64,000 nt of DNA from Bdellovibrio bacteriovorus. GTDB lineage: Bacteria > Bdellovibrionota > Bdellovibrionia > Bdellovibrionales > Bdellovibrionaceae. Position 1 is the stretch's first letter. Each line of letters starts with the position of its first letter. Shown in pieces: positions 1 to 64,000 of this stretch. The stretch is taken from NCBI RefSeq assembly GCF_001592745.1, contig NZ_LUKD01000005.1, positions 62,001 through 126,000 of the forward strand, written 5' to 3'. The position numbers and the translations under genes are program-made. Under the pieces are notes generated by a model that was not told the DNA's origin, searched no databases, and saw only the letters and a list, made by a program, of their open reading frames with translations.

Positions 1-398
1 AATCAGCGAAGTCCGTGTGGGTTCCTAATCGCAATGGCATTTTTTTGAATATTGCAGCGGCTTACGCGGAGGCTTTAGGGGCAACAGCCGTGATTCCGGG
101 ATTCAACGTCGAAGAAGCTGCGACTTTCCCGGATAACTCCAAAGAGTTCATGGATACGGCGACGAAAGCTCTGCACTATTCGACATCAAATCATGTGACG
201 GTGGGTTGCTATACAGTTCACTTGAAAAAAACGGACATTGTTCGTTTAGGTCATGGATTGAAAGTTCCTTGGGAGATGATCTGGCCTTGTTACTTCTCTG
301 GAGAGCAGTGGTGTGGGCAGTGTGAATCTTGCCAACGTTCTAAGCGCGCGTTCGCGTCGGCGAATGTGGATGTGAAACATCTGTTTAAGGATTACTAA
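1..398 (+). CDS. queC: 7-cyano-7-deazaguanine synthase QueC, C-terminal part (5' end outside window)
   Basis: The reading frame is open to the left edge, so only about 132 C-terminal residues are present. QueC is the cytoplasmic, ATP-dependent enzyme that turns 7-carboxy-7-deazaguanine into preQ0 in queuosine synthesis. The visible part has the family's VPNRNGIFLNIAAAYAE stretch and ends with a cysteine cluster (WPCYF, then CGQCESCQ) that binds the structural zinc, followed by RSKRAF. The in-frame GTG at 15 is only an internal valine codon of that conserved stretch, not a start. The stop overlaps the ATG of the next gene by one base (TAATG), indicating translational coupling. Confidence 0.95.
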   Translation, partial: SAKSVWVPNRNGIFLNIAAAYAEALGATAVIPGFNVEEAATFPDNSKEFMDTATKALHYSTSNHVTVGCYTVHLKKTDIVRLGHGLKVPWEMIWPCYFSGEQWCGQCESCQRSKRAFASANVDVKHLFKDY

Positions 399-964
399 TG
401 AAAACACTTTTTATAGAAAAGAAATTTCCTTACGATGGAACTCAACTGCATTCCCTATTTGCGTATCTGGATCATAAGGTTTTAGGACCGTCGATTGTTT
501 CTTGGCAGGGAGCTTGCTCTATCTCTTTTGATCACATGGTGGATGGAGAAGACCTTTTAGAACAAGCGGAGATCAAAGGCGATGAAATGCTTCATTTCAT
601 CATCGAAGTCTTTGATCGTGATTTGTTTTCAGGCGTGGCTTTGCAAAGGCTTTTTGCTTCGATCACGCGTGACTACTTACAAGCTGCATCTTCTGCTTTG
701 GTGGGTAAGTCGTTGGTGCGTGAGGGGGATGATATTTACCTGGATGATCGCAAGCTGAGTATCAGCATTGCTACGAAATCGCCCGTATCGGTGATGGTGC
801 ATTTTGCGATGAATATCACTAATGACGGAACACCGGTAAAAACTTTGTCTTTGCAGGACTTGAAATTAGATCCTCGAAAAGTTTCCGAGGACCTCATGGC
901 GAAATTTAAGAAAGAATATGATTCGATAGTCGTGGCGACGCAGAAAGTGCGCCCCGTTTCTTAG
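398..964 (+). CDS. DUF366 family protein
   Basis: A 188-residue cytoplasmic protein that fits the DUF366 family (start MKTLFIEKKFPYDGTQL, then SLFAYLDHKVLGPSIVSW). No catalytic mechanism is established that I can state. It is coupled to queC through a one-base TAATG overlap, which suggests a link with preQ0/queuosine metabolism; that link is inference from position. The length is normal for the family. There is no signal peptide or membrane segment. The 3' end runs into the convergent His-rich gene, so the two stop codons overlap at 961-964. Confidence 0.8.
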   Translation: MKTLFIEKKFPYDGTQLHSLFAYLDHKVLGPSIVSWQGACSISFDHMVDGEDLLEQAEIKGDEMLHFIIEVFDRDLFSGVALQRLFASITRDYLQAASSALVGKSLVREGDDIYLDDRKLSISIATKSPVSVMVHFAMNITNDGTPVKTLSLQDLKLDPRKVSEDLMAKFKKEYDSIVVATQKVRPVS

Positions 965-1377
965 TGATGGTCGTGAGCGGAAGAAGGTTTTTCTTCTGCG
1001 AGTTTAGGCAACGGAAGCTTGTAACTGACTTCGTTTCCAACAGCGCCATCACGCACGGCTTTTACTTTCAGTTCGCCTTTTAATGGGTACTTCTTCGTAG
1101 GCGCGCAGTGAAAGTGATTTCCTCCCATGACGGAGCACTTAAAATCCACTTTGTCTTTTCCATTCACGGCAGAAACCTCGATTTTAGAATTCTTGACGGT
1201 AGGGTACTTAAATTCCATGTCTAAAAGAAAAATGTGGGCGTCTTGTTTTTCATCTAACATAAGCTCGGTATGAAAGGCTCCGGGCATGCGAATATGTCCG
1301 CCGTGAGGGCCTTCCTTGTCTTCGCCATGGGCTAGGGCTATAAATGGTGTCAGAATCAATAGAGATAGTAATTTCAT
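961..1377 (-). CDS. Exported His-rich protein, probable periplasmic copper-related protein
   Basis: A 138-residue protein with an N-terminal signal peptide (MKLLSLLILTPFIALA, cleavage before HGEDKE). The mature N-terminus has an H/G-rich stretch (HGEDKEGPHGGH), there is a central GGNHFHCAP motif, and the C-terminus ends in AHDHH, so it offers several His/Cys metal ligands. It is divergent from the copper ATPase copA with a 130-base shared control region, and I infer a periplasmic copper-binding or chaperone role. A good ribosome-binding site (AAGGAAA) precedes the ATG. I do not recognise a named family. Confidence 0.65.
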   Translation of the reverse strand: MKLLSLLILTPFIALAHGEDKEGPHGGHIRMPGAFHTELMLDEKQDAHIFLLDMEFKYPTVKNSKIEVSAVNGKDKVDFKCSVMGGNHFHCAPTKKYPLKGELKVKAVRDGAVGNEVSYKLPLPKLAEEKPSSAHDHH

Positions 1378-1424
1378 AGTGTTTTCCTTATTTATCAGTC
1401 TTTCTAGGAATGAGACGTGGGTTT

Positions 1425-1458
1425 TGTGACATAAATCTAAATATTTATTTCTGTCACT
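1425..1458. promoter_or_regulatory. Dyad in the divergent copper-gene promoter region
   Basis: GTGACA (1426-1431) and TGTCAC (1452-1457) form perfect inverted half-sites flanking an AT-rich 20-base core, with further symmetry outside (TTTT on the left, AAAA on the right). It lies between the His-rich gene and copA, which diverge, so it could be an operator serving both. It does not look like the usual CueR dyad. The role is inference. Confidence 0.4.
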
Positions 1459-1507
1459 AAAACCAGGGTGGTCTCCTAATACAGTTCAGAAGGCGGGCAG
1501 GTTTAAA

Positions 1508-3694
1508 ATGGATGCTGAAAAACTAGATCAAACTGAAAAATCAACTGAACTTCAACTTATGGGTATGACCTGCGTAAATTGCGCGGCCAAGGTGGAAAAG
1601 ACCCTCAATTCTTTTCCAGATATTAAAGCTTCGGTCAATTTTGCGACCGAGAAAGCGCACGTCGAGTTCTTAGGAAATACCGATGTTTCTCAACTTTTAA
1701 AAGCCATTCAGGATATTGGCTATCAAGCTTATGAAGTCAGTAACGAAATAGAATCCTCCAAATTTAAAGAGGAAGCGGCGGCGGAATACAAAAAAGAACT
1801 TCGTCATTTTATTATTTCCTTAGTTCTGACGATCCCGTTTCTTATCGAAATGGTTTGGATGTTCACAGGAGCACATCACGAGTTTATCCCGCGCTGGGTG
1901 CAATTGGTTATGGCGACCCCGGTGCAGTTCTGGATCGGTTGGAGATTCTATCGGGGTTCCTTCTTTGCTCTAAGATCTAAGAGCGCTAACATGGATGTCT
2001 TAGTCGCGCTAGGAACATCTATGGCTTATCTTTTAAGTGCCGTGGTGACAGTTCTAAATTGGAAGGATCAACACGTTTACTTCGAGGCCAGCACCGCGAT
2101 TATCACTTTGATTCTTCTTGGAAAATTAATGGAGAGCCGAGCTAAAGGAAAAACTTCCGAGGCCGTGGAAAGTCTTCTTCGTTTGCAGCCAAAGAAAGCA
2201 TTCGTTGAAAAGGATGGGCAGATTATCGAAGTCGCGACGTCTGATTTGAAAGCCGGCGATATTGTTGTGGTGAAGAACGGAGAAGGTGTTCCAGTCGACG
2301 GTATCGTGGCCTCTGGGGAATCCTCCATCGATGAGTCTATGTTGACGGGTGAAAGCATTCCCGTGCAGAAAGTCGCGGGCGACGCCGTTTATGCGGCGAC
2401 ACTGAATCAGGAAGGCACACTTAAAATAAAAGCGACAGGGGTTGGAAGTAAAACTCAACTAGCTCAGATCATTAAGATCGTAACAACGGCCCAAGGATCG
2501 AAAGCACCGATTCAAAGAATGGCTGATAAAATTTCAGGCGTCTTTGTTCCTGTCGTTGTTCTTATAAGTATCATTACATTCTTCGCGACTTGGTTCCTTG
2601 CAGGGGATCTGACTTCCGCATTTATTGCGTCAGTTTCTGTGTTAGTCATTGCGTGTCCTTGTGCTCTGGGTTTAGCGACTCCGACAGCAGTCGTCGTCGG
2701 AATTGGTAAGGGAGCTCAAGCCGGAGTTTTATTCCGCGATGCCAAAGCTCTGGAGCTTGCCGAAAAAATCAAAGTCCTGGTTTTAGATAAAACGGGAACT
2801 ATCACTGAAGGTAAGCCACAGGTGACGGATGTGGTGGTAACTCAAGGCTCTCAAGAGGATTTACTTCGTTGGGCCGCAAGTCTTGAAATGGGTTCCTCAC
2901 ATCCCTTGGCTCAAGCTATTGTTGATGAAGCAAAAAAGCACGGTTCGTCATTACCTGCAGTGACGAATTTCCGATCCGTTGCGGGACAAGGGGTTGAGGG
3001 CGTGATTGAAGGGAGACAGATGCGCTTAGGTCGTCCGCATTGGGTGGCTCCGGAATATTCTTTAAATAAAGAAACCCTTGCCCTTCTCGAAGGGCAAGGG
3101 AAGACAGTAATGACCTTAGCCGATGATTCTCGCGTGCTTGGCTACATTGCTGTGGCAGATAAGATTCGAGAAACTTCGAAAAAGGCCATCGCCGAACTTC
3201 AGGAAAAAGGCATCCGCGTGATGATGCTCACTGGGGATAATGAAGGCACCGCGAAAGAAATCGCTGCTCAAGCGGGAATTAAAGAATTCAAGCACAGCGT
3301 GAAGCCTGCGGATAAGGCGAGTGTGATTGTTGCATTGAAGCGTCAGAAAAACCGTGTGGCCATGGTGGGTGATGGGATCAACGATGCTCCTGCCTTAGCA
3401 GTCGCAGATGTGAGTTTTTCGATGTCTTCAGGGACTGATATCGCCATTGAAACGGCCGATGTGACATTGATGAAAAACGATCTTCAGTCTGTGGTTCAAG
3501 CCATTGAGCTTTCCGAGATGACTTTAAAGAAAATTCGCCAGAACTTGTTCTTCGCCTTTTTCTATAATGTTCTAGGAATTCCGCTCGCAGCAATGGGTAT
3601 GCTGAATCCGGTTATTGCCGGCGCGGCTATGGCAATGAGTTCGGTGTCCGTGGTAAGTAATTCATTACTTCTGAAAAGGAAGAGCTTAAGCTAA
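1508..3694 (+). CDS. copA: Copper-exporting P1B-type ATPase
   Basis: A 728-residue inner-membrane pump that hydrolyses ATP to move Cu(I) out of the cytoplasm. There is one N-terminal heavy-metal-associated domain with GMTCVNC (Cys22, Cys25). Membrane helices start near residue 97. The transport motif CPC is at about 383-385, the phosphorylated Asp at about 427 in DKTGT, then the SSHPLA motif near 465 and the hinge GDGIND near 622. It has a single metal-binding domain, as many bacterial CopA proteins do. The CPC motif together with the GMTCxxC domain favours copper over zinc or cadmium. It diverges from the exported His-rich gene at 961-1377. Confidence 0.92.
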
Positions 3695-3707
3695 AACGAT
3701 GACGCCC

Positions 3708-3744
3708 TCCTAAAGCGTTGACTTCAAAAGGCCGCGCTTTAGGA
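3708..3744 (+). promoter_or_regulatory. Inverted repeat that would sequester the kinase gene's ribosome-binding site
   Basis: TCCTAAAGCG (3708-3717) and CGCTTTAGGA (3735-3744) are perfect 10-base complements with a 17-base loop. The right arm contains AGGA, the only plausible Shine-Dalgarno sequence for the ATG at 3752. No T-run follows, so it is not a standard terminator for copA. As RNA it could hide the start site; as DNA it could be an operator. Confidence 0.5.
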
Positions 3745-3751
3745 TTAAGAC

Positions 3752-5851
3752 ATGACGCGTTTTTCAAGAATGAAGTTTTCGCAGAAGATCTTTTTAGCCA
3801 TCTTTGGCACGGCTTCATTCTCGGCTCTGGTCTTATGTCTTTCGCTTTATGCGACCCTTTCCCGCTATCAATCCATTGATTTTGAAGACAGTTACGTCGA
3901 TCATATGAATCTTTTTGGTAAAGCTTTAGGGAGGATTGAAGCGGCTCAAGCGCGTATTGCTCTGAATGCGGCTAAAGCTGTGGAGCTTCGTGATCAAGAC
4001 GTTAAAGGAAAGTGGACGAATAAAGATCTTCGAGCTTTAGCTGATGAACTGGGTGTCAGCGAAGTGAACGTTTTCAATCAAGATGGCAAAGCCTTGGCTT
4101 ATTCCCATGATTTGCCGGAGCCTTTATTTAAAGAATTCCCGGATTTGCTTTCGATCAGCTCACTTGTTTATCAAACCCATCTTTTGCGTGATTCTGACAC
4201 TAAGGTTCGCCACCACACGATTCTGCGCACGAAAGATTTGAATCGGTATATTGAGGCGGCGCTTTATTTTGATGCAGTCACACTGCTTTTGAAGGAAATG
4301 GCCGAACACGATGTTGATAATCTTGTCATCGAGATGTTCGGGCCCGACAGTAAAAGTTTAGGGCGGATCCAAAAAGAAGACGCCGCCACCGAAGCGATGG
4401 ACCTTTCAAAAGCTTTGAGTTTGCCAGACGGAGCTCACTGGGATCAAGGACGCCTGATTGTTTTGACTTCTTCGACCAATGCGAACCAAAAGACTTATCG
4501 TCTGGTTGCGGTGATATCAGATCGGTTCTTGCGACAAGGCTTGCAGAAGATACAAATGACCTTGGCAGTCGCCGCCCTTATTTTAATTCTGATTTCTTGG
4601 GCGTTGTCGCAAGCATTAACTAAAACTTTATTGGCTAAGGTAGAATCTATCCGTTCGCTGCTGTCGCGAATCACGCGGGACCAGGATTATTCAAAACGTG
4701 TGTCTATTGTTGAAAAGTCAAAAGATGAGTTAGATGAGTTGGGCGGAAATCTGAACCATATGTTACAGACTTTGCAAGCGCACCAGCTCCAACTTCTAGG
4801 GGCGGAGCGTGATAAGGCACGTGCGCAAATCGCGGCGCAAGTCGCTCACGATATTCGCAGTCCGCTGATGAGTATGAATATGGCGCTCAGCCAAATCGAG
4901 AGTCCGCAAAAAGAGTCGTTAGCGATCATCAAAAGTGCCGTCGCACGGGTGGCAGGTATCGTACAAAAGCTGTCTTCTTTGTCGGCCAAACCCGATGAGT
5001 CCGCTAAAACGGAAGAGCCGAAATTAACATTGATGGAGCCCTTGATCGCAACGGTGGTGAATGAACACCGCGTGCGTAAGGCTGATCATCAAACTTTGAA
5101 ATTTACAGGGATGAGCGCGACTCCGCATCTTTGGAGTGTAGTTCAAGTGAACGAAATTCAAACCGCTCTTTCCAATATGATTAACAACTCTTTTGAAGCG
5201 GGAGCGACCGAAGTACATCTGACTCTTTCCGAGCAACCAAAAGCTTGGACATTGGAAGTGAAAGACAATGGAAAAGGTATTCCATCGGCAATTATCGATA
5301 AGATTTTTGAACGCAGCTTTACTTTTGGAAAGACGGCCGGGACGGGCCTAGGACTTTTTCAGGCAAAAGCGGCCATCGAATGGAGTGGCGGAACTTTAGA
5401 GCTGCGATCAGAAGAAGGCAAGGGGACGACCTTTTCTATATGCATTCCTCGAGAGAGAACGCCCGGTTGGCTGCCTTCTTCGATCGAATTAGACGCCGAT
5501 CAAACCATTTGTTTTGTAGATGACGATGCTCAAATTTTAGAAAGCTGGAAAGCCAAGGCTCAAGCAGCTTCCCTAAGACAGGCCCATTTCTTTGAAAGTA
5601 TCGAAGCTTTTGAAAAGGCGTTCCCACTATCTGAATGGCCCTCAACAGCATTGCTGGTGATTGATCAGAATTTAAGTGAGACTAAAAAAGGGCTTGAGGT
5701 GATGAGTGCTTTAGCCATCGGCAAAAGGGCTTATCTTTGTACTACGGATTTTGACGAGAAATGGATTCAAGATCAAGTGCGGAAAATCAACGGCTTCTTG
5801 ATTCCAAAATTGTTGGTCACTCAGTTTGAGATTAAAGTGAGAGGTTCCTAA
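3752..5851 (+). CDS. Hybrid sensor histidine kinase with C-terminal receiver domain
   Basis: A 699-residue membrane kinase. Order: helix about 12-35, a periplasmic or extracytoplasmic sensor region to about 270, a second helix about 272-290, a HAMP-like segment, a dimerisation/phosphoacceptor helix with AHDIRSP (His about 366), and a catalytic ATPase domain with an N-box (NNSFEAG, about 476), DNGKG (about 505) and GTGLGLF (about 531). From about 585 a receiver-like domain follows, with the acidic pocket in CFVDDDAQ and a candidate phosphoacceptor Asp near 637 (LVIDQNLS). Its stop overlaps the start of the NtrC-type regulator, so the two are a cognate pair. The signal sensed is unknown. The start site is preceded by a strong inverted repeat. 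Confidence 0.88.
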   Translation: MTRFSRMKFSQKIFLAIFGTASFSALVLCLSLYATLSRYQSIDFEDSYVDHMNLFGKALGRIEAAQARIALNAAKAVELRDQDVKGKWTNKDLRALADELGVSEVNVFNQDGKALAYSHDLPEPLFKEFPDLLSISSLVYQTHLLRDSDTKVRHHTILRTKDLNRYIEAALYFDAVTLLLKEMAEHDVDNLVIEMFGPDSKSLGRIQKEDAATEAMDLSKALSLPDGAHWDQGRLIVLTSSTNANQKTYRLVAVISDRFLRQGLQKIQMTLAVAALILILISWALSQALTKTLLAKVESIRSLLSRITRDQDYSKRVSIVEKSKDELDELGGNLNHMLQTLQAHQLQLLGAERDKARAQIAAQVAHDIRSPLMSMNMALSQIESPQKESLAIIKSAVARVAGIVQKLSSLSAKPDESAKTEEPKLTLMEPLIATVVNEHRVRKADHQTLKFTGMSATPHLWSVVQVNEIQTALSNMINNSFEAGATEVHLTLSEQPKAWTLEVKDNGKGIPSAIIDKIFERSFTFGKTAGTGLGLFQAKAAIEWSGGTLELRSEEGKGTTFSICIPRERTPGWLPSSIELDADQTICFVDDDAQILESWKAKAQAASLRQAHFFESIEAFEKAFPLSEWPSTALLVIDQNLSETKKGLEVMSALAIGKRAYLCTTDFDEKWIQDQVRKINGFLIPKLLVTQFEIKVRGS

Positions 5852-7236
5852 TGCGTGTTTTGATTGTGGATGACGAAACGCTAGTAAGAAAAACCATGCA
5901 ATCACAGATCGAATCACCGCACGTGGTTTCGCTTGCGGATTCCCTGGAAGAGGCCTTAGATATTTTGGATAAGCAAGTGATTGATCTTGCCTTCGTGGAC
6001 CTGTCATTGGATGAATCCACGGATCGTATTGGTTTGCAGTTAATTCAGGAAATCGCTAAAAGTCATCCAACGACAGTCGTAGTGGCGATGACGGGTCATG
6101 ATGAGGGGCCCCTTGTTGAAGCCTGTATGAAAGCGGGCGCTGTCGACTATTTGTTGAAGCCTTTTGATCGTCATACGTTGACGCAAGTTTTGCGTAAAGC
6201 CCCGGTGTTGCATCGTCTGCTCCGCCGCAATCAAACTTTGAAGCATCAGGCGGGTTCTAAGCTTGTTCAGCACATCAATCTTTATACGAAGTCTCCGGCC
6301 TTTAAAGCCGTATTAGACACGGCTAAAAAAATTCGCGGCGCCAATCAATCAATTTTGATTCGCGGAGAAAGTGGATCCGGTAAAGAGATCATGGCTCAGT
6401 ATCTATGGAGTCTTGAAAATGACAGCTCTCGTCCCTTTATCGCCGTAAATTGTGGAGCGATCTCAGGGCAACTGGCGGAATCAGAACTTTTCGGACACAA
6501 AAAAGGAGCTTTCACGGGGGCGACCGAAAGTCGTTCTGGAAAATTTGAAAGTGCTGATGGTGGCGATATTTTCTTAGATGAATTAGCCACATTGAATATG
6601 GACATTCAAGTAAAGCTCCTGCGGGTACTTAGTAGTGGAGACATTTATCCTGTAGGGCAGGATGTTGGTAAGAAAGTAAATTGCCGTACGATTGCGGCAA
6701 CGAACGAAAATTTGGAAGAGTTGATTAAAGAGAAAAAGTTCCGTGAAGATCTCTTCTTTAGAATTAAAAACTTCACGATCACTTTACCGCCTCTGCGTGA
6801 GCGCAAGGAAGACATTTTAGATTTAGCTCACGAGTTTTTACGAAAAGGCAACTATGGTGACAAGCACTTTAGTCCGCAGTCTGAAGCTTTATTGTTGAGC
6901 TACTCTTGGCCGGGCAACATTCGTGAATTGAAATCGGCCGTTGAAGTGGCGTCTGTACTTGCGGATGGAAATGAATTGCAACCGGGGGATATTACACCCC
7001 ACCTTGTTCAGTCAGCTCCAGTTTATGAAGAGGTTCTTAAGAATCATTCGATCACGGAAATTGACGAGAAAGCTCTAGAAGGCCGTTTCAGTCACTTGGT
7101 TTCAGAGTTTGAATTAAAGCTGATTGATTTTGCCATGCAGAAAAAAGGATCGGAGTCTGCAGCGGCTCGCTATCTGGGAATTCCAAGAAGCACCCTGGGT
7201 GATTTACGTCGTCGTTTGGCGGGGATTAAGAAGTAG
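5851..7236 (+). CDS. NtrC-family sigma-54-dependent response regulator
   Basis: A 461-residue cytoplasmic transcription activator. The N-terminal receiver domain has phosphoacceptor Asp near 50 (FVDLSLDE) and KPF near 106. The central AAA+ domain has Walker A GESGSGKE (about 171-178), the sigma-54 contact loop GAFTGA (about 221-226), and Walker B DIFLDE (about 241). The C-terminus is a Fis-type helix-turn-helix (AAARYLGIPRSTLGDLRRRL). An intact GAFTGA loop means it should activate RNA polymerase carrying sigma-54. It is translationally coupled to the hybrid kinase upstream, which presumably phosphorylates it. Target genes cannot be read from this window; I saw no convincing -24/-12 promoter in the intergenic regions. 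Confidence 0.92.
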   Translation: MRVLIVDDETLVRKTMQSQIESPHVVSLADSLEEALDILDKQVIDLAFVDLSLDESTDRIGLQLIQEIAKSHPTTVVVAMTGHDEGPLVEACMKAGAVDYLLKPFDRHTLTQVLRKAPVLHRLLRRNQTLKHQAGSKLVQHINLYTKSPAFKAVLDTAKKIRGANQSILIRGESGSGKEIMAQYLWSLENDSSRPFIAVNCGAISGQLAESELFGHKKGAFTGATESRSGKFESADGGDIFLDELATLNMDIQVKLLRVLSSGDIYPVGQDVGKKVNCRTIAATNENLEELIKEKKFREDLFFRIKNFTITLPPLRERKEDILDLAHEFLRKGNYGDKHFSPQSEALLLSYSWPGNIRELKSAVEVASVLADGNELQPGDITPHLVQSAPVYEEVLKNHSITEIDEKALEGRFSHLVSEFELKLIDFAMQKKGSESAAARYLGIPRSTLGDLRRRLAGIKK

Positions 7237-7247
7237 TGCTGTAAAGG

Positions 7248-7272
7248 GCCACTTGCACCCTAAGCAAGTGGC
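7248..7272. terminator. Hairpin between convergent genes
   Basis: GCCACTTG (7248-7255) and CAAGTGGC (7265-7272) form an 8-base perfect stem with a 9-base loop between the ends of the NtrC-type regulator and the convergent pseudo-receiver gene, touching the latter's stop codon. The following T-rich stretch on the plus strand is weak, so it is only a probable terminator, possibly used in both directions. Confidence 0.5.
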
Positions 7273-8861
7273 TACTCTTTGTCTTTCGTTTTTATATACG
7301 CTTCAAGAAGCCATTTGCGAATGTGCTTAAGATAATAGTCTTTCATTCCAAAAAAGACGAAGTGATTTAAATAACCTTCACCGGATTTATTCGGTTCGTT
7401 GAAGTTCACGGTGCCAATAATCTCTGGTGTATCCAGCTCCTCCGGACGCCATAGGATAAACTCTCTGAAGGCTCCGATGCTAATGGCGCGATAGTATTTT
7501 AAGACCAAGCCTGCTTCGGAGATTTGTGTTATTTGCACCGGATTCGCCACCTTGAGGGCCCCAGAGTCTTTAACGCTTCCTAAAGTTGTCGCTTCTTTAT
7601 TCAAGAGGTGAGGATTTAGACTTAGGGTCTTTTTTAAGATGTAAGATTTATCCAGTGGAGTGAAGTAAATTTCTTTCACCCACTCAGAGAGGTCTTTCAT
7701 AACTTCGAAGCTGAGTTTGCGCTTAGAAACCAAGTAAAGATCCGGGAAGTTCTGCAGTGGAACTCCGTGTTTAGCCGCGCGATCTGTTAAATACTGTTGA
7801 ATTTGCTCCCAGCGTTTTTTCTTTTCGACTTCAAAAATATCGTAATTTGCAAAAACCATATCAAAGGTTTCAGGAAGTTGCTGGCGGTGGACCGTGTCTT
7901 TGTCAGAAAGATCTGAAAGAAGCTGACCCAAAAGGCTGTATTGGAAGACTTCGGCATTTTTAAACTTATCCGTGAAGAAGTTTTTTACCTCAAGCCCCAA
8001 GGCTGCATCTTCATCAAGAATTAAAATTCGTGTCTGGCGACCATGGGTGTTTAATAGTTCGGTCGTCTGATGGTCTTTATCCTGAAGGATGTTTCTTCGG
8101 ACCTGGCTGACTTGTTTATTATCGGCGCCAAAGAAATGAAACTCACATAGAAAGTCCTTGTCGCTGACGGGCATACAAGATTTGCAATAAGCCAGAACGC
8201 TCTTAATATTGCCGGAAGTGAACGAGTCACTATAGTACTTCGTCATCGCACCGATCTTGATTTCGTGATTATTCATTGTCGTAAAGCCGATTTCAGAGAT
8301 CGAATTTAGCGACACCTCTTTGAGCATTTCGATTGTCGAGCTGATGTTCATCGAGGCCACAGTTGTGGAAGTGACGGGGTGGTGGCCCGTCAGTGCGTAT
8401 TCTAGATGCTGTTTTAAGATCAGTTTATCAAAGGGTTTGAAGACGACGTTATTAATAATGCGCTCTTCGGCCAAAGCAATATTGAAGTCAGGACTATCAA
8501 ATGCGGTCAGTATTAAAGCCGTGGGCTCTTGTTCAGAGCACATTTTCTTACGCATAAAAAAATCACGGGCCCGTTTTATCAGGCCCATGTTTTGAATTCC
8601 TAAAAACTCATTTTTCGCGATCACCAGGCGAAGTTCGTGAGTGGCCGCCGGGGTGATATCTTCACTGGTGTCGTCTTTGTGTTTGCGCCCGCCCGGGGCT
8701 AATGCCAGAGGTCCGGCGGATAGAGCCGTTTTGAGCCATTCATGAAATTCTGCCAGGTTTAAGAAAAAGCGAATATGGAGCTTTGGATCTATACTTCTTA
8801 AGGTGTCGAAGAGATCCTTCTGGATACGTTCATCATCTTCAAGGATGTATATGAACTTCAT
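7272..8861 (-). CDS. Tandem pseudo-receiver/PilZ-like protein (two repeated units)
   Basis: A 529-residue soluble protein. Unit 1: receiver-like fold 2-158 (acidic pair in YILEDDE, KPF at 142-144) and a PilZ-like segment about 175-265 (SISEIGF at 187-193). Unit 2: receiver-like fold 278-415 (ILILDEDA; TPLDK replaces the KP motif) and a PilZ-like segment about 440-525 (QISEAGL at 446-452). The two PilZ-like segments are visibly homologous: both end in an FFG motif followed by a basic helix (EFHFFGADNK and HFVFFGMKDY). Both receivers lack the usual phosphoacceptor Asp (AKNEF and ANYDI at that strand), and the PilZ RxxxR motif is missing, so phosphorylation and c-di-GMP binding are doubtful. It is convergent with the NtrC-type regulator, suggesting a signalling role. 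No membrane segment. Confidence 0.65.
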   Translation of the reverse strand: MKFIYILEDDERIQKDLFDTLRSIDPKLHIRFFLNLAEFHEWLKTALSAGPLALAPGGRKHKDDTSEDITPAATHELRLVIAKNEFLGIQNMGLIKRARDFFMRKKMCSEQEPTALILTAFDSPDFNIALAEERIINNVVFKPFDKLILKQHLEYALTGHHPVTSTTVASMNISSTIEMLKEVSLNSISEIGFTTMNNHEIKIGAMTKYYSDSFTSGNIKSVLAYCKSCMPVSDKDFLCEFHFFGADNKQVSQVRRNILQDKDHQTTELLNTHGRQTRILILDEDAALGLEVKNFFTDKFKNAEVFQYSLLGQLLSDLSDKDTVHRQQLPETFDMVFANYDIFEVEKKKRWEQIQQYLTDRAAKHGVPLQNFPDLYLVSKRKLSFEVMKDLSEWVKEIYFTPLDKSYILKKTLSLNPHLLNKEATTLGSVKDSGALKVANPVQITQISEAGLVLKYYRAISIGAFREFILWRPEELDTPEIIGTVNFNEPNKSGEGYLNHFVFFGMKDYYLKHIRKWLLEAYIKTKDKE

Positions 8862-8867
8862 ACTTTT

Positions 8868-8873
8868 ATTATA
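8868..8873 (-). promoter_or_regulatory. Consensus -10 box, possible leaderless start
   Basis: A perfect TATAAT on the minus strand ends six bases before the ATG at 8861, and no Shine-Dalgarno sequence lies between them. Transcription would then start at or very near the A of the ATG, giving a leaderless mRNA. The -35 region is weak (TACTTT at 17 bases). Confidence 0.45.
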
Positions 8874-8905
8874 TCTTGATATGAGTCATGAAAGTAAAAT
8901 TATTT

Positions 8906-9250
8906 TTAAGGGGACCGAAAAATAAAATAAACAGCCCCAATCAAACACAATCCAGCCCATAAGAAATCTAGCTTCAGTGACTGTTTCATATAGAGAACGG
9001 AAAAGCCCGCAAAGACCACCATGGTGATGACCTCTTGGATGATCTTCAGTTGGGGTAGGCTGAACTGAGTGTAGCCGATGCGATTGGCAGGAACTTGTAG
9101 CAGATATTCAAAAAAGGCGATGCCCCAGCTAACAAGAATAGCCACCCACAAGGCAGATTCTTTGAAAGACTTCAAATGTCCGTACCAGGCAAAGGTCATA
9201 AATACATTGGAAAGAAATAAAAGTCCGATAGGCAGAATGGCTTGAGTCAT
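8906..9250 (-). CDS. DUF486 / DMT-superfamily small membrane protein
   Basis: A 114-residue protein with four predicted membrane helices, matching the DUF486 family of the drug/metabolite transporter superfamily (TFAWYGHLK near residue 20, WGIAFFEYLLQVPANRIGY, then FSLPQLKIIQE). The function is not established; such proteins resemble half-size transporters. The start overlaps the stop of the upstream Na/Pi cotransporter gene by one base, and it is the last gene of a three-gene minus-strand operon. Confidence 0.8.
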   Translation of the reverse strand: MTQAILPIGLLFLSNVFMTFAWYGHLKSFKESALWVAILVSWGIAFFEYLLQVPANRIGYTQFSLPQLKIIQEVITMVVFAGFSVLYMKQSLKLDFLWAGLCLIGAVYFIFRSP

Positions 9251-10854
9251 TACGAAGACCTCTGGTTATAAGCGTGATTGCACAATAAGCTCGCGATACG
9301 ACGATATTCACTTAAAAGATCCAAGTGGATGGAGCTGGTATTGATGGAAGAATTCATACCCCGGTTCAAGCGGCTGATATGATTTTCACGAAGAGTGATC
9401 TCTGTTTTTGCCAAATCACGCTTCAACTGAATGGCCTCTTCGGAAAGCTCTTTGTTCTGATAGGCATTGATAGCCATCGCAGCCACTTTAACGACCTGTT
9501 GGTGCATTTGGCAGATTTCGGACCAGCCTTCAGTTGAAAACTCAAGCTTCAAAGCATTTTTCTTAATCGCCAAAGCCAGGATGTTGATGTCGATGGCGTC
9601 AGCAGCTCTTTCCAAGTCGCTTAGGAACATGATCATATTCATCACATTCTGATGCACAACGGTGTTTGATTTATTGGCATGATCCAAAAGAAACATTTTC
9701 GTTTCGCGATAGAGAAAGTCGACTTTGTTGTCGCGGTCCTTAATGGAATCAAAGTCTTTAGGATCGTTGGTTTCAAAAAGGCGGATCGAGTCTTTGATCA
9801 TGCCTAAGACGATATCTGCCGTGCGCATGATCTCACGATTTGCATAAGATACGGCGAGGGCCGATGATTGATAGTTATCCAGTTTCACGAACTCCGTGCC
9901 GAATTCTTCAGAAGCCTGTTTTGGGAACATTTTTTCGATCAGTTCCGCACCTTTGTTGATGAATGGATAGAAGATCACAGCGGAAAGGACGTTGAAGATC
10001 AAATGAGCATTGGCGATTTGGCGCGACGTTGTTGTGTCGAAAGTATTCAAGAAATCAATAAAGAGGTGAGTGAATGGATAGAAGATCACAACGCTGATTG
10101 TTTTATAGAAAAAGTGAGCCCAGGCCACTTGACGACCAATGTAGTTTCCACCCGCAGCGGCGATCAAAGCAACAGAAGTGGTTCCGATATTGGCACCATA
10201 AACCCAAATCATGGCATCGTAGAACGTAATAGCTTTTACTGCGGCTAAACTCATGGCCAGACCGATGGTCACGGCGCTGCTTTGAACAAAGGCACAGAAG
10301 ACAATCGAAATAAGTAGTGAATAGCCTGGGTTATCACGAACGTTTTGGAAAAGATCCGTCAACAACGGATTTTCAGCAAAGTGGTGTGACGAAACAGAGA
10401 TCAAATTTAAACCAAAGAACAAAAGGCCAAAGCCCATGAAAACCAAGGACAGATTTTTGAAAACGGTTTTCTTTGACTTAAAGTAAAAGGCAAATGCAAT
10501 GGCAAAGACAGGAAGGGCGTAAGAACCTAAATCCAAAGAGATGAACTGAACCGTCAGTGTCGTACCAATAGCAGTTCCGATAATGACACCCATGACTTGA
10601 CGAAGATTAATCACGCGTGCCGAGCCCAGGCCTACAAGCATGGATGTTACAGCGCCTGAGCTTTGCATCAACGTCGTAAGAACAACACCCGTAAGAATCG
10701 CCAGAAATTTACTTTGTGACAGACGATTCAAAAGAATCGTGATTTTTCCCGCCATCAGTTTTTCTAAAGACGAAGAAGCCAGTCCCATCCCGTACAAGAA
10801 GAGAGCCACCCCGCTGATCAGGATGATGAAATAGGAGTTGTGCGTATCAATCAT
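9250..10854 (-). CDS. Na/Pi cotransporter family protein with C-terminal PhoU-like domain
   Basis: A 534-residue inner-membrane protein. The first roughly 310 residues hold about nine hydrophobic helices with the family's two inverted-repeat QSS motifs (MQSSGAVTSML near 64 and VQSSAVTIGLA near 190), which form the sodium and phosphate site in Na/Pi-IIb-type transporters. Residues about 330-530 are helical and soluble, resembling PhoU, a common fusion in bacteria. It probably imports phosphate with sodium or controls phosphate flux. It overlaps the upstream DUF1275 gene by four bases and the downstream DUF486 gene by one, so all three are co-translated. Confidence 0.88.
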   Translation of the reverse strand: MIDTHNSYFIILISGVALFLYGMGLASSSLEKLMAGKITILLNRLSQSKFLAILTGVVLTTLMQSSGAVTSMLVGLGSARVINLRQVMGVIIGTAIGTTLTVQFISLDLGSYALPVFAIAFAFYFKSKKTVFKNLSLVFMGFGLLFFGLNLISVSSHHFAENPLLTDLFQNVRDNPGYSLLISIVFCAFVQSSAVTIGLAMSLAAVKAITFYDAMIWVYGANIGTTSVALIAAAGGNYIGRQVAWAHFFYKTISVVIFYPFTHLFIDFLNTFDTTTSRQIANAHLIFNVLSAVIFYPFINKGAELIEKMFPKQASEEFGTEFVKLDNYQSSALAVSYANREIMRTADIVLGMIKDSIRLFETNDPKDFDSIKDRDNKVDFLYRETKMFLLDHANKSNTVVHQNVMNMIMFLSDLERAADAIDINILALAIKKNALKLEFSTEGWSEICQMHQQVVKVAAMAINAYQNKELSEEAIQLKRDLAKTEITLRENHISRLNRGMNSSINTSSIHLDLLSEYRRIASLLCNHAYNQRSS

Positions 10855-11594
10855 GATGTAGTTCCATTGTGCTCATTAAAGTGAATTAAGCTCCAAAAGA
10901 AGAGGATTGTAGCAATGATACCAGGAATAAGGAAGCCCCAATACTGTGCGTGAAGATAAACGTAGGCAGAGACGAGTGATCCTAGAATGAAAGATGAAAT
11001 CAGTCCTATGCGCATCCAATTGGCGCGAATTTCATTCGTACGAGGTTGAATTTTGTGCGAATGCGTGATCACGCGCACTAAGCCGATTCCGAGGTCGGTC
11101 GTGATGCCTGTCAGATGAGTCGTTCGAATAATAGCACCGAAGGCGGAAGTGATTGTCGCATTTTGAATTCCGCACGCCAAGCACAAAGCGGCTAGCAGGA
11201 TGTAGCCATGACGAGCCAGCGGAGCTCCGAATTCACCGAACACCCCGAGGTTTCCTAACGTCGCCACCATGATGGTTAAAAACAAAATCAAAAGCATCAC
11301 GAAAGGGTAAAGGGGTTTTCGTCCTGTTTGAATGCGACGGTCGACGAAGAAGGCTGAAAGCATCGCTCCGCCTATGAAGAAACCAGGTACGGTCAGCATT
11401 CCCAAAGACTGCATCCACTTTCCTTGGGCTGCTTCGGTGCCGATCAATGTTCCAAAACCTGTGACGTGAGAAACAAAGCGATGGCAGGCAAGATATCCGC
11501 CCGTATTAATGGCTCCGGCCTGAAAGGCCATCGAAAGCCAAATCGTGACGTTAGAGCGACTGAAGTGAGAAAGGGTCTGGTGATACGAGAACAT
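10851..11594 (-). CDS. DUF1275 (YoaK-type) membrane protein
   Basis: A 247-residue membrane protein with about six helices, fitting the DUF1275/YoaK family: an N-terminal AINTGGYLACHRFVSHVTG motif and central GIQNATITSAFGAIIRTTHLTG. The function is unknown. I chose the ATG at 11594 (MFSYHQTL) over an upstream TTG at 11615, which would add seven residues; neither has a convincing ribosome-binding site. It is first in a minus-strand operon with the Na/Pi cotransporter and the DUF486 protein, and divergent from the NUDIX gene. Confidence 0.82.
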   Translation of the reverse strand: MFSYHQTLSHFSRSNVTIWLSMAFQAGAINTGGYLACHRFVSHVTGFGTLIGTEAAQGKWMQSLGMLTVPGFFIGGAMLSAFFVDRRIQTGRKPLYPFVMLLILFLTIMVATLGNLGVFGEFGAPLARHGYILLAALCLACGIQNATITSAFGAIIRTTHLTGITTDLGIGLVRVITHSHKIQPRTNEIRANWMRIGLISSFILGSLVSAYVYLHAQYWGFLIPGIIATILFFWSLIHFNEHNGTTS

Positions 11595-11673
11595 TCTAAA
11601 AATAGGGTAAAACAACTCTTCTAAAAAGACAAAAGACCCCTATATACTTAGACCTAAGAAAGAGGAAAGATTC

Positions 11674-12081
11674 ATGACAGCAAAGACACCGGTCTTAGTC
11701 GTTGCGGCGGTGATCCGCCGTTTTGCTGACGCCGAAAAGCGAATTCTGATTGTGCGTCGGGGACCAGAACAAAGTGGTGCCGGCTTTTGGGAGTTTCCTG
11801 GTGGAAAAGTGGAATTAGGGGAGTCGCCCGAACAAGCTTTGCAGCGTGAAATCGATGAAGAGTTGGGGATCTCTATCCGCGTTGGAGAGCTTATTGGTGA
11901 AGCCGATTTTTCTTATCCAACAAAGCTCATACGTCTTCGTCTGTACTGGGCCGAAACCTTGCAAAGTGATCTGGTATTAAGTGAACACGATGCCTTTAAG
12001 TGGTGCTTGCCTCATGAAATAAAGGTGGACGAGCTTTCCGAGGCCGATCGGCCTTTTGTTGAGAAGATCTTAGGGAAGTAG
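11674..12081 (+). CDS. NUDIX hydrolase, MutT-like
   Basis: A 135-residue cytoplasmic pyrophosphohydrolase. The Nudix box occupies residues 44-66 with all signature residues (G44, E50, R58, E59, E62, E63, G65). Size and the GFWEFPGGKVE context match (8-oxo-)dGTP diphosphatases of the MutT type, which clean the nucleotide pool; substrate assignment is inference. The ribosome-binding site AGAGGA is well placed. It converges on, and overlaps by 12 bases, the DCC-family gene at 12070. Confidence 0.88.
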   Translation: MTAKTPVLVVAAVIRRFADAEKRILIVRRGPEQSGAGFWEFPGGKVELGESPEQALQREIDEELGISIRVGELIGEADFSYPTKLIRLRLYWAETLQSDLVLSEHDAFKWCLPHEIKVDELSEADRPFVEKILGK

Positions 12082-12459
12082 GTAAGAGCGTTCTTCCGGA
12101 GTTGGAAGACGGCAAAACTCTCGTTCGCCAAACCACTTGTAGCGGTTTTTTGCGACGTATTTGTAAATGAGATCACGCAAAGGTCCTGGAATAATCAGCG
12201 CTAAAGAGAAGATTCTATAAAAGCCACCAAGGCCCGATAATATTTTAATAACCGCAGCCGAGCGGCGATAAATCTTACCTTTCTCAAAGTAGATCACTGT
12301 ATCAAGATTGGTCCGATCTTGAGTTGGCAGAAGTTCTTCAGCCGTGCTTCCTTGAAGTGGAGCAAAAAGAAAAAGATGAGTTTTATCACGACTGATCACT
12401 GCGTCGACAAAACCATTACAAAGGTGGCAAACACCATCAAAAAAGACAACGTTTCGCAT
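12070..12459 (-). CDS. DCC-family (DUF393) thiol-disulfide oxidoreductase-like protein
   Basis: A 129-residue protein with the DCC signature: VVFFDGVCHLCNGFV, giving the redox-type pair Cys11/Cys14. The family has a thioredoxin-like fold, and its physiological substrates are mostly unknown. I chose the ATG at 12459 because AGGTGG lies eight bases upstream and the family normally starts just before this strand; an ATG at 12480 would add seven residues. It is convergent with the NUDIX gene and divergent from the LON-domain gene. Confidence 0.85.
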   Translation of the reverse strand: MRNVVFFDGVCHLCNGFVDAVISRDKTHLFLFAPLQGSTAEELLPTQDRTNLDTVIYFEKGKIYRRSAAVIKILSGLGGFYRIFSLALIIPGPLRDLIYKYVAKNRYKWFGEREFCRLPTPEERSYLLP

Positions 12460-12502
12460 TTTTAAATCCACCTTTTCCATAGCAATTCCAGGCTACAGTC
12501 TT

Positions 12503-12508
12503 TATAAT
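12503..12508 (+). promoter_or_regulatory. Probable -10 box for the LON-domain gene
   Basis: A perfect TATAAT lies 28 bases upstream of the ATG at 12536, with the ribosome-binding site GAGGAG in between. The -35 position (TAGCAA) is poor, so this rests on the -10 box and its position only. Confidence 0.4.
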
Positions 12509-12535
12509 GAAACTTCAAGTTGAGGAGTCCTGTTC

Positions 12536-13153
12536 ATGGAAGTCTTTTTATTTCCTCTAGTTAACGTCACTTTGTTTCCGCGAACGACGAAACCTCTCAA
12601 TATTTTTGAACCTCGTTATCTTTCCATGATCAAAGAAGCCGTGGCTACGCAGACGCCCGTGGCTTTGGGGTTTATCGAAGACCCGTCGAAGGTCGCGTCG
12701 GTTCGTCCCGGTGAAAACGTCCCTTTTGTTCGCGAAATTGCAGGTTATGGATACGCGCAAATCGTAGAGGAAAGATTGAACGGGACTCTTTTGGTCTTTT
12801 TGCAAGGGCAAGGCAAGTTACGTTTGGGAAAGGTCCTTGATCGCGGCACTCCGTACATCATTTGCGAGGGCCATATCATTCCTGAGAAAACTGTTCTTGA
12901 ACCCAACTATCAGACGGAACTCAACGCTATTCATCGCATTCTTGTGCGCTGGATCCAGACACATATTCCAGATCCACAGCAAAGAGACATCTTCATGCGT
13001 AATCTCGTCCATCCCGAAGAAATCATCGGAAGTTTCGCTTCTTATCTTGTTCGTGATTACGATCTACAGCAAATGGTGCTCGAGTATGACGACATCAACG
13101 AGAAGGTGCATTTTCTGCACCGTCTGATTGAGTCCAACGAGCTTACGACTTAA
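12536..13153 (+). CDS. LON peptidase N-terminal substrate-binding domain protein
   Basis: A 205-residue soluble protein consisting of a stand-alone LON substrate-binding domain: FLFPLVNVTLFPRTTKPLNIFEPRYLSM is the characteristic opening (residues 4-31). It lacks the AAA+ and protease domains of Lon, and the length is normal for these short LON-domain proteins. The function is not settled; protein or peptide binding is inferred from the domain. A strong GAGGAG ribosome-binding site and a TATAAT box precede it. Its 3' end overlaps the convergent heme A synthase gene by 11 bases. Confidence 0.88.
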   Translation: MEVFLFPLVNVTLFPRTTKPLNIFEPRYLSMIKEAVATQTPVALGFIEDPSKVASVRPGENVPFVREIAGYGYAQIVEERLNGTLLVFLQGQGKLRLGKVLDRGTPYIICEGHIIPEKTVLEPNYQTELNAIHRILVRWIQTHIPDPQQRDIFMRNLVHPEEIIGSFASYLVRDYDLQQMVLEYDDINEKVHFLHRLIESNELTT

Positions 13154-14084
13154 CCGGGCTGGCCTCCAAGTTTTCTAAATGCACAGTTTCTGCGCGAACA
13201 AAGAAAACCCATTGCAATAAAATCACCCACACCGTGTGAGCTAAAGCGAGATGCACGATTTTCATCCACACCGGGGCATGCAAAAGTAAAGTCAAAATTC
13301 CAAACACGATCGCCGTGATCAGCGTGAGACTCATTTGGTAGGATCGACGTTCTACTAAAAGAGATTCGGCCGTTTGCGCTTTGATCCAAAAGAAAATGGC
13401 CAAGCTTCCGCCACCCAAAAGTGCTAGTAGGGGATGCAAGCCGCGCAGTCGAACTAAGAAGTGAGAGTTTGAATCAAAGTCCGCTAAAAAACCATCCCAC
13501 AGATTTTCCGTCGGGAAAAGTGAGTTTGAGAGCGAAGCCCAAGCCCCTGTGATGCCAATAATGACGATAGCCCATGGCAAATAGCGGTAACGTCTGTCTT
13601 CCTTTGAGGGAGCTTGCAATTCCGATTGCAAAGTTGCTGCAGAAAATGCCAGAGCGGCCGACCCCGTCAGCATAAATGAATTCAACTGATGAAGTGCCAT
13701 CACAAAGGCGCGATAAGGAGTATCATTAGTCGTCACAAGTCCGAACAAAACGAGTTTGGCTCCCAATAAAGCTTCTGTGATTGTAAAAATCAAAGTCGCG
13801 AAAGCCATTTTTCTAGCAAAATGAGTTTTAGGATAAATCTTGCGGGCCACCCACCAGAAGTAAATGACGACAAGACCGTAAATACCCGACATCAAACGAT
13901 GACCGTACTCCACCCAGGTTTTTCCGCGTTCTGCTTCGGGAATAAGTTGCCCGTGGCATAAAGGCCAGGTGTCTCCGCAGCCATCACCTGAATGAGAAAT
14001 GCGCACCCAAGCGCCCCAAAGAATCACCAAAATCGTGTAAAACAGAAGGCCAAATGCAAATTTCTTGAAAGTAGGTTTCGTCAT
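13143..14084 (-). CDS. ctaA: Heme A synthase, COX15/CtaA family
   Basis: A 313-residue inner-membrane enzyme that oxidises the C8 methyl of heme O to give heme A for aa3-type cytochrome oxidase. About eight helices. The family's first-loop motif (HSGDGCGDTWPLCHG) and heme-ligand histidines are visible: YGHRLMSG, ALHQLNSF, LRGLHPLLA and a late LALAHTVW. It implies aerobic respiration with a heme-A oxidase. The start is uncertain: I chose the ATG at 14084; an in-frame GTG at 14102 has AGGGG only one base upstream. Confidence 0.88.
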   Translation of the reverse strand: MTKPTFKKFAFGLLFYTILVILWGAWVRISHSGDGCGDTWPLCHGQLIPEAERGKTWVEYGHRLMSGIYGLVVIYFWWVARKIYPKTHFARKMAFATLIFTITEALLGAKLVLFGLVTTNDTPYRAFVMALHQLNSFMLTGSAALAFSAATLQSELQAPSKEDRRYRYLPWAIVIIGITGAWASLSNSLFPTENLWDGFLADFDSNSHFLVRLRGLHPLLALLGGGSLAIFFWIKAQTAESLLVERRSYQMSLTLITAIVFGILTLLLHAPVWMKIVHLALAHTVWVILLQWVFFVRAETVHLENLEASPVKS

Positions 14085-14172
14085 AGAAAAAAGAAGTATC
14101 ACGCCCCTAAAATGCGGTCAATCTCGAGGGGTGACGATTGACTTCCTGACAAGGAAAAGAGTTAAATAGGGC

Positions 14173-15114
14173 ATGTCAGAAACATCAAAGTCCGCTCATC
14201 ACCATCATCATCATTCACATGCCCATGGGCATCATCACCATCACTCTCATGGCGCTGTTATGGGTCGCATGAAATGGGCTTTGGCATTGAATCTAGGTTT
14301 TGCTTGCATTGAGCTTGCGGGTGGATTGTGGACGAACAGTGTGGCAATTCTGAGTGATGCTTTGCATGACTTCGGGGACGCCTTAGCGGTCACTTTGGCT
14401 ATCGTGCTTGAAAAGTTCTCGCATAAAAAAAGCGACGAAAGTTTTTCCTATGGTTACCGACGTTTTTCTACGTTGGGGGCGTTGATTACCGGAATTATTT
14501 TGATCGTCGGATCCATTTTAATTTTGATCGAGTCAGTGCCCAGACTTTTGAATCCAGAACAACCACACGCGGACGGAATGATTTTGTTGGCCGTCTTGGG
14601 TGTGAGCGTGAATGGCTTTGCGGCCTATCGCATTTCTAAGGGCGAATCTTTGAATGAAAAAATGCTGATGTGGCATATGATCGAAGACGTCATGGGATGG
14701 GTGTTGGTATTAACCGGCGCCATCGTGATGAAGTTTTTTGACCTACCACAACTTGATGCCGGCATGGCCATCGCTTTGGCTTTATGGATTATGTACAACG
14801 TCTTTAAAAATCTGCGTGAAGCTTTAAAAGTTTTTCTGATGGCTTCGCCCACGAATATCGAAGTTGAACAAGTAGAGCAGGCGATTCGTAAAATTGAAAA
14901 AGTCCAGGACGTGCATCATGGACATTTGTGGTCCTTGGATGGAGAAAATCATATTTTCACGGGCCACGTGGTCCTGGGGCCTGACGCGACTGTTTCAGAT
15001 ATGGAAATCGTGAAGACCAAAGTAAAAAAACTTGTGAAGGATTTTGGGATTGTCGAGGCCACAATCGAAACCGAAGTTGCCGGTTTCAGTTGTCTCGATC
15101 CGGAACACAAGTAA
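14173..15114 (+). CDS. Cation diffusion facilitator, zinc exporter (CzcD/ZitB type)
   Basis: A 313-residue inner-membrane zinc/proton antiporter. The N-terminus has two histidine clusters within residues 9-26 (HHHHHHSHAHGHHHHHSHG region), which probably bind zinc. Six helices follow, with the transport-site motifs SDALHDFGD in helix 2 and HMIED in helix 5, the DD/HD arrangement typical of zinc CDFs. A soluble C-terminal domain ends with HHGHLWSLDG and related metal-binding residues. TTGACT and TTAAAT lie so close to the ATG (TTAAAT ends five bases before it) that the mRNA may have almost no leader. Confidence 0.9.
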   Translation: MSETSKSAHHHHHHSHAHGHHHHHSHGAVMGRMKWALALNLGFACIELAGGLWTNSVAILSDALHDFGDALAVTLAIVLEKFSHKKSDESFSYGYRRFSTLGALITGIILIVGSILILIESVPRLLNPEQPHADGMILLAVLGVSVNGFAAYRISKGESLNEKMLMWHMIEDVMGWVLVLTGAIVMKFFDLPQLDAGMAIALALWIMYNVFKNLREALKVFLMASPTNIEVEQVEQAIRKIEKVQDVHHGHLWSLDGENHIFTGHVVLGPDATVSDMEIVKTKVKKLVKDFGIVEATIETEVAGFSCLDPEHK

Positions 15115-15196
15115 AAAACGAAGTTAAAATGTGCAATGTTTGCGTCTCATGACGAAACGTTTTAGGCACAAAAATCTATTTATTCCCTCGGTTTAA

Positions 15197-15225
15197 TAAA
15201 AGTTTTTCCTAATAAAGTCCGATAA
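15197..15225 (+). promoter_or_regulatory. Possible sigma-28 (FliA)-type promoter for the pilin-like operon
   Basis: TAAAAGTTT begins at 15197 and TCCGATAA is at 15218-15225. The sigma-28 consensus is TAAA, about 15 bases, GCCGATAA; here the -10 matches 7 of 8, but the spacer from TAAA is 17. It lies 28 bases upstream of the ATG at 15254 within an otherwise gene-free 139-base gap. Confidence 0.4.
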
Positions 15226-15253
15226 GTACGTTAAGGAAACGTTAGGAAAAATT

Positions 15254-18200
15254 ATGCGAAATACGGTACGTAACTCTGCAGGTAACGTTTTGTTACAAAT
15301 CTTGGCGGCCACCGCTGTGATGAGTACCTCTTTTTATTTCCTCACCAACTACGTGATTGGCCAAAAAGAACAAGTCACTAAAACCGCGAACCTCGTGAAT
15401 GTCCGCTTTGCGCTGAATAGCGCGATGGACTATGTGATTTTCGGTGTTCGTCAGAAGTATTGTTTTTCTAATGATGACATGCTCTTGGCTGAGCCTGCTG
15501 AAAAATGCAACCTCACGAACACGGGCAGCGTTGAACGTCTGATCATGTCGGTAGAGCAGGAAAACTTCATTCGTCAACTGCTCGCCAACGGTCAGAGTGT
15601 AGGGGATGTGGATCCCAATAACATTCGTTTAAAAACCATCGATCGTTATATCCGCGTGAGTGCTGCATCCACAAACCATCCTCTGTTTCCAGTATTACAA
15701 AGCTTGAAGATGGTGAAGGGTGCAGATGGAAAACCTGTAGCTATTGACGGTGTAGGGGTGAAGATCACCCGCGATGATAGCGCCTTTCTTCCGCGCTCCG
15801 GCCGTGAAGTGTACGCGACGATCACGGTTTTCTTGAAAACTCATCGTGACCAAACCGAGCCTATTCGTATAGGTAATAAAGATTTAAGCATCAGTTCTCA
15901 GATCGTAGTGTATCCACGCGAGGTGGGTTCATTTGCTCTGTTGGTTCCGAATGATTTGCATTTGGATTCAACTTGGGATGCGCAAATGGAAAAAGGCGAT
16001 CTTTCAATTCATAAATTTAATAATCGTTCCGAGCTTGGAAACAGCCAAGGCTTGGTCTTTTTAAGTCCTGTCTTTGTGAATAAGAATATTCATATTGCCG
16101 TGGATAACGGTAGTGAAGAAACGGACCCTGGTGCCATTCAATATTCTGCCGTCACGTTTGCAGACCGCGTTTATCTTGGAAACGGTTGGGTGAAATCAAA
16201 CGGCTCTAATTATACACCTAGAACGTCAGGTGGAATGAGCGACCGCTATTGGGCTGACGCTCGTACATTCGGGGGGTTCTTAAAGGGTATTGAAAATGAT
16301 GGTGGTCTGGATTTAGGTCTTCACTATTTTGCGAAAATCTTATCAGGCACCGTGCCTAAAAGTGATTTGATGAGCCAGTGTATTGAGCTCACGAAAAAAC
16401 AGTCAAGTCGTGAATACATGTATCAATCAAAGCTAGGCGTAACTCTGAACTCATCGGAAAACAACAATTTCGATTATCGCTTATTCCTGTCTAACGGGAA
16501 CTATTTCAGTAAGCAAACGGATTCCTTGACCCTGAATAAGGACAATTGGGGCACAGGAACAGCAGAGCTGGTTTCTGATGACTACAATGACGCTGTCGTT
16601 AAGGTGCGCGTCGACATCGGTGATAAATGGGTTGAGGCTCAGATGCCGCGAGATGCGACATTGAAATTAAAAGTTCAAGTCGGCTCCTCAACATATTACA
16701 ACAGCCTCAAATCTGCGGTTTCGGCGAAAGAGTATGCACGCACTAGTGCCGTTGCCAAATATGATAAATTAGAGGATGACCTTGAAGCGGCACGCGCAAG
16801 TCTAGCGTCTTGGGAAACAAAGCTTGCCTCTGAGGAAGCAAAACCTGAGAAAAAAGCAAGTTCAGGTGGCGGAACAACCGCACCTTCCACGACTTCCACT
16901 TCCACTTCGACGAGTGGTGCAAGTGCTCCATCTAGCACAACAGAAACGGAGATGGCATCTACCTCGACGGAGTCATCTAGCAGTTCCTCTTCTTCAAGCA
17001 GCACGACGGTGACTGAAACGTCACCGTCCACCGAAGGCTCCACTTCAAGTGGTACTTCCAGTGGCGCGACTTCTGGTGGCAAAGTGGAATACCAAGACCC
17101 AGCGAAGATTGCTTACTATGAAGATCAGATTGAAGAAACCAAGAAAACCATCACGAGCCTTAACACTCAGTTGGTAGATCAGCAGAAGGTTGTTGAAGAC
17201 GCCAACTATCAAGTGAGCGTCGCAAAAAGTGCGGTTTCAAACTACGAGTACTTGGTAGCAAACCCTCCTTATATTGAGATTGAAACTGACAAAGTAAAAT
17301 CTTATTGGGGTTTTACATCTTACGATAAATTGGACTTCCAAGTGCGCGTTAAAAATGCGGGAAGTTTGATTGGAAAAGATGGTACCAAGATCGCTCCTGT
17401 CGTCGGAGTTCAGGCTTACGACGGTACGTACTGGAGAAGTAATCCTATCGTGAATCCAGCCAATGCGAACCTTCTTGGCTATCTGAATTTTAAGTTTGAT
17501 GGAACGACTTCGAACCTCAATCCTCCCAATGCGGTATCACGTACGCCTGCAAGTACGGCTGAAAGTTTAAATGAAGGTGGTACGGACTGGGCGAAACTTG
17601 CTGAGGACTGTGAAAATGCCCGTAATGCGCAATCGTCACAATCCTTCGGTGGTGCGGGTTGGAATACCAGCTTTGCTCCAAGCACAAGAACATCATGGAA
17701 TTTTGCGGGTGGCGAAGAAGTGGGTAAAGACCCGGGCCTTCCAAGTCTTGAAATCGTGAATTCAACACGAAGTACAGCGACCTTCCAGGTCCGTTCTATC
17801 GTGGGTAAGTGTCTGATCGATGCAACATCTGACTTTGTCACAGGTTTCTTTGCTTGTGATGAATTGGAAATTGAAGCTCGCTCTAAACCTTTGCGCATCA
17901 TTGGCACTTTCATCGTAGGAAAATTACGTTTACACCCGGATGCGATTCGTGCAGGGATCACGTGGAGTACTATCTATCATCCGCAATCGACCAAAGAATT
18001 GCGCGCTGCTAAAATTCTGAAGCCACTTTCCGGAGGAGGAGAAGAGGACTGTAATAGCAAGATTGTTGACCCGATTTGGCATCCAATCCCTTCGGTCCAA
18101 GGAGTCGCCGATCGTATGGCATGTAACACCATCAGTTTGAGAGCTAAAGCGGATCCGTTCCAGTGGACATCGGTTGATCCAGATTGTGGTCTGATTTCAG

Positions 18201-18277
18201 GTGCATCGAATACGACATGTAAACGTCGTCTGGTGCGTTTCTTCGTGGCAGAACAGTCCCGCGAAGGAGGCTTATAA
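15254..18277 (+). CDS. Giant pilin-like surface protein (PilX/GspK-like position)
   Basis: A 1007-residue protein. The N-terminus resembles a type IV prepilin: a short basic leader ending in SAG, then NVLLQ and a 20-residue hydrophobic helix. Position +5 is Gln, not Glu, as can happen in GspK/PilX-like minor pilins. The rest is mostly beta-type sequence interrupted at about 534-609 by a Ser/Thr/Gly low-complexity linker containing a run of ten Ser. This linker sits between two charged helical, coiled-coil-like segments (about 485-533 and 612-667). The C-terminal third has paired cysteines and hydrophobic repeats. It is first of four coupled genes including two E5 prepilins, so I infer a tip or adhesive component of a pilus-like fibre. 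It is far longer than known GspK or PilX. Confidence 0.6.
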   Translation: MRNTVRNSAGNVLLQILAATAVMSTSFYFLTNYVIGQKEQVTKTANLVNVRFALNSAMDYVIFGVRQKYCFSNDDMLLAEPAEKCNLTNTGSVERLIMSVEQENFIRQLLANGQSVGDVDPNNIRLKTIDRYIRVSAASTNHPLFPVLQSLKMVKGADGKPVAIDGVGVKITRDDSAFLPRSGREVYATITVFLKTHRDQTEPIRIGNKDLSISSQIVVYPREVGSFALLVPNDLHLDSTWDAQMEKGDLSIHKFNNRSELGNSQGLVFLSPVFVNKNIHIAVDNGSEETDPGAIQYSAVTFADRVYLGNGWVKSNGSNYTPRTSGGMSDRYWADARTFGGFLKGIENDGGLDLGLHYFAKILSGTVPKSDLMSQCIELTKKQSSREYMYQSKLGVTLNSSENNNFDYRLFLSNGNYFSKQTDSLTLNKDNWGTGTAELVSDDYNDAVVKVRVDIGDKWVEAQMPRDATLKLKVQVGSSTYYNSLKSAVSAKEYARTSAVAKYDKLEDDLEAARASLASWETKLASEEAKPEKKASSGGGTTAPSTTSTSTSTSGASAPSSTTETEMASTSTESSSSSSSSSSTTVTETSPSTEGSTSSGTSSGATSGGKVEYQDPAKIAYYEDQIEETKKTITSLNTQLVDQQKVVEDANYQVSVAKSAVSNYEYLVANPPYIEIETDKVKSYWGFTSYDKLDFQVRVKNAGSLIGKDGTKIAPVVGVQAYDGTYWRSNPIVNPANANLLGYLNFKFDGTTSNLNPPNAVSRTPASTAESLNEGGTDWAKLAEDCENARNAQSSQSFGGAGWNTSFAPSTRTSWNFAGGEEVGKDPGLPSLEIVNSTRSTATFQVRSIVGKCLIDATSDFVTGFFACDELEIEARSKPLRIIGTFIVGKLRLHPDAIRAGITWSTIYHPQSTKELRAAKILKPLSGGGEEDCNSKIVDPIWHPIPSVQGVADRMACNTISLRAKADPFQWTSVDPDCGLISGASNTTCKRRLVRFFVAEQSREGGL

Positions 18278-18717
18278 TGAAAACATTGAATAACAAAGGT
18301 CAGACACTAGTTGAAGCGATCGTGGGATTTGCACTATTGACTGTCGTAGGCACGGCTTTCGTAGGTGGTATGGCGCAGTTAAGAAAAACAACGGCGCAGA
18401 CCGTGCAGCTTTCGTCATCGGATAAACAAATCAATGACATCGCGGAGAACATCAAGGCCGGCGTTGAAAACTATCAAGTGAACTTTGACTATGAGTCGGG
18501 AACATCTTCAGTGTTGGCTTTAGATAAATTGCCAATGGCGTGGGATACCGGACGCGTGGCTAAGCGCGAGGACTGTAAAGAGTGCGCAGGGACTTACGGA
18601 TATACGATTCAACCTTATGAAGAATTCCGTGGTCTTTATAAAGTGACTCTACGCATGACTCACAAGTCATGGACAGAGCCATATAAAGATTACGTTTTCG
18701 TGGTGAGTGCAAAATGA
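18277..18717 (+). CDS. Type IV prepilin-like protein (PilV/GspI-like)
   Basis: A 146-residue pseudopilin or minor pilin. The prepilin signal is NNKG followed by QTLVEAIVGFALLTVVG: Gly at -1 and Glu at +5 of the mature chain, the site for prepilin peptidase cleavage and methylation. One N-terminal hydrophobic helix and a short globular domain with a DCKECAG CxxC pair follow. The start overlaps the previous stop by one base (TAATG), and the stop overlaps the next start (ATGA), so translation is coupled throughout the operon. Subtype assignment (PilV or GspI) is from size and gene order only. Confidence 0.78.
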   Translation: MKTLNNKGQTLVEAIVGFALLTVVGTAFVGGMAQLRKTTAQTVQLSSSDKQINDIAENIKAGVENYQVNFDYESGTSSVLALDKLPMAWDTGRVAKREDCKECAGTYGYTIQPYEEFRGLYKVTLRMTHKSWTEPYKDYVFVVSAK

Positions 18718-19718
18718 TGTTGATGAATAAAAAAGGCTTCACAGCCATAGAAGTTGCAATTGGTATTGGTGTGGTCGCAATCCTCACAACGGCCGTGCTT
18801 GCGACTCAGTTGATGGTCACTAAAGAGCAGGTGAAACTTCAAACCAAGCTTGAAGATTCCATTGATACGAATTTGGCCGAACGAGTGGTCTTCTCTGATT
18901 TGAATGCGGTCGAGCCGTCGTACAATAATCTGACGGTGAAAGACGATAGAGGTCTTCCATTCTTCGATTATTATCCGGATGTACCGGCAAACTTGTTGGG
19001 TAAAAAGGAAGATCTAGAAAGAAATATTACTTTGAAGCTGGGCGGCCGTACAGAAATGTTTATTCTGCTTCAAGACCTGAATGCGGGCGCGTTGATGAAC
19101 TATGACCCGGTGGCGGCTTATGATATTGGAGCTATTCCGTCGGATTTCAACAAATCGGCAACGCTGTCTTTTTCCTCACTGAATAAAAGCAAATGGGTCG
19201 AAAAGCAAAGACCTGCCTTTTGGGTTCGTGGAAGAGCTTTGATGTTAGATACTCCAGCGCGTTTGCGTCCAATTAGAACGGATGGTTCTGTTGATATGAA
19301 GGTCGCTCCTCGCAGTCCAATATTTATTGGATATGTTGATGAAAACTCCTTAAAAATAGATGCGACAATTAAGGGGCTTGTTGACCTGAAAGAGCCAGAG
19401 TTTGGAAGCACATTGGATTCGGTAGATAAATTCTTGCGGGCCGCGCCGTCCATTGGCGGGGGGCAGTCGATCGTGCGTATGCGTGCTGTAAGATTGATTC
19501 GCTACTTCCTGCAGCCTCAAGAGGATGCCCGTTACGTTGGTAAGCCTGCCAATCTTTATAAATCTGTTTATGAAGATGGGAGATGGTCAGAGCCCTTCTT
19601 AATGGCCGATGCGGTGGCAGAGTTTAATCTTCGCCGCGATTCAGTTTTGAAGAGAATGATTTATTTTAAAGTTAAGAAAATGGATAAAAAGGACCCGACG
19701 AAGACCGCCGGTCTTTAA
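18714..19718 (+). CDS. Type IV prepilin-like protein (PilW/GspJ-like)
   Basis: A 334-residue prepilin with a classical cleavage region NKKG then FTAIEVAIGIGVVAI (Glu at +5) and a hydrophobic N-terminal helix. The large C-terminal domain has no motif I recognise and is longer than most GspJ proteins (about 200 residues) and nearer PilW in size. It overlaps the preceding prepilin by four bases. It presumably assembles with the two upstream pilin-like proteins. There is a second in-frame ATG at 18720, which would shorten the leader by two residues. Confidence 0.75.
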   Translation: MMLMNKKGFTAIEVAIGIGVVAILTTAVLATQLMVTKEQVKLQTKLEDSIDTNLAERVVFSDLNAVEPSYNNLTVKDDRGLPFFDYYPDVPANLLGKKEDLERNITLKLGGRTEMFILLQDLNAGALMNYDPVAAYDIGAIPSDFNKSATLSFSSLNKSKWVEKQRPAFWVRGRALMLDTPARLRPIRTDGSVDMKVAPRSPIFIGYVDENSLKIDATIKGLVDLKEPEFGSTLDSVDKFLRAAPSIGGGQSIVRMRAVRLIRYFLQPQEDARYVGKPANLYKSVYEDGRWSEPFLMADAVAEFNLRRDSVLKRMIYFKVKKMDKKDPTKTAGL

Positions 19719-19735
19719 AGGTTTCAGGGGGAATT

Positions 19736-20983
19736 ATGGGTACGTTATCAAAAAACACCGTCGCTCTGGGGGCGCTTGTATTTTTCAGTATTCCGTCCTT
19801 GGCGGCTGATAAAGATTTTCCAATGTCGGTCAACTCGGCGACATCGGGTGACTCTGTCGTGTCGGCGCCGGCCTCAGGATTGGTGACGAGATCTGGAAAA
19901 ACAGAAGTCATGATCAAAGTAAACAACTCGTGCTTCGGGACCAACCTTCGTGGTGTGGGAAATCCATTAGCCCCAAGCTCCATTATTCAAGCTAGTTTTG
20001 TTATGGTGATTGGTGGGAAAGAATATCCAATCAGAGTCGAATATCCAGCGATGTTAGTAACGGCGGCGGGCATGTCCGGCGGTGGAACTGTAGCTCCGAT
20101 GTCTACTGATAAGTTTTCCATCCCTGGTGGTGGATCTGCAGGGATTTTCGGAAACAGCGTTATCTTGAAAACGCCAATTCCAACCAGTGTTACGATTGAT
20201 GATGAAGGTAACGTAAAGGAAAATGCGAAAGGGGATGTATATCTGAAAAGTTATGCATTCAATCAGGAAATCACATCTTGTAGCGGTTCGGCTGTTTATG
20301 GTGCTTACGGACACTCATCTAGTCATGCCACTTATCCATGCGGTGATTACATGGGGAAAAATGGCGCACTTTCCGCCTCCTTCGGCGGCATCTCCGTATC
20401 CTCTGATAAATCCAACATCGACATCAACGTCTCTTTCCCAGGACAAACAGGCTTCTGCGGTGGTTACTGGTCGCCGTTGATGGTGTTCTGGGATGATGAA
20501 AGACCGAAGTTTGATGCGATCAGTGATTTCCCTTTGAACCCATTCGGTAAAACGATGTGGCCAGAAGCAAAATCCCCAGGTTGGTTCGTGGCTTTGGATC
20601 GCGATAAGTCAGGTATGATTGATCAACGTAACGAGCTCTTTGGTGATAACGCAGACAAAGTGAATGGCTTTGAAGTCTTGAAGCAATTCGATTCGAACAA
20701 AGACGGCTTTATCGATAAAAAAGATAAAGAGTTTAAAAAGCTAGTTCTTTGGAATGATGCGAACGGCGATGGTCTTTCGCAAAAAGAAGAAGTCGTGAAG
20801 CTTTCTGACAAGATCACGAAGATTTCTTTGAACTATGAAAAAGGTGTTGTGAGACCGATCGGCCGCTACGCCGAGGCTCGTGAAAGAGCGAAATTTTGGT
20901 ACAAAGAAAAAGGCAAAGAGAAGCAAGGAGATATCGTGGATATCTGGCTTGCGCCAGCGGAAACAAAGCTGAGTCAAAGATAA
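19736..20983 (+). CDS. Secreted EF-hand calcium-binding protein of the pilin-like operon
   Basis: A 415-residue exported protein with a signal peptide (cleavage near SLAA, residues 20-24) and no pilin motif. Residues about 285-355 contain three EF-hand-like loops: DRDKSGMID (about 288), DSNKDGFID (about 319) and DANGDGLSQKE (about 341), each with Asp/Asn at calcium-ligand positions. The N-terminal region is rich in Gly/Ser with several cysteines. It is the last gene of the pilin operon, which ends in a strong terminator at 20985. By analogy with calcium-binding PilY1 at the tip of type IV pili, it could regulate or cap the fibre; this is inference, since no PilY1 beta-propeller is visible. 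Confidence 0.72.
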   Translation: MGTLSKNTVALGALVFFSIPSLAADKDFPMSVNSATSGDSVVSAPASGLVTRSGKTEVMIKVNNSCFGTNLRGVGNPLAPSSIIQASFVMVIGGKEYPIRVEYPAMLVTAAGMSGGGTVAPMSTDKFSIPGGGSAGIFGNSVILKTPIPTSVTIDDEGNVKENAKGDVYLKSYAFNQEITSCSGSAVYGAYGHSSSHATYPCGDYMGKNGALSASFGGISVSSDKSNIDINVSFPGQTGFCGGYWSPLMVFWDDERPKFDAISDFPLNPFGKTMWPEAKSPGWFVALDRDKSGMIDQRNELFGDNADKVNGFEVLKQFDSNKDGFIDKKDKEFKKLVLWNDANGDGLSQKEEVVKLSDKITKISLNYEKGVVRPIGRYAEARERAKFWYKEKGKEKQGDIVDIWLAPAETKLSQR

Positions 20984-20984
20984 G

Positions 20985-21012
20985 AAAAAGGCGGGTGAAC
21001 CCCGCCTTTTTT
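20985..21012 (+). terminator. Rho-independent terminator of the pilin-like operon
   Basis: AGGCGGG (20989-20995), loop TGAAC, CCCGCCT (21001-21007), preceded by an A-run and followed by a T-run. It is a canonical intrinsic terminator directly after the stop at 20983. Confidence 0.93.
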
Positions 21013-21065
21013 ATTTTCACTTCCACCGTGGAAGTAAAATAGACCCTATTGTCCTCGTAGAAAAA

Positions 21066-21557
21066 CTACTTCAACAAATCCTGAATCGTTTTTTCTAATA
21101 GTTCTGGTTTATCCGGACCAAATCCGCGATAGAAAGTCACCGGCTTTAAATTCTTATCAAATACATACAACGTCGGCAGAGCTTGGACCTTAAATTCACC
21201 AAGCATCTTTCTATCGTGATCTTGATAGATATAAAAATCAAAACTTTGACCCTTTAAAAACGCATCACGTTCTTTTAGATCGTCATCTTCATTCACGGCT
21301 ATGACAACTAAGCCCTTATCCTTATAAGCCTTATAAAGCCGGTTGTAGTGCGGTAAAGCCTCTTTGCAGGGCGTACACCAAGAAGCCCAGAAGTCCACCA
21401 GGACGACTTTGCCCTTGAGCTTCTCAAAGTCGATTCCTTTAGCAGGGGATAACGGTGTCGCTGTGATCTTTTTAAAATCCACATCGAAATTCGTAGGTGT
21501 CGCAGCTAAAACAGCTATAGGAAAGAAAAGAGAAATAAAAAACAAACGAGCTAGCAC
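21066..21557 (-). CDS. TlpA/ResA-like periplasmic thioredoxin
   Basis: A 163-residue exported redox protein. It has a signal peptide or anchor (MLARLFFISLFFPIAVLA) and a thioredoxin fold with the active site WASWCTPC (Cys61, Cys64), then LPHYNRLYKAYKDKGLVVIAVN, typical of the TlpA/ResA/AhpC-TSA group. It probably reduces disulfides of periplasmic proteins such as cytochromes or copper proteins; the partner is not evident. It starts immediately after the stop of the ABC1 kinase gene (adjacent bases 21557/21558), so the two are co-transcribed. Confidence 0.88.
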   Translation of the reverse strand: MLARLFFISLFFPIAVLAATPTNFDVDFKKITATPLSPAKGIDFEKLKGKVVLVDFWASWCTPCKEALPHYNRLYKAYKDKGLVVIAVNEDDDLKERDAFLKGQSFDFYIYQDHDRKMLGEFKVQALPTLYVFDKNLKPVTFYRGFGPDKPELLEKTIQDLLK

Positions 21558-22967
21558 CTAAGAAATCCTCTCGATATATTTCAGCAAAAGATCCCGCCCG
21601 CGGATCTTTGCGCGGAGGATAGATAAGAAAATAAATACGCCGCCCGTTTTTCGGTCTAGAAAGATCATTTCTTTAGGAGGAGTTCGCCATGAAAAATGTC
21701 GAATAATCTGAAAGGCCTTCTTAGAAAGACGTTGCGGCAGATCCGTATTCTTCCAATCGTAAAGACCTTCTTTATCAACGCGACCTTGCTGATTGCGCGG
21801 ATCTTCTGGAGCAATGAAGGGCTCTACCGTTTCAAAGCAGAACTCTTCAAAAAGTTTTTTCAGCTCGTCCGCGTCACCTTCGCGGATGAAACGTAAATCC
21901 AATGCAGAAGATTGGAATAACTCACGATCGTTAAATAGTGAGCCCTTCACCATGCGACGGTAAGGATTTAAAAACTCGACGTCGTATTCACGTGTGGCGC
22001 CAAAATCCAAAAGCACCAATTGATCATGTCCTTGAGGATTCAGGCGAATGCGATAGTTGCCGCTGTGAGGATCGGTCTGAACCACACCCCATTCAAAGAT
22101 TTCTTTAAAATAGAGTTCCAAGAAATTCATCGCCAATTTATTACGACGATCTTGCGGTAAACTTTGAATTAATGGATCATCAACACGAATGCCACGCTCA
22201 AAGGTCGTCGCCAAAATTTTAGGACCTGAATACTCACGAATTACTTTAGGGACGATGTAGCGAGCATCGTCTTTCAGTCGAGCATAAAAATCTTCGGTGA
22301 GCTGAGCTTCAATTTCGTAATTGGTTTCCTGCACCAGCATTTCTCGAACTTCGGCGAAAAGAGGATTTAAATCAAAATCCTTCGGTAGAAGTTTCAATGT
22401 ACCAAGAAGAGTGCGGATCGCGCGTAAGTCACTATCGATGGCTTTATCGACATTGGGATATTGAATTTTAAGTACAATGCTTTCGCCAGTGGCTTTCACG
22501 CGGGCGCGATGAACTTGACCCATCGATGCGGAAGCCAAAGCCTCTTTTTCAATTTCCAGTTCAGCAAGCTTTTCTGGCGAGAGGTTTTTTTTCAACGTCG
22601 GTTCAATAGCTTCCCATGTAAGTGGGATGGAATCTGATTGAAGGGAGCGAAGAAGTTGGTTGGCTTCTGGCGGCAAAAAGTGTTCGCCGTACATAGACAA
22701 CATCTGGCCCGCTTTCATCAGGCTGCCTTTAAGTTCTCCGAGTTCAGAACTTATTAAGGAGGCTTGGTTTTGCAAAAGCTTTTTCCAATTTTCTTCTTTA
22801 TCTTCTTTGGATTTTAAGGCGGATGTGACACCATGAGAGGCAAGGGATGCGCCGGCTTGAATGGTCAATTTTGCCAAAGACAAACTACGCGAAAACATCG
22901 AAGATTTGATCTTGTCGAGATTCTTAGTTTGTTTTTTGTCAGACTTCTTGTCGTCCATGGAAACCAA
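21558..22967 (-). CDS. ABC1/UbiB-family atypical kinase
   Basis: A 469-residue protein of the UbiB/ADCK family. Signature elements in order: KAGQMLSMYG (KxGQ motif), the Ala-rich loop ASASMGQVHRAR, IVLKIQYP with the nucleotide-binding Lys, QTDPHSGNYR and LLDFGATR with the DFG Asp. Such ATPases support ubiquinone biosynthesis or lipid homeostasis; which applies here is unclear. The start I prefer is TTG at 22967, which has AAGG five bases upstream; an ATG three codons later (22958) has none. It lies in an operon with the TlpA-like gene and diverges from the photolyase gene. Confidence 0.85.
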   Translation of the reverse strand: MVSMDDKKSDKKQTKNLDKIKSSMFSRSLSLAKLTIQAGASLASHGVTSALKSKEDKEENWKKLLQNQASLISSELGELKGSLMKAGQMLSMYGEHFLPPEANQLLRSLQSDSIPLTWEAIEPTLKKNLSPEKLAELEIEKEALASASMGQVHRARVKATGESIVLKIQYPNVDKAIDSDLRAIRTLLGTLKLLPKDFDLNPLFAEVREMLVQETNYEIEAQLTEDFYARLKDDARYIVPKVIREYSGPKILATTFERGIRVDDPLIQSLPQDRRNKLAMNFLELYFKEIFEWGVVQTDPHSGNYRIRLNPQGHDQLVLLDFGATREYDVEFLNPYRRMVKGSLFNDRELFQSSALDLRFIREGDADELKKLFEEFCFETVEPFIAPEDPRNQQGRVDKEGLYDWKNTDLPQRLSKKAFQIIRHFSWRTPPKEMIFLDRKTGGVFIFLSILRAKIRGRDLLLKYIERIS

Positions 22968-23003
22968 ATTTACCTTAACTCACAGAAATATTAAACTTTT
23001 ATT

Positions 23004-24314
23004 ATGGCAAATGTGACGATCTTCTGGTTCCGCCGTGATTTACGACTCCATGATAACGCGGGACTTTATGCCGCACTGAAAGAGAAGAGGGAAAATGTCC
23101 TTCCTCTTTTTATCTTCGACACCGAAATCTTAGGGAAATTAAAAGATCGACGTGATGCGCGTGTGACTTTTATTCATCAGACCATCACGGAAATTAAGAA
23201 GGCACTTAATGAGAAGGGCTCTGACCTTTTGGTGCGCCACGGAAAACCTTTGGATGTCTTGAAACAACTGACTCAAGAAAAAGATGTGACGGCGATTTAC
23301 ACGAATCACGATTATGAACCCGCCGCACGCGAAAGAGATGAGAAGGTGTCGCATTGGGCGGCCCAACAGAATATTGATTTTAAAACGTTCAAGGATCAAA
23401 CACTTTTTGAAAAGGATGAAATTCTCACGGACGCAAAAAAGCCTTATACGGTATTTACGCCTTATAAAAAGAAAGTTCTTTCCAGGCTAACAGACTTTTA
23501 TCTGAAATCGTACCCGAACAAAAAATATGAAAAAGCCTACTTGAAATCCAGTCGTCCGGAAAAGATGCCATCTTTGATGGACATCGGTTTTGAGAAATCA
23601 AACTTGGATTTTCCTCCAGCGACGGTCTCAACAAAGATAATAAAAGAGTATGCAAAGACCCGCGATTTTCCGGCGCTGGAAAATGGAACCACTCGATTAG
23701 GTCTTCATTTAAGGTTCGGAACGGTGAGCATTCGTGAACTCGCTAGAATCGGAAAAAAGCACTCTGAAGTGTGGTTGAGCGAGCTGATCTGGCGCGATTT
23801 TTTTATGCAAATCCTATGGCATTTTCCTTTAGTTGAAAAACAAAGCTTTCGCCCCGAATACGATAGAATTGAATGGAGAAAATCCAAAAGAGATTTCGAA
23901 CGTTGGTGCGAAGGAAAGACCGGGTATCCCTTGGTGGACGCGGGTATGAGACAGCTGAATGCTACTGGCTATATGCACAACCGGGTTCGTATGGTAACGG
24001 CCAGTTTTTTGTGTAAGCATCTGTTGACTTATTGGTATGAGGGCGAAAGATATTTTGCCGAGAAATTATTAGATTATGATTTGGCCGCGAACAACGGGAA
24101 CTGGCAATGGGCCGCAGGGACGGGATGCGATGCCGCTCCTTACTTTCGAATTTTTAATCCCGAAGCCCAAGCAAAGAAGTTTGATCCTGATGAAGAATAT
24201 ATTAAAAAATGGGTTCCCGAACTAGGTACGGATAAATATCCTGAACCCATGATAGATCATGCAGAGGCCCGCGGCCGCTGTTTGCAAACCTATACAAAAG
24301 CTCTAAGAAAGTAG
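23004..24314 (+). CDS. phrB: Deoxyribodipyrimidine photolyase, cryptochrome/photolyase family
   Basis: A 436-residue cytoplasmic DNA-repair flavoprotein that uses blue light to split cyclobutane pyrimidine dimers. The N-terminal antenna domain opens with IFWFRRDLRLHDNAGL, and the C-terminal FAD domain has TRLGLHLRFGTVSIREL, LIWRDFFMQI, GYPLVDAGMRQLNATGYMHN and the NNGNWQWAAGTGCDAAPYFR region. All class I photolyase hallmarks are present and the length is slightly shorter than the E. coli enzyme. No Shine-Dalgarno sequence precedes the ATG. The stop lies six bases before the SDR39U1 gene start, so they are probably co-transcribed. Confidence 0.93.
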   Translation: MANVTIFWFRRDLRLHDNAGLYAALKEKRENVLPLFIFDTEILGKLKDRRDARVTFIHQTITEIKKALNEKGSDLLVRHGKPLDVLKQLTQEKDVTAIYTNHDYEPAARERDEKVSHWAAQQNIDFKTFKDQTLFEKDEILTDAKKPYTVFTPYKKKVLSRLTDFYLKSYPNKKYEKAYLKSSRPEKMPSLMDIGFEKSNLDFPPATVSTKIIKEYAKTRDFPALENGTTRLGLHLRFGTVSIRELARIGKKHSEVWLSELIWRDFFMQILWHFPLVEKQSFRPEYDRIEWRKSKRDFERWCEGKTGYPLVDAGMRQLNATGYMHNRVRMVTASFLCKHLLTYWYEGERYFAEKLLDYDLAANNGNWQWAAGTGCDAAPYFRIFNPEAQAKKFDPDEEYIKKWVPELGTDKYPEPMIDHAEARGRCLQTYTKALRK

Positions 24315-24320
24315 GAAGTG

Positions 24321-25685
24321 ATGCGCATTCTGATGACGGGGGCTACAGGCCTTATCGGTAAAGAATTAGGAAAAGTCTTGGCAGAAAAAGGTCACGAAAT
24401 TGTTGTGATCAGTCGCAGTTTAAGCAAAGCGCGTGAAAATTTGCCTTTTCCTTGCGAGGTCGTTGTCGGCGATTTGATGGACGGCCCGGTTAAGGACGCA
24501 AAACTTTTGCACATCGACTCGGTCATCAATCTGATGGGGGAGCCCGTCGTCGAGGGGCGATGGTCTGAAGAAAAAAAACGCAGGATCTACAACTCCCGTG
24601 TTCAAGGAACTCGTCACCTGATTCAAAGTATTCCTGAATCCACTCGAACTTTTATTTCAAGTTCGGCGATTGGATATTACGGGGATTGTGGTGATGAGAT
24701 TCTGACTGAAGAACGTACAGCAGGAAGTGATTTCTTAGCACGCGTTACCGTGGCGTGGGAGGCGGAATCAGAGAAAGCTCCAGGGCGAAAAGTTTTTATT
24801 CGCACGGGTATTGTTCTTTCGCAACAAGGTGGAGCTTTGGAACAAATGATGTTCCCTTTCCGTGCCGGTGTTGGGGGCGTCCTAGGTTCGGGAAAACACT
24901 ATATGAGTTGGATCCATCTTCAAGACATCGTGGGCCTCTACGTTTTTGCATTAGAAAATACACAAGTAAGCGGCCCGCTTAATGGCGTAGCGCCGGTGCC
25001 GGTCTCTAATCGCGAGCTTTCAGAGGTGCTTGCAAGTAAATTAGGAAAAAAATTGGGACCGTCGGTGCCTACAGCGGCGCTCAAAGTTCTTTTCGGAGAA
25101 GTTGCGACCGTGATGCTTTCTTCGATGCGTGGATCGACTGAAAAAAGTGAGTCTTTGGGATATAAGTTTCAATACCGGACTGTTGATCAAGCTCTTGAGG
25201 AAATCTGCGAACCTTACCGAACAGGCGAAGATATATTTTATTCTGAACAGTTTCTTCCAGAACCTCCGGAAAAGATTTTTCATTTTTTCCAGGACGCGTA
25301 CAATTTAGAGCAAATCACACCGCCGACGTTGAATTTTCATATCGAGAATATTTCAACTCCCGAAGTCCAGCAGGGCACTTTGATCGATTATAAGCTTAAA
25401 ATTCGCGGTGTGCCGGTGAAATGGCGGACAGAGATCGACGAATGGCAACCACCTCATCGTTTTGTCGACAGACAACTTAAAGGGCCTTATCGTATGTGGC
25501 ACCACACGCATCAATTCCGTCCGTTTTGTGGTGGCACTTTGATGATTGATCGCGTCCGCTACCGCTTGCCAATGGGACACTTAGGATGGTTGGTCGCCGG
25601 GAAATGGATTCGTAAGGACGTAGAGAACATCTTTGCATTTCGAAAACGCTTCATTTCCACTCTGGAAATTCCTAAGAAGGGCTGA
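24321..25685 (+). CDS. SDR39U1 (TIGR01777) epimerase fused to an SRPBCC domain
   Basis: A 454-residue two-domain protein. Residues 1-300 are an atypical short-chain dehydrogenase of the TIGR01777/SDR39U1 type: nucleotide-binding MTGATGLIGKELG, then INLMGEPV, SSAIGYYGD and MSWIHLQDIV. Residues about 305-450 resemble the START/SRPBCC ligand-binding fold (FLPEPPEKIFHFFQDAYNLEQITPP, later YRMWHHTHQF). The combination recurs in bacteria, but its substrate is unknown. It follows the photolyase gene by six bases. I chose the ATG at 24321; GTG at 24318 is equally in frame, with the AGGAAG ribosome-binding site very close to both. Confidence 0.85.
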   Translation: MRILMTGATGLIGKELGKVLAEKGHEIVVISRSLSKARENLPFPCEVVVGDLMDGPVKDAKLLHIDSVINLMGEPVVEGRWSEEKKRRIYNSRVQGTRHLIQSIPESTRTFISSSAIGYYGDCGDEILTEERTAGSDFLARVTVAWEAESEKAPGRKVFIRTGIVLSQQGGALEQMMFPFRAGVGGVLGSGKHYMSWIHLQDIVGLYVFALENTQVSGPLNGVAPVPVSNRELSEVLASKLGKKLGPSVPTAALKVLFGEVATVMLSSMRGSTEKSESLGYKFQYRTVDQALEEICEPYRTGEDIFYSEQFLPEPPEKIFHFFQDAYNLEQITPPTLNFHIENISTPEVQQGTLIDYKLKIRGVPVKWRTEIDEWQPPHRFVDRQLKGPYRMWHHTHQFRPFCGGTLMIDRVRYRLPMGHLGWLVAGKWIRKDVENIFAFRKRFISTLEIPKKG

Positions 25686-25788
25686 GTATTTGCTCCCATC
25701 TTATCATTAGGTTTTCAACAAACGGGAAATTCCGTGTAAATGAAAACCCAAAGACAATGGGGGCGATATTTATTGACCCCCGGTGGGT

Positions 25789-25826
25789 TTGTTTTTAGAA
25801 ATCGCTGCATTCGATTTTAAAAACAA
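25789..25826 (+). promoter_or_regulatory. Long hairpin just before the ribosome-binding site of a secreted-protein gene
   Basis: TTGTTTTTA (25789-25797) plus AAATCG (25799-25804) pair with CGATTT plus TAAAAACAA (25812-25826): 15 base pairs with one bulged G (25798) and a 7-base loop. The AAGGAG ribosome-binding site starts a few bases downstream. It could be a 5' mRNA stabiliser or a regulatory stem. An overlapping promoter reading (TTGACC at 25773, TAGAAA at 25796) would instead make it a DNA operator. Confidence 0.5.
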
Positions 25827-25838
25827 CAAGGAGATAAA

Positions 25839-26348
25839 ATGAAAAAATTTGCTCTAGCTCTATTGACGACTCTGGCATTCGCTCAAGCTCATGCACAAGT
25901 GAACCAAGACTTGGTTCTTGATGGCGAAAGATGGTTGGCTAAATTTACTGGTTATGTTTGCGACGATGGCAACACTCAAGTTGCTACTCCTGAAGAAATC
26001 GCAGCTAAAGGAATCCAATTCACAACAGCATCTGCAGATTACTCTTTGGACAACATCTTGTTGAAAGCCACATTCTCTGAAGACGGCGCGACTTGCGGTT
26101 ACAGCGCGATTTTGTTCGCTGACAACGCAGCTTGGACCGTTAAGTTGGAAAAATCGAACGCGTATGCAACTGCAGGCACTTCGACTTGTGCAGCTGGCAA
26201 AGCTTTCCTAGATAATCTTCTTTCTTTCAACGCTTACAAGTACCTTCACGGTCGCGTAGCTCTTTATGTTCCAGTGGCAGATGCTTCTAAACTTTGCTCT
26301 TCTGACAAAGTAGGTATCCATATCCAAGTTACTGGTCGCGTGAAATAA
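25839..26348 (+). CDS. Small exported protein of unknown function
   Basis: A 169-residue protein with a clear signal peptide (MKKFALALLTTLAFAQAHA, cleavage before QVNQD). The mature part has four cysteines (in YVCDDG, TCGYSA, STCAAG and KLCSSD), probably two disulfides, and no motif I recognise. An excellent AAGGAG site, an intrinsic terminator and what looks like a narrow, highly biased codon choice suggest strong expression as a single-gene unit. It is probably periplasmic or secreted. The 153 bases before it hold the hairpin at 25789-25826. Confidence 0.75.
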   Translation: MKKFALALLTTLAFAQAHAQVNQDLVLDGERWLAKFTGYVCDDGNTQVATPEEIAAKGIQFTTASADYSLDNILLKATFSEDGATCGYSAILFADNAAWTVKLEKSNAYATAGTSTCAAGKAFLDNLLSFNAYKYLHGRVALYVPVADASKLCSSDKVGIHIQVTGRVK

Positions 26349-26370
26349 TTGCTCGTTTGTACAGCAAATA

Positions 26371-26397
26371 GAGGGGTCGCAAGACCCCTTCTTTTTT
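26371..26397 (+). terminator. Rho-independent terminator
   Basis: AGGGGTC (26372-26378), loop GCAA, GACCCCT (26383-26389), then a run of T. It ends the secreted-protein gene at 25839-26348. Confidence 0.92.
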
Positions 26398-26561
26398 AGA
26401 GTAAATCTCGTTCTTTTTGCTCTCTGCCATTCTAGGCGCCGTAGAGGGGCTCTAGAAGGAAAATCCCTCGCGTCTCTCTCAATACGTTTGCAACAAATTC
26501 TCTATAGGCTTTCAGTGATACTCTCGAGGGACAAACCACCTTGTTCCACTGTATTCCCCGT

Positions 26562-26577
26562 GATAAAAGCTTTGATC
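26562..26577 (+). promoter_or_regulatory. Near-perfect palindrome upstream of the iron operon
   Basis: GATAAAAGCTTTGATC is symmetric at 14 of 16 positions and ends 28 bases before the GTG at 26606. A Fur-type repressor site is expected here for a siderophore operon, but this does not match the Escherichia coli Fur consensus well. It is offered as the best operator candidate in the 208-base gap (26398-26605), in which I see no gene. Confidence 0.3.
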
Positions 26578-26605
26578 CGTATTGATTCCTATTTGCAGGT
26601 AGCTC

Positions 26606-27913
26606 GTGAAAAGTCGCTTATTTAAACTCTTCTATAAAATTCATATCTATGCCGGCTTTTTTGTCGCTATTCACTTATTCGTGTTTATCACCACGGGTGC
26701 GGTTCTTTTATTCAAAGATGAAATTGAAGGTGGGGAGTCTCACGCTGAACATCATGAAGCGGTGACTTTACCCTCACTGGATGCCCACTTCCAAAAAATC
26801 TTGGCTCGCTATCCTTCGGATCGACCTTTGGCCTTCAATATCGAAGAGTCTGATCCCGATGTAGCGCAAATACGCATGGGACTTAACGGCTCGAAAATGT
26901 TTCGTGAGTCTCGTCGCGTGTATTTCAATATTCACACAGGTGAAGAAGTCGCGGCCCCGCAAAAGACCAGCTCTTTGATGGATTTTATTTTACGCCTTCA
27001 TCGCGAGCTTCTTATGGGGTCTAACGGCAAAATCTATGTCGGTTTTGTTGGGCTTCTTTATGCCTTTGTTCTGATCTCTGGATTTTTTATTTATGGAAAC
27101 TTTGCCAAAAAAACTCAATTTGGAGAAGTTCGACAAAACACGTCTCGCACTTTCAATAGTGATCTTCATCGCTTTTTAGGAATGAGTATTTTTGCCTGGG
27201 GATTGATGATTGCACTGACAGGTCTTCTTTTAGGAGTGTCTTCGACTCTTATCAAAGTTTTTCAGTACAGCGAGTTGCAAAAACTCACGGCTCAGTATCC
27301 TGAAGCCCCGGAGGCGCCTTACGCTTCGCTAGATCTTGTTTTATCCGAGGCTCAAAAAGCTCTTCCTGGTACAAGCTTTGATTATCTAGCATTTCCGAAT
27401 TCGCAGTTTTCTCCACCAGGGCACTTCTTGGTTTTGATGCATGGAAATACCGCCTGGACGGAGCGTTTAGTTGAGCTTGTTGTTGTCGATGCCGTTTCTG
27501 GAAAACTGACAGAAGTGCGTTCCCTGCCATGGTACTTAAAAGCAGCGATGCTTTCAGAACCACTGCATTTTGGTAATTATGGCGGTCTGTTTTTAAAAAT
27601 CGTTTGGTTGATCCTTTCCGTGATTTCTTTGTTCTTACCGATCTCAGGCCTTTATATCTGGTGGGATCGCCGCAGAAAGAAGTCGCAAGTCAGCTCTGCT
27701 TCAGCGAAATCTTCATTGAGTATCGGAAGGGGCGATTTCTTTAAGCGTCCTTATCTGATGCCGACAATCATCGCTATGGCTTCAGTGACTGCGGTGGTGG
27801 GAAGTTTCTTAACGACTGGTATTGTGAATACGCTCTTGGCATTATTCTTAGCCTTACCGGCTTACTTTGTTCTTCATTTGTTCGTGCGCTGGCTTCGTAA
27901 AGGATCGGTATGA
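26606..27913 (+). CDS. PepSY-associated transmembrane protein (PiuB-like)
   Basis: A 435-residue inner-membrane protein of the PepSY_TM family: the opening LFYKIHIYAGFFVAIHLFVF has the conserved histidines, and later helices include RFLGMSIFAWGLMIALTG and a final ISGLYIWWDRRRK, followed by two more hydrophobic helices. Members are repeatedly found beside siderophore receptors and may act as ferric-siderophore reductases or help release iron; the activity here is inferred. It starts with GTG and is first in the operon, overlapping the MFS gene by four bases. Confidence 0.82.
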   Translation: MKSRLFKLFYKIHIYAGFFVAIHLFVFITTGAVLLFKDEIEGGESHAEHHEAVTLPSLDAHFQKILARYPSDRPLAFNIEESDPDVAQIRMGLNGSKMFRESRRVYFNIHTGEEVAAPQKTSSLMDFILRLHRELLMGSNGKIYVGFVGLLYAFVLISGFFIYGNFAKKTQFGEVRQNTSRTFNSDLHRFLGMSIFAWGLMIALTGLLLGVSSTLIKVFQYSELQKLTAQYPEAPEAPYASLDLVLSEAQKALPGTSFDYLAFPNSQFSPPGHFLVLMHGNTAWTERLVELVVVDAVSGKLTEVRSLPWYLKAAMLSEPLHFGNYGGLFLKIVWLILSVISLFLPISGLYIWWDRRRKKSQVSSASAKSSLSIGRGDFFKRPYLMPTIIAMASVTAVVGSFLTTGIVNTLLALFLALPAYFVLHLFVRWLRKGSV

Positions 27914-29103
27914 ATTTAAGAAGCTTGCTAGGACACTTCAATAGCGCGACTTTCAGCGCGATTCAGATGATGACCTTTACCTTCATCCCCCTGATGTCGG
28001 AAAAGGGGGGATTGAGTGTCTCTTCCGTGATCTTAAGTTTTAGCTTCGGCTCGTTTCTTTTTTTGTGGTCCAGTCCTTTCTGGGCGTCACAGAGTGATCG
28101 ACATGGTCGCATGAAAATACTGGCTGTGGGAATGTTGGGCCTATTTGTTTCGTCAGGTTTAATTTTGTACCTTCTTGCCTATCCGGGCTCTGTTTTACAA
28201 AACGAAGTTTTAATGTGGGGCAGTCGCTTGCTCTATGGACTTACGGCCTCTGCTACGGTGCCGGTTGCGCAAGCCTTGCAAATTGATCTTCATCCGGAGC
28301 AGACCGCTTTAAAATCCATGCTTAGCAACTCGATGAGTTTAAATATCGGGCGTGCACTGGGCCCATTAACTTTGTTGTTGGGGGGAGCAAGCAATATGCT
28401 AGGCATCCTGCAACTTGCAACACTGTGGTCTTTAATTCTTTTAATTCTGAACTTGGTAGGGATAAGGCATTCTCCGCCAACTCGTACGGTGGCTTCTGAG
28501 CAAAGTCTGTTCAAAAGCTGGTGGTCGGATGTTGTGCGTGTTCAGGATGTGGTTATCTTAGCTCTGCTTTTCACAAGTTATATTGGCATTTTGAACTTTT
28601 CTTTGGCATCTCTTTTAAAGAAAACCTTCGAACTGACCAGTGCGGATTCAAGTGTTCTGATGGCTCAAGTTTTATTGGGAAGTGCCATTCTTGCTGTTGT
28701 CACTCAAGCAATTGGAAAAATGCTTTTCAAAAATCCTTGGCAAGGTGCCATGGTTTTGGGGGCGTTCAGTCTTTTGTTAGGAAGTCTTGTTTTACAATAC
28801 ATGGCAAATAAGACTGAGCTTGGAATTGCAATCATCTTTTTGTCTGTGGGGATTTCTCTTATACCACCTTGTTATCTGGCTCTCATGGCAGCGCGGGGCT
28901 CTCAAGATCATTTCGGCCGCAGAGCCGGGCTGGCGGCGGCGGCAAACACGATCGGTTATGCTGTGGGAGGCGCTATTGCTTCTTTCACATTTAAGATAAA
29001 TCTGATCAGTATTGAAATGGTCATGACACTTGTTTCTGTTCTTATGATCGCGTGTATTGCGTTGTTATATAAAAATAGAAATCGCGAGGCGAAGTATGTC
29101 TAA
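27910..29103 (+). CDS. MFS transporter, probable siderophore exporter
   Basis: A 397-residue protein with about 12 helices and a recognisable major-facilitator loop between helices 2 and 3 (ASQSDRHGRMKILAVG). It lies between the PepSY gene and iucA, overlapping both (ATGA at 27910; iucA starts at 29096 before this stop at 29103). In Enterobacteriaceae a related MFS gene (shiF) also lies directly upstream of iucA, so export of the newly made siderophore is the likely role. Substrate is inference from position. Confidence 0.82.
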   Translation: MNLRSLLGHFNSATFSAIQMMTFTFIPLMSEKGGLSVSSVILSFSFGSFLFLWSSPFWASQSDRHGRMKILAVGMLGLFVSSGLILYLLAYPGSVLQNEVLMWGSRLLYGLTASATVPVAQALQIDLHPEQTALKSMLSNSMSLNIGRALGPLTLLLGGASNMLGILQLATLWSLILLILNLVGIRHSPPTRTVASEQSLFKSWWSDVVRVQDVVILALLFTSYIGILNFSLASLLKKTFELTSADSSVLMAQVLLGSAILAVVTQAIGKMLFKNPWQGAMVLGAFSLLLGSLVLQYMANKTELGIAIIFLSVGISLIPPCYLALMAARGSQDHFGRRAGLAAAANTIGYAVGGAIASFTFKINLISIEMVMTLVSVLMIACIALLYKNRNREAKYV

Positions 29104-30853
29104 CTTCCAAAACTTGGCTTTAAAACACACGATTTCCTGTTTCTTTAATTCTCTATTCAGGGAATACCAGAATTATTCTTTCGAGGACGTCCGTCTTGAA
29201 AGAGCTAAGGTCGCCATTGCCGTTGAAGTTCCGCAAAAAGGATCCGTCCTTATTCCACTGACGAAGAAGTCACTGTTAGGTCGACACGAATACCAAGGTG
29301 ATTTTTATTTAAAATCTGCGAACGCCATTGAGAGCTTGAGCTTTGATGCGACAGTAGATCTTTTATTGGAACTTCTATGTCAGCATTGGAATGAGCCTTC
29401 AGAAAAGAAAAGAATTTTTGTCGAACGCTTGAAAAATAGTCTGCATAACATGGAGCTTTCTTTAAAAGCACGCCATCAAGATCTTCAAAATCTTTACAGT
29501 CAAAAAATTTCTTTTGCACAAGCGGAGCAGGGATTGATGATTGGCCACAACTTTCATCCGTATCCTAAAATGCGCGAAGGTTTTGATGATAAAGACTTTG
29601 AAATCTACTCTCCAGAAATGGCTGGGCATTTCGGTCTGCACTGGTTCTTTGCCAAACCAGAAATTGTACATCTGCAAAAAGCAGCTTCTTTTGCCACAGA
29701 GGAGTGGACGAAAGTTCTTTTTAATTCTGATGTGAAGAAATCTATTCCAGAAGGAATGATTCCATTTCCCGTGCATCCTTGGCAAGCCCAGCATCTGTTA
29801 AAGAACCAAGACGTGCAGAGCTACCTGAAATCCGGAGCCCTCGTGGACGCCAGTTTAACGACGCCAAACACCTGGTATCCAACGTCGTCTTTGCGTTCGG
29901 TGTATTCTCGGCAAAGTCCTTATATGTTGAAGTTTTCTTTGACCTTAAGACTTACAAACTCCATTCGACATCTTACAGATGTGGAGGTTGTTCGAGGTCT
30001 GCAAGTTTATGATGTCATGAACACGGCGGCGGGCCAACAGTTCCGCAAAGAACACCCGCAGTTTGAAATTATCTTTGAACCGGCTTTTGCGGCTCTCAAA
30101 AATACTGATGGCGGCATTATTTCTGAAAGCATTGTGGTTTGCCGCGAAAATCCGTTTCAAAAAGAAGAAGCGTTCGAGGAGAATATTGTTGTTTCCACTT
30201 TGGCTCAAGACAACCCGCTGGGCGGTGAAACTTTGATCTGGCAAAAGGTTGAAGAATACGCGGCGCTGGCAAAGACATCATTAGCAGAGGCCAGTGAGAA
30301 GTGGTTCGAACAATATCTTAAAGTTGCTCTAAAGCCTTTTGTTGTTGCGCAGTCTCAGTACGGCGTTTTGTTGGGCGCCCATCAACAGAACATGATTTTA
30401 CAAATCAAAGACGGCTTACCCGTAAAGGCTTACTTCCGTGACTGTCAGGGAACGGGATACAGTGAGCATGGCTATCAGCTTTTCCACCAAGATGTGGCTT
30501 CTTTAACGCGTGAAAATGGGAATGTTCTTGATAACAAAGGAAATATTCTTTTTGCTTATTACCTTTTAGTGAACTCGACCTGGAATGTGATGGCTGCTTT
30601 ATCGCATCAAAAGGGTGTGAGTGAAGAGCGTCTGTTAGAAATGCTGAATGAGTTTATGACAAGCATGAATAAGGCCTCTTTGCCGGACTCAAGCTTTTTG
30701 GATTATGTCCTTAAAGAAGCCCGTATCTATCAAAAGGGCAACTTCATTTGCAGCCTGCAGAATTTGAATGAAAACACGGCTGCCAATCCTTTAGCGATTT
30801 ATAATTTAATTGATAATCCTCTTGCGACAAAGAAAACGGAGACCGTTCTATGA
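29096..30853 (+). CDS. iucA: IucA/IucC-family NIS siderophore synthetase (IucA position)
   Basis: A 585-residue cytoplasmic ligase that activates citrate with ATP and joins it to an acylated hydroxylysine-type amine. Family motifs: GHNFHPYPKMREGF (about 151-164), PFPVHPWQAQHLL (about 223-235), TSSLRSVY, and LGAHQQNMIL and RDCQGTGYS near the C-terminus. I placed the start at 29096 (MSNFQNLAL), eight bases inside the end of the MFS gene; the longer frame from 29057 lies wholly inside it and is not credible. It is followed by a four-base overlap with iucB. Confidence 0.9.
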   Translation: MSNFQNLALKHTISCFFNSLFREYQNYSFEDVRLERAKVAIAVEVPQKGSVLIPLTKKSLLGRHEYQGDFYLKSANAIESLSFDATVDLLLELLCQHWNEPSEKKRIFVERLKNSLHNMELSLKARHQDLQNLYSQKISFAQAEQGLMIGHNFHPYPKMREGFDDKDFEIYSPEMAGHFGLHWFFAKPEIVHLQKAASFATEEWTKVLFNSDVKKSIPEGMIPFPVHPWQAQHLLKNQDVQSYLKSGALVDASLTTPNTWYPTSSLRSVYSRQSPYMLKFSLTLRLTNSIRHLTDVEVVRGLQVYDVMNTAAGQQFRKEHPQFEIIFEPAFAALKNTDGGIISESIVVCRENPFQKEEAFEENIVVSTLAQDNPLGGETLIWQKVEEYAALAKTSLAEASEKWFEQYLKVALKPFVVAQSQYGVLLGAHQQNMILQIKDGLPVKAYFRDCQGTGYSEHGYQLFHQDVASLTRENGNVLDNKGNILFAYYLLVNSTWNVMAALSHQKGVSEERLLEMLNEFMTSMNKASLPDSSFLDYVLKEARIYQKGNFICSLQNLNENTAANPLAIYNLIDNPLATKKTETVL

Positions 30854-31839
30854 GCACGACACAAGTATTTAAAACCTTTGCCTGCGCTACGGCCGAAAAC
30901 TTCCAAGTCTCTTTAGAATCGGCTGGCGGCACCGTGAGCTCTGGTGCGCAAAACTGGAATTTTAAACTCGATCAAACGGAACAAACAAAGGTCCTAGCTT
31001 TAGATAGCAAGATCACTTTAACAGGAGCCTTAGCGACTTTAGAGGCGCTTTTTGGTTTGGACCCGGCTTGCCAAAAAATCTCTTTACCGGCAGGCCCTTC
31101 AGAACTTAAAAATCTTTTGGGCGCGAAAGCGGACTCTTTCGAAGTCGAACGCACTGATTTTTTCCAGCTTCGTCCTTTATGGGTTCATAACGGTCTTGAG
31201 AATGTGACTCCGGAGCGCTGGACTGAAACTAAAGAAGTGAAGCATCCCATTCGCCCACGCATTCAAGAAGGCCAAGTGCTTTACCAAAGAAGCATTCCGG
31301 GTATCGACAAAGTGTTGCGCTTCAGAGTGGCTGACATTGAAAAAGACCTGGATATTTTCCACGAGTGGCACAATCAGCCCCGCGTACTGAAATTCTGGGA
31401 GCTTGATAAGCCGAAAGAAGAATTGCGTGATTACTTGAAAAAAGGCCTTCAAGATCCGCATCAATTCCCCGTGATCTTGGAATTTGATGAAACACCCATT
31501 GGCTATTTCGAAATGTATTGGACGAAGGAAGACCGTTTGGGGCCTTACTACGACTCTGAGGCTTTTGATCGCGGCTTCCACTTTCTGATCGGAAACATCG
31601 AAGTTTTGGGTTTCAAAAACACAGACGCGATTTTAAAAGCCGTTTGTCACTATCTTTTCCTTGAAGAACCTCGCACTCGTAAGATCATGGCGGAACCTCG
31701 CTCTGATAATACAAATGTGTTGAAGTATCTTGAAACATTTAAGGCATGGAGAAAAGTTAAGGAATTTGACTTCCCTCATAAGCGCGCGGCCTTGCTTGAA
31801 TGTAAGCGCGAACTTTTCTTTGGGAATAACTACCTATGA
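30850..31839 (+). CDS. iucB: Siderophore N-acyltransferase, GNAT family (IucB-like)
   Basis: A 329-residue cytoplasmic enzyme. The C-terminal half (about 150-329) is the GNAT domain typical of IucB/RhbD: FHEWHNQPRVLKFWEL, GYFEMYWTKEDRLGPYY, RGFHFLIGN and ending FPHKRAALLECKRELFF. It transfers an acyl group (acetyl in aerobactin) to the N-hydroxy amine made by IucD. The N-terminal half is a divergent, partner-like domain. It overlaps iucA by four bases and iucC by four, so translation is coupled. The exact acyl donor cannot be read from sequence. Confidence 0.88.
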   Translation: MSTTQVFKTFACATAENFQVSLESAGGTVSSGAQNWNFKLDQTEQTKVLALDSKITLTGALATLEALFGLDPACQKISLPAGPSELKNLLGAKADSFEVERTDFFQLRPLWVHNGLENVTPERWTETKEVKHPIRPRIQEGQVLYQRSIPGIDKVLRFRVADIEKDLDIFHEWHNQPRVLKFWELDKPKEELRDYLKKGLQDPHQFPVILEFDETPIGYFEMYWTKEDRLGPYYDSEAFDRGFHFLIGNIEVLGFKNTDAILKAVCHYLFLEEPRTRKIMAEPRSDNTNVLKYLETFKAWRKVKEFDFPHKRAALLECKRELFFGNNYL

Positions 31840-33584
31840 TGTCCGTGACCGACTGGAAAAAAATCAATTTGCAAATGATCGCAAAAAGTTTGCAAGAATT
31901 GACCTATGAACAGGTTCTGAGCCCTGTGGCAGCAGAGGTGCGTGATGAATCCTCCGTCGGTCGGTATCAATTAAAACTTGCTTCTGGTATCACTTACAGC
32001 TTTCACGCCTGGCGTGGTGTTTGGACCGATTTGAAAGTTCAAGCCGCGAGCATCCGTCGCAACGGTGAAGAAGCGGAAAGTGCGGGACAGTTTTTCATTG
32101 ATATACAAAAAGAAACCGGAATGGATGACATCATCCTAGGAAATTTCTTGGAAGAAATGCATAACACGCTTTATGCCGACCTTCACATTCTGCAAAGAAA
32201 CCGTAGTTTCAGTTTAGAACAAATCACTGAAATGAGTGGAGAAGCCGTGCAAACTGTTCTTAAAGGTCACCCAAAGATCTTGCTGAATAAGGGGCGCATC
32301 GGCTGGAGTGCTGACGATCAAGATCAGTTTGGACCCGAATTTCAAAAGCCTATTCAGTTTGCTTGGCTTGCGGTGGATAAATCTTTGTGTCTTGCCGGGA
32401 TCGATAAAAGCTTAGAGGGTGACGCCCTTTTGAATGAATGCATTCAAGAATTAAATGCATTCAAGGTGGAACTTGCTAAAAAGTCGCTCCAAGAAAAGGA
32501 TTTCTATTTCGTGCCGGTTCATCCTTGGCAGTGGGAACGTTACATAAAAATTCAGTTCGCCGAATATCTGCACGCAGGGAAGGCGTATTATTTAGGAACC
32601 TGGGGCGACAAGTATATCCCCCAGATCAGTCTTCGCACCTTCTCAAATATTTCACGTCCTGAAAAATTAGACGTCAAACTGCCGATAACCATCTTAAATA
32701 CATCAGCGATTCGCGGGATTCCCGGTAAGTACATGAAGCAGGGGCCCGCACTCAGCCACGCTTTGAGTGAACTTTGCCGTTGCGATAATCAATTGAGCTC
32801 AGTCACCGTCTTAGAGGAAAAAGCAGGCATCTCTGTCTCGCATCCCCTTTATAAACAGGTAGGACAAGCTCCTTATCGCTACAACGAGTTCTTAGGTGTT
32901 TTGTGGCGCCAAAGCTCTTCCTCACACTTAAAGGACGGTGAGAAAGCCTTAATCGCGGGCAGTCTGTTCCACGTGGATGAAAGCGGCCGTTCCTTGATAG
33001 GCGCTTACATCCAAAATTCGGGTTTAAGCATCTGCGAATGGCTTAAGGCCTATTTTAAGAGTGTGTTCATTCCACTTTACCATCTTCAAGTTCAACACGG
33101 GGTGGGGTTGGTGGCTCACGGTCAGAACGTCGTTGTGCGTATGAAAAATCACACGCCTGTAGGTCTTTTCTTAAAAGATTTTCAGGGTGATTTGAGATTG
33201 AGCCAGGATTCCGAGGCGCTTTCTGGATTTGATCTAACTCGTTTACCGAAGCACTATTTGATCCATGATCTTTTGACTGGTCATTTAGTCACGGTCTTAC
33301 GATTTATCTCCGAAACTTTGCAAGAATGCGATAAATATCACGAGGACAAATTTTACGCAGTTCTCGGACAATGTTTGCAAGACTATTTGCAGAAAAATCC
33401 TACGCTCGTGAGCTCGAAAGACTTTAAGAGCGTAGATCTTTTGCAGGAAAAGTTTCACCGCGTGCTGGTGAATAAGGTGCGATTTAAGATCGGTTATGCG
33501 GATTCTGCCGAGCGTCCGCTGCCGATACTGGGTGATGATTTAGTAAATCCGATAGCCCAGGCGTTGAAAAAGGTGAGTTTATGA
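31836..33584 (+). CDS. iucC: IucA/IucC-family NIS siderophore synthetase (IucC position)
   Basis: A 582-residue ligase, the second NIS synthetase of the cluster, which would add the second hydroxamate arm to the citrate intermediate. Motifs: LKGHPKILLNKGRIGW, PVHPWQWERYI, QISLRTFSNISRP, KLPITILNTSAIRGIPG, and VAHGQNVVVR and LKDFQGDLRL near the C-terminus. The HPWQWE and KGRIGW forms distinguish it from the first synthetase and match IucC. It overlaps iucB and iucD by four bases each. Confidence 0.9.
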   Translation: MMSVTDWKKINLQMIAKSLQELTYEQVLSPVAAEVRDESSVGRYQLKLASGITYSFHAWRGVWTDLKVQAASIRRNGEEAESAGQFFIDIQKETGMDDIILGNFLEEMHNTLYADLHILQRNRSFSLEQITEMSGEAVQTVLKGHPKILLNKGRIGWSADDQDQFGPEFQKPIQFAWLAVDKSLCLAGIDKSLEGDALLNECIQELNAFKVELAKKSLQEKDFYFVPVHPWQWERYIKIQFAEYLHAGKAYYLGTWGDKYIPQISLRTFSNISRPEKLDVKLPITILNTSAIRGIPGKYMKQGPALSHALSELCRCDNQLSSVTVLEEKAGISVSHPLYKQVGQAPYRYNEFLGVLWRQSSSSHLKDGEKALIAGSLFHVDESGRSLIGAYIQNSGLSICEWLKAYFKSVFIPLYHLQVQHGVGLVAHGQNVVVRMKNHTPVGLFLKDFQGDLRLSQDSEALSGFDLTRLPKHYLIHDLLTGHLVTVLRFISETLQECDKYHEDKFYAVLGQCLQDYLQKNPTLVSSKDFKSVDLLQEKFHRVLVNKVRFKIGYADSAERPLPILGDDLVNPIAQALKKVSL

Positions 33585-34852
33585 ACAGACATTATGACTT
33601 AATCGGACTCGGTATCGGTCTTTTTAATTTGAGTGTAGCGGCTCTGCTGCACAAAACTCCGGGCATTAAGTTTGCGTTTTTTGATCGTAAGCACCGTTTT
33701 GATTGGCACTCAGAAATCATGTTCGCTGATTCCGAGATGCAAACTTCTTATTTGAAGGACCTTGTCACGGCAGCAGATCCTACGAATCCGTTCACGTTTA
33801 TGAATTACTTGGTGCAAAAAGGATTGTTCTATTCCTTCATCAATACGAATCGTAAAACTATCACACGCCGTGAATTTGAAATGTACTGTCAGTGGGTCAG
33901 TCAAAATATGCCGGAGCATCTTCATTTCGACAGTGAAGTTCAGTCTGTGCGCTACGATGGTGAAAAGTTCATTTTGCAAATCAATAACGAAATCTATACG
34001 GCGACAAATATCTGTATTGGGACGGGCCTTGTTCCGCATCTGCCAGACTTTGCCAAAGAATTAGAAGGTCCAGACGTTTTCCACGCTAAATCCAGCTACA
34101 TCAAAATTCTAGATGCGACTAATAAAGATGTGGTTGTTGTGGGGGGCGGTCAAACGGGCTTAGAGATTTTCCGTAATTGTCTTCAAGGTAAATGGGGGCA
34201 TCCGAAAAGCTTGAAGTTGATTGCCAGCCGTCCCAATTTAGAGCCGTTGGACAATTCACCGTTTGTGAATGAGTACTTTGCACCCTCTTACGTGCATGAG
34301 TTTCTGCAACTGGATCAGTCGTTAAAAGATCCTATCGTAAAATATCAAAAACTTGCGAGCGATGGGAATACGCCTGAATACCTGGATACTTTGTATCGCG
34401 ATCTTTATCAGCTAAAGCATGTGTGGGGTGATTCTCGAGATATTCAGATTCTTCCATACCGTCGCGTGACAAGCATGCAAAAGTGGGGAGAGCGCTACAC
34501 CCTGAACATCAAAAACGGCTTCAACAAAGCCGAAGAAACATCGAATGCCGATACGGTCATCCTGAGCACGGGATTCCGAGTCAACATTCCCAACATCATT
34601 GAGCCTTTGCGCACCTTGATTGATTTTGACGGCGATGGCCGTTTCATAATGAAAGAAAACTTCCAAGTATCGTGGAAGGGATCTGAAAAAAACAAAGTCT
34701 ACGCTTTGAACTTCAGCCGTCATGGTCATGGTATCTCTGAACCACAGACAAGTCTGATGGCTTGGCGTTCGGCGAAAATTATCAACGATTTAATGCAAAA
34801 AGAAGTTTTCCCTATCAACAGAGCCGTACCCAACTTTACGACATACACCTAG
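33581..34852 (+). CDS. iucD: L-lysine N6-monooxygenase-like flavoenzyme (IucD)
   Basis: A 423-residue FAD- and NADPH-dependent N-hydroxylase that starts hydroxamate siderophore synthesis. It has an FAD-binding GLGIGLFNLS (9-18), a DWHSEIMF and MQTSYLKDLVTAADPTNPF region typical of lysine/ornithine monooxygenases, and an NADPH-binding VVVVGGGQTGLE (about 184-195). A late ILSTGF motif is also present. Substrate could be lysine (as in aerobactin) or a diamine; no decarboxylase gene is present in the operon, which slightly favours lysine. It overlaps iucC by four bases. Confidence 0.9.
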   Translation: MNRHYDLIGLGIGLFNLSVAALLHKTPGIKFAFFDRKHRFDWHSEIMFADSEMQTSYLKDLVTAADPTNPFTFMNYLVQKGLFYSFINTNRKTITRREFEMYCQWVSQNMPEHLHFDSEVQSVRYDGEKFILQINNEIYTATNICIGTGLVPHLPDFAKELEGPDVFHAKSSYIKILDATNKDVVVVGGGQTGLEIFRNCLQGKWGHPKSLKLIASRPNLEPLDNSPFVNEYFAPSYVHEFLQLDQSLKDPIVKYQKLASDGNTPEYLDTLYRDLYQLKHVWGDSRDIQILPYRRVTSMQKWGERYTLNIKNGFNKAEETSNADTVILSTGFRVNIPNIIEPLRTLIDFDGDGRFIMKENFQVSWKGSEKNKVYALNFSRHGHGISEPQTSLMAWRSAKIINDLMQKEVFPINRAVPNFTTYT

Positions 34853-34860
34853 GTGACATT

Positions 34861-37008
34861 ATGAATAGACTTGCACTCATTTTATTGCTTCTTCCAATCA
34901 GTGTTTTTGCCCAAGACGCAGAGACCGTTCCCACAGTGGAAACTCCCGTAGCCACCGAGACGGCAGAAAGCCGCATCGAAGGTATTCAGGTTCAGGGAAA
35001 TAAAGAAAATAAAAGTTATCAAGAAAGTACAGAAAGTATTTCGGTCCTAAAAAGCAATGAAGTTGATGCTCCCGTGCAGAAAGATTCTTTACAAGTCATC
35101 AATGCGGCTCCGAATGTCACTGTGAATAAAAATGACGACAGCTTCAGTATTCGCGGTATCAACAATACGGGCGTAACGGGATTTCAGAAAGACAATTTAT
35201 CTTCAGTTATTATCGATGGCGTTTTTCAAACAGATCTTGCCATCAAAGCCGGAAGTTTCGAATTGTGGGACACAGAACAGTTGGAACTTTACCGTGGACC
35301 TCAGTCGACGACTCAAGGCGTGAATTCCTTAGCCGGAAGCATTTTGCTATTTCATAACAAACCTTCGGATCAAAACGAGGTGGCAGGACGTTTAGGTTTT
35401 GGCAGCTACAATCGCTTCAATCTTGCAGCTTTAGGAAATACGGCATGGCTTGAAGGCGCCCTTAAGGGACGTATTTCTTATAGTCACGATCAAGACGATG
35501 GCTTCATCAAAAACGTTACGACAAATAATTCAAAATGGGGCAAAAAATCAAAAGACGCTCTTACTGTGGATTTGGTTTACGACCTGAATGCCACCGACTT
35601 CCTGCGCTGGAATACAAAACTATTTCAAAACGAAACGGGCGGAAATTACGTGCAAAGCACCAACCCGTTTGATTATGAAGTGAGCGAAGATGTTGATTCT
35701 GATAGTAAGACAAACAATCAACAGACTTCCTTGACTTACTCAAAACAAATCAATGAATTCTGGAGAAACGAAACCATCGCGGCTTACTCGATGGCAAAAA
35801 ATGACGAGACCAGCGATGCTGACGGTACGAGCAACCCGACGGCAGGCGTGCGCACTGAAGAGCATAACGACCGCTTTTTCAGCATTGAGAACCTTTTGAA
35901 ATACCAAAGTGCCGATGTGAAAAATGTTTTAGGTTTCCATGCTCACGACTATTACCTGAAAGACTACGCTCACTTTAATATTCTTTATCCTTTAGGTGGT
36001 AACGTCTATACGCCGATTGATTCTGTTCAGGAGACAGAGAAGTACCGCACCGTTTTTGCCCTGTTTGATTCTTACCTTTGGAAATTTTCAGAAAATCAAT
36101 CTATCAACTTAGGCCTGCGCTATGAGTTTGTAAAAAACAAATACGGTGCCCTGGTTGACGCTAAACGAACTCAGAACTTAGGTGGCGGCGTGAATGCCGT
36201 TATCGATAATTACTTAAACAGCGTTTCTGGAAGATACGAAGACACGGATGATAACTCTATTCTTCTTCCAAAGGTCGCGTACACGATCACTCAAGGTCAG
36301 CATACCTACGGTCTGACCTATTCTGAAGGCTACAGAACGGGGGGCCTCAGCATTAATCGTAAGCGCGCTCAGGTGGATAAGTACGATCCCGAAAAAACGA
36401 ATAACTACGAGTTGTCTTACAAGCTCGCTGAAAGTTTTGGAACTTTAAGTTCAAATGTCTTTTATACCGACTGGCAAGATCAACAGGTTTTGGTGCAACT
36501 TTCCAGCGACATTTTTGATACTCAAGTTGTTAACGCAGCTTCGTCTGAACTTTATGGTGCGGAAGTCGAGTTGACAATGACTCCGGCCGTACGACATCAA
36601 GTCACGGTCGGCGCGGGTTATGTAAAAACGCGTTTCAAGGACTTCGTCAGCGGAACCAAGGACTACTCAAACAACGAATTCCCTTTTGCCCCTAACTGGA
36701 CCGGTAAAATTAATTATGGTTATCAGGTCAGTGCTGAATGGACCGTAACAAGTACACTTCGTTACTTGGGAACATCTTACGGTAATGCCGAAAATACGAT
36801 CGACTCTCCAGAACAATTCTATTGGGATGGCAGCCTTCAATATGCTCTCAGCCAGTGGAATATGGGTGTGGATTTATACGTAAGAAATATTCTGAATTCG
36901 CAATATGTGATTTATGACCGCACGTCTTCTATCGGTGGCCAGACGGTGAATTACAAGCAAGTCAATTCACCTCAAGAGCTAGGCCTGAATTTGTCATGGT
37001 ACTTATAA
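34861..37008 (+). CDS. iutA: TonB-dependent ferric-siderophore receptor (IutA position)
   Basis: A 715-residue outer-membrane receptor. A signal peptide (MNRLALILLLLPISVFA) is followed by a plug domain (SFSIRGINNTGVTG, LELYRGPQSTTQG) and a C-terminal 22-strand barrel rich in alternating aromatic and polar residues, ending in ELGLNLSWYL. I placed the start at 34861, since the longer frame from 34762 runs inside iucD and lacks a signal sequence. It sits last in the operon, as iutA does in the classic aerobactin locus. The ligand is inferred to be the product of the cluster. Confidence 0.88.
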   Translation: MNRLALILLLLPISVFAQDAETVPTVETPVATETAESRIEGIQVQGNKENKSYQESTESISVLKSNEVDAPVQKDSLQVINAAPNVTVNKNDDSFSIRGINNTGVTGFQKDNLSSVIIDGVFQTDLAIKAGSFELWDTEQLELYRGPQSTTQGVNSLAGSILLFHNKPSDQNEVAGRLGFGSYNRFNLAALGNTAWLEGALKGRISYSHDQDDGFIKNVTTNNSKWGKKSKDALTVDLVYDLNATDFLRWNTKLFQNETGGNYVQSTNPFDYEVSEDVDSDSKTNNQQTSLTYSKQINEFWRNETIAAYSMAKNDETSDADGTSNPTAGVRTEEHNDRFFSIENLLKYQSADVKNVLGFHAHDYYLKDYAHFNILYPLGGNVYTPIDSVQETEKYRTVFALFDSYLWKFSENQSINLGLRYEFVKNKYGALVDAKRTQNLGGGVNAVIDNYLNSVSGRYEDTDDNSILLPKVAYTITQGQHTYGLTYSEGYRTGGLSINRKRAQVDKYDPEKTNNYELSYKLAESFGTLSSNVFYTDWQDQQVLVQLSSDIFDTQVVNAASSELYGAEVELTMTPAVRHQVTVGAGYVKTRFKDFVSGTKDYSNNEFPFAPNWTGKINYGYQVSAEWTVTSTLRYLGTSYGNAENTIDSPEQFYWDGSLQYALSQWNMGVDLYVRNILNSQYVIYDRTSSIGGQTVNYKQVNSPQELGLNLSWYL

Positions 37009-37015
37009 TCTAGAA

Positions 37016-37774
37016 TCAACCTTTGTTGCGCAGTTCACGTAAGTAAGTGAACTGCTGCACATTGCGCGCTAACAAAAAGGGATTGACCTTTTTTTCGATA
37101 AAAAGTTTTAACGGCACACTTGGGATATCAAGTCCTCTTCTATTGGTCAGTTCATTTTCGTAAAGTTCTAAATCTTCGTCATCGCCCGTGATGGGAGAAT
37201 CATCTAAACTTGAAAGCATCTTACAGAATTGCAGATTGGTTTCCGTGTATTCGTGAGTGCAATAAACCAGTGTTTCTGGCGGTAGCGCTTTAATACGTTG
37301 CAAACTGTGATACATCTGATCGTAGGTACCTTCAAAAAGACGTCCACAGCCTAAGCCAAACAGCACGTCTCCAGAAAAAAGCCACTTTTTATCTGCGCAC
37401 CAATACGCGACATGTCCCAAGGTATGACCGGGAAGCTCCATCACGGCAAAGGAAAAGTTTCCAAGTTGAATCTTGTCGCCCTCTTGTACATATTCAGAGG
37501 CAAAAGGAATTTGATTTTTATTCTTTAAAGGCGCATAGACGGGGGCTTTAAAAGCCTGCACCAGATCTTTCACTCCGCCAATATGATCATTGTGATGATG
37601 AGTCAGTAGCACCCCGTTTAAAGTGAGGTCGCGATCTTTTAAGTACTGAACGAGAGGCGCCGCTTCGCCTGGGTCCACAATCAAAGCCTTGCGCTCGTCT
37701 TCATCAAGTAAGATGAAGACGTAGTTATCTTCAAAAATGGGGACGAGTTCCACTCGCAGTAGGCCTGAGCTCAT
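37016..37774 (-). CDS. gloB: Hydroxyacylglutathione hydrolase-like metallo-beta-lactamase fold protein (GloB)
   Basis: A 252-residue cytoplasmic hydrolase. The binuclear metal motif is THHHNDHIGG (His59, His61, Asp63, His64), with later ligands in ELPGHTLGHVAYW, LFSGDVLFGLGCGR and YCTHEYTETNLQF. These, with the C-terminal helical part, fit glyoxalase II, which hydrolyses S-lactoylglutathione in methylglyoxal detoxification. It is convergent with iutA, only seven bases apart, with no hairpin between them. AGAGGG precedes the ATG. Confidence 0.88.
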   Translation of the reverse strand: MSSGLLRVELVPIFEDNYVFILLDEDERKALIVDPGEAAPLVQYLKDRDLTLNGVLLTHHHNDHIGGVKDLVQAFKAPVYAPLKNKNQIPFASEYVQEGDKIQLGNFSFAVMELPGHTLGHVAYWCADKKWLFSGDVLFGLGCGRLFEGTYDQMYHSLQRIKALPPETLVYCTHEYTETNLQFCKMLSSLDDSPITGDDEDLELYENELTNRRGLDIPSVPLKLFIEKKVNPFLLARNVQQFTYLRELRNKG

Positions 37775-37884
37775 CCCTCTATTGTCCCTTTTATTTTCGG
37801 GGAGGACAAGACCTAGGTGGGATTGATTGATAACAATAACTGGCCTTGGACGATCACCGACTTCCCTCTAAAATAAGTATTCCT

Positions 37885-38322
37885 ATGAAAATCAAAGTGG
37901 AACTCGAAGGCCGAGATTTAATTGAAGTGGACTGTGAAGGTGAAGATCTTCAGAAACCGGGAGCTATTAAAAAAGTCTCTATTTTAGGTTGTTCTGAATT
38001 TATGGGAATGATGCAACAGATGCGTCGCCATTTTGGAAACGATCTTAGTAAATGGCCTGTGCCAGACGGTCATGATCACTCCAGTCTTTTGCTCAAAGAA
38101 ATGATTTTAAAATTGCGGGGAGAATGGAATTTTCCCTATGACGAAGAAGAACTTTGTCACTGCCGAAGTGTTCCCGCTCATACGGTGGATCAAGCCATCG
38201 TTGCTGGGGCACATTCTCCCGAGGTCGTCACTCGTCAGACGTCAGCAAGTTCTAATTGCGGTACTTGTCGTCCCAATGTTCAAAAAATCATTGATTATCG
38301 TTTAGGAAGAAAGACGGCTTAG
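37885..38322 (+). CDS. BFD-like [2Fe-2S] protein with an extra N-terminal domain
   Basis: A 145-residue protein. The N-terminal 80 residues are of unknown fold (MKIKVELEGRDLIEVDCEG). Residues about 90-140 match the bacterioferritin-associated ferredoxin family: CHCRSVPAHTVDQAIVAGAH, then NCGTCRPNV, giving four cysteines for a [2Fe-2S] cluster. I chose the ATG at 37885; the longer frame starts at a TTG with no ribosome-binding site. It converges with, and overlaps by four bases, a second BFD-type gene on the other strand. It may act in iron mobilisation or electron transfer; partner unknown. Confidence 0.78.
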   Translation: MKIKVELEGRDLIEVDCEGEDLQKPGAIKKVSILGCSEFMGMMQQMRRHFGNDLSKWPVPDGHDHSSLLLKEMILKLRGEWNFPYDEEELCHCRSVPAHTVDQAIVAGAHSPEVVTRQTSASSNCGTCRPNVQKIIDYRLGRKTA

Positions 38323-38576
38323 TCTTTCTTAGGGCCGGGGCCTTTTCCGGTCAGGTCCTCGGTTATTTTATCGGGGAATGTCCCATTTTTTAGGTAATAT
38401 TCTAAGAGGGGACCCAGCTTGCGACGGCACGATCCTCCGCAGGGGCCAACACCGGCTGAGGTCGTATCGAATATGTCGTTCAATGTATGAGCGCCATTGC
38501 GAATAGCTTCTTCAATGGTTTCCCGGCTTATATTGTTGCAGCGACAGATGATTTCGCTCTTCTTTTTAGCGCCCAT
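38319..38576 (-). CDS. Bacterioferritin-associated ferredoxin-like protein
   Basis: An 85-residue protein consisting essentially of a BFD-like [2Fe-2S] domain: IICRCNNISRETIEEAIRNGAH and GPCGGSCRRKLGPLLE supply the four cysteines. Known Bfd reduces bacterioferritin to release stored iron, although many proteins with this domain serve other redox enzymes. The start at 38576 (MGAKKKSEI) is chosen because the longer frame to 38774 would lie inside greA. It is tail-to-tail with another BFD-like gene, an unusual arrangement, and divergent from greA. Confidence 0.82.
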   Translation of the reverse strand: MGAKKKSEIICRCNNISRETIEEAIRNGAHTLNDIFDTTSAGVGPCGGSCRRKLGPLLEYYLKNGTFPDKITEDLTGKGPGPKKD

Positions 38577-38703
38577 CTCACGATTGTAATGCCGTGCAAT
38601 GCAAAAGGGTATGGCTACAAGCCTAAAGTGCGGTGCGTTATATTGCGTTGATAAGTCCAGGAGAATCCTGTAAAACAAGTGTCCTTCTAACAACGGAGAA
38701 GAA

Positions 38704-39192
38704 ATGGCCACTAATACTACTGATAAACTTCCCATGACAATTCGCGGAAAAGCGATGCTTGAGGCCGAACTCAAGAAACTTCTGTTGGAAGAAAGACCTT
38801 CTGTGATCCGCGCGATCGAAGAAGCCCGTGCTCAAGGCGACATCTCTGAAAATGCAGAGTATGAGTCCGCAAAAGAGCGCCAGGCTATGATTGAAGGACG
38901 TATTGCTGAAATTCAGGGCAAACTTGCCGGTGCTGAAGTTATCGATACAGCTCAAATCAAAGCAGATCGCATCGTTTTTGGTGCGGTTGTTCAGATTGTG
39001 GACACGGAATCCGAAGAGGAAGTGACTTACCAAATCGTGGGAGTCGATGAATCTGACGTGAAAGCTGGTTTGATTTCCATCCTTTCTCCTTTAGCGCGTG
39101 CTTTGATCGGTAAACGTGTCGGTGACACAGTTACGGTGCAAAGTCCCAAAGGTGACAAGGAATTCGAAGTTCTTAACTTCCACTATAAGTAA
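38704..39192 (+). CDS. greA: Transcription elongation factor GreA
   Basis: A 162-residue cytoplasmic factor that rescues backtracked RNA polymerase by stimulating transcript cleavage. The N-terminal coiled-coil carries the tip motif GDISENAEYESAKERQ (45-60) with the catalytic acidic residues, and the C-terminal FKBP-like domain ends PLARALIGKRVGDTVTV. The length is typical. A GGAGAAG ribosome-binding site precedes the ATG. It diverges from the BFD-like gene at 38319-38576, with a 127-base shared control region. Confidence 0.95.
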   Translation: MATNTTDKLPMTIRGKAMLEAELKKLLLEERPSVIRAIEEARAQGDISENAEYESAKERQAMIEGRIAEIQGKLAGAEVIDTAQIKADRIVFGAVVQIVDTESEEEVTYQIVGVDESDVKAGLISILSPLARALIGKRVGDTVTVQSPKGDKEFEVLNFHYK

Positions 39193-39243
39193 TTTTCTTT
39201 GAAAAGACATTGTCGGTCCATGGCCTCCAAGAGACAATAGGTC

Positions 39244-41217
39244 ATGGACTCGCGCAAACGCTCTTACTCTCGATCAGCATCTGATAAACATCTCATTGCA
39301 GAACAGCCTGGAATGGTCATTCTTATTTCAGGTTTTTTATTGGCGTTTTTCATCGGCTACACAACCAAATCATTGTTGTCACCATCGCGAGTGGCAACAC
39401 GAATTGAAAAAGCAGCAAGCCACATCCACAAAGACATTAAAGTCACATTCAATTCAGCTCACTTCAGCTTGGCTGATGGCATTCTGCCTCGTATCGCTGT
39501 GATCATCACCGGTGTGCGCATGGAATCCGCGAAAGAATGTTGGGGAGCTCCGGTCCTGGAAGTGGATGAACTGCGTTTGCCATTTTCATTCTTAAACGTC
39601 TTGCGCGGTCGTGGTCCGATTAAAAACATTGAAGCAAATCTTGTTCAGTTGAACCTTCGCAACAGTATCAAAGACTGTGCCGCCGAAGAGATAGAGCAAC
39701 AGCAAGGGAGCGGAGCGGTGTCTGCGCCGCTAGTGACACTCACTCCGTCAGAGCCATCTACAAAATACCGCAACGACATCAGTGGAGTTTACGTACAAAA
39801 GCTGCGTATCACCGCTGAAAAGTATCCGCAGTATTATTCTGAGCTTCTAAATTTTGCAGTGAAAGTAAAATCCTTTGAGCCGCGCGTGATTGAACTCACA
39901 GCAAAGAGTCATCTTCTTAAAGACGATCAAGTGGGGGACTATCTTTCTCACGCTAATCTGTACATGCAATATAAAGAGTCTCCGGAGGCCACTGTGCAAA
40001 CGCACTTCTTCGGAAACTGGCGTGAGGGTCACTATAGTATCATTGCAAATTACACCATCGACGATCGCATGCTGGCGATTGAATCCGATTTAAAACACAT
40101 TCCGTTAAGTCAAATCCTAGGCATTCTTCAGAAATACAACCTGGCTTCGAAAGATTTAAATGGACGCCAAGTCTGGATTTCTTCTAAAGCCCGTATGATG
40201 GGGGCCGTGGATGATCTTTATAAAATCCCCTTGGAAGTGCGTGATCTAAGATTGGAAGGCGACTTAGGTGAAATGAAGGTCGATAAGATCGATATCACGG
40301 CTTTGGAACCCTTGAAGTACACTCCGATCATCGTCGATGTAAAGCGATTGGATATCGCGAAACTTTTGGTGTTGCTCAATCGTCCTAAGGATACCTCTGT
40401 TCTTGGCGAGCTCGGGAGTTTCACGGGGCGCGCCGAAATTCATTCGGATCGAAAAATGAAAATGTCTGGCGAGCATCGCGGACTAGAGTTTGTTTTTTCA
40501 AATAAGGGTCAAAGAGAAACTCAAGTTATCGAAAACATGGTCGGCGACATCAGTCTTGATGGTGACACTTGGAACTTTCAAGTAAAGCGGGTTGAACCAC
40601 GCGGCGGTGTTTTTATTGGCGATGTGAAAGTCAAAGCTGACCGCGACTTTGAAGAAATAAATATCAAAGCCGGAGTGGATGAAATTTCTTTTGCGGCCCC
40701 TGTGCAAAGCTTGATGACCAATGGTGGAGAAATCGGTCTGGTCAGTATCGACGGAGATATCCGTTTGAAAAAAGGACAGCTGGATTTCCTCAAAGGCCTG
40801 GTGCGTGTTGATGCGATGAATGTTGAGGGCATGCAGTTTAATAAAACCAAAGCTACTTTGGATTGGTCCCATGGTGAAGTTCAATTGAATACCCAAGTGC
40901 GCAGTCTGAAAGTTAGTTCCGCTTCTGCAGGGGCAGGAATTTTAAAACAAGTGACTGAGCCTTCTTGGTGGAATCAAAACGCGTTAACTATGTCGGATCT
41001 GACAGGGCAGTTTCAATTCAAAAGTCTTAAGAATTTAACCTGGAAGAACTTTCAGGCACAGACCGGCAAAAACGGCCGCTTGGTAACGGATGGATCTTGG
41101 AACGAAGAAGGCCGTTTAAAGGGACATGTGCACAATCGGGATGGTAAAGTTCATCGTCGTTGGGTGATTGAAGGAACGCGGGAAACGCCGGTATTCGTTG
41201 AAGACAAGAGGAAGTGA
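39244..41217 (+). CDS. AsmA-like single-pass membrane protein
   Basis: A 657-residue protein with one N-terminal membrane helix (about 24-44) and a long region of repetitive beta-strands exposed to the periplasm, with segments resembling AsmA/TamB-type repeats (for example LPRIAVIITGVRMES, VLEVDELRLPFSFLNVLRGRG). Proteins of that superfamily help move phospholipid between membranes; assignment here is by overall pattern only. It overlaps the GDPD gene by four bases and lies 52 bases after greA. Confidence 0.55.
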   Translation: MDSRKRSYSRSASDKHLIAEQPGMVILISGFLLAFFIGYTTKSLLSPSRVATRIEKAASHIHKDIKVTFNSAHFSLADGILPRIAVIITGVRMESAKECWGAPVLEVDELRLPFSFLNVLRGRGPIKNIEANLVQLNLRNSIKDCAAEEIEQQQGSGAVSAPLVTLTPSEPSTKYRNDISGVYVQKLRITAEKYPQYYSELLNFAVKVKSFEPRVIELTAKSHLLKDDQVGDYLSHANLYMQYKESPEATVQTHFFGNWREGHYSIIANYTIDDRMLAIESDLKHIPLSQILGILQKYNLASKDLNGRQVWISSKARMMGAVDDLYKIPLEVRDLRLEGDLGEMKVDKIDITALEPLKYTPIIVDVKRLDIAKLLVLLNRPKDTSVLGELGSFTGRAEIHSDRKMKMSGEHRGLEFVFSNKGQRETQVIENMVGDISLDGDTWNFQVKRVEPRGGVFIGDVKVKADRDFEEINIKAGVDEISFAAPVQSLMTNGGEIGLVSIDGDIRLKKGQLDFLKGLVRVDAMNVEGMQFNKTKATLDWSHGEVQLNTQVRSLKVSSASAGAGILKQVTEPSWWNQNALTMSDLTGQFQFKSLKNLTWKNFQAQTGKNGRLVTDGSWNEEGRLKGHVHNRDGKVHRRWVIEGTRETPVFVEDKRK

Positions 41218-42017
41218 TGATTTTTCTTGTCGTTCTTTTACTACTCGCACTTTTTCTTTTCTATAAGCATCTCACCTGGAAGGCTTTGCCATGGCCTGAC
41301 GGAGCAGTGAAGCCGCCTCCTTATCAGGGCCATCGTGGTTACTGGAAAGGAGGAGCACAAGAAAACACTCTGGCCTCTTTTGAGGCAGCCAAACAGCGCG
41401 GCTTGATGATGATCGAATTGGATATTCGCTTGTCGGGAGACGGAGTGCCGGTTGTCTTTCACGACACAGATTTAAAACGTCTTAAAGAGATCGAAAAGAT
41501 CGTTGCGCAAATGTCGGCTGCCGAATTAAGAGCCGAAGCGGATGCTCCCAGTTTGGAAGAAGTTTTTCAATCGAAGCTCGTTCCGTCGTTTATTAATATC
41601 GAGCTAAAGACATCAGCCATGTGGGATGGAACCCTGGAAAGGGCCGTCGCTGATCTTATTAAGAAATACAAGATGGAAAAACGGGTGCTCTTTTCAAGCT
41701 TCAATCCCTTATCCTTATGGCGCTTAAGTCATCTCCTGCCTGATGTACCGCGTGCTTTGTTAGCGACTCAAGAAGACGAGCCCGAAAATAAAATTTATTT
41801 AAAACATCTTTGGTTTGCACCTTACGTGCGCATTCACGCTTTACACTTGGATCATCACTACGTGAGCGTTGAAAATGTAAAGCAGTGGCTGAATAGAAAA
41901 GTACCCGTGGCGCTTTGGACAGTGAATGATAAAGAAAAAGCGGAAGCTTATCTAAAAGCAGGAGCTTTGAGTATTATTTCAGACACATTGGGAGAAAAGC
42001 CTTCAGCAAATTCGTGA
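41214..42017 (+). CDS. Glycerophosphodiester phosphodiesterase, membrane-anchored
   Basis: A 267-residue enzyme with an N-terminal hydrophobic anchor (residues 2-17). The GDPD catalytic set is intact: His40-Arg41 (GHRG), Glu50-Asn51 (QENT), Glu68 and Asp70 (IELDIR) and His83 (VFHDTD). It would hydrolyse glycerophosphodiesters from phospholipid breakdown to glycerol-3-phosphate and an alcohol. It is coupled to the AsmA-like gene by a four-base overlap, consistent with a shared role in membrane lipids. Possibly anchored with the active site in the periplasm. Confidence 0.88.
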   Translation: MMIFLVVLLLLALFLFYKHLTWKALPWPDGAVKPPPYQGHRGYWKGGAQENTLASFEAAKQRGLMMIELDIRLSGDGVPVVFHDTDLKRLKEIEKIVAQMSAAELRAEADAPSLEEVFQSKLVPSFINIELKTSAMWDGTLERAVADLIKKYKMEKRVLFSSFNPLSLWRLSHLLPDVPRALLATQEDEPENKIYLKHLWFAPYVRIHALHLDHHYVSVENVKQWLNRKVPVALWTVNDKEKAEAYLKAGALSIISDTLGEKPSANS

Positions 42018-42036
42018 AGGCTTCCCGATAAAACAA

Positions 42037-42273
42037 TTAAGAATTCTGTGTTTCTGTTTGTTTTTGTGATTGAGTCGCTTGCTGTGATGTGTGGTTCACT
42101 TGTTTGTGATCCTGGATGTCTTTAGGGTCCACGTCGATTTCGTTAAGACCTTGTTTAAAACCACGGATGGCTTTACCCAAACCTTGTCCTAACTGTGGAA
42201 GACGGCTTGGTCCAAAGAAAATCAAACCAAGAATTGCAAGAAGTAGAATGTGTGTAAGGCTAAACTCACCCAT
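42037..42273 (-). CDS. tatA: Twin-arginine translocase subunit TatA/TatE
   Basis: A 78-residue membrane protein: a hydrophobic helix (FSLTHILLLAILGLIFF), the FGPSRLPQLG hinge, an amphipathic helix (GLGKAIRGFKQGLNE) and a polar, Gln-rich tail. It forms the protein-conducting channel of the Tat pathway. No tatB or tatC is nearby. The ribosome-binding site GGAGGA lies inside one arm of a 10-base inverted repeat (42280-42330), which may control its translation. Confidence 0.92.
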   Translation of the reverse strand: MGEFSLTHILLLAILGLIFFGPSRLPQLGQGLGKAIRGFKQGLNEIDVDPKDIQDHKQVNHTSQQATQSQKQTETQNS

Positions 42274-42279
42274 GGGGGT

Positions 42280-42330
42280 TCCTCCCAGAAATTTCTTTAA
42301 GAATACACTTTTTAGACCTGTCTGGGAGGA
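42280..42330 (-). promoter_or_regulatory. Inverted repeat that would sequester the tatA ribosome-binding site
   Basis: Perfect 10-base complements at 42280-42289 and 42321-42330, 31 bases apart. On the tatA mRNA the order is TCCTCCCAGA, loop, TCTGGGAGGA, six bases, ATG. The Shine-Dalgarno sequence GGAGGA is entirely within the 3' arm. Confidence 0.5.
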
Positions 42331-42349
42331 AAATCAACGAGAACGGCGG

Positions 42350-42826
42350 TTATTCCACGGGCATTTCGACGATTTCAACCTGATCCGCGTCAGAGGCTTC
42401 TTGTTCTAAAGCGTTTGGAGCGTCTTCAGAGCCCACAGCAACGACTTTTGTACCTTCAGAGACGTTCTGTACCGGGGCCGTTTCCGTTGTAACAGCGGTT
42501 CTGCCAGGAAGTTCTTTAGCAATACCTTTAACTGGTCGAGCGGCTTGAACTTCTTTAACAGTCGGAGCTGAGTTTTTAGCGGATTTCTTACCGCCCATCT
42601 TTTTCAACTCTTTATCGTATTTGGCTTTCAGCTCAGAAAGCTCTTTTTGATAGTTTTTTCGGATTTCTTCGACCTGGTTATTGCGAGCCTCAGTGATACA
42701 AGCAGAGTAAGTTTGCATCGCGATTTCTTTAGCGGAAGCTCGGCATGTGAGTTCCGCCGAAGTTTGCTGAGTAAAAGCATTCGCACCAAACAAAATTGTC
42801 GCAAAAAATGAAAGAATCGTTTTCAT
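42350..42826 (-). CDS. Exported coiled-coil protein of unknown function
   Basis: A 158-residue protein with a signal peptide (MKTILSFFATILFGANA). The mature part starts with two cysteines (LTCRASA, YSACITEA) and a Lys/Glu-rich helix (about 50-80) predicted as coiled coil, then an Ala/Val/Thr/Glu-rich, probably disordered tail ending in VEMPVE. I recognise no family. It is upstream of tatA on the same strand, with 76 bases between. Confidence 0.65.
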   Translation of the reverse strand: MKTILSFFATILFGANAFTQQTSAELTCRASAKEIAMQTYSACITEARNNQVEEIRKNYQKELSELKAKYDKELKKMGGKKSAKNSAPTVKEVQAARPVKGIAKELPGRTAVTTETAPVQNVSEGTKVVAVGSEDAPNALEQEASDADQVEIVEMPVE

Positions 42827-43021
42827 AAGTTACCCCATTCAATCATCTTCCTAATCCAAGATCCGTGCCGTTCCCTTGTGGCGCAGAAGGCGTTAAGAGG
42901 TTAAGTCCCTTGTGTTTTTTACACTGCTGTACAGACAATTGGCGTCGTCCTGGGGGACTGCTCAATTACATATGGCATGTGGGTGCGGCCCAGTTAAAAT
43001 TAAGGGACGAAGGGGGTCGCC

Positions 43022-43924
43022 GTGAAAGTGCTGCTCACCTTACTTATTTGTCTGTTTATAAATGGCTCCTATGCCCAAGACACCTTTGTGCAAAGAAGTA
43101 ATCGGCCGGCTATTCCCTGGGCTGTGGTGGATCTTCCTCCCTTTTATATTTTGTCGGGACCCCATATCGGAGAAGGTCGCATAGATCGAATCCGTGTTCT
43201 GATCCAGAAAGAGCTGCCAGAAATTCAGTTCGTTGACATGAATATTGGTATTGGTCGCGCTGTAGAACTATGGAAGATGAATAAAGAGGTCTGTTATGGA
43301 GCGGCACTGAAAACCAAAGAACGCATGCGTTGGGCTTACTTTACAGTATCCGCGTTTCAGCCGGGCAGTGAGCTGATGCTTGTGACCATGAACCGCGCTC
43401 TGTTAGAAACTCCCGCAAAAAAAGTGTCTTTGAAGAAACTTCTTCGAGAGAATCGTTGGAAGGGTTTCATCCCTATGGAAAGATCTTACGGAGAGGTCAT
43501 CGATAAAATCATCAAAGAGAACTATGTCCCTACGAATACCAAAGATCCTCGGATTTTGACTGCTGATTTCGGGAGCATTCTTAAAATGGTTGCCAAAAAA
43601 AGATATGATTTTACGCTCGAGTATTCTTCGGTAGTCAATGCTTACAACGCACGTAATATCACGGAACCTGCTTTAATGATGAAGCCCGTTCTTGAATCAA
43701 CGAGTTATGTTCCTCTTCATTTTGCGTGCACGAAAAACGAGTGGGGACGGGATATGGTACAAAAAGTCGATCAAGCCATGCAGAAGATCGCGCTCACGAA
43801 GGAATATCAAGAGGCCGTTGAGGCATGGATGGAGCCTCAGACTTTAAAGAAGAATCAACAGGCCCTGCAAGAGTTTTATCATCGCAGGGCTCAAGGACCT
43901 TGGAATACTCTTAGCGACGAATAG
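43022..43924 (+). CDS. Periplasmic solute-binding-like protein (SBP family 3-like)
   Basis: A 300-residue exported protein with a signal peptide (MKVLLTLLICLFINGSYA). The body resembles family 3 extracellular solute-binding proteins: a start such as WAVVDLPPFYIL, then ELWKMNKEVCYGAALKTKERMRWAYFT and a late YVPLHFACTK. No transporter gene is adjacent on this strand, so it is an orphan binding protein, perhaps a sensor or envelope protein. It starts with GTG behind AGGGGG. The 3' end overlaps the convergent oppC gene by 14 bases. The 195 bases before it show no gene. Confidence 0.75.
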   Translation: MKVLLTLLICLFINGSYAQDTFVQRSNRPAIPWAVVDLPPFYILSGPHIGEGRIDRIRVLIQKELPEIQFVDMNIGIGRAVELWKMNKEVCYGAALKTKERMRWAYFTVSAFQPGSELMLVTMNRALLETPAKKVSLKKLLRENRWKGFIPMERSYGEVIDKIIKENYVPTNTKDPRILTADFGSILKMVAKKRYDFTLEYSSVVNAYNARNITEPALMMKPVLESTSYVPLHFACTKNEWGRDMVQKVDQAMQKIALTKEYQEAVEAWMEPQTLKKNQQALQEFYHRRAQGPWNTLSDE

Positions 43925-45128
43925 CTTTTGGATCGATGGCGTTTTGTAAGCCGTCACCCAGATAATTAAAGCTGATCGTCGTAATAAGAATCATCACGCC
44001 GGGAAGAATTGCTAGGAATGGAGCTTGGTAAATAAGTTCTTGCGCATTATTCAGCATATTACCCCAGCTTGGCATTGGTGGCATGATACCTAAGCCAAGG
44101 AAGCTCAAAGCGGCCTCAAAAAGGATGGATTCACCCACTCCCAATGTGATGGAAACAAGAATGGGAGCAATCACGTTCGGGAACATGTGGCGAACGATGA
44201 TGGTGCTGTCTTTCGCACCCAAGGTTCTTGCAGCCAAAACGAATTCGCGCTCACGAATCGAAAGAATACTTCCACGTACTAAACGAGCCACCGTCATCCA
44301 AGAGAAAATACAAAGAATGATAATCATTTTAAAGACACTCTCATTCGATGTACTTACCAAGGCTTTCAGCCATGGGATCTTGGTCAAATCAATAGCGGCA
44401 ATCACGATAAGAACCGGGATGTGTGGCAAAGAAAGAAGCGCATCTGTCACGCGCATCAAGACGGTGTCGATCAATCCTCCATAGAAGCCGGCAATACTTC
44501 CGATAAGAAGTCCGACCAGCGCAGAGGCAATCGCCACAAGAACGCCCACACCCATGGAAACACGTGTGCCGTAAACAAGACGGATGAATACATCGCGACC
44601 TAGTTCGTCCGTTCCAAAAAGATGGAAAGTCTCAAAGTTTTTAAACAAAGAAATCAAGCCCGTCGCTTCCGCGACATTCAAAGACTCAAGATGAGAAACC
44701 GCTTGTTTAACATCTTGAGCGGCCAATTCATAAATCGCATCGGCTTCAGCAACTTGAACAACACCTTTTTCAACCAGGGCTTTTTGAATTTTGTCAGCAA
44801 TCTCTGGGTTTACGGTGATGTAGCGTTCGATGTCAGTTTCACGAACGTCTTGACCGACTTGAGCAGTTGTCATCGGAGCTAAATAGCGATTTCCGACGTT
44901 TTGTGCATCCGGATCCAGTTCTGTCAGGCTTTGGATCTGATTGGCGAAGATAGCGATAAACATCAAGAAGCTGATAACCACGGCGCCCGCAACAGCCGCT
45001 TTATGCTCCATAAACTGAGTCAGCACCATCTTCCACATAGGTTGGGCTTTTTCAATCTTGGCGCGTTCCTCTTGAGAAAGGCCAGTGTCGATTTCAATCT
45101 CATTCATAGTGATTTCATTTGAACTCAT
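43911..45128 (-). CDS. oppC: Oligopeptide ABC transporter permease OppC, with an extra loop
   Basis: A 405-residue inner-membrane permease, longer than the usual roughly 300. The C-terminal part is canonical: FGTDELGRDVFIRL (171-184), five helices, and the ATPase-contact loop AARTLGAKDSTIIVRHMFPN. Between helix 1 (about 45-63) and the FGTDELGRD motif there are about 107 residues, mostly charged and helical, where family members have roughly 35-45. This extra segment would face the periplasm. It is last in the minus-strand opp operon. Confidence 0.9.
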   Translation of the reverse strand: MSSNEITMNEIEIDTGLSQEERAKIEKAQPMWKMVLTQFMEHKAAVAGAVVISFLMFIAIFANQIQSLTELDPDAQNVGNRYLAPMTTAQVGQDVRETDIERYITVNPEIADKIQKALVEKGVVQVAEADAIYELAAQDVKQAVSHLESLNVAEATGLISLFKNFETFHLFGTDELGRDVFIRLVYGTRVSMGVGVLVAIASALVGLLIGSIAGFYGGLIDTVLMRVTDALLSLPHIPVLIVIAAIDLTKIPWLKALVSTSNESVFKMIIILCIFSWMTVARLVRGSILSIREREFVLAARTLGAKDSTIIVRHMFPNVIAPILVSITLGVGESILFEAALSFLGLGIMPPMPSWGNMLNNAQELIYQAPFLAILPGVMILITTISFNYLGDGLQNAIDPKAIRR

Positions 45129-45139
45129 CGTCTTAGCCC

Positions 45140-46111
45140 TTATTGATACGAAATTCTTGGATCTGCAAATCCATACAAGATGTCAGCCAGTAGATTCGCC
45201 AAAAGAACCATGCTGACAGAGATAACAAAAGAAATCATCGCGACGTTGTAGTCGTTCCCGATGATAGAGTCGTAAACCAACTTACCAACGCCTTGGTAAG
45301 CAAAAACTGTTTCTGTTAGAATCGCACCCGAGAAAAGACCCGAGAAGCTTAAAGCCAGGATCGTGATCAGTGGAATTAAAGCGTTTCGGAAACCGTGCTG
45401 CCAGATCACGCGACGACGTGAAAGACCTTTGGCGCGTGCTGTGCGGATGAAGTCATTTCTCATGGCTTCAAGCATTGCAGAACGAGTAAAGCGAGAAAAA
45501 CGACCAATCTGTTGAATAGCCAAACTGAGGACCGGAAGAATCAAGTAAATCGAGCGATCCGCAAGATCAGCCCAAAATCCCATGGGGCCTGCACCAATAG
45601 TTTGTGTGCCGCCCGCAGGAAGAATAGGGATCTTCACGGCGAAAATAATAATCAAAACAATCGCCAACCAGAAGGAGGGAATGGAGATGCCGGCAAAAGA
45701 GAAAAGATTCACGAAGTAGTCTGTCTTACTTCCTGGTTTAAGTGCCGAGATCACACCTAGTGGGATTGCAATTAAGAGTGAAAGCGTGAGTGACGCAAAA
45801 GAAAGAATAAATGTATTCCAAAGACGAGGTCCCATAAGCTCTTGAACAGGAACACGGTAGGTACGGCTGTAACCCAAATCGCCCTGGGCAATGGAAGCCA
45901 CCCAATTTGCATATCTTTTATAAACAGGTTGATCCAAACCGTACAATGACTTCAGACGGGCTACGTCTTCAGCCGTAATTTTAGGATTCGAAGCGACCAT
46001 CATGTCTACAGGATCCCCGGGCATTAAGCTCATCAAATAAAAACACACGTAGGAAAGCACAACAATCACAGCGAGTGTTTGTAAAATTCTACGGGTAATA
46101 AATGTAGTCAT
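45140..46111 (-). CDS. oppB: Oligopeptide ABC transporter permease OppB
   Basis: A 323-residue inner-membrane permease of the peptide/nickel family: N-terminal FITRRILQTLAVIVVLSYVCF, the LMPGDPVDMM motif, six helices and the EAA-type loop RTARAKGLSRRRVIWQHGFRNALIP. It forms the channel with OppC. It lies between oppA and oppC; the ribosome-binding site GTGAGG is directly after an intercistronic hairpin. Confidence 0.92.
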   Translation of the reverse strand: MTTFITRRILQTLAVIVVLSYVCFYLMSLMPGDPVDMMVASNPKITAEDVARLKSLYGLDQPVYKRYANWVASIAQGDLGYSRTYRVPVQELMGPRLWNTFILSFASLTLSLLIAIPLGVISALKPGSKTDYFVNLFSFAGISIPSFWLAIVLIIIFAVKIPILPAGGTQTIGAGPMGFWADLADRSIYLILPVLSLAIQQIGRFSRFTRSAMLEAMRNDFIRTARAKGLSRRRVIWQHGFRNALIPLITILALSFSGLFSGAILTETVFAYQGVGKLVYDSIIGNDYNVAMISFVISVSMVLLANLLADILYGFADPRISYQ

Positions 46112-46126
46112 GATGGTTCCTCACTC

Positions 46127-46158
46127 AAAGCTCTGTCTTGGTTTCAAAACAGAGCTTT
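46127..46158 (-). promoter_or_regulatory. Intercistronic hairpin between oppA and oppB
   Basis: AAAGCTCTGT (46127-46136) and ACAGAGCTTT (46149-46158) are perfect 10-base complements with a 12-base loop, just after the oppA stop. No T-run follows on the minus-strand transcript, so it is more likely to protect the oppA 3' end or partly attenuate than to terminate fully. It would give more binding protein than permease. Confidence 0.6.
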
Positions 46159-46168
46159 AAAAAATATC

Positions 46169-47860
46169 TTAATTCAATGACCAGTCTTCTACGTTGTTTG
46201 TTTCGTAGAATTGATGGCCTGACATTTTGTAGTTCTTCAAATTCTTAGGTGTTACAGAAATATCTGAACGGTAGTAAAGCGGAAGCACTGGAACGTCCAT
46301 TGTGTACGCTTTAAGAATGTCGTGAACTAGGTTTGTACGTTTTGAAGCGTTGAACTCAACGTCCAAAGCATCCAAGTTTTTATCAACAGCCGGATTTGCC
46401 CAGCCATGGAAGTTTTGCCCCGACCAACCGTTAGAGCTGTTAGGGATCGCTTTAGAAGAAACTGTCGAGCGAGGGCTATTTTCAGGAGAAGAAACCCAAG
46501 CAAACAAAGCCAAGCCGTCAAACTTACGTTTTGTCATAGTTTCAGCAAAGAACACACGCGCCGGTTCGTTTTTCACAAGAACTTCGATACCAGCCTGTTT
46601 CCATTGGTTTTGCAGGTAAACCTGAACAAGCTCGCGAGTTTTATTACCCGCCGTAGTTTGGAATACCAAAGAAAGGCGTTTGCCATCTTTTGCACGGTAT
46701 CCATCTGCACCCATTTTCCAGCCAGCTTCATCCAAAAGTTTACCAGCTTCACGCTTTGAGTAGCGGTACACTGTCACAACTTTTGGATCGGCCGTGAACC
46801 AAGGGTCTTTCGGAGATACGTTGTGAATTGCCACTTGTTGTTTGCCTTCGAAAAGCGCTTTTACCAAGTCATCGCGATTGATGGAGTAAAGAAGAGCTTT
46901 ACGTACACGCACATCTTTCAAAATAGGGTTGTCCAATTTAAGGTCGATGTGTTCGTAAGTCACTGAAGGAACAAAGTGAACGTCGTACGGAAGGTTTTCT
47001 GTTTTAGCTTTCTTTTCAAAAGCCAAAGCCTGGTCGAAATCCAAACCCAACGTAGAGATCATGTCGATCGTACCAGAACGAAGATTTGCCTCCATTGTTC
47101 CTGTATTAGGAATCAACTTCACGATGATTTTTTTGATCTGAGGTTGTTTTCCATAGAAATGTGGATTTGGTGCAAATGCCACATGCGAACCCAATTTTAC
47201 TTCAGAAATCACGTAAGGTCCGTTGTAAAGACCTGGATTTGTTGCATTACGTACGTAGTTTGAGTTCTTTTCGTAGCCCTCTTTTTGTTTTCCGTATTTA
47301 TCAAACACCGCTTTTTCGATGTGAGTTGGAACCGGGAAGAATTGAGCCAGCTGATAGAAATCCCATTTTGCTTTGTCGTACTTGAAAGTGCATTTCTTAG
47401 GGTTTTTAGGATCAATGTCGATTTTTTCAACTTGAGTCCAATTTTCTTTTTCACCCACGCTGACATTGTTGCTCGTAGCAATCGTATGAGCCGTGATGAA
47501 GTCTTGGCAGATTACAGGCTTTCCGTCGCCCCATTTTGCGCCTTCAAGAAGTTCCCACGTCGCGACAACTTTCTTTTTTCCTCCGTCGTCAATAATCTTC
47601 GCTGTGCCTTTGTCCAAAGAAGGAATTTCTTTAGCCAATTGAGCCACCCATTTACCTTCTGGAGTGAGGTTCACTAAAGAGCGACCTACCAAACGGTACA
47701 TGTAAGCAGAAGCTGACATGGTCATGATAAGCGGATTCATCGTCTCAAATTCTTGAGAGATTCCGATTTTAAGCTCATTGTTTGTTGGAGCAGCCAAAGC
47801 CTGGCTTGTAAAGCCAAAACCCGCTACCAGCATGAGTCCTTTCGCAAACTTATTCAACAT
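46169..47860 (-). CDS. oppA: Periplasmic oligopeptide-binding protein OppA
   Basis: A 563-residue family 5 solute-binding protein with a signal peptide (MLNKFAKGLMLVAGFGFTSQALA, cleavage before APTNN) and no lipobox, so it is soluble in the periplasm. The family's opening (LKIGISQEFETMNPL) and LIPNTGTMEANLRSG and VRKALLYSINRDDLV motifs are present. It captures peptides and delivers them to OppBC. A strong AAGGAG ribosome-binding site and a downstream hairpin suggest higher yield than its operon partners. Confidence 0.92.
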   Translation of the reverse strand: MLNKFAKGLMLVAGFGFTSQALAAPTNNELKIGISQEFETMNPLIMTMSASAYMYRLVGRSLVNLTPEGKWVAQLAKEIPSLDKGTAKIIDDGGKKKVVATWELLEGAKWGDGKPVICQDFITAHTIATSNNVSVGEKENWTQVEKIDIDPKNPKKCTFKYDKAKWDFYQLAQFFPVPTHIEKAVFDKYGKQKEGYEKNSNYVRNATNPGLYNGPYVISEVKLGSHVAFAPNPHFYGKQPQIKKIIVKLIPNTGTMEANLRSGTIDMISTLGLDFDQALAFEKKAKTENLPYDVHFVPSVTYEHIDLKLDNPILKDVRVRKALLYSINRDDLVKALFEGKQQVAIHNVSPKDPWFTADPKVVTVYRYSKREAGKLLDEAGWKMGADGYRAKDGKRLSLVFQTTAGNKTRELVQVYLQNQWKQAGIEVLVKNEPARVFFAETMTKRKFDGLALFAWVSSPENSPRSTVSSKAIPNSSNGWSGQNFHGWANPAVDKNLDALDVEFNASKRTNLVHDILKAYTMDVPVLPLYYRSDISVTPKNLKNYKMSGHQFYETNNVEDWSLN

Positions 47861-47902
47861 ACGTACTCCTTGTTGATTAATAATAATTCCCCAAAAAAAT
47901 AA

Positions 47903-48874
47903 CTATTTTGCCGTCGTCAACCAGCACGCTTTTTGATGCGTGCCTTCGCCCTCTAGAACCGGAATCTGTGAAGCACAGACGTCCATCTTATGTGGGCAGC
48001 GCGGATGGAAGGTGCAGCCCGATGGAGGGTTGATAGGACTTGGAACTTCTCCGCCTAAGGACTTCTTCATGATTTTTTTACCGTGACCTACGCGAGGAAT
48101 CGCGCTGATCAAAGCTTGTGTATAAGGATGTTTTGGGTTGCTGAAAAGCTCATCGCGGGTCGCTATTTCCACGATTTTACCCAAGTACATCACCGCAATC
48201 CGATCGCAGGTATGCTCGATCACTGAAAGGTCATGAGAGATAAAGATATAAGTCAGGTTTAGTTTCTCTTGAAGATCCTTGAGTAGATTTAAAATCTGTG
48301 CCTGAATAGAAACGTCCAAAGCGCTCACAGGCTCATCACAGATAATCAGTTCAGGATTTAAAGCAATCGCGCGCGCGATACTAATACGCTGGCGTTGACC
48401 ACCTGAAAATTCATGTGGGTAGCGATTGACGTGGGCTTTGCGAAGCCCGACAAGTTCAATCAATTCCAAAACACGGGCATTGCGTTCCGCGGGAGTTCCC
48501 ACATCGTGAATGTCCATCGGCTGACGAATGATTTGTCCTACAGTCATGCGCGGATCCAAAGAGGCGTAAGGATCCTGGAAAATCATCTGCATGTTTTTGC
48601 GTTTTTTACGGAGAGCTTCACCTTTGAGAGTTAAAAAGTCCTGGCCGTCAAAGCTGATCGCGCCACCCGTGGGTTCGTAAAGACGAATCAACGTGCGACC
48701 CAGTGTGGATTTACCACAGCCAGACTCGCCCACAAGTCCTAAGGTTTCACCCTTACGAACATAAAGGGACACGTCGTCGACAGCTTTGACGCTGGCCACT
48801 TCACGCAACAAAAGACCTTTGCGGATCGGGAAGTGCTTTTTAATGTTTTTTGCATCAAGAATGATATCGCTCAT
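47903..48874 (-). CDS. oppF: Oligopeptide ABC transporter ATPase OppF
   Basis: A 323-residue cytoplasmic ATPase: Walker A GESGCGKST, signature FSGGQRQR, Walker B LIICDEPVSALD and the C-terminal oligopeptide/dipeptide domain with cysteines (SGCTFHPRCPHKMDVC) that bind an iron-sulfur cluster in some homologues. It pairs with OppD to drive import. It is 14 bases downstream of oppD. Confidence 0.93.
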   Translation of the reverse strand: MSDIILDAKNIKKHFPIRKGLLLREVASVKAVDDVSLYVRKGETLGLVGESGCGKSTLGRTLIRLYEPTGGAISFDGQDFLTLKGEALRKKRKNMQMIFQDPYASLDPRMTVGQIIRQPMDIHDVGTPAERNARVLELIELVGLRKAHVNRYPHEFSGGQRQRISIARAIALNPELIICDEPVSALDVSIQAQILNLLKDLQEKLNLTYIFISHDLSVIEHTCDRIAVMYLGKIVEIATRDELFSNPKHPYTQALISAIPRVGHGKKIMKKSLGGEVPSPINPPSGCTFHPRCPHKMDVCASQIPVLEGEGTHQKACWLTTAK

Positions 48875-48888
48875 TGTCTTCCCCGCAA

Positions 48889-49860
48889 TTAAAGTGGATT
48901 AAAGCAAGCCACGTTGTGACCCGGTTTGATTTCCACCAAAGGTGGTTTGTTCGCCGTGCATTCGCCTTTAGCGCGAGTGCATCTGTTTACAAACGGGCAG
49001 CCGCGCGGAAGATCAAAAGGAGCAGGTACGCTGCCTTCAATTGTATTCAAACGTTTCACTCTCTCTCCGAACTTAGGACGGGAAGAGATCAATGCCGCAG
49101 TGTAGGGGTGGCGAGGGTTTAAGAAAAGCTCTTGGGTTTCAGACTGCTCACATGTTTGTCCGCCGTACATGACTAAAACGCGATCTGAAATTTCAGAAAT
49201 CACACCCAAGTCATGGGTGATGAACTGAACGGTCATATTGAACTTCGCTTGCAGAGTTTGAATCAGCTCTAGAATCTGCGCTTGAATGGTTACATCCAAA
49301 GCCGTCGTCGGTTCATCGGCGATAAGGAATGTCGGATCGCAGGAAAGAGCCATAGCGATCATAGCTCTTTGTCTCATACCGCCTGAAAGTTGGTGGGGGT
49401 AGGCGTTATAGCGTTCCTCCGGTGAAGGAATGCCGACAAGACGGAGCATCTCAATCGCACGTTCTTTGGACTCTTTTGGTGAACACTTTTTGTGTTTCAT
49501 AATTTGTTCATCCATCTGATAGCCGATGGTAAGAACAGGGTTTAGGGCGGTCATGGGCTCTTGAAAGATCATGGCCATTTCGCCGCCACGAACTTCAGCC
49601 ATTGCCCCTTCAGAAAGTTTCAAAAGGTCGCGACCGTTTAATAAAACTTGGCCACCGGAAACTTGTCCCGGTTTTTCGATCAGGCGCATCAAAGAATAAG
49701 AGGTGACGGATTTACCGCTTCCGGATTCGCCCACGATGCCCAAAGTCTGCCCTTTTTGGATGGAATAACTGATGTTATTCACCGCGCGCACGGGGCCGGC
49801 GTTGGTATGAAAGGTCGTTTCTAAGTTTTTAACTTCAAGTACTGGAGTTTGCACCGTCAC
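48889..49860 (-). CDS. oppD: Oligopeptide ABC transporter ATPase OppD
   Basis: A 323-residue ATPase: Walker [11 protein letters not shown], signature LSGGMRQR, Walker [13 protein letters not shown], and a C-terminal cysteine-containing peptide-transporter domain ([16 protein letters not shown]). It starts with GTG at 49860 behind AAGGA; the nearby ATG is out of frame and followed at once by a stop. It lies nine bases after sohB, so the protease gene and the transporter are probably one transcript. Confidence 0.93.
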
Positions 49861-49869
49861 ATGTCCTTC

Positions 49870-50889
49870 TTAAAGAAAGCGTCGAGTTTCTAATTCTTCC
49901 AAAATGGAAAGACTGCCTTTTTTGAAAGCCTTTCCGATAATTCCCGTGAGTTTATCACTAAAACTCACGTGATGTTCGTACTTTACTTTAACTATTTGGT
50001 GCTGATGAGAGAGATCGAGCAGATAATCGTCGCTGGTGCGAATTTCATCCACCAAGCCCTTCGCAATGGCTTGTTCGCCGTACCAATATTCGCCAGTGGC
50101 AACCTCATTCAAATTGAGATTTGGACGGAATTTATGAACGAAGTTCTTAAATAAAACGTGAGTATCCTCAAGTTGTTCTTTAAATTTTTCTTCACCCTTC
50201 GGAGTGATTTCTCCTAAAAGGCTGACAGTGCGTTTGTATTCGCCCGCGGTGTATTCTTTGAAATCCACATCGTGTTTTTTAAGAACGCGGTGAAGATTGG
50301 GCACTTGAGCGACCACGCCAATAGAGCCGACGATAGCAAAAGGGGCACAAAGAATTTTATTTGCCGTGCACGACATCAAGTAGCCACCACTAGCAGCTAC
50401 TTTGTCCACACAGATCGTTAGCGGGATCTGTTTATCACGGATGCGTAGAAGTTGAGAGGCCGCTAGCCCGTAACCATGCACCACGCCGCCAGGGCTTTCC
50501 ACGCGAACAACGACCTCATCCTTAGGAGTGGCGATAGTTAGGACCGCCGTCACTTCTTCGCGCAGGTTTTCAACCGCAGAAGCTTTTACGTCGCCTTCGA
50601 AATCAATCAGGAAGATTTTCTTTTCTTGGTCACGGGATTTGTTTTCAGAGCTCTTCTTTTCTTCTTTAAGTTTTTTGCGCAACTCTTTGCGTTCGTTCTT
50701 AGTTAAAGTTTGCGCTTTAAGAAGGGTTTTGAAGTTTTTGTATTTCTTGTGAAGAAGTTCGACTTGGATTTCATTTTTATGGCCGGCTTTGGCTGCGACC
50801 ATGGCGATCACCAAAATGACGGCGATGATGGCAAAAAGAATCAAAAATGTCTGCGCTGCGAAAATACCAATGTGTTCTAATGCGTTCAT
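49870..50889 (-). CDS. sohB: Membrane-anchored serine protease, SohB type (S49 family)
   Basis: A 339-residue inner-membrane protease. N-terminal helix about 12-33, then a charged linker rich in Lys/Glu (about 48-90) and the S49 protease domain. The catalytic Ser167 (VAASGGYLMSC) and Lys219 (AGEYKRT) form the Ser/Lys dyad; FAIVGSIGVVAQVPN is the usual following motif. It probably cleaves peptides or proteins at the periplasmic face. It is first in the operon with oppDFABC, which suggests coupling of peptide production to uptake. Confidence 0.9.
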   Translation of the reverse strand: MNALEHIGIFAAQTFLILFAIIAVILVIAMVAAKAGHKNEIQVELLHKKYKNFKTLLKAQTLTKNERKELRKKLKEEKKSSENKSRDQEKKIFLIDFEGDVKASAVENLREEVTAVLTIATPKDEVVVRVESPGGVVHGYGLAASQLLRIRDKQIPLTICVDKVAASGGYLMSCTANKILCAPFAIVGSIGVVAQVPNLHRVLKKHDVDFKEYTAGEYKRTVSLLGEITPKGEEKFKEQLEDTHVLFKNFVHKFRPNLNLNEVATGEYWYGEQAIAKGLVDEIRTSDDYLLDLSHQHQIVKVKYEHHVSFSDKLTGIIGKAFKKGSLSILEELETRRFL

Positions 50890-50996
50890 GAGGCTCCTTC
50901 GAACAAGGGCTTACGTTATTCAGGAATTAGCCAAAGGTCGAGCATCTTTTTTGTTTGCTCAAAAAAATTCTGGGAGCCTGATAAGCTGGTGCCAAG

Positions 50997-51746
50997 ATGA
51001 TCCATTCACGCGCGTTTTTCATCAGCATTGTTGTAGCTCTTTTTTGTGCCAATTCGTGGGCGCAAAATGCTGAAATCCAACGCCTTTCCGGTTTTGCTCA
51101 GCATCAAAAAAATCTCGATCAATTCGACGTTGCTCGCAGCAAAGGGGAACGGGCGCATCTCGAAGAAGAAGAGCAGTGGGAAAATCAAAAATTGCGCGCT
51201 CTTGAAGATTACAAATCTCGAAAAAGTTCAGTGCGTATGAGCGAGGACGGCCCTGAGGCTCAAGCTGATGCGGCTGCTAAGAGAAAAGTTGCCCAAGAAT
51301 ACGAAGAGTCTCGCGAAAAGTATGCCGCTCAAAAATCAAAACTGACGGCTATTGATCGTCAAGCACTGCATTTGCCCACAGAAGCGACTGAATTAGGCTT
51401 AGATGAATTGCGTCCGCGCTATGACTATCGCAAGCGTGCGATGTTTGGGGCTCAATCGAAATTTGGTCGTCCTGGCTCTTCTTCAAGCTCTGGGGGAAGT
51501 AGTGGATTTGGTGGGGGAGGCGGCTCTTCGTTCCCACCACCGCCCACATTTGATGATTTTGGTGGAGGAGACGGAGGTTACGTTCCGGCTCCAAATATGT
51601 CGGATGATTTCGGAGATGTTCCACCGCCACCACCACCACCACCTCCAGGATTTGGAGATGATTTTGGTGGTTTCCAGGGGGGGGCTGACTTCCCACCACC
51701 ACCTCCGCCGCCGCCACCGTTCGGTGATGAGGGTGGGGAATTTTAA
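50997..51746 (+). CDS. Exported proline/glycine-rich protein with two nine-proline runs
   Basis: A 249-residue protein with a signal peptide (MIHSRAFFISIVVALFCANSWA). Residues about 25-135 are charged and helical (many Glu, Lys, Gln). From about 155 the sequence is Ser/Gly-rich, then acidic FDDFGG and SDDFGD-type segments alternate with two runs of nine consecutive prolines. No domain is recognised. The polyproline/acidic pattern resembles binding tracts in eukaryotic actin regulators, but only as composition. Probably a surface or periplasmic protein. Its last four bases overlap the convergent VC0807-type gene. Confidence 0.7.
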   Translation: MIHSRAFFISIVVALFCANSWAQNAEIQRLSGFAQHQKNLDQFDVARSKGERAHLEEEEQWENQKLRALEDYKSRKSSVRMSEDGPEAQADAAAKRKVAQEYEESREKYAAQKSKLTAIDRQALHLPTEATELGLDELRPRYDYRKRAMFGAQSKFGRPGSSSSSGGSSGFGGGGGSSFPPPPTFDDFGGGDGGYVPAPNMSDDFGDVPPPPPPPPPGFGDDFGGFQGGADFPPPPPPPPPFGDEGGEF

Positions 51747-52459
51747 TTTTCTTTTATGAGCTCTTCGGTAGAAAGACCGGAGTACTCTTTGATGCCTCGC
51801 ATGAGATACCAGAAGATTCCCAAGAGAAAAATAATAGAAGGCACCATGATGATGGCCATCGACCACGTCGTCATTTGTGCGATCTGATCATTTAAAACCA
51901 GAGATTGCGCTTCTGACGATAAGTTCGAATCGATGTTGATAAAAATACGTCTTGCTAGCACGAAGTTGCAAATCGCACTGAAGGCAAAGGACAACGAAAG
52001 CCAGATAGTGGCCTTCCTCATGTGATCATGAAACTCGACTTGTTTTCCGTGTTCTTTCAAGCGGTTTTCTAACAAATCCACTTTCATGATCGAGGGGTTT
52101 AAGAAGAGTGTTTCAATAAAAGGACGCTTTGTAAAAGCAGATCCCAGAACAAAGAGCCCTACGAGTGCCGGGAAGGCCGCTTCTTTCACCGCGAACCAAA
52201 AACCATGCAAACCCATCAATGCCAGGCCGCCTGTTAAAAGGACATTCAGAAGGCCCAACGCTGAAAATGCATTGGCTTTTTTGCGCTTGATCAAATCATA
52301 AGCGCCGTACCCCAAGGGAAATGCCAGAGCTAAGATCAGCGCCCAAAAAGGGCCGATGAATTTGCTTAATTTATTTAAAATTAAAACGGGAAGTACGATG
52401 TTGAAAACGAGATTCAAAAGCCCGTTTTCCTTTGGCGGATTTTCTTGGACAGATTGCAT
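51743..52459 (-). CDS. VC0807-type integral membrane protein
   Basis: A 238-residue protein with about six hydrophobic helices. The N-terminal segment LVFNIVLPVLILNKLSK and PLGYGAYDLIKRKKANAFSALGLLNVLLTGG fit the VC0807 family of uncharacterised membrane proteins. The function is unknown. It is convergent with the proline-rich gene. No clear ribosome-binding site precedes the ATG. Confidence 0.7.
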   Translation of the reverse strand: MQSVQENPPKENGLLNLVFNIVLPVLILNKLSKFIGPFWALILALAFPLGYGAYDLIKRKKANAFSALGLLNVLLTGGLALMGLHGFWFAVKEAAFPALVGLFVLGSAFTKRPFIETLFLNPSIMKVDLLENRLKEHGKQVEFHDHMRKATIWLSLSFAFSAICNFVLARRIFINIDSNLSSEAQSLVLNDQIAQMTTWSMAIIMVPSIIFLLGIFWYLMRGIKEYSGLSTEELIKEN

Positions 52460-52565
52460 CCCAGCATAGTTGTCGGCTTATGCTAAAAAGGCAAGCTGCG
52501 CTGTGCGTAGAAATGCAAATTAGCACACGGACTACTTATCCATTAGAAATGGACTAACATGGGCT

Positions 52566-53432
52566 ATGCCTGAATTAGCCGAAGTCGAAACAGTCCGTCG
52601 CCGTATCGAAGAGCAGCTGAAGAAAAAGAAAATCAAAGAAATCACTTTGGATAAAAGTGACCGGCACTTTTTCGCTTTTGCTCCTGTCAAAGAAGTCGAA
52701 AAAGCTTTGGTCGGTGCGCGCATAACTGGGGCTGGTCGTAAGGGAAAGTATTTTTGGATCGAGTTGGATCGCAAACCCTGGCCGCTGATTCATTTGGGAA
52801 TGAGTGGCAACACGACATTTTTAAATCCCAAAATGAAAGGATCTTCCCACGAACACACGTGGGGAGGAGCGCAGCTTTGGAAAGAGCGCGATAAAAAACT
52901 TATTGAAAAACTTTGGTTCAGTCGTCTGCTTTTACATCTAGAAGGTGGAGTTGAAATGTCCATCGTCGATCCACGTCGCTTCGGTCGTATGTGGTTGACG
53001 GATGATCCGTGGACTCATCCACGCATTAAAAAGTTAGGCTATGATCCGCTTTTAGATTTTCCCTCGGTGAAAGTCCTTTCGGAAAAATTAAAGAAGAGAA
53101 AAAAGGCCATCAAAGCGGTTCTTTTAGATCAGGCTCTCTTCGCTGGAATTGGAAATTGGCTGGCCGATGAGATTTTATATCAATCTAGAATTTCGCCACA
53201 TCACTTGGCTTCGCAATTAACGCCTGCTCAAATGAAAAAGCTGCACCAACAAACTCTCGCGGTCGTCAAAAAAGCCGTTGCGGCGGACGCAGACTACGAG
53301 AGATATCCTAAAACCTGGCTCTTCCACGAACGCTGGGGAAAATCCAAAAACGCCAAAACTTCCAAAGGAAAAATTGTGCACGAAGAAGTCGGCGGCCGCA
53401 CCACAGCCTGGGTCCCGGGTTGGCAGAAATAA
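52566..53432 (+). CDS. Fpg/Nei-family DNA glycosylase with zincless C-terminus (plant/fungal-like)
   Basis: A 288-residue base-excision repair enzyme. It begins MPELAEVETVRRRIE: Pro2 is the catalytic nucleophile and Glu3 is conserved. The beta-clamp Lys (GRKGKYFWI), SIVDPRRFGR and the helix-two-turn-helix (AIKAVLLDQALFAGIGNWLADEILY) are present. The C-terminus lacks the four zinc-binding cysteines and instead has a zincless-finger end, GKIVHEEVGGRTTAWVP, like the form known from plant and fungal Fpg. It is followed 148 bases later by a canonical zinc-finger Fpg, so the two probably have different lesion specificity. Confidence 0.82.
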   Translation: MPELAEVETVRRRIEEQLKKKKIKEITLDKSDRHFFAFAPVKEVEKALVGARITGAGRKGKYFWIELDRKPWPLIHLGMSGNTTFLNPKMKGSSHEHTWGGAQLWKERDKKLIEKLWFSRLLLHLEGGVEMSIVDPRRFGRMWLTDDPWTHPRIKKLGYDPLLDFPSVKVLSEKLKKRKKAIKAVLLDQALFAGIGNWLADEILYQSRISPHHLASQLTPAQMKKLHQQTLAVVKKAVAADADYERYPKTWLFHERWGKSKNAKTSKGKIVHEEVGGRTTAWVPGWQK

Positions 53433-53580
53433 CCAAAAGCTACCAGGGGACTTTGAGATTCGAGTCCGGCTTGTTAAAGGCTGATCAAAGTCTAAGACTG
53501 GAATCTGTTTTGCGCTGCGACTGGTCAAAATTCTAAAATGCACTAATATAAAGAGCATTGCCACAAAGGTGGGTGCTCAA

Positions 53581-54393
53581 ATGCCTGAACTTCCAGAGGT
53601 CGAAGTCGTTCGCCGCGGATTAGAAAAAATCCTTAAAGATGAACCCGTTTTAGAAAAGATCGAGTTGAAAAGACCCGATTTGCGAGAGCCTATTCCTGCT
53701 AAAAAACTAAGCACATTGGTGGGTGAAAAGCTTTTGTCCGTAGAAAGAAGAGCGAAGTATCTTCTGCTTTGGACGAAAAAAGGCGCGATGCTTTCACATT
53801 TGGGAATGACGGGGACTTGGAGGGTGGCTCCTCCGGGCGATGAGCGGTTGCATGATCATATCTATCTTCATTTTTCCGGAAATCTACGTTTGGCGTACCG
53901 GGACCCGCGCCGTTTTGGCTATTTTGATTTCGTGCAAAATCCCTTAGAACACCCGAAACTAAAGGGTTTGGGGCCAGAGCCTTTAACTAAAAACTTTAGC
54001 GGTAAAGAACTGTGGGAAAGCCTGCGCGGGAAAGACGTCGCCATTAAAGTCGCGATCATGGATCAAAAGATCGTGGTGGGGGTGGGGAACATCTATGCCA
54101 GTGAAGCCTTGTTTGCAGCGGGGATCAAGCCCACTTTGTCGGCACAAAAGCTGTCCCGGGAGCGCGCGGACGTGCTGGCAAAAGAGATTAAAAAAATTTT
54201 ATCTCGGTCCATCGAACTCGGTGGATCCTCGATCAGTGACTTTGCCCAAGCCAGTGGAGAAAGCGGTTACTTTCAATCCACTTTCAGAGTGTACGATCGC
54301 GCGAAACAGCCGTGTGTGACTTGCGGGCAACAGGTGAAATCCAAAGTTTTGGGCGGAAGAAATACGTTCTGGTGCTCAACTTGCCAAAAATAA
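53581..54393 (+). CDS. mutM: Formamidopyrimidine-DNA glycosylase (zinc-finger type)
   Basis: A 270-residue bifunctional glycosylase/AP lyase that removes oxidised purines such as 8-oxoguanine. The start must be the ATG at 53581 because Pro2 (MPELPEVE) is the nucleophile; AAAGGTGG precedes it. Motifs: AKYLLLW with the beta-clamp Lys, YRDPRRFGY, VGVGNIYASEALF, and a C-terminal zinc finger CVTCGQQ to CSTCQK. All essential residues are present. It is the canonical partner of the zincless paralogue just upstream. Confidence 0.92.
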   Translation: MPELPEVEVVRRGLEKILKDEPVLEKIELKRPDLREPIPAKKLSTLVGEKLLSVERRAKYLLLWTKKGAMLSHLGMTGTWRVAPPGDERLHDHIYLHFSGNLRLAYRDPRRFGYFDFVQNPLEHPKLKGLGPEPLTKNFSGKELWESLRGKDVAIKVAIMDQKIVVGVGNIYASEALFAAGIKPTLSAQKLSRERADVLAKEIKKILSRSIELGGSSISDFAQASGESGYFQSTFRVYDRAKQPCVTCGQQVKSKVLGGRNTFWCSTCQK

Positions 54394-54407
54394 TTTTAAA
54401 AATTCGT

Positions 54408-54435
54408 TTGCTATCCGGCGGCACTTTTGTGTAAT
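54408..54435 (+). promoter_or_regulatory. Possible sigma-70-type promoter for the small Ala/Thr/Pro-rich gene
   Basis: TTGCTA (54408-54413) and TGTAAT (54430-54435) are separated by 16 bases. Transcription would start near 54442, giving a leader of about 97 bases before the ATG at 54540. Confidence 0.35.
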
Positions 54436-54539
54436 TTGGTCCTTAGTCGAGTTTTAAAACAAAAATGCGGACCGTCTCGAAACGTTAAAGAACGTGGCTG
54501 AGTGGAATGCACAAATTAATAAACGAAGGGACAACAACA

Positions 54540-54755
54540 ATGAAAGCAATCGTTATCGCTGCTTTGCTAGCACTTTCTTTCACAACTGGTTTCACTTGCT
54601 CTAAAAACCAACCTGCTGAGCAAGCACCTGCAACTACTGAAACAGCTCCTGCTACTGAAGCAGCTCCAGCTGAAGGTACTCCTGCAGCTACTACTGAAGC
54701 AGCTCCTGCTACTACAGAGACTGCTCCTGCAGCTCCTGCTGGCGAAACTAAGTAA
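54540..54755 (+). CDS. Small exported Ala/Thr/Pro/Glu-rich protein, possible lipoprotein
   Basis: A 71-residue protein: a signal sequence (MKAIVIAALLALSFTTGFTC) followed by about 50 residues made almost only of Ala, Pro, Thr and Glu in irregular PATTETAPA-type repeats. A single Cys at 20 could be lipidated, but the GFTC context is a poor lipobox. I placed the start at 54540 behind AAGGG; an upstream frame extension has no signal sequence. The gene has its own promoter-like sequence and terminator, and may be an abundant envelope protein. Confidence 0.65.
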   Translation: MKAIVIAALLALSFTTGFTCSKNQPAEQAPATTETAPATEAAPAEGTPAATTEAAPATTETAPAAPAGETK

Positions 54756-54794
54756 TTTTAGCCTTCGGGCGAAAATAGCTTAAAGCTACAAACG

Positions 54795-54823
54795 AAGCCC
54801 TCGAAAGAGGGCTTTTGTTTTTT
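54795..54823 (+). terminator. Rho-independent terminator
   Basis: AAGCCCTC (54795-54802), loop GAAA, GAGGGCTT (54807-54814), then a T-rich tail to 54823. It closes the small Ala/Thr/Pro-rich gene. Confidence 0.92.
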
Positions 54824-54883
54824 CTCAGACTCTTCCTCATATTTTTTCCATCTCGGGCATATATAGACGAGCGTCCGAAGCGC

Positions 54884-54912
54884 TTGCACATCCTCACATT
54901 CCAGAGTCTAAT
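54884..54912 (+). promoter_or_regulatory. Possible sigma-70-type promoter for fadE
   Basis: TTGCAC (54884-54889), a 17-base spacer and TCTAAT (54907-54912) lie 38 bases upstream of the GTG start. The -10 box matches 5 of 6; the -35 box is weak. Confidence 0.4.
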
Positions 54913-54950
54913 TACTGTGTATCAATTTAAAGGATTAAAGGAGATACATC

Positions 54951-57404
54951 GTGGATTCTATCAACTCTCTTTATGGGTTTTTCTTAGAGAGCTGCACATG
55001 GGCCTGGGTTTTAGGCTCCGTCGCTCTTCTGTTATTTGTCGGGTTCTTTGGCAGCCCGCTCATCGTGTGGACGATCGCACTCGCAGCGATTCTGTTCGGT
55101 TTCGGTGCTCCAACATGGTTGTGGATTGTGTTCGCTGTTTTGGCAGTGATCTTCAATATTCCACCAATTCGCGCGGCCCTTGTAACATCGGGTGTGTTTG
55201 GCATTTTCAAGAAGTTTGAATTCTTGCCAAAAATCTCTGACACAGAAAAAGCGGCATTGGATGCCGGTGTTGTGTGGGTAGAGAAAGACCTTTTCTCTGG
55301 TAAACCAAATTTCACAAACTTGATGAATGAGCCGTATCCAAGTTTGACGGCTGAAGAAAAAGCCTTCATGGATGGCCCGGTGAACACGCTTTGTGCGATG
55401 ATCGATCACTGGCAAATCTATAAGACAAAAGAAATTCCACAAGATATCTGGGATTACATCCGTAAAGAAAAATTCTTGGGCATGATCGTTCCGAAAGAAT
55501 ACGGCGGTTTGGGCTTCTCGGCTCTTTGCCACTCTGAAGTGATCATGAAACTTTCTTCGCGCTCAATTTCTGTCGCGATCCAAGTGATGGTTCCAAACTC
55601 TTTGGGCCCTGCAGAGCTTCTTGCTCACTACGGGACTGACAAACAAAAAGACTACTGGTTGCCTCGTTTGGCGGACGGCCGCGAGATTCCTTGCTTCGGT
55701 TTGACAGAGCCTACAGCGGGTTCGGATGCCGGTGCGATCACATCAACAGGTATTTTATTTAAAGACACTGATGGTAAAATTAAAATCAAATTGAACTGGA
55801 ATAAACGTTGGATCACTCTAGCGGCGATTTCTTCAGTAATTGGTTTGGCATTCCGTCTTCGTGACCCTGAAAATCTTTTGGGCAAAGGTGAAGACGTAGG
55901 TATCACTTGTGCTTTGATTCCTTCTAAAACTCCAGGTGTCGTTCTGGGCCGTCGTCACGATCCATTAAACACTCCGTTCTACAACTGTCCAACACAAGGT
56001 AAAGATGTTGTCGTCGACGCTGAAGAAGCTATCGTCGGCGGTATCGGTGGAGCAGGTCGTGGTTGGATGATGTTGATGGAATGTTTGGCTGCAGGTCGCG
56101 GTATCTCATTGCCAGCTCAAGCAACAGGCGGCGCAAAACTTGCGACTCGCGTGACGTCAGCTCACTCTGTGGTTCGTCGTCAATTCGGTGTTTCTATCGG
56201 TAAGTTCGAAGGTGTTGAAGAACCTTTGGCTCGTATCGGTGCTTCTACATACGCGCTAGAAGCCATGAGAATCTACACTCTGGGTGCTCTTGATAAAGGT
56301 ATCAAGCCTGGTGTGATCACGGCGATGCAGAAATACTATTCTACTGAGATGGGCCGCAAGTCGATCAACGACGCGATGGACATCATGGGTGGTGCGGGTA
56401 TCTCTATGGGACCTCGCAACGTTTTGGCTGAAATCTACATCGCGACTCCAATCGGTATCACGGTTGAAGGTGCGAACATCATGACTCGTACTTTGATCAT
56501 CTTCGGTCAAGGGGCTCTTCGTGCGCATCCATTTGCTTACGCGGAAGTGAAAGCTTACGAGGCGAATGACTTGAAAGCGTTTGATAAAGCATTCTTCGGT
56601 CACATTGGTCACATTGTGCGTAATACATGCCGTGCGATCCTTCTGTCATTGTCTCGTGGTTACTTGGCAGCGACTCCAGACTGTCATCCACAGATGAAAA
56701 TCTACTTCCGTCGTCTTTCTTGGACTTCAGCAACATACGCTTTGCTTGCTGACGTAGCGATGGGCGTTTTGGGTGGATCTTTGAAAATGAGAGAGAAAAT
56801 CACAGGTCGTTTTGCTGACATCTTGGCGAATATGTATATCGCGACTTCGATCCTTCGTCGTTTCGAAGCAGAGGGTCGTCGCGAAGAAGACTTGGCTTTT
56901 GTTCACTACAACTTGAAATACAACATGGCTGAAATCCAAAAAGGTTTCGATGGTATCTTTGACAATTTGAAGATCCCAGGTCTTCGTTGGTTCTTCAAAG
57001 GTTGGATTGGTGCTTGGTCTCGTATCAACTCTATCGGTTCACAAGCTTCTGATGGTTGGTCACATGCCATTGCTTCAGCAATGATGAAAGAAGGCGGTAT
57101 TCGCGATCGTTTGACAGCGGGTATCTACATGCCAACAAATCGCAATGATCAATTGGGTCGCCTTGAATATGCAATGTCAGTGACTTTGCAAGCCGAAGCG
57201 GCAGAAAAGAAAATCAAGAAAGCGATTCGTGATGGCGCTCTTCCTAAGAAGAAAGCGCATCTATTGTTGGACGAGGCTAAAGGTAAGAATATTATTACTG
57301 AAGCTGAGTATAAACTTATGCAAGAAGCCGAACCAGTTCGTTATGACGCTATCTTGGTGGATGACTTCTCTGAAGAGCAGTACCACGCAAATAAAGTTCT
57401 TTAA
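54951..57404 (+). CDS. fadE: Acyl-CoA dehydrogenase FadE, membrane-associated type
   Basis: An 817-residue flavoenzyme for the first step of fatty-acid beta-oxidation. Residues 1-90 hold hydrophobic helices, as in long FadE proteins. The dehydrogenase core follows: GMIVPKEYGGLGFSAL, CFGLTEPTAGSDAGAI (flavin/substrate motif), RRQFGVSIGKFEGVEEPLARI, and DIMGGAGISMGPRNVL. A long C-terminal helical extension completes the usual length of about 815. It starts with GTG behind a very strong AAAGGAG site, and the codon choice looks narrow, suggesting high expression. It is followed by a strong terminator. In a predator it would serve to burn host lipids (inference). Confidence 0.93.
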   Translation: MDSINSLYGFFLESCTWAWVLGSVALLLFVGFFGSPLIVWTIALAAILFGFGAPTWLWIVFAVLAVIFNIPPIRAALVTSGVFGIFKKFEFLPKISDTEKAALDAGVVWVEKDLFSGKPNFTNLMNEPYPSLTAEEKAFMDGPVNTLCAMIDHWQIYKTKEIPQDIWDYIRKEKFLGMIVPKEYGGLGFSALCHSEVIMKLSSRSISVAIQVMVPNSLGPAELLAHYGTDKQKDYWLPRLADGREIPCFGLTEPTAGSDAGAITSTGILFKDTDGKIKIKLNWNKRWITLAAISSVIGLAFRLRDPENLLGKGEDVGITCALIPSKTPGVVLGRRHDPLNTPFYNCPTQGKDVVVDAEEAIVGGIGGAGRGWMMLMECLAAGRGISLPAQATGGAKLATRVTSAHSVVRRQFGVSIGKFEGVEEPLARIGASTYALEAMRIYTLGALDKGIKPGVITAMQKYYSTEMGRKSINDAMDIMGGAGISMGPRNVLAEIYIATPIGITVEGANIMTRTLIIFGQGALRAHPFAYAEVKAYEANDLKAFDKAFFGHIGHIVRNTCRAILLSLSRGYLAATPDCHPQMKIYFRRLSWTSATYALLADVAMGVLGGSLKMREKITGRFADILANMYIATSILRRFEAEGRREEDLAFVHYNLKYNMAEIQKGFDGIFDNLKIPGLRWFFKGWIGAWSRINSIGSQASDGWSHAIASAMMKEGGIRDRLTAGIYMPTNRNDQLGRLEYAMSVTLQAEAAEKKIKKAIRDGALPKKKAHLLLDEAKGKNIITEAEYKLMQEAEPVRYDAILVDDFSEEQYHANKVL

Positions 57405-57427
57405 TTTTGAACTTTGAATTGTGAGTG

Positions 57428-57461
57428 AAGCCCCGGCCCATTGGTTCGGGGCTTTTTTTTT
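57428..57461 (+). terminator. Rho-independent terminator of fadE
   Basis: AAGCCCCG (57428-57435), an 11-base loop, CGGGGCTT (57447-57454), then a T-run to 57461. It touches the stop codon of the convergent CNNM/CorC gene. Confidence 0.9.
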
Positions 57462-58521
57462 AGCGGCGGCCAAAAGGGCGGCGGGATTTTGTTGTTAGCA
57501 GGCGCTTTATTAGGCCATCGTCATCTTCGTCGGCGATCTCGCCTATGATTTCTTCGAGGATGTCTTCCATGGTGATGATGCCTACTACGGTGTCTTTATC
57601 GTAGACGAGTGCCATGTGGCTTTTCTTTTCTTGCATCAGCTTCAGGGCTTTAAGGGCGTCATCGCCTTCGGCTACTTTCAAGATCGGTCTTACTATGGAT
57701 GGCCAGTTGGTGTCGCCGCTGCCTATGTAGGTGATAAATTCTTTGGTGTGCAGCAATCCCAACGGAATGCCGGCTTCGTTAACGACGGGCAGTCGGGTGT
57801 GTCCTGAGCCAACAGCTAAAGTAAGAACTTCAGAAACAGGCAGGTCCACAGAGACTTTCACCGTGTTTTCCCAATCCACCATCATGTCTTCAGCTTGTTT
57901 AGCTTCGATGTTCACCAGATTAAGGACGAATTGTCTGTGCGTTTTCGACAAGGAATCAATACTGATCGACGTCTCTTCGGAGGCTGCGGATTCTTGCAAA
58001 GCACCGCGAGCGGCTTTTCTTTGGAAGACTCTGACGATGGCGTGGGTCATGTTTTCTAAAAGGTTCACCACCGGGGAAAGAACTTTATCGAAAGTGAAAA
58101 GACCTTTGGCGGAAATCAACGCGATTTTTTTCGAGTTTTTTAAAGCCAAGCTTTTCGGAACCAGTTCACCGATCACGACACTCGCTACGGTGATAGGAAT
58201 AACGACGACCAAGATCGAAAGTGCTTCGGCAAAGTCTTCACTGATTCCGAAGCGCTGTTCGAAAATCGGTGACAGGGATTCTTCAGCACCGGCACCACCT
58301 ACAGCGGCGGAAATCGCGCCGACAAGTGTGATCCCGATTTGCAGAACCGAAAGAGTTCTTTCAGGGGTCAACCGCAGGCGTAAAAGCAAGCTGGCGTTAG
58401 AGTCGCCTTTATCGGCAAGCTTTCTTAATTCAACGCGGTTGACGCTGACGAAAGCCATCTCCACCGCAGAAAATACAGCATTCAGCGCTAGGCAAACTAG
58501 CACCACTATAAATTCGATCAT
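57460..58521 (-). CDS. CNNM/CorC-family membrane protein with CBS domains
   Basis: A 353-residue protein. Residues 1-190 are the DUF21 transmembrane domain (NAVFSAVEMAFVSVNRVELRKLA; then GAISAAVGGAGAEE and VIGELVPKSLALKNSK). A CBS pair follows at about 205-325 (HTRLPVVNEAGIPLGLLHTKEF; MALVYDKDTVVGIITMEDILEEIIGEI). The large C-terminal CorC domain found in many members is absent. Such proteins are linked to magnesium or cobalt efflux. A perfect GGAGATCTCC palindrome overlaps its ribosome-binding site. It diverges from the predicted nuclease gene. Confidence 0.88.
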   Translation of the reverse strand: MIEFIVVLVCLALNAVFSAVEMAFVSVNRVELRKLADKGDSNASLLLRLRLTPERTLSVLQIGITLVGAISAAVGGAGAEESLSPIFEQRFGISEDFAEALSILVVVIPITVASVVIGELVPKSLALKNSKKIALISAKGLFTFDKVLSPVVNLLENMTHAIVRVFQRKAARGALQESAASEETSISIDSLSKTHRQFVLNLVNIEAKQAEDMMVDWENTVKVSVDLPVSEVLTLAVGSGHTRLPVVNEAGIPLGLLHTKEFITYIGSGDTNWPSIVRPILKVAEGDDALKALKLMQEKKSHMALVYDKDTVVGIITMEDILEEIIGEIADEDDDGLIKRLLTTKSRRPFGRR

Positions 58522-58741
58522 GGGGAGATCTCCGGTTTTAATAGAGATAGAAATACTTGAGAGGTCGGGTAAGGGTCAGGATCCATAGATTGGGAACAAC
58601 GATATCAAATAGAGGAGGATTCTTCCTAAGATATTTGCGCCGCGTTATTGGAATGTGGACATTCTATTTGCCTTTTATGTCGCTCCTAGGCAAAAGAAGC
58701 GGCACAGCAACCACACATTCCTAATGACTCAAGGGGGTTCC

Positions 58742-59314
58742 ATGAAAATGGTGGCGATTGTTTTTTCACTTCTTCTTTCTTCTCCTGCTTTTGCAACTTG
58801 GGCGGAAGACTTTGAACTTCTTAAGGATGTGCCTCGCAGTTACGAAGATTCCGGCGCAATCTGTGAAGAAGTGGCTCGGATCGAGGTCGAACGCGAATAT
58901 CAAAAGCCTCAGTACGAAGTCATCGTTGGGATTGCTTACGGAAATGAAGCACGTGTGATCGGTGAGCTCGACATCGTCATCTTTGATAATAACCTGAATA
59001 AGGTTATTAAAATCGGTGAAGTGAAATGCTGGAAGGATATGCGTGGCGGCTTAGAAAAAGCCAAAGAGCAACGTGCTCGTTTCTTGAAAACAGTTCGTTC
59101 GACGGCGAACAATCTCAGATTCTTTTCGACGTCCTCAAAATTAGTTTACTCTGCAGAGCAGTTTAAATTCGTAAATGAATTTTTCTCTATGGGACAAAAG
59201 GGCACAGTGAGTGTGGGTTATGACAAAGAACTCGAGTACACTTTGAAAGAGATGCATAACTACCGTTACGAAATGATTCGTTGTCAAAATCGCAAAGAAT
59301 GCGCTCGTCCTTAA
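58742..59314 (+). CDS. Exported protein with a PD-(D/E)XK nuclease-like motif
   Basis: A 190-residue protein with a signal peptide (MKMVAIVFSLLLSSPAFA). The pattern GELDIVIF (Asp77) followed 15 residues later by GEVKCW (Glu93, Lys95), with an earlier helix containing CEEVARIE and a later KAKEQRARF, fits the core of the PD-(D/E)XK nuclease fold: metal-binding Asp and Glu plus catalytic Lys. An exported nuclease would suit extracellular or prey DNA digestion. I placed the start at 58742 behind AAGGGGG; the longer frame from 58655 lacks a signal peptide. Function is a motif-based prediction, not a recognised family. Confidence 0.6.
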   Translation: MKMVAIVFSLLLSSPAFATWAEDFELLKDVPRSYEDSGAICEEVARIEVEREYQKPQYEVIVGIAYGNEARVIGELDIVIFDNNLNKVIKIGEVKCWKDMRGGLEKAKEQRARFLKTVRSTANNLRFFSTSSKLVYSAEQFKFVNEFFSMGQKGTVSVGYDKELEYTLKEMHNYRYEMIRCQNRKECARP

Positions 59315-59346
59315 TCTGTTTCTGAGATGCAGGGCTTTTGGATGTG

Positions 59347-59379
59347 GGGGCCCTTTGCAGTCCCTGCGAAAAGGGCCCC
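59347..59379. terminator. Strong GC-rich hairpin between convergent genes
   Basis: GGGGCCCTTT (59347-59356) and AAAGGGCCCC (59370-59379) are perfect 10-base complements with a 13-base loop. It lies between the nuclease-like gene and the CheY-like gene. No T-run follows on either strand, so it may be a bidirectional or factor-assisted terminator, or an RNA 3'-end stabiliser. Confidence 0.55.
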
Positions 59380-59401
59380 TCTCGTCGTTCAATAGGTTTC
59401 C

Positions 59402-59827
59402 CTAAACCGAACGCAAAATAAAATTAAATGAACGCATCATTGAGCTGAACGCCTGACGCTTATTAATGAAGCCCATGTACGTAAAGTTACGTACCAAGGG
59501 AAGTTCCAGTTCCTCTTCACTATGGCCCGTATAGATGACGACAGGGATGGGTTTGCGCAGCTTGTGAACCTTTCTTTCTGTTAAAAGACGGTCCATCAAA
59601 AGAAGCGTGTCACGCCCACCCATTTGTGGCATTTGCCAGTCTAAAACAACCAAATCAAAATGTCGGTTTACAAGAAGAGGGATAGCATCTTGTCCATCGA
59701 AAGCCATCGTCACGTCGCATTTGTAGTGATCTAGGATGTGTGACATGAGCTTTACAGAATCCAAGCTATCATCAATGACCAACACGCGTTGTGCGTGCTG
59801 CTTTTCTAAAGATGTCTCGATCACCAT
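59402..59827 (-). CDS. CheY-like single-domain response regulator
   Basis: A 141-residue cytoplasmic protein consisting only of a receiver domain: acidic pocket RVLVIDDSLD, phosphoacceptor Asp in LVVLDWQMPQMGG, Thr in VVIYTGHSEE and the conserved Lys in GFINKRQ. With no output domain, it would act by protein-protein contact. No kinase is adjacent. An AAGGAG ribosome-binding site precedes the ATG; GGAGAA there is complementary to TTCTCC about 40 bases upstream, a weaker case of the start-site hairpins seen elsewhere. Confidence 0.88.
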   Translation of the reverse strand: MVIETSLEKQHAQRVLVIDDSLDSVKLMSHILDHYKCDVTMAFDGQDAIPLLVNRHFDLVVLDWQMPQMGGRDTLLLMDRLLTERKVHKLRKPIPVVIYTGHSEEELELPLVRNFTYMGFINKRQAFSSMMRSFNFILRSV

Positions 59828-59945
59828 GAGTTCTCCTTCGTTACCACCTTATTTGAACCTAAAGTGGGTCGGAGAATCTTCTAAAAGAGCAAAGATGATG
59901 GGGTTTTAATAAAAGGTCTGTTTTTATACAGAAAGAACTCGCATT

Positions 59946-61529
59946 TTAAGCGAGCTCTTTCCTAGTTTGTTCTGTGACAACGGTTTCACGCACAACCACC
60001 ACCTTGATTTGGCCCGGGTAGTTGCATTCCTCTTCGATGCGCGCCGCTATTTTCTTTGAAAGATCTAATGCTTGAGAGTCGTCGACTTTTTTACCATTGA
60101 CGAGGACACGACACTCGCGTCCACCGCTAAGAACGAAGCAGTCCGTGACACCGGGGAAAGAACGCGCGATGTCTTGAAGCTCAGAAACCTTCTGGTTGTA
60201 GGACTCAATCGTTGAACGACGTGCGCCAGGACGAGCTCCAGAAACAGCATCCGCCGCAATTACTAAAAACGCGTGATCTGTCGAAGGCTGTTCGTCAAAG
60301 TGATGGGCTTTAACCGCATGAACGACATCGGGAGCTTCTCCGCGAGCCGCGATAAAGTCAGCACCAATCACGGCATGTCCACCTTCCATCACGTGATCCA
60401 TGGATTTGCCGATATCGTGAAGCATGCCCACACGGCGCGCTTTTTTGATGTCGAGACCTAATTCCGCCGCCATCAAGCCGGCAAGCCATCCGACTTCACC
60501 GCAGTGGAAGTATTGATTTTGAGTGAAAGAATAACGATAGCGCAATGAGCCCATCATCTGGCGAACTTCGACGTTCAAGCCTTCCAATTTCAATTCTTTC
60601 GCTAAAGCATCGCCATCGTGTTTGATATTTTTGAAAAGTTCTTTCTTCTGATTTTCCGCAATCTTTTTGATGAAATCAGGATTGATGTTTTTCTTTTCTT
60701 TAAAAATGCGCTCTAAAGTTCGGCGAGTGAGTTCGCGGCGAACAGGGTCAAAGCCTGCAACGCCTACCATGTCCATGCCTTCTTCTACGATAATATCGCA
60801 ACCGCAAGCATCTTGAACGGCTTTGATGTTGTTTCCGTTAGGGTCGCAGAAAAGTTTGCGGATATGGTTGTCGGGGAAGTTCACAGCACCAATACCACGC
60901 TCGGCGCAGTAAGGACGAGCAAAGCGGTCGATCACAAGACTTAAGATCTTTTTCGCACGTTGCTCCGCATGTTCTTTCAAGTCCTCTTCAGATTCCTGGA
61001 TAAAGCGAGCTGCGCGACGACGAGACTCTTCTTCCATCTGGGCTTTCAACTGATTTTTGAATTCTTCGGCAGAGGTTCCCAGTCTTTCCGTCAATTTTAG
61101 AACCAAATCTTTGTTCAGATTTTTTTGAACGTCTTTGAGCTTATTCAGTTCAGACTCTTGACCACGCAAGGCTTGTTCCTGAGTTTTTACCTCGGCTTCA
61201 CGCTCTTGCAGTTTCTTTTTTTCTTCTTGTACTATCGAATCAGCTTTCGCTTTCTTTTCGTTAGCAAGCTCTTGCAGTTCTTCAATGCGACCTTCCACCT
61301 TCAACATATCAGGTTCCACTTTGGTCCACATTTCCATTTCAATTTCTTGAACGCGTTCTTTTTCTTCCAATGCTTTCAATTCAGCGACTTCTTTGGCTTC
61401 ACCGACGATATCAGAGGCTTCTTCACGAGCATGACGCAAAGTGCGCGCGTTTAAGATTTTGTGCAAGGCCCAGCCTGCGCCCCCACCGGCGATCAGAGCA
61501 AATAGAGCTGTAGCAATCATTGCAATCAT
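59946..61529 (-). CDS. rny: Ribonuclease Y
   Basis: A 527-residue membrane-anchored endoribonuclease that initiates mRNA decay. Order: N-terminal helix (MIAMIATALFALIAGG), a long charged coiled coil (about 25-190), a KH RNA-binding domain (about 200-265, with GNNIKAVQDACG) and an HD domain with MLHDIGKSMDH (His371, Asp372) and AHHFDEQP. I chose the ATG at 61529 because AGGAG lies seven bases upstream and the product then starts directly with the membrane helix; the frame extends to 61592 but lacks these features. The AGGAG lies in a small hairpin (61538-61554). Confidence 0.92.
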   Translation of the reverse strand: MIAMIATALFALIAGGGAGWALHKILNARTLRHAREEASDIVGEAKEVAELKALEEKERVQEIEMEMWTKVEPDMLKVEGRIEELQELANEKKAKADSIVQEEKKKLQEREAEVKTQEQALRGQESELNKLKDVQKNLNKDLVLKLTERLGTSAEEFKNQLKAQMEEESRRRAARFIQESEEDLKEHAEQRAKKILSLVIDRFARPYCAERGIGAVNFPDNHIRKLFCDPNGNNIKAVQDACGCDIIVEEGMDMVGVAGFDPVRRELTRRTLERIFKEKKNINPDFIKKIAENQKKELFKNIKHDGDALAKELKLEGLNVEVRQMMGSLRYRYSFTQNQYFHCGEVGWLAGLMAAELGLDIKKARRVGMLHDIGKSMDHVMEGGHAVIGADFIAARGEAPDVVHAVKAHHFDEQPSTDHAFLVIAADAVSGARPGARRSTIESYNQKVSELQDIARSFPGVTDCFVLSGGRECRVLVNGKKVDDSQALDLSKKIAARIEEECNYPGQIKVVVVRETVVTEQTRKELA

Positions 61530-61537
61530 AAGGGTAC

Positions 61538-61554
61538 TCCTAATCCTCTTAGGA
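61538..61554 (-). promoter_or_regulatory. Small hairpin overlapping the rny ribosome-binding site
   Basis: On the rny transcript TCCTAA, a 5-base loop (GAGGA) and TTAGGA form a perfect 6-base stem. The right arm overlaps the AGGAG ribosome-binding site, seven bases before the ATG at 61529. A second GAGGA lies in the loop. Confidence 0.45.
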
Positions 61555-61658
61555 TAGCCTCCCTTGTGTTCCAACGCAAATGATCCGGCCATAGGGGCAG
61601 CGCTTTACTTCTGGCGTTATGAATTGTAGCCTTCTTAAAAACGTCCTCGGAGGAAATG

Positions 61659-62129
61659 ATGGGTCATATGGAGTGTCAAACTAAATGGGTGGGTAAATTG
61701 GGCTTTGAGGCTCATGTTCGTCATCACAAATTTCTTATCGACGGAAAACCCGAAGACGGAGGTTTGGATCAGGCGGCGACACCGAAGGAAATCATGCTGA
61801 CGGCCATTTGCACGTGTTCAGGTATGGATGTGGTTTCGATCCTGCAAAAAATGCGACTGAATCTTCAGTCTTGTGATGTGTTGGCTCAGACCGATACGAC
61901 GGACACTCATCCTAAAATTTTTAAAGAAGTGAAACTGCAGTACAAAATTGTGGGCCCGGATATCAAGCCTGAGCAAGCTTTAAAGGCGGTTCGTTTGTCT
62001 ATGACAAAGTATTGTGGTGTCAGCGCCATGGTTGTGAAGGCGTCTCCGATTCACTATGAGGTTTATGTCAACGAAGCGAAGGTCGGGGAGGCTTACGCGG
62101 ATTTCAATCAGGAACCTGTCACGACATGA
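61659..62129 (+). CDS. OsmC/Ohr-family protein
   Basis: A 156-residue cytoplasmic protein of the OsmC-like superfamily: GGLDQAATPKEIMLTAICTCSGMDVVSILQK carries the first reactive Cys region, and SMTKYCGVSAMV the second Cys. Family members are thiol-dependent hydroperoxidases, though this branch (YhfA-like) is poorly characterised. An alternative ATG one codon upstream (61656) is closer than usual to the GGAGG site. The 3' end overlaps arfB by four bases. Confidence 0.87.
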   Translation: MGHMECQTKWVGKLGFEAHVRHHKFLIDGKPEDGGLDQAATPKEIMLTAICTCSGMDVVSILQKMRLNLQSCDVLAQTDTTDTHPKIFKEVKLQYKIVGPDIKPEQALKAVRLSMTKYCGVSAMVVKASPIHYEVYVNEAKVGEAYADFNQEPVTT

Positions 62130-62530
62130 TTTCTATTCAGATTCCTTTTCACGAAATGGACTTCACATACGCGCGGTCACGGGGGCCAGGTGGGCAGAAC
62201 GTGAATCGCACGAATTCAGCAGCCATTTTACGATGGAATCTATGGGCCTCAACGTCTTTGACAGATGAATTGAAAGAGCGTTTAGGTCAAAAACTGAAAG
62301 GCAAACTGACAGAAGAGGGAGATCTTATCGTGCGCAGTGATGTTCACCGCGATCAGGATCAAAATCGATCTGAATGTATTCGTCGTCTACATGAAACTTT
62401 GAAGAAAGCGCTCTTCGTTCCGAAAAAGCGCATCGCTACAAAGCCTACTAAAAGTTCTCAACGCAAAAGACTTGAAAGCAAAAAACAGCACTCCGAGGTC
62501 AAGTCTTTACGTCAGAAAGTTAAAATTTAA
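62126..62530 (+). CDS. arfB: Peptidyl-tRNA hydrolase ArfB (YaeJ-type ribosome rescue factor)
   Basis: A 134-residue protein with the class I release-factor signature RSRGPGGQNVNRTNS (GGQ at 22-24), which hydrolyses peptidyl-tRNA on stalled ribosomes. The C-terminus is strongly basic (many Lys/Arg between 98 and 134), forming the tail that enters the empty mRNA channel. The length agrees with ArfB. It overlaps the OsmC-like gene by four bases (ATGA). Confidence 0.92.
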   Translation: MISIQIPFHEMDFTYARSRGPGGQNVNRTNSAAILRWNLWASTSLTDELKERLGQKLKGKLTEEGDLIVRSDVHRDQDQNRSECIRRLHETLKKALFVPKKRIATKPTKSSQRKRLESKKQHSEVKSLRQKVKI

Positions 62531-62531
62531 T

Positions 62532-63773
62532 CTAAACAACAGGCTCTGCAAGATGAGCGTCGGCGGATTTTGTTGGCGATGTTTCAACCGCTTGAATCTT
62601 TTTTGAAAGATAAATCGCCACAAATGTGAAAGCCACGGCGACGTAACCGACTATGTTATAGTTTTCGAGTTGTCCCGTCACATTGGTCGTTACGATCCAG
62701 CCTGCGATATAACTAGAAACCGCAGACGAAAGCTGCTGCACACAGCTGACGATACTCATAAAGCTTCCACGAGTTTGTGGCAGGGCCGTTCCAGACACCA
62801 ATGCAGTGGCCGGAATCATGCGCCCTCCCGACGAAACAAAGAAGAAGGCGCAAATAGCTAGAATAATCCAAAGAGGTGTCGGGCCTAAATGCGTGATCAC
62901 CCAGTAAGGAAGCAAAGTGATTAAGGCGCCCCATAAAAACACTTTGTGCTTACCATAACGATCTGCCAAGCGACCGATCCAAGGGGACGTGAAGATCGTA
63001 AAGATCCCGCCAGTCATGTACATAAACGGAAGTTGTGCCTCGGTCATTCCGGCATTGGCCACCAATGAAGGTGAAAGAAAAGGGATGATCGCAAAGTGAC
63101 CAAACATCACCGAGGACATGAACAATAAAGCGCGACGCTGATTCTTGTTGTGAAGAATGCGAGTCAGAACCCGATGAGGTGGCTCCTTGGCGCGGGCTTC
63201 CATCAAATGCAAACGCATCGGAGGCACATGGAACCAAATGACTAAGCAGAGCGCTAAAGAGATCACGCCCAAAAACACAAAAGGAGCATGCCAAGAATAC
63301 TGATTTGCCAAGAACAAACTGAACGGCACGCCTAATACAGATGCCATTGAAAAGGATGTCATGATCACACCCATGGCGCTTCCACGGCGTTCGTAAGAAA
63401 TCGCATCACTGACGATAGAAAGAACAAGGGAACTTAAAACACCACCAAAGATTCCGGTCAATCCGCGAGCCAAAAGCAAGGTTTCGTAAGAGGGAGAAAC
63501 CCCGCACGCCACTGTGCCCAAAGAGAAACCAATAAAGAAAAATAAAAGACTCAGTTTGCGATCAAACTTATCCATAAAGAACGAAGCCATGAATCCGCTA
63601 ATGCCGGCACAGAATGTATACGATGACACAAGGAGTCCGAACTGATGAGGATTGATTGCAAACATGCGCATCAATTGCGGCCCCAACGGCATCATGATCA
63701 TGAAGTCGACGATAGAGCTGAATTGAATTGCTGCGAGAATGCCTAAGAGAATCTTTTCTTGCTTTGAAAACAC
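62532..63773 (-). CDS. MFS transporter (drug/sugar efflux type)
   Basis: A 413-residue inner-membrane protein with 12 predicted helices. Major-facilitator motif A appears after helix 2 (ASFFMDKFDRKLSLLFF) and again after helix 8 (GRLADRYGKHKVFLWG). LGTVACGVSPSYETLLLARGLTG fits the DHA1 efflux group, but the substrate is not identifiable. I chose GTG at 63773 because AAGGA lies eight bases upstream; a GTG at 63800 is also in frame without a ribosome-binding site. It is convergent with arfB, one base apart. Confidence 0.85.
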   Translation of the reverse strand: MFSKQEKILLGILAAIQFSSIVDFMIMMPLGPQLMRMFAINPHQFGLLVSSYTFCAGISGFMASFFMDKFDRKLSLLFFFIGFSLGTVACGVSPSYETLLLARGLTGIFGGVLSSLVLSIVSDAISYERRGSAMGVIMTSFSMASVLGVPFSLFLANQYSWHAPFVFLGVISLALCLVIWFHVPPMRLHLMEARAKEPPHRVLTRILHNKNQRRALLFMSSVMFGHFAIIPFLSPSLVANAGMTEAQLPFMYMTGGIFTIFTSPWIGRLADRYGKHKVFLWGALITLLPYWVITHLGPTPLWIILAICAFFFVSSGGRMIPATALVSGTALPQTRGSFMSIVSCVQQLSSAVSSYIAGWIVTTNVTGQLENYNIVGYVAVAFTFVAIYLSKKIQAVETSPTKSADAHLAEPVV

Positions 63774-63790
63774 GGCGGGGGTCCTTTTTG

Positions 63791-63819
63791 TTGACGCCAC
63801 TTAAAGTAACCGATAATTC
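63791..63819 (+). promoter_or_regulatory. Possible promoter with leaderless geometry
   Basis: TTGACG (63791-63796), 17 bases, TAATTC (63814-63819), then six bases to the ATG at 63826. No Shine-Dalgarno sequence is present before that ATG. The -35 box matches 5 of 6 and the -10 box is weak. Confidence 0.3.
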
Positions 63820-63825
63820 ATTTCT

Positions 63826-64000
63826 ATGGCAACAATTTGGAAGTTTACAAAATTCGTATTGGGACTTGTTCTCGTCATCGCGCTTGTGTGGGTTGTTATG
63901 GCGAATTACAGTGTTATTTTTTCTAAAACCATTATCGGAGAAATCACCGCTGTTGAGCGCGTAGAGCTGCCAGTTGCTTTGGTAACCAGAGCAGAAGGTG
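63826..64000 (+). CDS. Membrane-anchored protein, N-terminal part (cut by window edge)
   Basis: An open frame from the ATG at 63826 to the right edge gives 58 residues: a short basic start (MATIWKFTKF), one hydrophobic helix (VLGLVLVIALVWVVMA) and the start of an extracytoplasmic domain (NYSVIFSKTIIGEITAVERVE). No family can be assigned from this fragment. It is divergent from the MFS gene. Confidence 0.6.
   Translation, partial: MATIWKFTKFVLGLVLVIALVWVVMANYSVIFSKTIIGEITAVERVELPVALVTRAEG

Follow-up and report, generated by a model that had tools for sequence, protein, structure and literature searches.

In the type IVa pilus of Myxococcus xanthus, PilY1 and the minor pilins FimU, PilV, PilW and PilX form a priming complex. 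Several clusters per genome encode it; one of its minor pilins lacks Glu5, and its single secreted partner carries a type I signal peptide (PMC7541494). In the type II secretion system (T2SS), the pseudopilus tip, GspI-GspJ-GspK, is built of small, medium and large subunits, of which the large one, GspK, also lacks Glu5, binds substrates and caps the complex. Glu5 is the residue for docking into the growing filament, and "one large subunit without Glu5" is the signature of a tip pilin in the literature. A third system, the Kil (Tad) pilus of Myxococcus, carries interchangeable KilL-KilM-KilN Tips; these are disulfide-rich assemblies of three pilins that occur in paralogous sets, are used in predation and are homologues of TadE/F/G, and the large pilin KilN4 is said to have an additional domain in which two long helices are combined with a beta-scaffold (PMC12075869). 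Finally, two four-gene sets of Bdellovibrio bacteriovorus HD100, Bd2209-Bd2212 and Bd2723-Bd2726, have been presented as "novel complexes" made mostly of hypothetical proteins, Bd2724 being FimT/FimU-like (PMC12034629).

The window analysed here, a stretch of 64,000 nucleotides from a B. bacteriovorus contig (NZ_LUKD01000005.1), contains an operon orthologous to Bd2209-Bd2212. Its four ORFs, found by an ORF check of the sequence, are compact and, like all features described below, lie on the (+) strand. The first encodes a giant tip-pilin candidate of 1007 aa (15254..18277; orthologue of Bd2212), followed by a small prepilin of 146 aa with Glu5 (18277..18717; Bd2211), a second prepilin of 334 aa with Glu5 (18714..19718; Bd2210), and a secreted EF-hand protein of 415 aa (19736..20983; Bd2209, "frpC"). 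From the giant to the EF-hand gene, the junctions are overlaps of 1 bp and 4 bp and then a 17-bp gap, and the operon ends in an intrinsic terminator with a 12-bp stem and then a T-rich tract (20984..21012). The earlier note had described four coupled genes, a giant with Gln at +5, two prepilins with Glu5, three EF-hand loops and a strong terminator, all of which were found again at the same positions. The gene order is the same in both HD100 sets, to which the window proteins are 52-68% (Bd2209-Bd2212) and 33-41% (Bd2723-Bd2726) identical; the ORF sizes in genome G006 (995/153/328/414 and 901/162/325/384) exactly equal those published.

Taken together, the products of the operon probably form a minor-pilin complex that primes a type IV filament and sits at its tip, the type IVa pilus being the most likely carrier. 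In comparison to the M. xanthus complex, it has three pilins rather than four, in the order giant-V-W-EF, and the giant is PilX-like by its proposed role only. The giant begins with MRNTVRNSAG, followed by NVLLQILAATA, so that Gly is at -1 and Gln at +5, and prepilin cleavage is expected after Gly10. Across the aligned N-termini of its homologues, Gly(-1) is present in 44/45 and Glu at +5 in 0/45. In contrast, Gly(-1) and Glu5 are invariant in the families of the 146-aa protein (38/38 aligned homologues) and the 334-aa protein (39/39). The giant is thus the only one of the three prepilin-type proteins of the operon that is missing Glu5, and because GspK and PilX tip subunits share this property, a tip role for the giant is suggested. 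It is also the largest pilin-like member of the set, as is found for PilX/GspK-type subunits.

In length and family matches, the giant differs from these subunits. Its length of about 1000 aa compares with 421 aa for the GspK of this genome, and it has no GspK domain; no PilX_N or T2SSK match (Pfam/NCBIfam) was found for it, nor among the top 25 families listed for 44 homologues, and no member of the operon matches the PilX, GspK, PilV or PilW families. Weak Pfam/NCBIfam matches of the giant (Eco57I, BREX, SMC) fall within or near a coiled coil and were rejected. In the AF2 model, which has a mean pLDDT of 82, a long first helix (residues 8-66; 15275..15451) is followed by a beta-rich body and two long helices (residues 479-529 and 616-669), predicted with high confidence around a disordered Ser/Thr-rich linker (residues 533-611, pLDDT about 32); this region (16688..17260) also gives coiled-coil profile matches. 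The C-terminal beta-rich region (residues 673-1007; 17270..18274; from the AF2 model and alignment) holds the most conserved stretch of the protein and seven (786, 853, 868, 933, 957, 978 and 989) of the ten Cys that are invariant among the homologues. A Foldseek search of the PDB with the predicted head returned no pilin match and nothing significant (best E 0.44), and no fold match in the PDB was found for the C-terminal region.

The two long helices raise the question of the Kil Tips. If the filament were a Tad/Flp (Kil-like) pilus and the operon encoded its tip, as a counterpart of the KilL-KilM-KilN Tips, the giant would take the place of KilN, which it resembles by description only, in its helices, beta-scaffold and Cys content. 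Herrou et al. mention a structural Tip candidate from Bdellovibrio, Tad CpaB is present in 24/24 genomes tested, and a tadC::tn mutant falls into the same phenotype class as Bd2210::tn. However, Kil Tips are TadE/F/G homologues, whereas the two small proteins of the operon have N_methyl-type (T4a/T2SS) leaders, the N_methyl profile being matched by 32/38 homologues of the 146-aa prepilin and by 35/39 homologues of the 334-aa prepilin. The sole Tad match in the operon, in the 146-aa protein, is weak (E 0.46), and the published description of the Tips, in the part available, includes no secreted EF-hand partner. A Kil-like tip is therefore an unlikely identity for this complex. Within the preferred type IVa tip, the 146-aa prepilin is PilV/GspI-like and the 334-aa prepilin PilW/GspJ-like, in both cases by position and size only.

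The fourth protein differs from the secreted partner in M. xanthus: it has an FrpC-type domain in place of the PilY1 beta-propeller, for which no match (PF05567) was found in it. This domain (residues 246-405; 20471..20950) resembles the FrpC self-processing module (PDB 6sjw, 6sjx; PMC7078468) by profile (E 9e-26) and by fold (PDB 6sjx, E 8.9e-10, TM by target 0.73). The overall fold is shared with FrpC, as are a pair of Trp residues (W275 and W339 in this protein) and the three EF-hand loops (residues 288-300, 319-330 and 341-352; 20597..20791; Pfam EF-hand_5, E 1.4e-6). In contrast to FrpC, the domain is C-terminal in a small protein, no RTX repeats were seen, and Ser-Pro occupies the position of the scissile Asp-Pro, an equivalence inferred from the N-terminal motif given in the FrpC paper (PMC7078468). 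In all 42 homologues in which the motif could be located, it reads Ser-Pro; taken singly, Ser246 is present in 43/44 and Pro247 in 44/44. Since the scissile Asp is missing, the protein is not expected to cut or cross-link itself, and "clip-and-link" self-cleavage was rejected. Calcium control through the FrpC-type fold is plausible. The preceding domain (residues 58-251; 19907..20488) is predicted by AF2 to consist of beta-strands and has no known relative, the match to a solved structure being limited to the C-terminal part of the protein.

Expression of the operon may be tied to the attack phase. A FliA (sigma28)-type promoter, AAAAGTTT-N12-TCCGATAA, lies at 15198..15225, with the start codon of the giant 36 nt further on. 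The same bases can also be read as AAAAG-N16-CCGATA, with a spacing equal to the N16 of the published attack-phase consensus, TTAAG-N16-CCGATA. In two-box scoring with a threshold of 12/16, 18 of the 45 homologous upstream regions reached the threshold, in comparison to 0.95 +/- 0.92 (maximum 5) for shuffles. The strict promoter pattern had no match within the window.

No major pilin, motor or filament-assembly gene is present inside the operon, and the "distinct fibre" proposed in the earlier note is consequently unsupported. The same note had reported no pilus motor or secretin, which holds for this neighbourhood but not genome-wide: type IVa pilus, T2SS and Tad genes (PilT, a T2SS secretin and Tad CpaB) are all found elsewhere. 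Because these three occur in nearly every sampled genome, with the T2SS secretin above cut-off in 23/24 genomes tested, co-occurrence cannot name the carrier filament. A PilY1 profile had no match in this genome or among 148 relatives; its control was equally silent, so this is weak evidence and does not prove absence. T2SSK profile counts were discarded, as many matches lay in ~800-aa frames judged not to be GspK.

The wide distribution of the secretin would also suit an accessory T2SS pseudopilus tip, with the EF-hand protein as its cognate secreted substrate; NCBI assigns Bd2725 to the type II secretion system (PMC12034629), and GspK likewise binds substrates and has no Glu5. Nevertheless, this reading is improbable. 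A complete T2SS pseudopilin operon is already present in the genome and includes a GspK of its own (L040, 421 aa; Pfam T2SSK_1st, E 1.4e-8); genome G194 has the four-gene module but no T2SS secretin above cut-off, although its assembly is in 330 contigs; and a secretion role would explain an attachment defect only indirectly.

The four genes travel together. In the Bdellovibrionota loci examined, both prepilins are near 67/67 giants and the EF-hand protein near 66/67, the sole exception sitting at a contig edge. The earlier note had named giant homologues without prepilin genes as evidence against its view, and none were found in these loci. Conversely, the full-length EF-hand protein type occurs in 61 of 340 genomes, every one with a giant, and 88/89 of its copies lie within 8 kb of one. 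The four-gene set is an obligate co-occurrence, far from chance. Its distribution is patchy, with a clear giant in 64/340 Bdellovibrionota genomes, a count which excludes weak giant-profile matches (under about 54 bits, mostly at profile positions 450-580) as coiled-coil noise. Two genomes of the genus Bdellovibrio rated 96-100% complete (G008 and G015) gave no giant. Therefore, the module is not needed by every type IVa pilus.

For each of the two HD100 sets, a complex of all four proteins is predicted, with no major pilin included, in which the giant forms the hub (ipTM 0.852 and 0.837); the sets are expressed in the attack phase, and transposon mutants lose predation (PMC12034629). Bd2210::tn is defective in attachment, killing and rounding, a phenotype class shared with pilT::tn and tadC::tn. 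The predicted complexes, together with an operon that holds no filament gene, could be taken to describe a self-standing surface adhesin, anchored in the membrane by its pilin-like helices outside any filament. This reading is very improbable, as Glu5 is kept in two subunits and a free-standing adhesin leaves the prepilin-type processing of three subunits unexplained. By comparison, the tip complex and prey contact that the earlier note had put forward gain support from the conserved set, the giant without Glu5, the HD100 complex predictions and the predation and attachment phenotypes. In the literature found, the set is known as the HD100 complexes and is nowhere called a pilus tip; the report on these complexes recognises neither such a tip nor the absence of Glu5 nor the change in the self-processing domain (PMC12034629). 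Added here are the absence of Glu5 from the giant only, the FrpC fold with Ser for the scissile Asp, and the FliA-type attack-phase promoter.

For the tip complex of a type IVa pilus, we infer the location, the carrier, a dependence on calcium and direct binding to prey as follows. The giant would be the first and outermost pilin, in a role like that of GspK and PilX, and the secreted EF-hand protein would bind the pilin complex and stand where PilY1 stands in other type IVa pili. Rigid folding of its FrpC-like domain would require contact with extracellular calcium. The FliA-type promoter would switch the set on in the attack phase, so that extended pili could bring it to the prey surface. 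Contact would be made there by the outer domains of the giant and of its EF-hand partner. The paralogous sets Bd2209-2212 and Bd2723-2726 may be alternative tips.

Many of the genes that Bdellovibrio needs for predation are listed as "hypothetical". Seen as two pilus-tip cassettes, Bd2209-2212 and Bd2723-2726 would turn the list of attachment mutants into a concrete component that can be tested. It is possible, although we advance it tentatively, that the Bdellovibrionota have a class of PilY1-free pilus tips in which a ~1000-residue pilin and an FrpC-derived calcium-folding protein replace PilX and PilY1, and in which exchangeable paralogous sets influence which prey can be attached to. If true, such a tip would do without PilY1, and the FrpC self-processing fold would have a second role, in which it acts as a calcium switch but lacks the chemistry for cutting.

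The four genes at 15254-18277, 18277-18717, 18714-19718 and 19736-20983 form a single tight operon; the window containing them is part of a 3.76-Mb genome from the genus Bdellovibrio. In order, they encode a 1007-residue protein (the giant), V-like and W-like prepilins of 146 and 334 residues, and a 415-residue EF-hand protein, after which a strong terminator (20984-21012) closes the operon. A second copy of this module is present on contig C1 of the same genome. Within the genus, G006 likewise has two such operons, one encoding proteins of 995, 153, 328, and 414 aa and the other proteins of 901, 162, 325, and 384 aa; these lengths are identical to those published for Bd2212-Bd2209 and Bd2726-Bd2723, respectively, in B. 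bacteriovorus HD100 (PMC12034629). For the HD100 sets, AlphaFold-Multimer complexes of all four proteins have ipTM values of 0.852 and 0.837, expression occurs in attack phase, and predation is lost in transposon mutants of Bd2210, Bd2211, Bd2212, and Bd2723 (PMC12034629). Duncan et al. 2019 (PMC6561027) place Bd2210::tn with pilT::tn and tadC::tn among the mutants that fail at attachment, killing, and rounding.

Just 5' of the operon is a promoter motif, AAAAGTTT-N12-TCCGATAA (15198-15225), which has the same spacing as the published Bdellovibrio attack-phase consensus (TTAAG-N16-CCGATA) and differs from it at two positions of the first box. Using two-box scoring, sigma28-like box pairs of at least 12/16 were found upstream of 18 of 45 homologous giants, compared to 0.95 +/- 0.92 in dinucleotide shuffles, although the significance of this enrichment is overstated because related upstream sequences are not independent.

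In the giant, a Gly ends the leader, a hydrophobic helix follows, and position +5 is Gln. Across 45 homologues this residue is Q, T, M, L, Y, V, N, I, or F and never Glu, with the cleavage site chosen automatically and possibly misplaced in two or three rows. In contrast, Gly(-1) and Glu5 are invariant in the families of the 146- and 334-residue proteins, most members of which match N_methyl. The AlphaFold2 model of the giant (mean pLDDT 82) has a helix at 8-66, beta-rich regions including the conserved C-terminal region, and long helices at 479-529 and 616-669 flanking a disordered Ser/Thr linker. Ten Cys are invariant in the family. No fold match was found in the PDB, and no pilin family was matched in Pfam or NCBIfam. 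One homologue (L027, G014 C269) has a single in-frame TAG, reflecting a pseudogene or an assembly error.

The 415-residue protein begins with a signal-peptide-like segment, continues with a beta-strand domain of no known type, and ends in a domain matching the FrpC self-processing module by both sequence and fold. FrpC is cut at Asp414-Pro415, directly before PLALD, and its module contains three EF-hand loops and a Trp451/Trp519 pair (PMC7078468). At the corresponding site the family motif is SPLMVFFDD, with Ser-Pro almost invariant, and Trp 275, Trp 339, and the EF-hand loops are all retained; therefore, the fold is kept but the cutting residue is not. By itself, the FrpC-type domain is also found in numerous other proteins of the phylum (340 genomes searched), mostly with Ser-Pro instead of Asp-Pro (L134-L147); L143 is the one case with Asp-Pro.

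A clear giant was found in 64 of 340 Bdellovibrionota genomes and a full-length-type EF-hand protein in 61, never in a genome lacking the giant; of 89 such EF-hand genes, 88 are within 8 kb of one. In fully read loci, some from closely related genomes, both prepilins are near the giant on the same strand in 67/67 cases and the EF-hand protein in 66/67. Gene order is mostly giant-V-W-EF, but a few loci begin with EF. In three genomes of the genus the complete module occurs twice in tandem (L050, L080, and L081). Two genomes of the genus, G015 (rated 100% complete) and G008 (96%), lack the giant but keep PilT.

Other prepilin-like clusters were also observed. In G000, L046:3971-8111 (C9) has the order X-V-W, encoding a large 857-aa X protein without Glu5 or a Pfam match, followed by 163- and 360-aa proteins with Glu5. 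L045:4143-7883 (C1) has V-W-X order (175, 399, and 465 aa), with X, the large member, matching the giant's profile weakly and N-terminally only; after X comes a protein of 225 aa whose start resembles a signal peptide. L043:6048-11233 (C1) encodes 432-, 958-, and 331-aa proteins, the 958-aa protein itself having Glu5, and at L042:5192-9323 (C8) a 466-aa Glu5 prepilin adjoins a protein of 261 aa that starts like a prepilin and has a collagen-like C-terminus.

In the majority of T2SS and T4a systems, Glu5 is missing from a single minor pilin, often the largest, and its absence has been proposed to mark the first (tip) subunit. Two Glu5 minor pilins, a giant without Glu5, and a secreted partner follow the same pattern as PilV/PilW/PilX and PilY1, and because of this fit the module is best read as a complex for pilus priming and the pilus tip. 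Its carrier would probably be a type IVa pilus: the T4a/T2SS-type leaders favour it over Tad, and the genome has a complete GspG-K operon of its own (L040), which counts against the T2SS. Since almost every genome sampled has PilT, the T2SS secretin, and the Tad protein CpaB, distribution cannot decide between these carriers.

The operon, the predicted complex, and the phenotype are already published. The papers found do not interpret the module as a pilus tip, and they do not mention that the giant lacks Glu5, that the self-processing domain is altered, or that the set is obligate across the phylum. Nor do they assign the promoter to this operon, although supplementary tables may list it. The Kil Tip paper mentions a structural Bdellovibrio Tip candidate (PMC12075869); if that candidate corresponds to the same genes, then the interpretation of the module as a tip complex would have been anticipated in part.
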